Source: a virus
Length of the DNA: 20,148 nt
Reading direction: 5' to 3' (one strand)
IMG/VR virus record: IMGVR_UViG_3300044633_000100
Location: 1-20,148 of that record
Positions 1 through 20,148 of the stretch are shown one piece after another. The notes below the pieces were generated by a model, which ran no database searches, was not told where the DNA came from, and saw only the letters and a program-made list of their open reading frames with translations. The position numbers and the translations under genes are program-made. How positions within the stretch are numbered: position 1 is the first letter of the stretch; each line of letters begins with the position of its first letter.

Positions 1-300
1 AGTCGAGGCAAGATTGGAGGTAGTGCCTGTAGTTAGATTGGACAGTCCACCAGTATCACCAGTAGTCGTAACATTTGTATCGGTGGTTGTTGGTAAACCA
101 GTAACGGCTGTTGTGGGGGTTGTGTATAAGCTGTAGGCTTGATTGATTGATGGTGTAGCAACACCTAAATTGTTTAGATAATCAAGAGCTAATTGTTGAT
201 TAGTGGCATTATCACCACCAGCCAAGCCCGTGAACTCTTCGTAAGCATCCGCAATCTCTTGAGGTGTGCTTGAGGCTGAAAGTCTTTCAAACAGTGCCAT
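1..300 (-). CDS. Unidentified phage protein, 5' part only (runs off the left edge)
   Basis: An ATG at 300-298 opens a frame that stays open for 100 codons to the window edge, so the gene continues outside. It lies two bases after the stop of the 86-aa gene. The product starts MALFERLSASSTPQEIADAY and is acidic and helical for about 50 residues. It then becomes very rich in Thr and Gly (for example TTTDTNVTTTGDTGG). I do not recognise a domain. Its place after the nozzle gene suggests a virion protein, possibly one ejected with the DNA or an internal tail protein, but that is inference from position only. The reading frame itself is well supported by the tight spacing and uninterrupted length. 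Confidence 0.75.
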   Translation of the reverse strand, partial: MALFERLSASSTPQEIADAYEEFTGLAGGDNATNQQLALDYLNNLGVATPSINQAYSLYTTPTTAVTGLPTTTDTNVTTTGDTGGLSNLTTGTTSNLAST

Positions 301-302
301 GT

Positions 303-563
303 TCAGTTCACCGATGGGTTAACAGCGTTGACAAGGGCTTCAGCCCATTCTTGCCAGTCGTCGTAGATGAAGGGGCCGGGGATGCCCTCATTCGTAAACA
401 CATCAATAGCCTTCAAACCAGACGCCCAATCTTTCCAATTTGTGTTTGCATCTGGAATAGCTAGTTGCTGTGCCGCGTACTGCTCGCACATGAGCGACGC
501 CCACGACTCAAAGGTGTGATACCTTGGGTCGTAGACTGGATTTGTGTTGAGTATGGTTGCCAT
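303..563 (-). CDS. Small phage protein of unknown function (86 aa)
   Basis: The ATG at 563 overlaps the stop of the nozzle gene by one base (TAATG), which supports both the start and translational coupling. The product is acidic and rich in Trp and Tyr (for example YDDWQEWAEAL near the C-terminus), with no signal peptide or membrane span. It looks like a compact soluble protein. It sits between the nozzle gene and the Thr-rich partial gene, so a role in virion assembly or the tail tip is plausible, but nothing in the sequence proves one. I do not recognise the family by name. Confidence 0.8.
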   Translation of the reverse strand: MATILNTNPVYDPRYHTFESWASLMCEQYAAQQLAIPDANTNWKDWASGLKAIDVFTNEGIPGPFIYDDWQEWAEALVNAVNPSVN

Positions 564-2803
564 TATGGTCTCACGTCACCTAAGTCGGCGTCTAAGAGGA
601 TTTTACCAACTTGATAATTTCCACCAGCCACGTTAGAGACAAACTTCAACCTCAACTCACGTCGTTGTTCACGCATGTCAACCTTGCCTGTGTTTGGGCT
701 AAATGTGTACGCAGAAGACGTTACGTCTTGGGACTGAGCAAATGATCGTCCAGTAACGTACAGCTCCATGTCTCCGCTTTGAATGAAGTCAGGTTCCACA
801 CGTTCTAAGCGTAGCCACTTGTTCTCACCGACTGGGGAGGGCTGGGAGGGGCCTCCTGAGACTAACCCCAAGTCATTTGTCTCAAAGTAAGACTCAATCG
901 CCACCGAGAGAGCGCCACTAACCTTGTCTGTACCAATCTCGTTTTGATACAAAGACACAAAGTCCATTAGAGTAGCAACAGTCAAGACAAACCCAGCACC
1001 GCTCGGAATTGATGCAGACAGGGTGTTACCGACTGCATAGTTCTTGCCATGACCATTGATCACTACAGAAGTCACAATACCGCCTGCAACCGTGATATTT
1101 GCTGTAGCCAATGTGCCAGCACCGCCAGTTAAAGGGGTGTTGTTGTACGTACCATTGGTGTATCCTGCGCCACCGTTTGTGATGGTCGCAGTTAAAATAC
1201 CGCCCACAGCGTTGATATTCCAATCAGCGGCGATTGGGAATTGGAAGATTTGGGAGAAGTACCCAGCAGAGCGCTGAGCACCTGAAGCTAAACCTGTGTC
1301 GTACCAAGTGTTCTCACGCACATTGTAGATGACTGCATCTGTACATTCAGTAGCAGTACCACGTGGATAGAACCACCAAATTTCACCAAAACGAGGAACT
1401 TTGGTAACCCAAACCTTTTCGCGCTGGGCATAGTTTAGGTTGTCAAAGAAGTAGTTCTGGTTCATGTTGTTTGGGATCTCTTTCACAACACCGTTGTAGA
1501 GCAAGAACCTGTCAACACCACACCAATAATAGATACCGTCATACTCAATCACAGACTGAGAGGACAGGATAGATGACTGAGAAGAGATCAAGTCATAGCG
1601 CCAAAACTGAGGGGGTGTACCAGCACCACCGATGTAGGACACACGGATCAGTGAGTCAAGGCTCCAAAACAGCCCAGAAGGCGCGTTTGAACCGCCTCGC
1701 ACTGGTAGCCCTTGGACAATCTTTCCTGTGGCTACAGAGACCTCATTTGCATCAGCAGAAACCCAATCTTGGACATTACCCGCGCCTGAGTTCCTAATCA
1801 GCCCGTCATTGCCGTACACAAAAACGTACGGGTGAAGAGTTACCACGCCACCAGACACCGAGACATTGTTGTCAAACGTAAGCGTAGAGGCGCCAGAAGT
1901 TGTGGCGGCGTTAGAGATCACCACGTCTTGAATTTGACCCATGGTGAAGACCAAACCAGTCGTTGTTCCCGCCGTGGTAACAATTGCCCCACCGCCAGAA
2001 GACGCTGACAAGGTGAAGGTCGTGGAGAAGTTAGTGGCGATGATGAAGTACGTCACGCCAGAGGTAATACCTGTAGCGGTACCAGTCAAAGTACCAGAAA
2101 CGGCTACTGTTTGACCAACATACAAACCAGTTGTTGCGGTGCAAGAACACTGACCAGCAATGCCCGTAACAGCTACAGCGTTCAACACAGGAACTCGTAG
2201 GTTCGTAGACACAACCGTTGTGTTAGCAGGAATACCTGTACCTGAGATGCTTTGACCAGCACCAATCAAAAGATCTTGGGTAGACAAGTACATTGTCGTG
2301 GTCGAATTCAAGAACACGGAGCTTGTGAACACGCCAAGAGCCGCCAATGACGTGCCAGTGATATTGCCACCCAAGACAGGGGTGTTGACGTTGTTGTCAA
2401 TGATGGTGAGGTTGCGACCGGGGTGCGCCAACAGCAAGTTATCCCCAGACCCACTCACGTCATAGAACGTATCAAACTGCCACAAGTTATCCGCGTTTGC
2501 TGTAAAGTTAGACAGCGTCATGTCCGTAATGCCAGAACCAATACCGCTGTTGTTGATTGGAAGCAACTGCAAGCCACCAGAATACCCACTGAACACGTTG
2601 TTAAAGGTCTGTTGAGGGTTAAGGTACATCCCACGAGAAGGGCCTGCCAAGTCGTTCACAATCTCACGAAACCCACCCATCTTACGTGGGCGACCACGTT
2701 GGAAGCGAACCCAACGACCGTCGTTGTAGAACTCTTTGTCAAAGACAGTTCCATCGCGCTGGATGCCCGGCTTCGTGTCAAGCGCAAATACCTTCTTGGT
2801 CAT
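563..2803 (-). CDS. P22 gp10-like tail nozzle / packaged-DNA stabilisation protein with two inserted beta modules
   Basis: In P22-type podoviruses gp10 forms the nozzle under the adaptor ring and helps keep packaged DNA in. This 746-aa product has the expected start: GIQRDGT at 13-19, then DGRWVRFQRGRPRKMGGFRE at about 28-47. Its core is beta-propeller-like (about 318-530 and 613-746), with repeated aromatic strands such as GIYYWCGVDRFLLYNG and KVPRFGEIWWFYP. Two low-complexity Thr/Gly-rich modules interrupt it: about 155-310 (including GQSISGTGIPANTT and TGLYVGQTVAVSGTLTG), and about 535-612 (including ITNGGAGYTNGTYNNTPLTG). The start overlaps the upstream fibre stop (TAATG). The length exceeds P22 gp10 (about 470 aa), and the insertions account for the excess. 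The family call rests on motif resemblance, not a search. Confidence 0.7.
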   Translation of the reverse strand: MTKKVFALDTKPGIQRDGTVFDKEFYNDGRWVRFQRGRPRKMGGFREIVNDLAGPSRGMYLNPQQTFNNVFSGYSGGLQLLPINNSGIGSGITDMTLSNFTANADNLWQFDTFYDVSGSGDNLLLAHPGRNLTIIDNNVNTPVLGGNITGTSLAALGVFTSSVFLNSTTTMYLSTQDLLIGAGQSISGTGIPANTTVVSTNLRVPVLNAVAVTGIAGQCSCTATTGLYVGQTVAVSGTLTGTATGITSGVTYFIIATNFSTTFTLSASSGGGAIVTTAGTTTGLVFTMGQIQDVVISNAATTSGASTLTFDNNVSVSGGVVTLHPYVFVYGNDGLIRNSGAGNVQDWVSADANEVSVATGKIVQGLPVRGGSNAPSGLFWSLDSLIRVSYIGGAGTPPQFWRYDLISSQSSILSSQSVIEYDGIYYWCGVDRFLLYNGVVKEIPNNMNQNYFFDNLNYAQREKVWVTKVPRFGEIWWFYPRGTATECTDAVIYNVRENTWYDTGLASGAQRSAGYFSQIFQFPIAADWNINAVGGILTATITNGGAGYTNGTYNNTPLTGGAGTLATANITVAGGIVTSVVINGHGKNYAVGNTLSASIPSGAGFVLTVATLMDFVSLYQNEIGTDKVSGALSVAIESYFETNDLGLVSGGPSQPSPVGENKWLRLERVEPDFIQSGDMELYVTGRSFAQSQDVTSSAYTFSPNTGKVDMREQRRELRLKFVSNVAGGNYQVGKILLDADLGDVRP

Positions 2804-4035
2804 TAGAACGTACCCCCAGCAATACCTGTTGAGAACGTACCTGATCCAGTAACTGTCACGCCAGTTGCGGTTGCTTTAAACCTTTGCGTACCAAGCACTG
2901 AAACACCAAACTCACCTGCCGCGGGTCGATACACGCCAGTGTTTGTTTCCGCCGCAAAGTTTAGAGAAGGGGTTCCCACCGTGCCATCCAACAAACTCAC
3001 CGTAGAGGCGCCAGCTTGGGTGGTGTTGGCGTTAAGAAAGTTGGTTCCGTCGCAGATAAGGGTGGCTTGTTGCCCCGGTGGTATCGTTGCCGTAAACCCC
3101 AACCCTGTCGTCACCGTAAGGCTAAAACCGTTGTCCGTTGTTTGGTTCGAGATGACGTACAAGTTCACAATAGGTGGGAACGTCACCACCACGTTGCTTG
3201 TCAGATTACCAACGTACTCTTGGATGTTGTTTGCCGCCTCGTTGTTCGTCAGCAGAACAGCTCCACCAGTCACGCTCTTTGTAAGTGAAGTAAACGCAAA
3301 CTGTGAACTAACGCCATAACCAACGGTTACGTAGGCAGTTCCTGTACATACAATAAATGCTGACTCTGTTGGGTTAAACGTCTTAGTAGAGTTACCATCT
3401 ATCAGCTCAGCACCAGTACAAGAGATCGTGAAGGATCCAGTACCGTTGTTCTTAAACAAAGTAAACCAGTTATTGCCAAGGGTGGCCGCGGCTGGGAGCG
3501 TTGCCACACCAGATCCGCCAGACCACACACGAGTCTGCGCTCTGTCGGTTACCGCAAAGGTAGTTCCTGTAGTAATCGCAGAACTTGGGTGGCTTTGATT
3601 AAGGGTAGCACCGCTGGCAACCAAACCGTACCCAGCTAGGGTAGCGGCGTCAGCTCCAGATGAACCAGCACCAAAAGCAATGACACCCCAAGTACCCTGA
3701 GCGTTTGCGTTGGTAGTGATGTAGATGTACTTGGACTCGCCAGCGGCTACAGACACAATCGTGTTTACGCCTGCGTAGTCTTTGACCGTAAAAGTGTTCG
3801 CACCAATGTTGCGGATCAGCGCGTCGTTGCCAACCGAGGTTTGATTAGCGGGAGGCATAAACAGGCTCAAGCTACCAGCAGTAGCGGTCACCTGCATGAT
3901 GCGGGGGGCAAAGTCGGTGCTTGTCGTGCTGTTGCTAGGCCAGTTTAACTGCGTGTTAGCAGACAGCGTAACCGCACGAAAGCTTACGTCCGTTGGCTGG
4001 ATTACGTCACCAGTGAAGGGGCTTACATAGCTCAT
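2803..4035 (-). CDS. Phage tail fibre-like protein (410 aa)
   Basis: A beta-rich, Ser/Thr/Gly/Asn-rich virion protein, likely a trimeric fibre or spike. The N-terminus (MSYVSPFTGDVIQPTDVSFR) precedes two similar beta units. Each has a long stretch ending in a hydrophobic strand: MPPANQTSVGNDALIRNIG at about 80-100, and LPAAATLGNNWFTLFKNNG at about 180-198. The last 60 residues follow the common phage-fibre tail pattern TPSLNFAAETNTGVYRPAAG, then a TGVTVTGSGTF strand and the terminal GGTF. The start shares ATGA with the upstream stop. The last codons GGG GGT ACG TTC put a Shine-Dalgarno-like G run just before the TAATG that starts the nozzle gene. Location between adaptor-like and nozzle genes suggests attachment near the tail hub. 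Confidence 0.7.
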   Translation of the reverse strand: MSYVSPFTGDVIQPTDVSFRAVTLSANTQLNWPSNSTTSTDFAPRIMQVTATAGSLSLFMPPANQTSVGNDALIRNIGANTFTVKDYAGVNTIVSVAAGESKYIYITTNANAQGTWGVIAFGAGSSGADAATLAGYGLVASGATLNQSHPSSAITTGTTFAVTDRAQTRVWSGGSGVATLPAAATLGNNWFTLFKNNGTGSFTISCTGAELIDGNSTKTFNPTESAFIVCTGTAYVTVGYGVSSQFAFTSLTKSVTGGAVLLTNNEAANNIQEYVGNLTSNVVVTFPPIVNLYVISNQTTDNGFSLTVTTGLGFTATIPPGQQATLICDGTNFLNANTTQAGASTVSLLDGTVGTPSLNFAAETNTGVYRPAAGEFGVSVLGTQRFKATATGVTVTGSGTFSTGIAGGTF

Positions 4036-4667
4036 GAATCCACCGCTATAGCTTGACGATCAGCCACACGCAACTTGTCCTCAGCCGTCAAAGTATCCAT
4101 GATCAGTTTGTATTGAGCCTGCCACATAGGAATGCGGTCGTCATTCTTAAGGAACGGCATCGCCTGAAGCAAGGAGCCATAAAGCAACGCTTGAGGAGCG
4201 TAGATGGTGAACCAATTGGTTTGGTTAGAGCTGTCCAAAGGCTGAACACGCTCGTAGTACAGAACCTCAAAAGCGTAGGCTACGTCAGGCGTAGGAGCGA
4301 TGAGCCAATTGGAGTAGTCGTAGTCAGCGTAGTAGACAGGAGTGCCTGTCGCAGTCGGAGAAGGCCAATATTCCCTCAGATACTCATACTTGCGAAGCAA
4401 AACTGGCTGGCGCGCTCCACCAACTGTGATGTTCATAGACACCGTTTTGTGCCAACGAGCTGGCTTGGCTATGGTAGAAGTCCCAATCACCATGTTGCTG
4501 GTGTTGACCGTCAAGTTACCCAAAAACTTGATCTGAGAGGCTATAACCTGCTCAGCCAACATGATAAACAGAGGGATCTTGTCCAGCGTGGCGGTGTCAT
4601 TACGCTCCAAATAGGATTGGATGTTTTCGACCAAGCTGTCATAGGTCATAACACTTGCAGTCGCCAT
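4032..4667 (-). CDS. Head-tail adaptor-like protein (SU10/gp6 adaptor type, 211 aa)
   Basis: Adaptor proteins form the ring between portal and nozzle in short-tailed phages. The product starts with a helical segment (MTYDSLVENIQSYLERND, then PLFIMLAEQVIASQIK) and has a central aromatic beta region (PVYYADYDYSNWLIAPTPD). A helical C-terminal part follows (YAPQALLYGSLLQAMPFLKN, then WQAQYKLIMDTL). This helix-beta-helix plan fits the SU10-type adaptor family I recognise from phage genomes, but no search was run. The ATG at 4667 has a strong Shine-Dalgarno (AGAGGTGA) a few bases upstream. It is the first gene after the only clear promoter-like gap in the window, and its stop overlaps the next start (ATGA). 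Confidence 0.6.
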   Translation of the reverse strand: MATASVMTYDSLVENIQSYLERNDTATLDKIPLFIMLAEQVIASQIKFLGNLTVNTSNMVIGTSTIAKPARWHKTVSMNITVGGARQPVLLRKYEYLREYWPSPTATGTPVYYADYDYSNWLIAPTPDVAYAFEVLYYERVQPLDSSNQTNWFTIYAPQALLYGSLLQAMPFLKNDDRIPMWQAQYKLIMDTLTAEDKLRVADRQAIAVDS

Positions 4668-4671
4668 GCGT

Positions 4672-4723
4672 TCACCTCTTAAATTCGTTGAGACATTTTA
4701 GTATGCCTTTTAACTTGTGACAA
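4672..4723 (-). promoter_or_regulatory. Sigma70-like promoter and ribosome binding site before the distal tail genes
   Basis: On the minus strand TTGTCA (4723-4718, 5 of 6 matches to TTGACA) is followed after exactly 17 bases by TAAAAT (4700-4695, 5 of 6 matches to TATAAT). Transcription would start near 4688. The AGAGGTGA Shine-Dalgarno lies at about 4679-4672, upstream of the ATG at 4667. It fills most of the 58-base gap between holin and adaptor, the longest non-coding stretch here. It would let the adaptor, fibre and nozzle genes be expressed independently of the upstream operon. Activity is inferred from sequence alone. Confidence 0.55.
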
Positions 4724-4725
4724 GG

Positions 4726-5163
4726 CTACTTGCTTGCCACGCCCTTAGTCTTCTCAAAAGAACGCATACCAGCGATTCCAAGGATCCCAGACAGGATGAC
4801 CCAAAGTTGGTCAGCATCCAGTACAGGAGGAGGATCCATGCCAACAGGAACCCAACCCATAGCCTGCAAGTACTTCCAACACCATTGGAAAAGCGGGTAA
4901 AGCAGGAACTGGTAGCCCATAGCCGCCACGCCGATCCAACCGATGGCAGGTCGCCAGCCACTGACAAACACGCTACTGGACGAGGCTTCGATCTTGTTGA
5001 CCTCAATCTGGGCTAAGTCTGTAGCCTGATCAATGCGCTTCTCTTCCAGATCGAGCTTTCGTTGCTCGATCTCCATTTCCATCTTCTCTTTGTCAGTGGT
5101 GATCAGGTCGCCTGCAACCTTACCCACGGCTTCAATAATGGATCCAACAGCTAGTAAGCTCAT
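4726..5163 (-). CDS. Holin, GTA-holin 3TM type (145 aa)
   Basis: Holins open the inner membrane to time lysis and release the endolysin. Residues 1-22 are a short hydrophobic or amphipathic segment. Residues 23-60 form a highly charged helix (KEKMEMEIEQRKLDLEEKR). This is followed by the family hallmark FVSGWRPAIGW (66-76), a membrane span at about 72-95, and a second span at about 119-135 (LWVILSGILGIAGM). The layout and the SGWRP motif match the 'holin of 3TMs, for gene-transfer release' family known from proteobacterial phages and gene transfer agents. The start ATG overlaps the endolysin stop (ATGA), so the two are coupled. The downstream neighbour is separated by a promoter-like gap. Confidence 0.85.
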   Translation of the reverse strand: MSLLAVGSIIEAVGKVAGDLITTDKEKMEMEIEQRKLDLEEKRIDQATDLAQIEVNKIEASSSSVFVSGWRPAIGWIGVAAMGYQFLLYPLFQWCWKYLQAMGWVPVGMDPPPVLDADQLWVILSGILGIAGMRSFEKTKGVASK

Positions 5164-5675
5164 GCTAGACCTTTCAGTGTGCGATTGATCCAGCCCTTAA
5201 GGAACTTGACCTGCACAGGGTTTTTGTTGCAAATTTCAACGTAACGAGCAATTTTTGCCAACGCATACGATTCTTTGAACCGCTGACCATCCGTAACTTG
5301 GTTGAGCTTTTCGATGGTTTTAGCCCCTATCCCACCGTCAGGGGTAGCTCCAACAATCAATTGCGCAAGCTTTACAGCCATGCCCATGCCTGCATTTACC
5401 CCAAAGTTAAAGATGGTATTCGCAACCTCTTGGTTGTTGATCTCGTTCCCACGCATCTTGTCCCAAAACTCCACGCGGTAGAACTCACGCACCATAGGGG
5501 TCAGGGAGCCGCCAAATTCTTTCTTGTCCACAAGCGCCCAACCGTTCCATTGTGGGTTCTTGTTACGAGCAATTCCTGCATAGGTCATACCCCCAGTGTC
5601 GCCTGCGACTTCATGGAGGACGTAACCGCCCTCATCCCTAATCATTTGCTCAAAGGCTGGTTCAAACTGTGCCAT
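5160..5675 (-). CDS. Endolysin, glycoside hydrolase 108 family (171 aa)
   Basis: This muramidase-type endolysin cleaves peptidoglycan. From the chosen ATG at 5675 it reads MAQFEPAFEQMIRDEGGYV. E15 in the D-E-G-G-Y motif is the expected catalytic glutamate of GH108. DTGGMTYAGIAR (about 26-37) completes the active-site region. The C-terminal half (VNAGMGMAVKLAQLIVG, then TPDGGIGAKTIEKLN) matches the 'predicted peptidoglycan binding 3' domain usually fused to GH108. There is no signal peptide, so export needs the adjacent holin. An in-frame upstream extension to 5753 would overlap the neighbouring gene by 77 bases and adds an un-conserved tail. The ATG one base after that gene's TAA is much more likely. 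Confidence 0.9.
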   Translation of the reverse strand: MAQFEPAFEQMIRDEGGYVLHEVAGDTGGMTYAGIARNKNPQWNGWALVDKKEFGGSLTPMVREFYRVEFWDKMRGNEINNQEVANTIFNFGVNAGMGMAVKLAQLIVGATPDGGIGAKTIEKLNQVTDGQRFKESYALAKIARYVEICNKNPVQVKFLKGWINRTLKGLA

Positions 5676-5676
5676 G

Positions 5677-5973
5677 TTAGTCTTTCTTACAAGGTGCTTC
5701 TGACTTTTTAGAGTCGTCATTTTGCATGAGTTTGATACCAGACAGGAACCCAATCATGCCGCCGATAAGAGTAGAAAAAGCGGGTGAAATCATCTTGAAA
5801 ATTTCTGCGTTGTCCACTTCCTTTGCCCACAGACCCAACATAAAGCTGACCACCATTGCCAACACGGAGATACATAGGGTTGTGCTTACCATGAGCGTGA
5901 CGTACAGAGTCAGCTTGTCCCTCGTGTCTGGTGTGGGCTTGGAGGGAGTTTTGGGTACTGGCTTTCTGGTCAT
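5677..5973 (-). CDS. Two-span membrane protein of the lysis cassette (98 aa)
   Basis: The N-terminus is basic and proline-rich (MTRKPVPKTPSKPTPDTRDK). A long hydrophobic segment follows at about 24-50 and a second, glycine-rich span at about 62-82 (STLIGGMIGFLSGIKL). The C-terminus is charged and hydrophilic. The position directly before endolysin and holin suggests a lysis role, such as a second holin, an antiholin or a pinholin-like protein. The sequence alone cannot choose among these. The start shares ATGA with the preceding stop, and the stop lies one base before the endolysin ATG. Membrane topology is read by eye. Confidence 0.8.
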   Translation of the reverse strand: MTRKPVPKTPSKPTPDTRDKLTLYVTLMVSTTLCISVLAMVVSFMLGLWAKEVDNAEIFKMISPAFSTLIGGMIGFLSGIKLMQNDDSKKSEAPCKKD

Positions 5974-6209
5974 ACAAGTTTGTCAATCTCGCGTTTAAGG
6001 TTTGTGATGTCAATGTTCAGCGTTATCTGCCTCATCCTATATTCATAAATCTCATACTCATACTGGTGAAACTTCTTCACCGTATTGTCAATCTGCACCT
6101 GCAAAGCGTGTTCAGCGTTTTGCTTTTCCACCCTTTTTATGAACAGCTCCTGTTGCACCATCGCTTGAGGCTGTACGACTGGATACCACTTGTCGTAACT
6201 GATCTTCAT
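5970..6209 (-). CDS. Small coiled-coil protein, possible lysis accessory (79 aa)
   Basis: A soluble, highly charged helical protein. Residues 18-75 are nearly all coiled-coil-like (QELFIKRVEKQNAEHALQVQ; YEIYEYRMRQITLNIDITNL). It has no signal peptide and no membrane span, so it lacks the N-terminal anchor expected of an Rz-type spanin. It shares ATGA overlaps with both neighbours: its start with the secreted 95-aa gene, its stop with the two-span membrane gene. Function is unknown; lysis involvement is inferred only from position. Confidence 0.75.
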   Translation of the reverse strand: MKISYDKWYPVVQPQAMVQQELFIKRVEKQNAEHALQVQIDNTVKKFHQYEYEIYEYRMRQITLNIDITNLKREIDKLV

Positions 6210-6493
6210 TTCTTTTCACGTTTAAGCGCCTCTTCATAACCACGCAAAATTAAAGCTCGAGCTTCTGCCGAGTCTGCTGTACCCGCCCACATGGGTAGGT
6301 TGTTCCAAATGACCACATAGTCTTCTGGTTTGCAATACTGTGCGTTGTTCTTTAGCCATGCAACCATTTGTTGATGGCGCTCGGATGGGTTGTGGATTGT
6401 GTAACCTATGCCATAGAACTCTCGGACGTGACAGCCATTCTTGGCTACGGCTCCAACTAGCCCCAACAGCAGTAACAGAAGAAGCCATCGCAT
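6206..6493 (-). CDS. Secreted small protein of the lysis region (95 aa)
   Basis: The start MRWLLLLLLLGLVGAVAKNG is a clear signal peptide with probable cleavage after the AVA. There is no canonical lipobox, although a Cys follows at 21. The mature part has Cys at 21 and 54, which could form a periplasmic disulphide. It contains REFYGIGYTIHNPSERHQQM and the Trp-rich IWNNLPMWAG, and ends in a charged helix (ARALILRGYEEALKREKK). A periplasmic lysis accessory (for example an outer-membrane spanin-like or regulator role) is possible but unproven. The ATG at 6493 follows the stop of the 30-aa peptide by three bases, and the stop overlaps the next start. Confidence 0.75.
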   Translation of the reverse strand: MRWLLLLLLLGLVGAVAKNGCHVREFYGIGYTIHNPSERHQQMVAWLKNNAQYCKPEDYVVIWNNLPMWAGTADSAEARALILRGYEEALKREKK

Positions 6494-6496
6494 TTA

Positions 6497-6589
6497 TCAC
6501 ACTAAAGTCCACGCAATTATGTACGTGCCAAATATAACGAAGGCAACCATAAGAGTCGCCGCAATAAATGCTTCGACCCAATCCCACAT
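6497..6589 (-). CDS. 30-aa single-span membrane peptide
   Basis: Read directly from the bases: ATG at 6589-6587, stop TGA at 6499-6497, 30 residues. It begins MWDWVEAFIAATLMVAFVIF, followed by a further hydrophobic stretch ending WTLV, giving one membrane span across about residues 7-27. It exactly fills the gap between two genes. Its ATG lies one base after the TAG of the XhlA-like gene, and its TGA is three bases before the next ATG. The Shine-Dalgarno is weak, so translation would depend on reinitiation. It resembles the tiny membrane peptides often found in phage lysis cassettes, but I do not recognise a family. Confidence 0.55.
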   Translation of the reverse strand: MWDWVEAFIAATLMVAFVIFGTYIIAWTLV

Positions 6590-6590
6590 G

Positions 6591-6788
6591 CTATAGCCCC
6601 AAGATCTTTTTGACGAGCTCTCCAGCAACGCCCGGGCCGAACAGGACGCAAATAATTACCCCATACAAGAGGTACTCAATCTTGGTCATGCGCTTGTCCC
6701 CATCACGCAAAGAGCGATCTATGCTGTTATAGCGTTCGGTACAGATGGCTTCATGCACGGCAAGCTTAGTCTCCAGTTGTTCCATCAT
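6591..6788 (-). CDS. XhlA-like / holin-associated membrane protein (65 aa)
   Basis: A short helical, charged N-terminal half (EQLETKLAVHEAICTERYNS; IDRSLRDGDKRMTKIEYLL) leads into one C-terminal membrane span (LLYGVIICVLFGPGVAGELV). This organisation matches small haemolysin XhlA-like phage proteins that work with holins. The call rests on that layout and on position in the lysis region. Two adjacent ATGs (6788 and 6785) are possible starts. The AAAGG at about 6796-6792 spaces better to the second, giving 64 aa. The gene overlaps the 48-aa frame upstream by 23 bases and is followed after one base by the 30-aa peptide. Confidence 0.65.
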   Translation of the reverse strand: MMEQLETKLAVHEAICTERYNSIDRSLRDGDKRMTKIEYLLYGVIICVLFGPGVAGELVKKILGL

Positions 6789-6912
6789 CTACCTTTGGAG
6801 GCTTGACTGCTTCTTGAATAGCTTGGATCAATTGGTACACCTCTTGGTAGGGGCGTGTTCCAAGGTAACCAAGAATTTGGTTTACTGTTTCGATGTCCAT
6901 GTTTAGCTTCAT
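6766..6912 (-). CDS. Small soluble protein of unknown function (48 aa)
   Basis: Read directly from the bases: ATG at 6912-6910, TAA at 6768-6766. The start shares ATGA with the stop of the preceding gene. A GGAG lies nine bases upstream inside that gene's last codons, so the start is well placed. The product reads MKLNMDIETVNQILGYLGTR and then a helical stretch (PYQEVYQLIQAIQEAVKPPK) with an acidic tail. The helix has a regular hydrophobic pattern, suggesting a small oligomerising protein. It overlaps the next gene by 23 bases in another frame. No family is recognised. Confidence 0.65.
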   Translation of the reverse strand: MKLNMDIETVNQILGYLGTRPYQEVYQLIQAIQEAVKPPKVDDGTTGD

Positions 6913-7136
6913 GCTGTTGGCTCCGATGGTGTTTCCGCAGGTGTTTCAACAACTGGAGGCTCAACGTACTGCGCTGGGACATACTCCCAATCCAGTGGAA
7001 GACCTACCCAGTTGACATGATTCCATACCCACTTGGCTGTGATGTTCTCATCAGGAGGTGCAACATCAGTTGAGTATGGAATCTGCTCTTCAGAAGTTCC
7101 GCAGTACAAGCCAGAGATTTCAAATTTGTAGTACAT
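6909..7136 (-). CDS. Small Trp-rich, Pro-tailed phage protein (75 aa)
   Basis: The N-terminal part is aromatic (MYYKFEISGLYCGTSEEQIP; WVWNHVNWVGLPLDWEYVP). The C-terminal 20 residues are a flexible Pro/Glu/Thr tail (VVETPAETPSEPTA). There is no membrane segment. It directly follows the Asp-box propeller gene (TAAATCATG junction) and precedes the lysis genes. It is similar in plan to the small proteins that follow each fibre gene further upstream (short body, Pro-rich linker), so a fibre-assembly helper role is a reasonable guess. I cannot show homology to them. Confidence 0.7.
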   Translation of the reverse strand: MYYKFEISGLYCGTSEEQIPYSTDVAPPDENITAKWVWNHVNWVGLPLDWEYVPAQYVEPPVVETPAETPSEPTA

Positions 7137-7139
7137 GAT

Positions 7140-8831
7140 TTATCCTACCCTTACATAAGCGTTTGAGCCAGTTCGTATTGGCGTAATGCCTGTTACTCCA
7201 GTTCTGTAAAACGCACCACCAGCAGTTATGTCTGCTTTTAGTACGTTAGTAGAATTGGCAGAAGTTAAACCAGCCGAACCATAAGCAAAAGCAACACCGC
7301 CAGCATCTGGTGTTGTGAAAACGTTTCCTACGTTCCAATTTCCACCAGTATTTGCATTTGTGTATTGGCTACCTGTCCAAGTTACACCCCCATCTAGAGA
7401 ATAAATAGCTTGGTTATATCCAGAATTACCATTGTAACCAAGCAGAATAACTGTGTTGGAATCACCTGCATATGTAATAATTCCGTAACCCCCCTGCGTA
7501 ACAACGATACTTAAATCAAATGCTTGTGGTAAGGTTACAAGTGTCCAAGTAACAGCATCTGAAGATGTTAATAGTTGCGACTGACCAACAACACCAGCAT
7601 AAAATCTATTTGCATCAGCAAAAACACACAGTTGAGTTGATAAGACACCAATTGGGAATGTTGGCGTTACCCAAGTAACGCCATCGTCTGTTGACACTTT
7701 GTAAAGAGCGCTACGATTAGAAAAAACAAGAGTAGAGCCTTTATAATATAAACCACCATTAGTACTACCTGAAGGTAGTGGTCTATTTGCTGACCACGTT
7801 GCGCCAGAATCAGCCGTGTAATATGCTTCAGACGAACTGATTCCATTTGTAATAATTAGTTTTGCGGGGTCTGTTGTGTTGTACTGCAAAATATAATTAT
7901 CGGGGTTTAAACCCCCAGAAGCGGCAAAAGTGCAGGCCGCCCACGTTACACCGCCATCAGTTGTAAAACGATACGCACCGCCCACATTTAAAAAACAACT
8001 GTTGCCATTGCGATAAAATTGTATCTCGTCAGCTTGAGTGGCCGCCCCTGCACTTCCAAGAATAGCAGTCGTGTTATCACCGCCAAAGGTAAAACCATCA
8101 GTTGAAAGAGAAGCCACAAAGTTTATTCCGTCTGGGGCAAGCAACAAAAATCTTGCACCGCACCAGAACACAGCAAATTGTGAAGTAGCGGTTGAGTTTC
8201 TTTTCCAACCAGTCGTTGCCGCAAACGTGTTGTTGCTACCTCCAGTGCTTTGTGAAGCGTGTGCAATTGTTGCGGAAGTAGTCGAAAAAGTAGGCAACCC
8301 AGTAACTGTTTCAGTTGTCCATGTTGTGCCATTGGTAGTAGACTTAACACTTAACGCAGTTGCAGATGAAAAGCAATAACTAAATATTTTTGTATTATTG
8401 CTTGCGACAACACCATTTGTTCCACCACTTGCAGTATTAGTTCTATTACTTGTTTGACCCGTACCTACTGCTTGCAAACCAGCGGATGTCATTACGCCGA
8501 CACCAACATCAGTTGTGCCGTTATAGTACGCGGGTACTACTGAAATACTACTTGCAGATATTCTTGCAATAGGATAAGTTGCGTGAAACCCAAAACCATT
8601 ATAAGAAAATGATAAAGCGCTTTGCGCTAAAACTGTTGGAGCGGTCGAAGTTCCAGCCGCCGCAAGATTTGTTTTTGTGGTTGTGCTTAAATTACTAGAC
8701 GCTGTTGATACGCCAGACTGTAACCACTTGCTACTTCCAGCATCGTAAAAGGCAGGAACGCCTGATAAATCAACAATCTCGCCAATTGAATATCGGCTTA
8801 AATCGTCAGGTGTATTATTGTTAAATGCCAT
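7140..8831 (-). CDS. Asp-box (BNR) beta-propeller protein of the fibre cluster (563 aa)
   Basis: Seven Asp-box-like motifs (S/T-x-D-x-G-x-T-W) recur through residues 164-485: STTNGTTW (164-171), STDGFTF (243-249), TTDGGVTW (290-297), TADSGATW (339-346), STDDGVTW (380-387), TSSDAVTW (422-429) and SLDGGVTW (478-485). Spacing is mostly 41-56 residues, as expected for successive propeller blades of sialidase-fold or photosynthesis-system-like proteins. The N-terminal 130 residues (MAFNNNTPDDLSRYSIGEIV...) look like a virion-attachment or trimeric part. I see no obvious sialidase catalytic set, so binding (receptor or glycan) is more likely than hydrolysis, but activity is not excluded. GGAG lies eight bases upstream of the ATG, inside the end of the preceding gene. 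Confidence 0.7.
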   Translation of the reverse strand: MAFNNNTPDDLSRYSIGEIVDLSGVPAFYDAGSSKWLQSGVSTASSNLSTTTKTNLAAAGTSTAPTVLAQSALSFSYNGFGFHATYPIARISASSISVVPAYYNGTTDVGVGVMTSAGLQAVGTGQTSNRTNTASGGTNGVVASNNTKIFSYCFSSATALSVKSTTNGTTWTTETVTGLPTFSTTSATIAHASQSTGGSNNTFAATTGWKRNSTATSQFAVFWCGARFLLLAPDGINFVASLSTDGFTFGGDNTTAILGSAGAATQADEIQFYRNGNSCFLNVGGAYRFTTDGGVTWAACTFAASGGLNPDNYILQYNTTDPAKLIITNGISSSEAYYTADSGATWSANRPLPSGSTNGGLYYKGSTLVFSNRSALYKVSTDDGVTWVTPTFPIGVLSTQLCVFADANRFYAGVVGQSQLLTSSDAVTWTLVTLPQAFDLSIVVTQGGYGIITYAGDSNTVILLGYNGNSGYNQAIYSLDGGVTWTGSQYTNANTGGNWNVGNVFTTPDAGGVAFAYGSAGLTSANSTNVLKADITAGGAFYRTGVTGITPIRTGSNAYVRVG

Positions 8832-8833
8832 GA

Positions 8834-9139
8834 TTAAACTCCGTAAACATTGACTGAAACATTGGCTGTGTTAGAGCGCACAACCACCAATTTTGCACTG
8901 CCCGATGTTAGACCAGACAGTTGCATAACCTCATTTGCTGGAAGCAGGGTATCGTAAACAAAGTACTCCGCATTTGTGGGCGTTGCCGAAGTTGACAAAG
9001 GTGCAATACGAATTGTTACGTTTGATGCGTTACGATTGCACACGTTGACCGTGAAGGACTGTGATCCCGCTGGCAGTGTGCAGATTGTTGTTAGTGTGTT
9101 AGCGGCAAGGTCTGCCGAACCTAAAAGTCCTGTTGTCAT
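8834..9139 (-). CDS. Small beta-rich fibre-region protein (101 aa)
   Basis: A compact beta-sandwich-like product with alternating hydrophobic strands (TTICTLPAGSQSFTVNVCNR; ASNVTIRIAPLSTS; VSVNVYGV). It ends in YGV, as the two large receptor-type fibres of this cluster end in LYGI/LYGV plus one or two residues. Two Cys (at 20 and 34) are present. A good Shine-Dalgarno (AAGGAG) precedes the ATG at 9139, in the nine-base gap after the stub fibre gene. It may be a separate head or cap domain used with the short fibre upstream, or a decoration-type virion protein. This is inference from position and composition. Confidence 0.7.
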   Translation of the reverse strand: MTTGLLGSADLAANTLTTICTLPAGSQSFTVNVCNRNASNVTIRIAPLSTSATPTNAEYFVYDTLLPANEVMQLSGLTSGSAKLVVVRSNTANVSVNVYGV

Positions 9140-9148
9140 GTTTGCTCC

Positions 9149-9406
9149 TTATAGGTTAGCGTAGTAGAAAAGATCAATGGCTGAAACACCTGAAGGCGTT
9201 GACCAAGTAGGGGGTGCGCCTGAACCACCAGAAGTCAAGATTTGACCTGCCGTGCCTGTTGAGTTACCAGAGCCAACACCCAAAGCCAATGACGTGTTAA
9301 GCGTAAAGCCTGTAGTGCCACCAGACAGAAGTGCTAGTACACCAGACCCGTCGCCTGAAACGACCGCTCCACCAGTGGATGTGTCCGCATTGATTGTGGT
9401 TGCCAT
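9149..9406 (-). CDS. Stub tail fibre: shaft start without a receptor domain (85 aa)
   Basis: The N-terminus (MATTINADTSTGGAVVSGDG, then SGVLALLSGGTTGFTLNTS) is the usual start of short phage fibres. It is followed by one copy of the shaft motif AGQILTSGGSGAPPTW, which the two larger fibres upstream carry in related form. The protein then ends after about 20 residues instead of continuing into a C-terminal domain. It may be a truncated third copy of the duplicated fibre or a natural short adaptor fibre. It starts six bases after the TTGGAG that ends the preceding chaperone-like gene. Confidence 0.75.
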   Translation of the reverse strand: MATTINADTSTGGAVVSGDGSGVLALLSGGTTGFTLNTSLALGVGSGNSTGTAGQILTSGGSGAPPTWSTPSGVSAIDLFYYANL

Positions 9407-9409
9407 GTG

Positions 9410-9592
9410 TTACTCCAATGCCTGTATTTTAGCCGTGAGTGCTGTAAGTTCAGCAAGCAATTGTTCTTTGGTTGGTGCAGGTGGGGCAACAGGCGGTACG
9501 TATGCCGCATCACGGGCTTCCAACTCAGCGATTTCTTGAGTCGTCAGATCAACCCGAATGCCGTTAACCATGTTGTGTGTGTATTGGCTCAT
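9410..9592 (-). CDS. Small fibre-assembly/chaperone-like protein, copy B (60 aa)
   Basis: From the ATG at 9592 it reads MSQYTHNMVNGIRVDLTTQE, then IAELEARDAAYV, a Pro/Ala linker, and a C-terminal coiled-coil-like helix (TKEQLLAELTALTAKIQALE). The ATG shares ATGA with the stop of fibre B. An upstream in-frame extension to 9646 would overlap that gene and is rejected. It is clearly homologous to the 57-aa product at 10456-10629: YTH-MVNG-RVDLT-QEIAE and PTKEQLLA...ALTA-IQALE are shared. The NG-R-DLT start resembles phage tail assembly chaperone proteins, but this is weak. Each copy follows a receptor-type fibre, suggesting a partner role. Confidence 0.8.
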   Translation of the reverse strand: MSQYTHNMVNGIRVDLTTQEIAELEARDAAYVPPVAPPAPTKEQLLAELTALTAKIQALE

Positions 9593-10452
9593 GTTGTAAC
9601 TCCATAAAGAGATGCTGTTCCAGACGCAATGTTGCCAGACGTCCATAGAATTTTGATAGCAGTTTTAGCTGTTGTGTTAGATGTATTTCCATTACCAAGA
9701 CCCAAAACAAACATGTTATTAACTTGATCTTGGTATGACGCCGCATAATCGGCAACTGTTATTAAAGAGTTTGTCATGTTATAAAACGATGCGCGACCGC
9801 TAACATATGATGTAGAACGAACACCTATAGTTGCGCTTGCGCCAACTGTAATAATGCCTGTAGTGTTATTGTTAATTGAGTTAGTTTGCGCACCATTACC
9901 AACAATTGCAAAATCATTGTTAATGTAAGAAGAAGTTACATACGTTGGCCCCGCCCCCGTGCCAACTTGAAAAAGTAAATAAGCATTTGTGGTTGATGGG
10001 GCAATTCCATCAAAAATAATAATGTAGTTGTTGTACCCACTTAGACCCGTCCAAGATAAAGATGCGGAACTAGAGGCTGTCACGGTGCTAATCAATGTCA
10101 TTGCCGCAGGACTAGCTGTTACCCAAGACGGAGCCGAAGCGCCATTGCTCTGCAAAAGTTGACCTGAACTACCTGCCGTTGTAACCGCTTGTGCAGTACC
10201 AGTGCCATACACAACACCGCCAGCGGTAGGCGTAGCAGTCGAGTTAGTACCACCATTAGCGATAGGCAATGTGCCTGTCACGCCAGTAGCAAGATTGACT
10301 GATGCTGGTGTAGCCCAAACAGGAGCAGAAGAACCTGCCGAAGTTAGCACCTGACCAGCAGAGCCTGACGCTGTGTTTGCGTACTGAGACCCATCACCGT
10401 AGGTTACGCTACCAGCGGTGGGTGTGTTGTTGCCGTTAATTATTACTGCCAT
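9589..10452 (-). CDS. Tail fibre / receptor-binding protein, copy B (287 aa)
   Basis: Residues 1-115 are a glycine- and serine-rich fibre shaft with two copies of the shaft motif (AGQVLTSAGSSAPVW at 32-46; SGQLLQSNGASAPSW at 96-110) and NGGTNSTATPTAGGV. A globular C-terminal domain starts at about 117 with AMTLISTVTASSSASLSWTG and ends SGNIASGTASLYGVTT. In other short-tailed phages this region binds the cell surface, so I infer a receptor role. Against copy A the entry and exit of the C-terminal domain are alike but the middle is not. The ATG at 10452 is preceded by GGAG at the end of the small copy A gene. The last codons (TAT GGA GTT) provide GGAG for the next start. Confidence 0.75.
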   Translation of the reverse strand: MAVIINGNNTPTAGSVTYGDGSQYANTASGSAGQVLTSAGSSAPVWATPASVNLATGVTGTLPIANGGTNSTATPTAGGVVYGTGTAQAVTTAGSSGQLLQSNGASAPSWVTASPAAMTLISTVTASSSASLSWTGLSGYNNYIIIFDGIAPSTTNAYLLFQVGTGAGPTYVTSSYINNDFAIVGNGAQTNSINNNTTGIITVGASATIGVRSTSYVSGRASFYNMTNSLITVADYAASYQDQVNNMFVLGLGNGNTSNTTAKTAIKILWTSGNIASGTASLYGVTT

Positions 10453-10455
10453 GGT

Positions 10456-10629
10456 TTACTCCAGTGCCTGTATCTGTGCTGTCAAAGCCTGCACCTGTGC
10501 AAGCAGTTGTTCTTTAGTTGGTGTGGGTGGCGTAGGCAGGACATACGAAGAGGCTTGCGCTTCAAACTCAGCAATCTCTTGAGCAGTTAGATCAACCCGA
10601 ACGCCATTAACCATTTTATGTGTGTACAT
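10456..10629 (-). CDS. Small fibre-assembly/chaperone-like protein, copy A (57 aa)
   Basis: Read directly from the bases: ATG at 10629-10627, TAA at 10458-10456. It begins MYTHKMVNGVRVDLTAQEIA, then EFEAQASSYV, a Pro/Thr linker and the helix TKEQLLAQVQALTAQIQALE. About three quarters of positions match the 60-aa copy B, and the flanking fibre genes are homologous too. It exactly fills the gap between the two fibre genes, with TAATCATG at its start. The Shine-Dalgarno is weak (GGGATT), so coupling to fibre A is likely. Role as a dedicated fibre chaperone or cap is inferred. Confidence 0.8.
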   Translation of the reverse strand: MYTHKMVNGVRVDLTAQEIAEFEAQASSYVLPTPPTPTKEQLLAQVQALTAQIQALE

Positions 10630-10631
10630 GA

Positions 10632-11513
10632 TTAACTAATCCCGTAAAGTTTGAATGTTCCTGAAGCAATGTTGCCAGAACCAAAAAAGAAACGAATTGC
10701 ATTGACTACGCCGGATGTTGCAAACCGATACCCACCACCAACAAAAGCGCCCTGTTGAGCAGAGTAACCATTTTCAAACCCTATAAGGTACCATTGAGTT
10801 CTGTTTGAAGCAGAAGGGTTTGCTATAGTCATAGTAAAAGACTGGCCACCATAACTAGCAGTATTATCTTGCCCATAAAAATTGATGTAAAAACGATCAT
10901 CAGAAGTTTGCCCATAGTTCCAAGTTGTATCACCAAAATTAGTATGCGTGCTGTAATAGTTATTAGCCCCTGAATCATAACTAGAACCATTATTGGTTGA
11001 AGTTCTAAACACTAAAGCGGCGTTGTTTGTTGCAGGAACAGCATTAGTGACAATCACCACATAGTTTTTGTACGCAGAAGTCAAACCAGTAAAATCTACT
11101 GTTGCGCTTGAACTTGCTATAGTGGTTGAAATAAGCGTCATTGCGCCAGCACTAGGCGTAATCCAACTAGGCGCACCTGCACCGTTTGTTTGAAGCACTT
11201 GACCTGCCGTACCGACTGCCAGCATCTGTGTTGTGCCTGCGGCTGATTGATAAGGAATCGTGCCATTAGAACCGCCAGCAAGGTTTGTAGCTGTTGTGGC
11301 TGATGTAGCAGTACCAACAGTAACACCGCTCAAACTTGTAGCACCCGTACCACCAGAGCCAACGGGCAAAGGTTGAGCCAAAGTTACAACTTGGTTAGTG
11401 GCAATAGTGACAGCGGTGGTTGATCCGTTTGTTTGTAAAACTAACTGACCAGTTGTGTCGCCTGTCTGAACTAGCGCCGTTCCGCTTGCTGTTCCTGCTG
11501 AAATTGTACTCAT
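10632..11513 (-). CDS. Tail fibre / receptor-binding protein, copy A (293 aa)
   Basis: Residues 1-120 form the shaft: MSTISAGTASGTALVQTGDT, LQTNGSTTAVTI, GSGGTGATSLSG and AGQVLQTNGAGAPSW (103-117). The globular C-terminal domain starts at about 124 with AMTLISTTIASSSATVDFTG. It continues with YKNYVVIVTNAVPATN and a Tyr/Asn-rich part (SGANNYYSTHTNFGDTTWNY), and ends SGNIASGTFKLYGIS. This arrangement is common in fibre proteins of aquatic podoviruses, and the C-terminal region is the likely receptor-contact domain. The Shine-Dalgarno AAGGA lies upstream of the ATG at 11513, overlapping the preceding stop. Confidence 0.75.
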   Translation of the reverse strand: MSTISAGTASGTALVQTGDTTGQLVLQTNGSTTAVTIATNQVVTLAQPLPVGSGGTGATSLSGVTVGTATSATTATNLAGGSNGTIPYQSAAGTTQMLAVGTAGQVLQTNGAGAPSWITPSAGAMTLISTTIASSSATVDFTGLTSAYKNYVVIVTNAVPATNNAALVFRTSTNNGSSYDSGANNYYSTHTNFGDTTWNYGQTSDDRFYINFYGQDNTASYGGQSFTMTIANPSASNRTQWYLIGFENGYSAQQGAFVGGGYRFATSGVVNAIRFFFGSGNIASGTFKLYGIS

Positions 11514-11522
11514 GCTATGTCC

Positions 11523-12020
11523 TTAGAGAATGACCCAGCGCTGACCGCTTGGCACTGTTACTGTGACACCACTGTTGATGGTGATGGGGCCAACGCTGAA
11601 GCCGTTCTTAGCCGTTGACAGAGTGTAATTGGAAGTCACAACTAAACTGTTCTCCCAAATTACACCACCAGCAGAAGCGCCTGTAAATTCCCAACTAGCG
11701 GCAGTACCGTTTGTAAACAAGAACTTGCCTGCATTGCCAGTTTGGCTTGGAAGTGAGCTAAGCGTAGTGAACGACAAAACACCAGAACCGTTGGTGACCA
11801 AGACTTGATTGGATGTGCCGTCAGCAGATGGGTACTTCAAGCCAGCAGGGTTGTTGATCAGTCGAGTGACAGTACCAGTAGCGTTCTTGGCATACAGCGC
11901 CATCTCACCGTCATTGATGTTGATCGCTAACTCACCGTTAACCAAGTTCCCAGAACTAGGAGCCGTAGCTGACGTCGTGCTGAAGTACAGCGATATGGGT
12001 GTAAATCCAGCTTGAGCCAT
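11523..12020 (-). CDS. Short tail fibre-like protein (165 aa)
   Basis: The N-terminus MAQAGFTPISLYFSTTSATA followed by GNLVNGELAININDGEMALY is a pattern common in phage structural proteins, where it starts a fibre or collar protein. The middle has degenerate shaft motifs (SNQVLVTNGSGVLSF; AGKFLFTNGTAASWEF). The end (NGFSVGPITINSGVTVTVP, then SGQRWVIL) looks like a terminal beta-helix cap. The start overlaps the 684-aa fibre stop as TAATG. A strong GGAGG sits in that gene's last codons, so both are likely made in a coupled manner. Role in the fibre complex is inferred. Confidence 0.7.
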   Translation of the reverse strand: MAQAGFTPISLYFSTTSATAPSSGNLVNGELAININDGEMALYAKNATGTVTRLINNPAGLKYPSADGTSNQVLVTNGSGVLSFTTLSSLPSQTGNAGKFLFTNGTAASWEFTGASAGGVIWENSLVVTSNYTLSTAKNGFSVGPITINSGVTVTVPSGQRWVIL

Positions 12021-14074
12021 TAGAATGTTCCTCCAAAGATGCCAGTTGTTGCCGTTACTGTCGTTGCGGCTACAGTGGTAAATGCGCCAGTGGTTGGTGT
12101 TGTAGCACCAACAGTTCCGTTAATGTTAATTGATGCAGTACCCGTTAAGTTTGTAACTGTACCGCTTGATGGCGTACCTAGCGCACCATTGAACGTCACA
12201 AAAGCGCCAGCAGAGCCTACGTTAAGCGCAAGAGCAGTTCCAACACCTGTACCTAGTCCAGTAATAGATCCGACCGCTGGAGTTATCGTGGTATTGCCTG
12301 CCAAAGTCAACTGACCCTGCTGGTTTACCGTGAATGTACCTACCTGCGTAGCAGAGCCGTATGCACCAGCAGTTACCGCTGTGTTTGTAATGCTGAACTG
12401 AGTACCCGCAAGGGTCAGACCTGTACCTGCTGTGTAAGAGCCTGCACCTGTGAACTGTATCCACGTAACAGGGCTTGTACCAACAATCGTTACTGGGTCA
12501 GTCTGAACCCATCCAGTGCTTCCGTACAGCGTACCGTAAGTGATAAAGGTAAAGTCACCGCTTGCCATCTCAGGCGCGGTATCAAAGTCAGTTGCACGAG
12601 TTAAAACCGTACCACCAGTTGCCCATGTGTAAATACCGTTGTTGGCTTGCGTAGCCTCGTTTTTTACAAGAACACGGTCGCCATTCAAGAGCGTGTAGCC
12701 ATCTAAAACAGTCAACGCAACAGACAATGTCAAAGTAGCGCCAACACCAGCCGTGCCGTTGTTGTAAGTTACCGTGCCACCAGTGATAGATGCAAGCGTA
12801 TTCGGTGTTGCCGCATTACAAGACGGATGAACGTGAAGTCCCTCAGCAACTGCATCTACATACTGCTTGGTGGCTAAGTCAAGCGCCGCAACTGGGTCTT
12901 GCGTGACCGTCACAGATGTAAGACCAGCAAGTGTCAGGCTAGTAGCGCCTAATGCAATTGCTGTAGTTCCTACTGTAATTGAGCTGTTTGTCAATCCAGC
13001 ATTTGGAATAGTGGCAACAGCAGTGACAGGGCTTGCTCCATTACCAACTAAATAACCAGTCAGCGTAGTTGCACCAGTACCACCATTAGGGACACCTAAA
13101 GTCCCTGCAAGAACGACTGCTCCTGTAGATGCGGTGCTTGGTGTAAGACCAGTAGTCCCAGCGCTAAAGCTTGTGACACCACCAGCCGCACCATTTGCCG
13201 CGGCAGTGATCTGACCTTGAGCATTGACAGTGATGTTGGCAGAAGTGTAGCTACCAGCCGTCACCGTGGTGTTAGCGATCGAAATAGTTCCAGTTGAGGT
13301 GATGGGGCCGCCCGTGAGACCCGTACCCGTAGCGACCGATGTAACGCCAGTACCTGTGACAATTGCACCCCAAGCGTTATTCGCATAACCCTCAAAGGTT
13401 CCTGTCGTGGTGTTATAGCGAAGCTCACCATTATTTGGAATGGCGGCGCGCTCAGCGGTTGTGCCGATGGGTAGGGTGACGCCCTCAGTGCCGGGCAACT
13501 CTGGGTTTGTCGTAATCGCAAACGTAGGGTTACCAGCGGAGCCGTTTCCGTTGGTTATCGTGATCTGGTTTGCCGTACCCAAAAGGTCACGACCAGACAC
13601 CGTCGTACCACCACCAGTCATGGCAAGCATACCTGTGCCAGACAACCCAGCCACAGAAGCCGCAACACCGCTCAAAGCAAATGTTGGGTTGCCTGATACG
13701 CCATCGCCATTGGTTATGCTTAAACCGTTGCCAGAGGCTGTCAAAGTACGAGCTACTACCGCGCTACCAGATTTGGCAATAACACCGTTAGACGCCGTTT
13801 CAAGGCTTCCTGAGACAGCATTTAGGGTGATCTGAAGGGTAGATTGAGCTCCACCATCAACCAAGCCAATACCAGTACCACCAGACAGCGCTCTGCTGTT
13901 AGCAAGTTGAGGTGTTTGGACAACGGTAAGGTACTGATAAGGTTGTGAAGGAGACGCCGCAATAGCGCCTGTCGTGGTGCGTACGGTTTGACCATTCTGG
14001 ACGATAGGAACAGATTCTGAACCAGTAATCGCACCAGCGGCAGGTAATTGTGTGATCGTTACTTGTGCGGACAT
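12020..14074 (-). CDS. Large modular tail fibre protein (684 aa)
   Basis: The attachment-type N-terminus is MSAQVTITQLPAAGAITGSE, then VPIVQNGQTVRTTT. Repeated shaft units follow: NGLSITNGDGVSGNPTFAL (116-134) and NQITITNGNGSAGNPTFAI (169-187); GELRYNTTTGTFEGY (216-230); NGGTGATTLTG (330-340). ATKQYVDAVAEGLHVHPSCN at 401-420 opens a beta domain running to about 545 (NGDRVLVKNEATQANNGIYT). Two similar units follow the pattern TGSYTS...NAQGQIT (about 268-295 and 562-592). The C-terminus ends TTGIFGGTF. This is a classic modular, trimeric phage fibre. GGA GGA in the last codons forms the Shine-Dalgarno for the next gene (TAATG overlap). Confidence 0.85.
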   Translation of the reverse strand: MSAQVTITQLPAAGAITGSESVPIVQNGQTVRTTTGAIAASPSQPYQYLTVVQTPQLANSRALSGGTGIGLVDGGAQSTLQITLNAVSGSLETASNGVIAKSGSAVVARTLTASGNGLSITNGDGVSGNPTFALSGVAASVAGLSGTGMLAMTGGGTTVSGRDLLGTANQITITNGNGSAGNPTFAITTNPELPGTEGVTLPIGTTAERAAIPNNGELRYNTTTGTFEGYANNAWGAIVTGTGVTSVATGTGLTGGPITSTGTISIANTTVTAGSYTSANITVNAQGQITAAANGAAGGVTSFSAGTTGLTPSTASTGAVVLAGTLGVPNGGTGATTLTGYLVGNGASPVTAVATIPNAGLTNSSITVGTTAIALGATSLTLAGLTSVTVTQDPVAALDLATKQYVDAVAEGLHVHPSCNAATPNTLASITGGTVTYNNGTAGVGATLTLSVALTVLDGYTLLNGDRVLVKNEATQANNGIYTWATGGTVLTRATDFDTAPEMASGDFTFITYGTLYGSTGWVQTDPVTIVGTSPVTWIQFTGAGSYTAGTGLTLAGTQFSITNTAVTAGAYGSATQVGTFTVNQQGQLTLAGNTTITPAVGSITGLGTGVGTALALNVGSAGAFVTFNGALGTPSSGTVTNLTGTASININGTVGATTPTTGAFTTVAATTVTATTGIFGGTF

Positions 14075-14075
14075 A

Positions 14076-14423
14076 TTATGGGCTCAGTTGGTCTAGGTTA
14101 CCGTTATTCTCAGGATCCTGAGTGTTACCCTCTGTCGAGATGATAAAGCTACCACCAGTGATACCGTTTTGGGTAGTGACAATGTTGTTGTCATTGGCGG
14201 CAACGCTCACATCAGGGCGTGGGAATCTGATCGTTATTCTCTCAGTTTTTCGGGCTGGAAGTCTATAGGGATCTTTCTCATCAGCGCATCCTTGCCCACA
14301 GACTTGTAAGCCGGGGAAATTGGGGTCAGGTCTCATCTGATCATGGTCGCGTTTCATCTTGCAACGATCACAGATCGCTATCGATAAAGTAGCGTTGCCA
14401 CGAGTGTCGAGGAAGACTGGCAT
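14076..14423 (-). CDS. Small zinc-ribbon-like phage protein (115 aa)
   Basis: Four cysteines in CDRC (18-21) and CGQGC (42-46, CX3C) are spaced as in a metal-binding ribbon. The intervening KMKRDHDQMRPDPNFPG is basic. The N-terminal segment is a beta hairpin, and the C-terminal 40 residues are flexible and Asn/Gly-rich (ANDNNIVTTQNGITGGSF). It lies between the homing endonuclease and the large fibre, sharing TAATG with the former. This kind of small Cys-ribbon protein is common in phage structural modules, but its role is not known to me. Zinc binding is inferred from spacing. Confidence 0.75.
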   Translation of the reverse strand: MPVFLDTRGNATLSIAICDRCKMKRDHDQMRPDPNFPGLQVCGQGCADEKDPYRLPARKTERITIRFPRPDVSVAANDNNIVTTQNGITGGSFIISTEGNTQDPENNGNLDQLSP

Positions 14424-14938
14424 TAGTGAGTTCTCCCTTGCGCGGCAAGAGTAGCACTGCGAGAGGCAACACGTTTGGCAATCTGCTCTGGCGTTTGCTT
14501 GCGACCTTTGCCAGCTTTGCCGCCCTTGCTAAAGAAGTTTTCAGGCATAGGCTTTAGTTTGCCAACCAGCCATGGTGTTGGGCGTGGTATGCCCTTCAGT
14601 GGGCTGACATAGTCTTCGCCACGAGGCTTGCTCATTGGGGGCTTAAAACCACCAACAGCAATGTTCCAGCCAATCAATTGTTCAGGGCGAAGCTTGCTTT
14701 CAATGTCGTAGCAGTATTCAAGGTCTGAAACCAACACAACCTCTTTAATTAGAGTGTCCCAGCCGTATTTGTTGATTGCGTTTGACAAGATTGCATTGTC
14801 ATGTCGCTTGTTCTTATGAGCCCACTTGTGACCGTAATTCCAACGCTTATCTGCGTCTTTGGACACGCCAACATAACCCTCAGTTAACATATCACTGTGG
14901 TGTGGTGCGCGGATCCAATAGACGGAGCAAACGGTCAT
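14423..14938 (-). CDS. Free-standing GIY-YIG homing endonuclease (171 aa)
   Basis: The nuclease domain is N-terminal. VYW at 6-8 stands for the GIY element and YVG at 22-24 for YIG. Arg32 (KRW) is the expected catalytic Arg and Glu80 (DIESKL) the expected metal-binding Glu. IGWNIAVGG at 89-97 is the conserved end of the domain. A basic linker (KPPMSKPRG; GGKAGKGRK) leads to a NUMOD-like helical motif (TPEQIAKRVASRSATL), typical of DNA-recognition tails in homing enzymes. It sits within the structural operon between adaptor and zinc-ribbon genes and overlaps both (ATGA and TAATG). It has therefore been fully absorbed into the coupling pattern. Confidence 0.8.
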   Translation of the reverse strand: MTVCSVYWIRAPHHSDMLTEGYVGVSKDADKRWNYGHKWAHKNKRHDNAILSNAINKYGWDTLIKEVVLVSDLEYCYDIESKLRPEQLIGWNIAVGGFKPPMSKPRGEDYVSPLKGIPRPTPWLVGKLKPMPENFFSKGGKAGKGRKQTPEQIAKRVASRSATLAAQGRTH

Positions 14939-16005
14939 CGTGTGTAAACTCCTATGTTGGGTGCCAAATAGATCGGACTACGATCACGCTCTTCCTGCTC
15001 CACTTGGTTCAGGTACTTCTCGGCTTGACCTTCAAGGTATTGGATGCGCGCCATGTCAACGCCCGGCAACTCGAGCGCCATCCTATGCGACAACATCATC
15101 AACGTCGCCTCATACCATCGAGTTGGGATGTACAGCTCGTTTGTCAGCGAGCCAACGTCCATGATCTGTTTGCTGTACCACACGGTAATTTGTACAAACG
15201 GATCACTGGGGACGGGCCACAAGTACAGCGATGGCAAGGGAATAGTGCGATCAAACCAGAATTGGAAGGGTTGGTTTGATGTGAAGTTCTTGTTTGGCAG
15301 GTTCGTGTAGTCATCGCGATTCAGGCGGGACATAGTGATCTCAGTGGAATTATTTCCAACGTAGAACTCACGCAAAGCCAAGGTAGTCCCACCAGAGGCG
15401 CGAACGCGGTAGTACTGCACGGCTTGACCGGGGTTTATGTCCGTCCAGATCCACTGGTTGTCCGTCACAGCCACGGCGCCAAGGTTTTGGAGGGTAGTCC
15501 ACGTACTGTTATCTGTTGAGTACTCAAGGGTCAACGTCCATGTAGCGCTTCCACCACCTGCTATGTACGGCAGGATACCGATGGAGCCAGCATAAATGTC
15601 TTGGTTTGTCCCAAAGTTAGCTGAAATGTTGCCGTTCGCGCTTGTCTGTTGGCAGAACGTGTCTACGTCGTTATCACCCACGTTGCCAACCGTACCACCC
15701 GCAGAGGATGTGTAGCTCGCGCTAGGGCGGTTCATGGTGCGATAGAGCACGTTTAGAGCGTCGTTTGCACCTGCGGGTAGGGTGTATATGTAATTGTTCG
15801 GAGAAACGCCCAAAACGATCTTATCGATGGCGAAATACTGTATTCCGATGTTGATCAGGTTCTGAAGAAGAAAGCTCAAAGACTGACGAGCGGACACAAG
15901 TTGCTCAGAGGTCAACTCTTCGGCTAATTTGCCTGCACGTCTCGCACCATGATCAATCAGGGTTTGTACGTTAACTGTCTGACCGTATGTATCTGAGTAC
16001 GCCAT
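14935..16005 (-). CDS. Head-tail adaptor-like protein with a discoidin-like insert (356 aa)
   Basis: The ends are helical: VNVQTLIDHGARRAGKLAEE, then LTSEQLVSARQSLSFLLQNL at about 11-50, and RWYEATLMMLSHRMALELPG plus a C-terminal coiled-coil-like helix at about 296-340. That is the plan of phage adaptor or stopper proteins. The middle (about 94-220) is different. It is a beta-rich block with WTLTLEYSTDNSTWTTLQ, QWIWTDINPGQAVQYYRVRA and LREFYVGN, the pattern of a discoidin/F5-8C-type jelly roll that often binds carbohydrate. Downstream aromatic strands (FWFDRTIPLPSLYLWPVP) return to the adaptor core. The ATG at 16005 is preceded by AAGGAA, and the stop overlaps the endonuclease start. The insert call is by pattern only. 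Confidence 0.65.
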   Translation of the reverse strand: MAYSDTYGQTVNVQTLIDHGARRAGKLAEELTSEQLVSARQSLSFLLQNLINIGIQYFAIDKIVLGVSPNNYIYTLPAGANDALNVLYRTMNRPSASYTSSAGGTVGNVGDNDVDTFCQQTSANGNISANFGTNQDIYAGSIGILPYIAGGGSATWTLTLEYSTDNSTWTTLQNLGAVAVTDNQWIWTDINPGQAVQYYRVRASGGTTLALREFYVGNNSTEITMSRLNRDDYTNLPNKNFTSNQPFQFWFDRTIPLPSLYLWPVPSDPFVQITVWYSKQIMDVGSLTNELYIPTRWYEATLMMLSHRMALELPGVDMARIQYLEGQAEKYLNQVEQEERDRSPIYLAPNIGVYTR

Positions 16006-16014
16006 TTGTATTCC

Positions 16015-16266
16015 TTACCAGCCGGGGCAGTTCCACCGTTGCATCGATGCGCGTGATCGACTGCCCTTTTCGCTCTTTTCTGCTACTGCCCCCATTCTCG
16101 CGCAAAACGCATCTCTACGCGAGCCCCCTTGGGGTTGTGGAGCCTTTAAATTTGAGCCAGTCTCGCGGTTGTACTTAGCGCGACCTTTGGCTGTAAGTCC
16201 AGCTCCTTGTTTGGCAGGGAGCTTCTCACCGCGACCGATTGCAAGACTTACGTTCTTTTTGCTCAT
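16015..16266 (-). CDS. DUF6321-like small basic phage protein (83 aa)
   Basis: A very basic protein with the motifs I associate with the DUF6321 family. These are LTAKGRAKYNRETGSNLKAP (about 24-43), FCARM (54-58) and the C-terminal RWNCPGW (77-83), with a Ser/Lys/Arg-rich region between. Two Cys (55 and 80) are present. No biochemical role is established for this family to my knowledge. Small basic proteins of this kind usually lie in head modules and may bind DNA or RNA, which is inference. The start overlaps the stop of the 92-aa basic gene (ATGA). Confidence 0.8.
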   Translation of the reverse strand: MSKKNVSLAIGRGEKLPAKQGAGLTAKGRAKYNRETGSNLKAPQPQGGSRRDAFCARMGAVAEKSEKGSRSRASMQRWNCPGW

Positions 16267-16541
16267 TTTACTTTGGCTGTTCTGGCGGATTGCTTGAAGG
16301 CTTTAGCCGTTGGCGCACCTTCGCTACCCACTCTACGCATCTTTTCCCCAGAGCCTTCAGCAATTCTTTCACGTTTTGCATTGATATTTTCATACAAGCC
16401 GCCTCCTTTAAATTTCTTACCCTCATCAGCCTTGGCAAACTCTTTGCCGACCTTTTGAGAGATACCCACCTTCTTGGCGAACGCAGGGTTGTGTGCGACC
16501 GCCTGCATCAAGTTGTGTTGAGAAGATGATTTGCTTGGCAT
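16263..16541 (-). CDS. Small Lys-rich head-module protein (92 aa)
   Basis: The product begins MPSKSSSQHNLMQAVAHNPA, then FAKKVGISQKVGKEFAKADE, followed by KFKGGGLYENINAKRERIAE and GAPTAKAFKQSARTAKVK. It is strongly basic and has no membrane span. The pattern (MP-SK--Q--M start, GLY-NI-AKRERI, GAPTAKAF--SA) is one I recognise as recurring in small uncharacterised phage proteins, but I cannot name a family. It sits between the beta-rich virion gene and the DUF6321-like gene with tight spacing. Nucleic-acid binding is possible from charge only. Confidence 0.75.
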   Translation of the reverse strand: MPSKSSSQHNLMQAVAHNPAFAKKVGISQKVGKEFAKADEGKKFKGGGLYENINAKRERIAEGSGEKMRRVGSEGAPTAKAFKQSARTAKVK

Positions 16542-16543
16542 GA

Positions 16544-17323
16544 TTAGTCAGGGTTCTTGATGTAGATGCCTTCAAACTCAGCAGACACATTGGAAGTTCC
16601 TGCTGAAGCAATTGCCCTAATTTCAATGTCTGTCTTTTCAGCAAAAGCAAGCGGTGTGTGCAGATCAAGCACGAAGTCTCCGTTGCCGGGGATACGCGCT
16701 GAACTTTGTATTCTAAACACACCACCCAATGGGCGTTGAATCAATTGAAAGTTGGTTGATGCGTTTGCGGTTGAGTTTGCAGATGTAAAGAAAGTTCCCA
16801 TTAAATACAGTGTGTACCCAGCAGGGACAGTCCAAAACGCCATCTGTGTTTGGTTTGCGGTAAGGGTAATCATGCCGTAAACGGTTGCAGGTACACCAGA
16901 AGTAACAGTACCTGTGCCAGCATAGATAGTGCCTGCGGCAGTTGCACCAGAACCAGCGGTGGTTACATACATACGAGAAATACGCAAGTAACTGTTGCCA
17001 GTATTGACTGCTGTTTGCCCATCTAAAAGGACAGACTCGCTAATTTCGTTGTAATTTGCATCAAGACCAAAAATAGCAATTGTTCTTGCGCCAGTTCCAG
17101 CAGAAGTATCGTCTGCGCTTGAGCTAGAGATTTTCATTACAGTGGCAGAAGCGGGGTATGCATACGTTCCGCCTTGTGCCCAAACTGTTTCTACGGATGT
17201 GCCGACATCACCGTTGATGCCAAACTTAAATAAGGCTTTGTGACCATCAACTTGCCCACGGGCTACTTGCAGTTCAAATGGCTCATACGCACCTTGGCGT
17301 GTTGCAGAAGAATAAGTTCCCAT
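16544..17323 (-). CDS. Beta-rich virion (decoration-like) protein (259 aa)
   Basis: A Thr/Gly/Ala-rich, beta-strand protein. From the ATG it reads MGTYSSATRQGAYEPFELQV, then ALFKFGINGDVGTSVETVW, DDTSAGTGARTIAIFGLDAN and NYNEISESVLLDGQTAVNTG. It ends with a beta strand and KNPD. This pattern recurs in aquatic phages as a capsid decoration or virion surface protein, which fits the head block here. The ATG at 17323 is preferred over the in-frame TTG at 17335, because the TTGGAG at that TTG is itself the Shine-Dalgarno for the ATG. The nearest upstream feature is a UUCG hairpin. Confidence 0.75.
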   Translation of the reverse strand: MGTYSSATRQGAYEPFELQVARGQVDGHKALFKFGINGDVGTSVETVWAQGGTYAYPASATVMKISSSSADDTSAGTGARTIAIFGLDANYNEISESVLLDGQTAVNTGNSYLRISRMYVTTAGSGATAAGTIYAGTGTVTSGVPATVYGMITLTANQTQMAFWTVPAGYTLYLMGTFFTSANSTANASTNFQLIQRPLGGVFRIQSSARIPGNGDFVLDLHTPLAFAEKTDIEIRAIASAGTSNVSAEFEGIYIKNPD

Positions 17324-17329
17324 GTGGGT

Positions 17330-17333
17330 CTCC
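17330..17333 (-). promoter_or_regulatory. Ribosome binding site that fixes the start at 17323
   Basis: GGAG lies six bases before the ATG at 17323 (minus strand TTGGAGACCCACATG). A TTG at 17335 in the same frame overlaps this Shine-Dalgarno, so it is the binding site rather than the start. Confidence 0.6.
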
Positions 17334-17347
17334 AAAATTCAAATTAA

Positions 17348-17371
17348 AAGTGGGAGCCGAAGCCCCCACTT
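17348..17371 (-). terminator. UUCG-loop hairpin after the Lys/Gly-rich gene
   Basis: On the minus strand AAGTGGGGGC, TTCG, GCTCCCACTT forms a 10-bp stem with one G-U wobble, closed by the extra-stable C(UUCG)G loop. It is followed by TTAATTTG. It lies five bases after the stop at 17376. The U tract is short, so it may be a partial terminator or an mRNA 3'-end stabiliser rather than a full stop. Confidence 0.6.
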
Positions 17372-17375
17372 AGGT

Positions 17376-18455
17376 TCAGCACTTTACTGATCCACCACGT
17401 TTCTTTGCAGGGGTGACAGTCACGGACTTCTCAGTCTTGGTGACAGATCCGTTTGCCTTTTTAGCGATGTCTCGCTCTTTATCGGTAACGGAACCCATGC
17501 CAGAGAACAAGCTCTTAGCACCCTCATATAGCTTGCTAGGAATGTTACGGATGGCTTTTGCCATGTCCATTTCACTCTCAGATGGGCCAATCGATTTGTC
17601 GTAAGCGCCTTTGGATAGGTCAGTTACTTTTCCGCCATCTTGATACTTCAGGTTGCTCTGGGCTTTCGCTTGCTTCATCGCTGTTGCGTTCTCAGCCTTG
17701 AAGGCAGATTGCTCTTTCTTCTGGGCTGGGGTCACACTGCCACCCTTTTTAAAGGTGCCTGATTGACGATCATTGCTGACAGGAGCAGATGGTTTCTTAG
17801 CTGGGTATGCTACGGCGCGACCGCTGTCGTTAACAGCTCCCCCCGTAGCGAAGTGCTTTTTTGTTGCACCGCCTTTTTTGTAACCACCGCCGTTACCTAA
17901 CTTGACATCACCTGTGGGGGCGCTGTTGTTGTCAGGATGAGCTGTGACCATCTTGGTGTTGCGATATGCACCGCCTTGACCTTCGGTGTTGATGATGCCA
18001 TCTTTAGCAATAGCGCCACCCTTTTTGTAACCACCTTGACCATTGACCACGCCACCTGTGGCGTAACCGCCGGGCTTCGTAGACTTGGCAATGCCACCAG
18101 TAGCAAGACCTTTGTGACCCTTGCTTGCAGGCTTAGACTCGTGAGACTTCAGTTCTTTTTCAAGACCCTTCATCTTCGACATCTCAGCCTTGTGCGTAGC
18201 CTTGGACTCGCCGCCGTCTTTCATTCCGCTTGGCATACCCTTCATCCCAGCCATAGCCGCACGACGTGCCGCCATAGAAGGACGCTTAGGACGAGCAACG
18301 GGCATCATGCCACCGCGAGCAGGCATAGCAGACATCGCAGATGGCATAGCCATCATTCCGCCGTCAGCCTTTTTCACGGATCCGCCTTTTTTGAGCTTTA
18401 ACTCAACTGTAGGCTCAGTGGTCATCATTTTGACCATTGGTTTAAATTGACCCAT
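17376..18455 (-). CDS. Low-complexity Lys/Gly/Met-rich head-module protein (359 aa)
   Basis: No globular domain is evident. The N-terminal part (VKMMTTEPTVELKLKKGGSV) is followed by a Met/Ala/Arg-rich region (MMAMPSAMSAMPARGGMMPV, 34-53). A long K/G-rich body has repeats of KKGGSV/KKGGA (22, 144, 193, 236, and KKRGGSV at 351) and ATGG (118, 132, 203). One possible amphipathic helix (AKAIRNIPSKLYEGAKSLF) lies near 299-317. It has a single Cys, at the C-terminus. Proteins of this composition occur near the capsid gene in many aquatic phages, but I know of no established function. Internal scaffolding or DNA condensation is a guess from charge. The start has AAGGAG upstream. Confidence 0.75.
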   Translation of the reverse strand: MGQFKPMVKMMTTEPTVELKLKKGGSVKKADGGMMAMPSAMSAMPARGGMMPVARPKRPSMAARRAAMAGMKGMPSGMKDGGESKATHKAEMSKMKGLEKELKSHESKPASKGHKGLATGGIAKSTKPGGYATGGVVNGQGGYKKGGAIAKDGIINTEGQGGAYRNTKMVTAHPDNNSAPTGDVKLGNGGGYKKGGATKKHFATGGAVNDSGRAVAYPAKKPSAPVSNDRQSGTFKKGGSVTPAQKKEQSAFKAENATAMKQAKAQSNLKYQDGGKVTDLSKGAYDKSIGPSESEMDMAKAIRNIPSKLYEGAKSLFSGMGSVTDKERDIAKKANGSVTKTEKSVTVTPAKKRGGSVKC

Positions 18456-18466
18456 GATCGTGCTCC

Positions 18467-18916
18467 TTAAACTTTCTGAGCATACACAACGGTCAGGCGG
18501 ATAACGCCTTGTGTTGTGCTGATCGTGCCATCAGGGTCAAGCGTAACAACAACAGAGGTATTAGTACCAATGTCGCTCATTGCAAGCAACTGTGCGGCTG
18601 TAAAAGTTAAAGCAATACGACCACCTGCAAACACATCTGTCGAGGACACGTATTGTGTACCTGCGGCGGCTGTGCCAACGGTCATTGCGATTGCTGTAGC
18701 TGTTCCGCCACCCACCGCCTCATTCACAACCATGTCAGCAAAAAAGCTGATGATTTGTGATGAAGCAGGGAGAGTCAGAGTTGCGCTAGTAGCGGTGCCC
18801 GCGGCGGCGGTTGTGACAGTAGTTGTCTGAGACATGACGACGAAACCGCCGTCAACAGTGTCAGTCAAAGTGCCAGAACCAGCGCGCAGGGTAGAACCAA
18901 AATAGGTTTGTGCCAT
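18467..18916 (-). CDS. Small beta-rich head protein (149 aa)
   Basis: The product begins MAQTYFGSTLRAGSGTLTDT. It then has alternating Thr/Ala/Val strands (TATSATLTLPASSQIISFFA, ADMVVNEAVGGG, GGRIALTFTAAQLLAMS, VVVTLDPDGTIS) and ends VIRLTVVYAQKV. It lacks membrane spans and charged clusters, consistent with a compact virion or decoration protein. It follows the major capsid gene after a hairpin, with a strong Shine-Dalgarno (AAGGAG) at the start. Expected copy number is high, like the capsid gene. The family is not named, and the head-surface role is inferred from location. Confidence 0.75.
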   Translation of the reverse strand: MAQTYFGSTLRAGSGTLTDTVDGGFVVMSQTTTVTTAAAGTATSATLTLPASSQIISFFADMVVNEAVGGGTATAIAMTVGTAAAGTQYVSSTDVFAGGRIALTFTAAQLLAMSDIGTNTSVVVTLDPDGTISTTQGVIRLTVVYAQKV

Positions 18917-18935
18917 TGTCTTTTCTCCTTAAAGC

Positions 18936-18955
18936 GCGGGGGGCGAACCCCCCAC
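18936..18955 (-). terminator. GC-rich UUCG-loop hairpin after the major capsid gene
   Basis: On the minus strand GTGGGGGG, TTCG, CCCCCCGC forms an 8-bp stem (one U-G wobble) with a UUCG loop. It starts seven bases after the capsid stop. It is followed by GCTTTAAGGAG, which is already the next Shine-Dalgarno, so there is no proper U tract. It is probably an mRNA stabilising or attenuating hairpin that lets capsid message outlast downstream message. Confidence 0.55.
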
Positions 18956-18961
18956 TTGGTT

Positions 18962-19879
18962 TTAGACGCCAGCAGTGCCGTACATCGCACGAGGATCAGT
19001 GAAGCCCACGTCGTAACGCTCTGTCGCTTTGTAGCGCATAGAGTCAGTTTCGAAGTCGCCTTCCATGGTCTTCTCGAGCTTACGACGCATCATGAGCTTC
19101 ATGCCTTCTGGAGCGTCGGTTTGTACGAAGAATGCTGAAGCATTGGTCAAACGTGACAACACAGCCGCGCCTTCGTCCAACAGACCGATGGACTTGACAG
19201 GGTTGATGTCGTTGTTTGCATTACCTGCGCGCAACACGGATTTCAAGAGGACTTCAGCTTGGAAGACGTTGCCGGGGGCGACCACCAATTGGCGGGGCAC
19301 AAGGCGAATCTTCTTACCATTGTTGTCCACAGCTTGACGAATCTGAATCAACATCTGCTCAAGCGATGTCTGTGACAGATTGGCGGCTGTAGCCAATTGG
19401 TTGCTGAATGTACCGCTGACGATAGGGTGCGATGTGCTGATCAAAGCAACGCCGTCGCCACCTGCTGTAGCACCGCCAGTGAAGGCGTTGTTCAACACGT
19501 TAGCAGACAAAGTCTCTTTGGTCTCAATCAATGACTGAGCCAAGTGACGTGCGTACACCTGACCGATACGGATGTGGTCACCGTCTTCAACCAAAACTTT
19601 GGTCAAAGCAAATGCCAAGCCGTACACAGAGTACACATAGCGTTTCAAGAACAGAACACCACCCTGTTGGTACGACACTGGTGTGCCGTCAGGCAACTGA
19701 GGTGCCGCGCCGAAACCGTACAAGACGGGTTCTTCGTGGTAGTTACGTGGAATGCCGTCTTGTTCCGTGAAAACACGAGACCATTCATCGGCACGTTGGT
19801 CGTAGACACCGTCGAAACATTCATTCAAGATAGGTTCGACGATGCTACGAAAGTCGGTACTGCGCATTGGAGCGGCCAT
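18962..19879 (-). CDS. Major capsid protein, Mu gpT-like HK97 fold (305 aa)
   Basis: This is the main shell protein. The N-terminal arm (MAAPMRSTDFRSIVEPILNE) leads to ALTKVLVEDGDHIRIGQVYA and then RHLAQSLIETKETLSANVLN, the long spine-helix-like stretch. ALISTSHPIVSG at 145-156 is the L-S--HP motif characteristic of Mu-like gpT capsid proteins. RLVPRQLVVAPGNVFQAEVL is the usual P-domain strand and turn. LMMRRKLEKTMEGDFETDSM and the C-terminal DVGFTDPRAMYG complete the fold. The length of about 305 aa is normal for this group. The gene has the strongest Shine-Dalgarno in the window (AGGAGG) and is followed by a GC-rich hairpin, both consistent with high expression. Confidence 0.85.
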   Translation of the reverse strand: MAAPMRSTDFRSIVEPILNECFDGVYDQRADEWSRVFTEQDGIPRNYHEEPVLYGFGAAPQLPDGTPVSYQQGGVLFLKRYVYSVYGLAFALTKVLVEDGDHIRIGQVYARHLAQSLIETKETLSANVLNNAFTGGATAGGDGVALISTSHPIVSGTFSNQLATAANLSQTSLEQMLIQIRQAVDNNGKKIRLVPRQLVVAPGNVFQAEVLLKSVLRAGNANNDINPVKSIGLLDEGAAVLSRLTNASAFFVQTDAPEGMKLMMRRKLEKTMEGDFETDSMRYKATERYDVGFTDPRAMYGTAGV

Positions 19880-19888
19880 GATTCATGT

Positions 19889-19894
19889 CCTCCT
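19889..19894 (-). promoter_or_regulatory. Strong Shine-Dalgarno of the major capsid gene
   Basis: Perfect AGGAGG nine bases before the capsid ATG at 19879. Another ATG lies closer at 19886 but in another frame. The capsid start is supported by its long frame. Confidence 0.7.
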
Positions 19895-19895
19895 A

Positions 19896-20148
19896 TTAAA
19901 TTGCCGTACCTGCCGCACCAGCAAACTGGTACTCGGCAATAGTGGCACGAACGATGGTGTAAGAATCACCCCAAGCATTGTCAGGGTACGGAGCGAGGTT
20001 GATGATTCGCATTTGTGCGCTGTTGCCAGCACCAGCTAAGGTGGTTGACAAAGTGCAAGCAGACAAACCAGTGGTTGTTGAACCAGCAGTTGTGTTGCTC
20101 AAATCAGCCTCATCGCCAATGGAAGTCTGCGCTAGTGAACCAGCGGCT
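19896..20148 (-). CDS. Head-module protein, 3' part only (runs off the right edge)
   Basis: The frame ending with TAA at 19898-19896 is open back to the window edge (84 codons), so the start lies outside. A TTG at 20102 is in frame but the frame continues upstream of it, so it is not taken as the start. The visible end is Thr/Ser/Gly-rich (TTAGSTTTGLSACTLSTTLA), followed by QMRIINLAPYPDNAWGDSYT and ending EYQFAGAAGTAI. The position immediately before the capsid gene, 16 bases away, suggests a decoration or stabilisation protein of the head. No family is recognised from the fragment. Confidence 0.7.
   Translation of the reverse strand, partial: AAGSLAQTSIGDEADLSNTTAGSTTTGLSACTLSTTLAGAGNSAQMRIINLAPYPDNAWGDSYTIVRATIAEYQFAGAAGTAI

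Follow-up and report, generated by a model that had tools for sequence, protein, structure and literature searches.

Comparing fibre genes and their small downstream partners across 133 modules, we found that the C-terminal domain of the fibre, its predicted receptor-binding tip, is inherited together with the N-terminal head of the partner protein, and we think it likely that receptor domain and head form one exchangeable cassette, which would provide each fibre with its own small folding chaperone. The window (the whole 20,148-nt stretch of viral DNA analysed here) carries two such modules, F1-S1 and F2-S2, which open reading frames and alignment identify as homologous, all on the minus strand (Table 1).

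Table 1. Features of the two fibre modules and of the F3 gene, in window positions.
Feature	Position	Strand	Description	Basis
F1 gene	10632-11513	-	293 aa	
S1 gene	10456-10629	-	57 aa	
F2 gene	9589-10452	-	287 aa	
S2 gene	9410-9592	-	60 aa; ATG overlaps F2 stop as ATGA	
F1 N-terminal part	11143-11513	-	Slot-1 type (MSTISAG..SGTALVQTGDTTG); constant flank of cassette 1	Recurs at same array position
F1 C-terminal domain	10632-11159	-	About 175 aa, all-beta, ends SGNIASGTFKLYGIS; predicted receptor-binding tip, putative exchanged part of cassette 1	phrog_14820, model, L013
S1 head	10522-10629	-	MYTHKMVNGVRVDLTAQEIAEFEAQASSYVLPTPPT; putative fibre-matched half of small chaperone	Similarity follows C-domain; no L013 homology
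S1 tail A	10456-10521	-	PTKEQLLAQVQALTAQIQALE + stop; leucine-heptad helix, constant half	L013 homology, identity step, L007 model
F2 N-terminal part	10307-10452	-	Slot-2 type (MAVIINGNNTPTAGSVTYGDGS)	Positional recurrence; L013 DNA identity
F2 C-terminal domain	9589-10113	-	F1's class, ends SGNIASGTASLYGVTT; putative exchanged part of cassette 2	phrog_14820, tree
S2 head	9476-9592	-	MSQYTHNMVNGIRVDLTTQEIAELEARDAAYVPPVAPPA	Nearest heads: L003, L004
S2 tail A	9410-9475	-	PTKEQLLAELTALTAKIQALE + stop	L013 identity, identity step, motif statistics
F3	9149-9406	-	Slot-3 type N-terminus (MATTINADTSTGGAVVSGDGSG), 85 aa, without C-domain	Relatives; slot order

The layout of two adjacent modules, each a fibre with a small partner, was as originally predicted. 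Each small gene lies immediately downstream of its fibre gene, with the S start at +2 nt (S1) or -4 nt (S2) from the fibre stop; S1, with 57 codons, is the gene that had been described as under 60 codons and easily overlooked, and the frame of S2 also allows a longer reading of 78 aa. Aligning the modules at both levels, as had been proposed, established that the small proteins are homologous and conserved (68% protein identity, E 8e-21; 73% DNA identity over 174 columns) and that F1 and F2 match in protein (33% identity over 248 columns, E 5e-20) and in DNA over no stretch longer than 30 bases. The fibre alignment likewise bore out the claim that the C-domain keeps its entry (APSW.TPS..AMTLIST..SSSA) and its exit (SGNIASGT..LYG) around a divergent middle. 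Differences at codon positions 1, 2 and 3 among ten related S genes were 0.26, 0.11 and 0.48, as expected of a translated gene. Arrays of several modules, also anticipated, are present in our set: 25 runs have two modules, counting the one in the window, and one has three.

Missed by the original prediction were the different slot types of the F1 and F2 N-termini, the F3 gene, which follows S2 and ends the array in this phage, and the two-part build of S, whose parts have different histories. The N-terminal types of F1 and F2 mark array positions in many phages: a slot-2 fibre came after a slot-1 module in 17 of 20 cases, and slot 3 came after slot 2 in 22 of 22; 59 of the 133 modules have an N-terminus outside the named classes. 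Neighbours within an array mostly carry different cassettes, with heads alike in 6 of 33 within-contig pairs.

Both C-domains matched phrog_14820, a family of phage proteins of unknown function (E 3e-18 for F1, 8e-8 for F2). The AlphaFold2 model of the F1 C-domain (pLDDT 81.8, pTM 0.82) has a fold common to many viral proteins, some of them named tail fibre. A PDB fold search gave only middling scores for lectin-like and GH32 beta-sandwiches (best Z 8.3, rmsd 3.5, 116 aligned, with the C-terminal part of a GH32 enzyme; galectins at Z about 7); the matches listed there did not include a TNF-like fold such as has been reported for Pam3 gp24, and this excludes nothing. Neither F1 nor F2 had a Pfam match, PF13884 (Peptidase_S74) included, and a PDB search with F1 gave nothing useful. 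Against named phages, tblastn returned no match for F1 and S2 and one short match for F2 (MW202475), and a scan of genome contigs with F2 yielded 59 loci, mostly in metagenome-assembled genomes, nearly all matching only the first 180 residues.

Across the 133 modules, S consists of a head that tracks the fibre C-domain and one of four tail types. Heads of the RxHxT-like kind occur with tail A (10), B (6), C (9) and D (2), and over 884 pairs with different heads we observed a step in nucleotide identity at the head/tail joint, with third positions conserved. A joined model of fibre domain and S from a relative (L007) places a predicted beta-hairpin and helix in the head and a separate helix in the tail; it comes with no estimate of interface error and cannot show docking. 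In relatives, tail B is PF16778 (Phage_tail_APC), with profile matches above the curated cut-off; as PHROG matches are common to tails C and D and, more weakly, to B and D, the four tails cannot be called unrelated. S1, S2 and two tail-A relatives had no Pfam match above cut-off and fell into no known chaperone family, S1 and S2 had no match to PF16778, and S2 had no credible relative among solved structures in the PDB. The idea that S extends the fibre by read-through was rejected, as gaps between fibre and S of -4, -1, 1, 2, 8, 10 and 11 nt occur beside the in-frame 9.

Comparison with the sibling phage L013 located the edges of the first cassette. The N-terminal part of F1 shares 72.7% DNA identity with L013 up to position 11143, after which homology is missing from the C-domain, except for 59 bases, and from the S1 head; it returns at 10523, at the head/tail joint of S1, and the stretch 10307-10523 is 80.6% identical. 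In the second module, the region around the S2 tail (9401-9482) matches the L013 S tail with 91% DNA identity over 82 bases.

The main evidence for a cassette is co-inheritance. Loci were collected by similarity to S2, F1, F2 and F3; 7 of 141 modules were dropped as near-duplicates and then one of 134 (that of L003, with a wrong upstream ORF), leaving 133, in which the two ends of one contig (L054 and L055) count as two loci. The similarity of fibre C-ends correlated with that of S heads at r 0.67 over modules that are not independent events, a value reached by none of 2000 permutations, and this result held when modules were shuffled within tail type or slot class. The head correlated at r 0.15 with the fibre N-terminus and at r 0.14 with tail type, as did the C-end with tail type (r 0.14); these weaker correlations also exceeded all permutations, indicating that lineage plays a part. 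Where C-ends were similar and slots different, heads were similar in 44 of 57 pairs; where C-ends differed within the same slot, this was so in 90 of 601. Within the LYG class, head similarity correlated with that of the C-domain at r 0.49 and with that of the N-terminus at 0.11, although at this finer level the match is loose: for 23 of 54 LYG and 16 of 34 glycine-rich modules, the nearest C-domain neighbour had a head that ranked within the top tenth. Among 22 modules of named phages, the head followed the C-domain in 6 of 6 that have the same C-domain class and in 0 of 16 that have others, and in pelagiphages, too, head class and C-domain class go together; the small proteins with this head class in the cultured pelagiphages HTVC010P and HTVC019P are gp33 and gp48. 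That each fibre has its own partner, as had been predicted, is supported by S moving along with the fibre's C-domain across modules.

No recognised S came after fibres that end in a built-in S74 chaperone (0 of 16, versus 56 of 72 LYG-ended fibres), an absence that points, at the level of gene content, to a folding role for S. The difference persisted when loci fetched with S2 were excluded (0 of 16 versus 35 of 48) and when their contigs were excluded as well (0 of 15 versus 23 of 36, p 2e-5); for slot-type fibres only, it was suggestive (0 of 5, with one doubtful match, versus 70 of 152, p 0.066). Left out of these counts are ORFs with identical ends and those for which the following gene lay out of view. 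The tail patterns by which S was recognised miss some small genes: 16 of the 72 LYG-ended genes lacked S by these patterns, and at least 10 of them adjoin another S-like small gene by eye. The gene after gp31 of HTVC010P is another LYG-ended one.

The end of S also carries a ribosome-binding motif. The last codon of S1 (GAG) together with its TAA stop yields GGAG at 10459-10462, the predicted Shine-Dalgarno sequence of F2, and GGAG at 9413-9416, at the end of S2, is likely that of F3. The motif GG[AG]G was present in 49 of 51 tail-A genes with a start at +3, compared to 3 of 19 others (p 5e-11). In this way, the final codon of S and its stop (GGAGTAA or GGGGTAA) would serve as ribosome-binding site of the next fibre and may keep cassettes translationally linked along the array.

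The original prediction explained the two modules by duplication followed by divergence, of which the homology of the modules and the divergence of their tips stand, and a recent event inside this phage does not. A recent tandem duplication of one fibre and small-gene module in this phage lineage, with later divergence of the tips, would fit the 68% identity of S1 and S2, the 33% identity of F1 and F2 and the occurrence of one head class in both modules, unlike 27 of 33 within-contig pairs. We nevertheless regard it as very unlikely, given that the two N-termini belong to different slots, the order of which is nearly fixed across phages, and that an AU test rejected F1 and F2 as one clade (p 0.008). 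In a quick C-domain tree, which leaves 32 of its 51 inner branches open, F2 forms a clade with the slot-2 fibres of phages L003 and L004 (support 99), and the nearest row to F1 is the slot-2 fibre of phage L016. The S2 head is likewise nearest to the heads of L003 and L004, and the S1 head resembles that of S2 (0.67) no more than it does those of L007 (0.72) and L016 (0.68). Judged by sequence, the C-domains of F1 and F2 are different lineages, and two receptor specificities are plausible.

Two further explanations were considered. It is unlikely, in our estimate, that heads and C-domains merely hitch-hike as neighbours in any DNA exchange, without functional match; the two lie next to each other on the DNA, and shared sequence determines where exchange starts and stops, but the S tail adjoins the head equally closely and yet follows neither head nor C-end with comparable strength, the head class is tied to the C-domain class in pelagiphages too, and head and C-domain co-diverge within the LYG class. 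Still less probable is that S acts as a structural tip or cap remaining on the fibre, be it an accessory adhesin or a transient cap, with the tail helix holding it on the trimer. TfaMu is reported to remain on the fibre and the chaperones of Alteromonas phages have been proposed as transient caps (PMC10579305), and a tip-matched head fits a cap equally well, whereas the missing S behind S74 fibres points to folding, and the Pam3 report describes gp25 as not detected in virions by mass spectrometry (PMC9608196). The roles of cap and chaperone are, however, not exclusive.

If receptor domain and chaperone head do form one cassette, each module would pair a short tail fibre, by analogy a trimer, with a small downstream chaperone of its own that assists folding intermolecularly. 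The slot-specific N-terminus would fix the position of the fibre in the virion and the exchangeable C-terminal domain would bind the receptor, while the S head would recognise this domain and the helical tail, largely independent of fibre type, probably oligomerises the chaperone, as its heptads and predicted helix suggest. To change tips, phages would recombine a stretch that begins where the fibre N-terminus ends and reaches as far as the head/tail joint within the chaperone gene; because the stretch ends within S, the new receptor domain would bring the matching chaperone half, which would be fused in frame to the tail of the resident chaperone. We give about even chances to the wider proposal of a standard interchange format, in which N-terminal addresses and chaperone tails act as constant adaptors, crossover falls inside the chaperone gene, the tip imports only the recognition half, fused to a resident trimerising tail, and some 60 residues make a complete split-function chaperone. 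The two heptads of S are very short for a trimerisation element.

TfaMu and other Tfa proteins are reportedly treated in North et al. 2019. By analogy, we best read the fibre and S pair as working like TfaMu and Pam3 gp25. Tfa proteins are described as modular chaperones downstream of the fibre with a fibre-binding and a conserved part (PMC9608196, PMC10579305); S, too, lies directly downstream and combines a variable, fibre-specific N-terminal part with a conserved helical C-terminal part, but S1 and S2, unlike Tfa, match no Pfam family. For Pam3, the chaperone is reported to take its name from the fibre gene before it, gp24, together with which it was cloned, and gp25 follows the same two-part logic as S, its variable N-domain binding the fibre tip and its conserved helical C-domain trimerising (PMC9608196). 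With its 162 residues, gp25 is much longer than S (57-60 residues); its head is a beta-sandwich and its C-terminal domain has four alpha-helices (PMC9608196), where S has a predicted hairpin and helix head and one short helix, and Pam3 is described with one fibre gene instead of slot arrays. Alteromonas phages A5 (gp8/gp9) and V22 (gp26/gp27, DUF4376) are reported to have a fibre and cognate chaperone in common with distantly related phages, apparently shared as whole genes and with larger chaperones of 195 and 239 residues (PMC10579305, PMC7289586). PF16778 forms the tail of relatives with the same heads, where S1 and S2 have another, unnamed tail; PF13884, the endosialidase-type chaperone that ends other fibres, slot-type ones included, would do the job of S inside the fibre chain, in the same polypeptide, and is absent from F1 and F2. 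Cassettes of fibre tip and chaperone head jointed inside the chaperone gene were not described in the titles, abstract openings and passages of the literature matches listed.

The matching of fibre and chaperone is a main obstacle to swapping phage tips. If tip and chaperone head are exchanged together at a fixed joint, a direct test of their match could use very small proteins, and sequence would show where the host-range cassettes of uncultured phages naturally begin and end. The rule that the head class predicts the tip class would also help to name unannotated small phage genes. Overall, our findings suggest how these phages may change their host-binding tips and yet keep a matching folding aid.

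We found that the C-terminal end of the fibre, the predicted tip, and the head of the small putative chaperone gene behind it (S; the head is its fibre-matched half) are inherited together, and that S tails are exchanged. Four scans of IMG/VR, with S2, F1, F2 and F3 as queries, yielded loci L001-L283, several of them overlapping on one contig, and together with the window these made up 284 sources. From these we took modules consisting of a fibre and a small gene with one of four C-terminal tail types. This gave 141 modules, 134 once near-duplicates were removed (tail A 77, B 33, C 22, D 2), and 133 for correlations after one wrongly assigned row was left out. Pairwise, S-head similarity followed the similarity of the last 60 fibre residues with r = 0.67, which none of 2000 permutations reached (highest 0.08, 0.13 within tail type, 0.09 within slot class), compared with 0.15 for head versus fibre N-terminus, 0.14 for tail type versus either C-end or head, 0.20 for tail type versus N-terminus and 0.11 for C-end versus N-terminus; as these weaker values likewise exceeded all permutations, some lineage effect exists. 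Among named-slot modules (threshold 0.4), heads were alike in 44 of 57 pairs from different slots with similar C-ends, versus 90 of 601 pairs from the same slot with different C-ends. Within the 54 LYG-ended fibres, the C-domain class of F1 and F2, the head correlated at 0.49 with the C-end and 0.11 with the N-terminus, and within 34 glycine-rich fibres at 0.51 and 0.20. The match is imperfect: only 23 of 54 LYG and 16 of 34 glycine-rich modules had, in their C-domain nearest neighbour, a head ranking in the top tenth.

Tail A, the window's type (PTKEQLLAELxALTAKIQALE), carries mostly Leu or Ile at codons -16, -12, -9, -5 and -2 before the stop in a codon table, a two-heptad pattern. Tail B is Pfam PF16778 (Phage_tail_APC), matched by four of ten scanned small proteins at E ≤4e-12 and by a fifth at 3e-6. 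For tails C and D the only matches are to PHROGs with no assigned function, some of them common to both, and one PHROG is common to B and D, so that the tails differ but are not all shown to be unrelated. RxHxT-like heads occur with every tail type (A 10, B 6, C 9, D 2). Another recurring head (like LNEKIKAYLAQSNIAF..GDYQTGQPEG) stands behind LYG-class fibres, mostly ending SLYGISS, at L081, L090, L092, L155, L220 and L221, with tails of several kinds.

The joint lies inside S, as shown in one sibling pair and in an identity profile. Over window positions 7002-9406, the sibling phage L013 is 76% identical in DNA. Its homology runs from 11744 to 11143, reaching about residue 124 of F1 (72.7%), is lost across the F1 C-domain and S1 head save for 59 bases at the SGNIASG motif, resumes at 10523, where the S1 tail starts, through 10307 in F2 (80.6%), and is lost again until F3. 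The slot-1 S of L013 has a head unlike that of S1, and its slot 2 is occupied by other genes (see table). The profile rests on 51 tail-A genes, each having the following start codon exactly 3 nt past its stop, aligned ungapped from the stop; across 884 different-head pairs, identity was ~0.2-0.35 up to codon -26, 0.85-1.0 at codons -21 to -17, and 0.40-0.92 over the remainder of tail A. Third-position identity at the KEQ codons was 1.00, 0.89 and 0.89, and the preceding codon was ACC in 41 of 70 genes, ACC making up 13% of fibre Thr codons. A shared recombination joint could account for such silent conservation; a nucleotide signal at that place may do so too.

Coordinates of the fibre modules and other features
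Feature	Sequence	Position	Strand	Size or basis
Capsid protein	window	18962-19879	minus	Pfam
SU10-type adaptor	window	4032-4667	minus	Pfam
F1, first fibre	window	10632-11513	minus	293 aa
S1, small gene after F1	window	10456-10629	minus	57 aa
F2, second fibre	window	9589-10452	minus	287 aa
S2, small gene after F2	window	9410-9592	minus	60 aa
F2 end	window	9589-9606	minus	TATGGAGTTACAACATGA
BNR/sortilin-like protein	window	7140-8831		563 aa
Small gene directly after it	window	6909-7136	minus	75 aa
GIY-YIG-like protein (by eye)	window	14423-14938	minus	171 aa
Slot 2 of L013	L013	6169-8260		145-aa slot-type fibre, separate 421-aa glycine-rich protein, 131-aa chaperone-like gene
HNH endonuclease domain	L155	7956-8480

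The window spans an entire 20,148-base IMG/VR record, which is probably a fragment, the same genes lying on a 34,311-base contig; its virion genes are on the minus strand. Identity between S1 and S2 is 68% at the protein and 73% at the DNA level, and that between F1 and F2 is 33% across 248 columns (E 5e-20); the C-domains of both fibres match phrog_14820, and pairwise alignment found no long DNA match between the two fibres. The original prediction had read the two modules as a tandem duplication followed by divergence, and a recent duplication of fibre plus small gene is rejected. A quick tree was built from 54 LYG-type C-domains, 32 of its 51 inner branches staying open. F2 grouped there with slot-2 fibres from L003 and L004 (support 99), and the nearest row to F1 was a slot-2 fibre of L016; forcing F1 and F2 together cost 70 log-likelihood units (AU p 0.008). 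The S heads agree with this placement, S2 being nearest to L004 and L003, S1 to L007 and L016 and no nearer to S2. With similar heads in only 6 of 33 same-contig module pairs, the window is among the fewer arrays holding two cassettes (C-domain plus head) of one class.

Many fibre N-termini mark array positions, or slots: MSTISAGTxSGTALV in slot 1 (F1), MAVxITGNNTPTAGG in slot 2 (F2) and MATxINADTxxGGA in slot 3 (F3, 85 aa), with 59 of 133 modules in no named class. The order of named slots is nearly fixed: behind a slot-1 module the next fibre is of slot 2 in 17 of 20 cases, and behind a slot-2 module it is of slot 3 in 22 of 22. The one-, two- and three-module versions that the original prediction proposed to compare all exist: the de-duplicated set held 80 single, 25 double and 1 triple (L005) adjacent runs, single runs being over-counted owing to frequently truncated contigs and the removal of duplicates. 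At L155, an HNH endonuclease domain that also matches AP2 weakly lies directly behind a slot-3 fibre whose end is S74-like by our own profile; homing enzymes near arrays could help cassette exchange. A 171-aa window protein, which by eye resembles a GIY-YIG homing endonuclease, had no Pfam match.

Differences of 0.26, 0.11 and 0.48 at codon positions 1, 2 and 3 among ten related S genes mark S as a protein gene; S1 and S2 matched no Pfam family above its cut-off. Where the next fibre starts at +3 nt, tail-A genes end in LE (36), LG (13) or ME (2), and the ribosome-binding motif GG[AG]G occurs in the last 12 bases of 49 of 51, versus 3 of 19 otherwise (Fisher 5e-11). A slightly wider motif gave 10/13 versus 2/14 for tail B, 7/7 versus 2/13 for tail C and 2/2 for tail D, which had no other case. 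The last S residue therefore appears to be set by the translation start of the next gene. From sequence alone, the F2 end seems to provide the S2 Shine-Dalgarno, so the conserved LYG residues may also be partly a translation signal. Elsewhere in the window, the BNR/sortilin-like protein and the small gene directly after it, whose product had no Pfam match, are a possible further fibre and partner pair.

Recognised S genes and Peptidase_S74, a built-in chaperone, exclude each other, which points to a folding role for S. S74 ends some fibres, slot-type ones included (L207, L196 and L004 by Pfam, L155 by our own profile only), and by that profile a recognised S followed 0 of 16 S74-ended versus 56 of 72 LYG-ended ORFs (p 4e-9). 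Leaving out loci fetched with S2 gave 0/16 versus 35/48, and dropping all loci on their contigs as well, 0/15 versus 23/36 (p 2e-5); for slot-type fibres alone the counts were 0/5 (L195 a doubtful match) versus 70/152 (p 0.066). Among the 16 LYG-ended fibres scored without S, inspection by eye shows another S-like small gene behind at least 10, and in four of those cases it has either the window's head or an RxHxT one. The F1 C-domain was modelled as all-beta (pLDDT 81.8, pTM 0.82), a fold widespread among viral proteins, tail fibres by name in some cases (100 matches, E ≤0.001); solved structures match weakly (C-terminal part of a GH32 enzyme, Z 8.3; galectins, Z ~7). Reading the L007 fibre domain through into S (pLDDT 83.5, pTM 0.70) predicted a beta-hairpin, helix, linker and tail helix for S.

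Among 21 named-phage regions, six chosen by head match and fifteen by tail match only, profiles trained on the IMG/VR set scored 20 modules: head and LYG C-domain occurred together in four, and 16 had neither. Lederberg and HTVC026P, head-matched and missed by the tail pattern, carry both features when checked by hand. An LYG C-domain thus stood upstream in 6/6 modules with the head versus 0/16 others, a comparison that, as the six were picked by head and are all pelagiphages, tests only the upstream gene within a single host group. At least one chaperone, that of ICBM1, escaped the tail pattern and is absent from these counts. In Pelagibacter phage HTVC010P, LYG-ended gp31, without a small gene of its own, and gp32 precede gp33, an RxHxT head on an APC-like tail. 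Other tip and head classes seem to recur among named phages. By eye, HTVC203P, Mosig, HMO-2011 and Melnitz-2 have NPNAEVSILGDD-like heads with MEIAG-like fibre ends, and HTVC115P and S-RIP2 have MKALIxNxKVVDLVE-like heads with VIVEEYK-like ends.

In Pam3, the published account describes a variable N-terminal domain of gp25 on the fibre tip and a conserved helical domain that trimerises, in a 3:3 complex, with gp25 reported as undetected in virions (PMC9608196). By analogy, S proteins, at about one-third the length, suggest the same division of labour; as they have no sequence kinship to named families, they would work like Tfa or gp25 chaperones without being filed there. The S head would bind the fibre tip and the S tail would oligomerise, the slot N-termini would serve as attachment addresses, and the fibre C-domain, exchanged together with its matching head, would bind the receptor.
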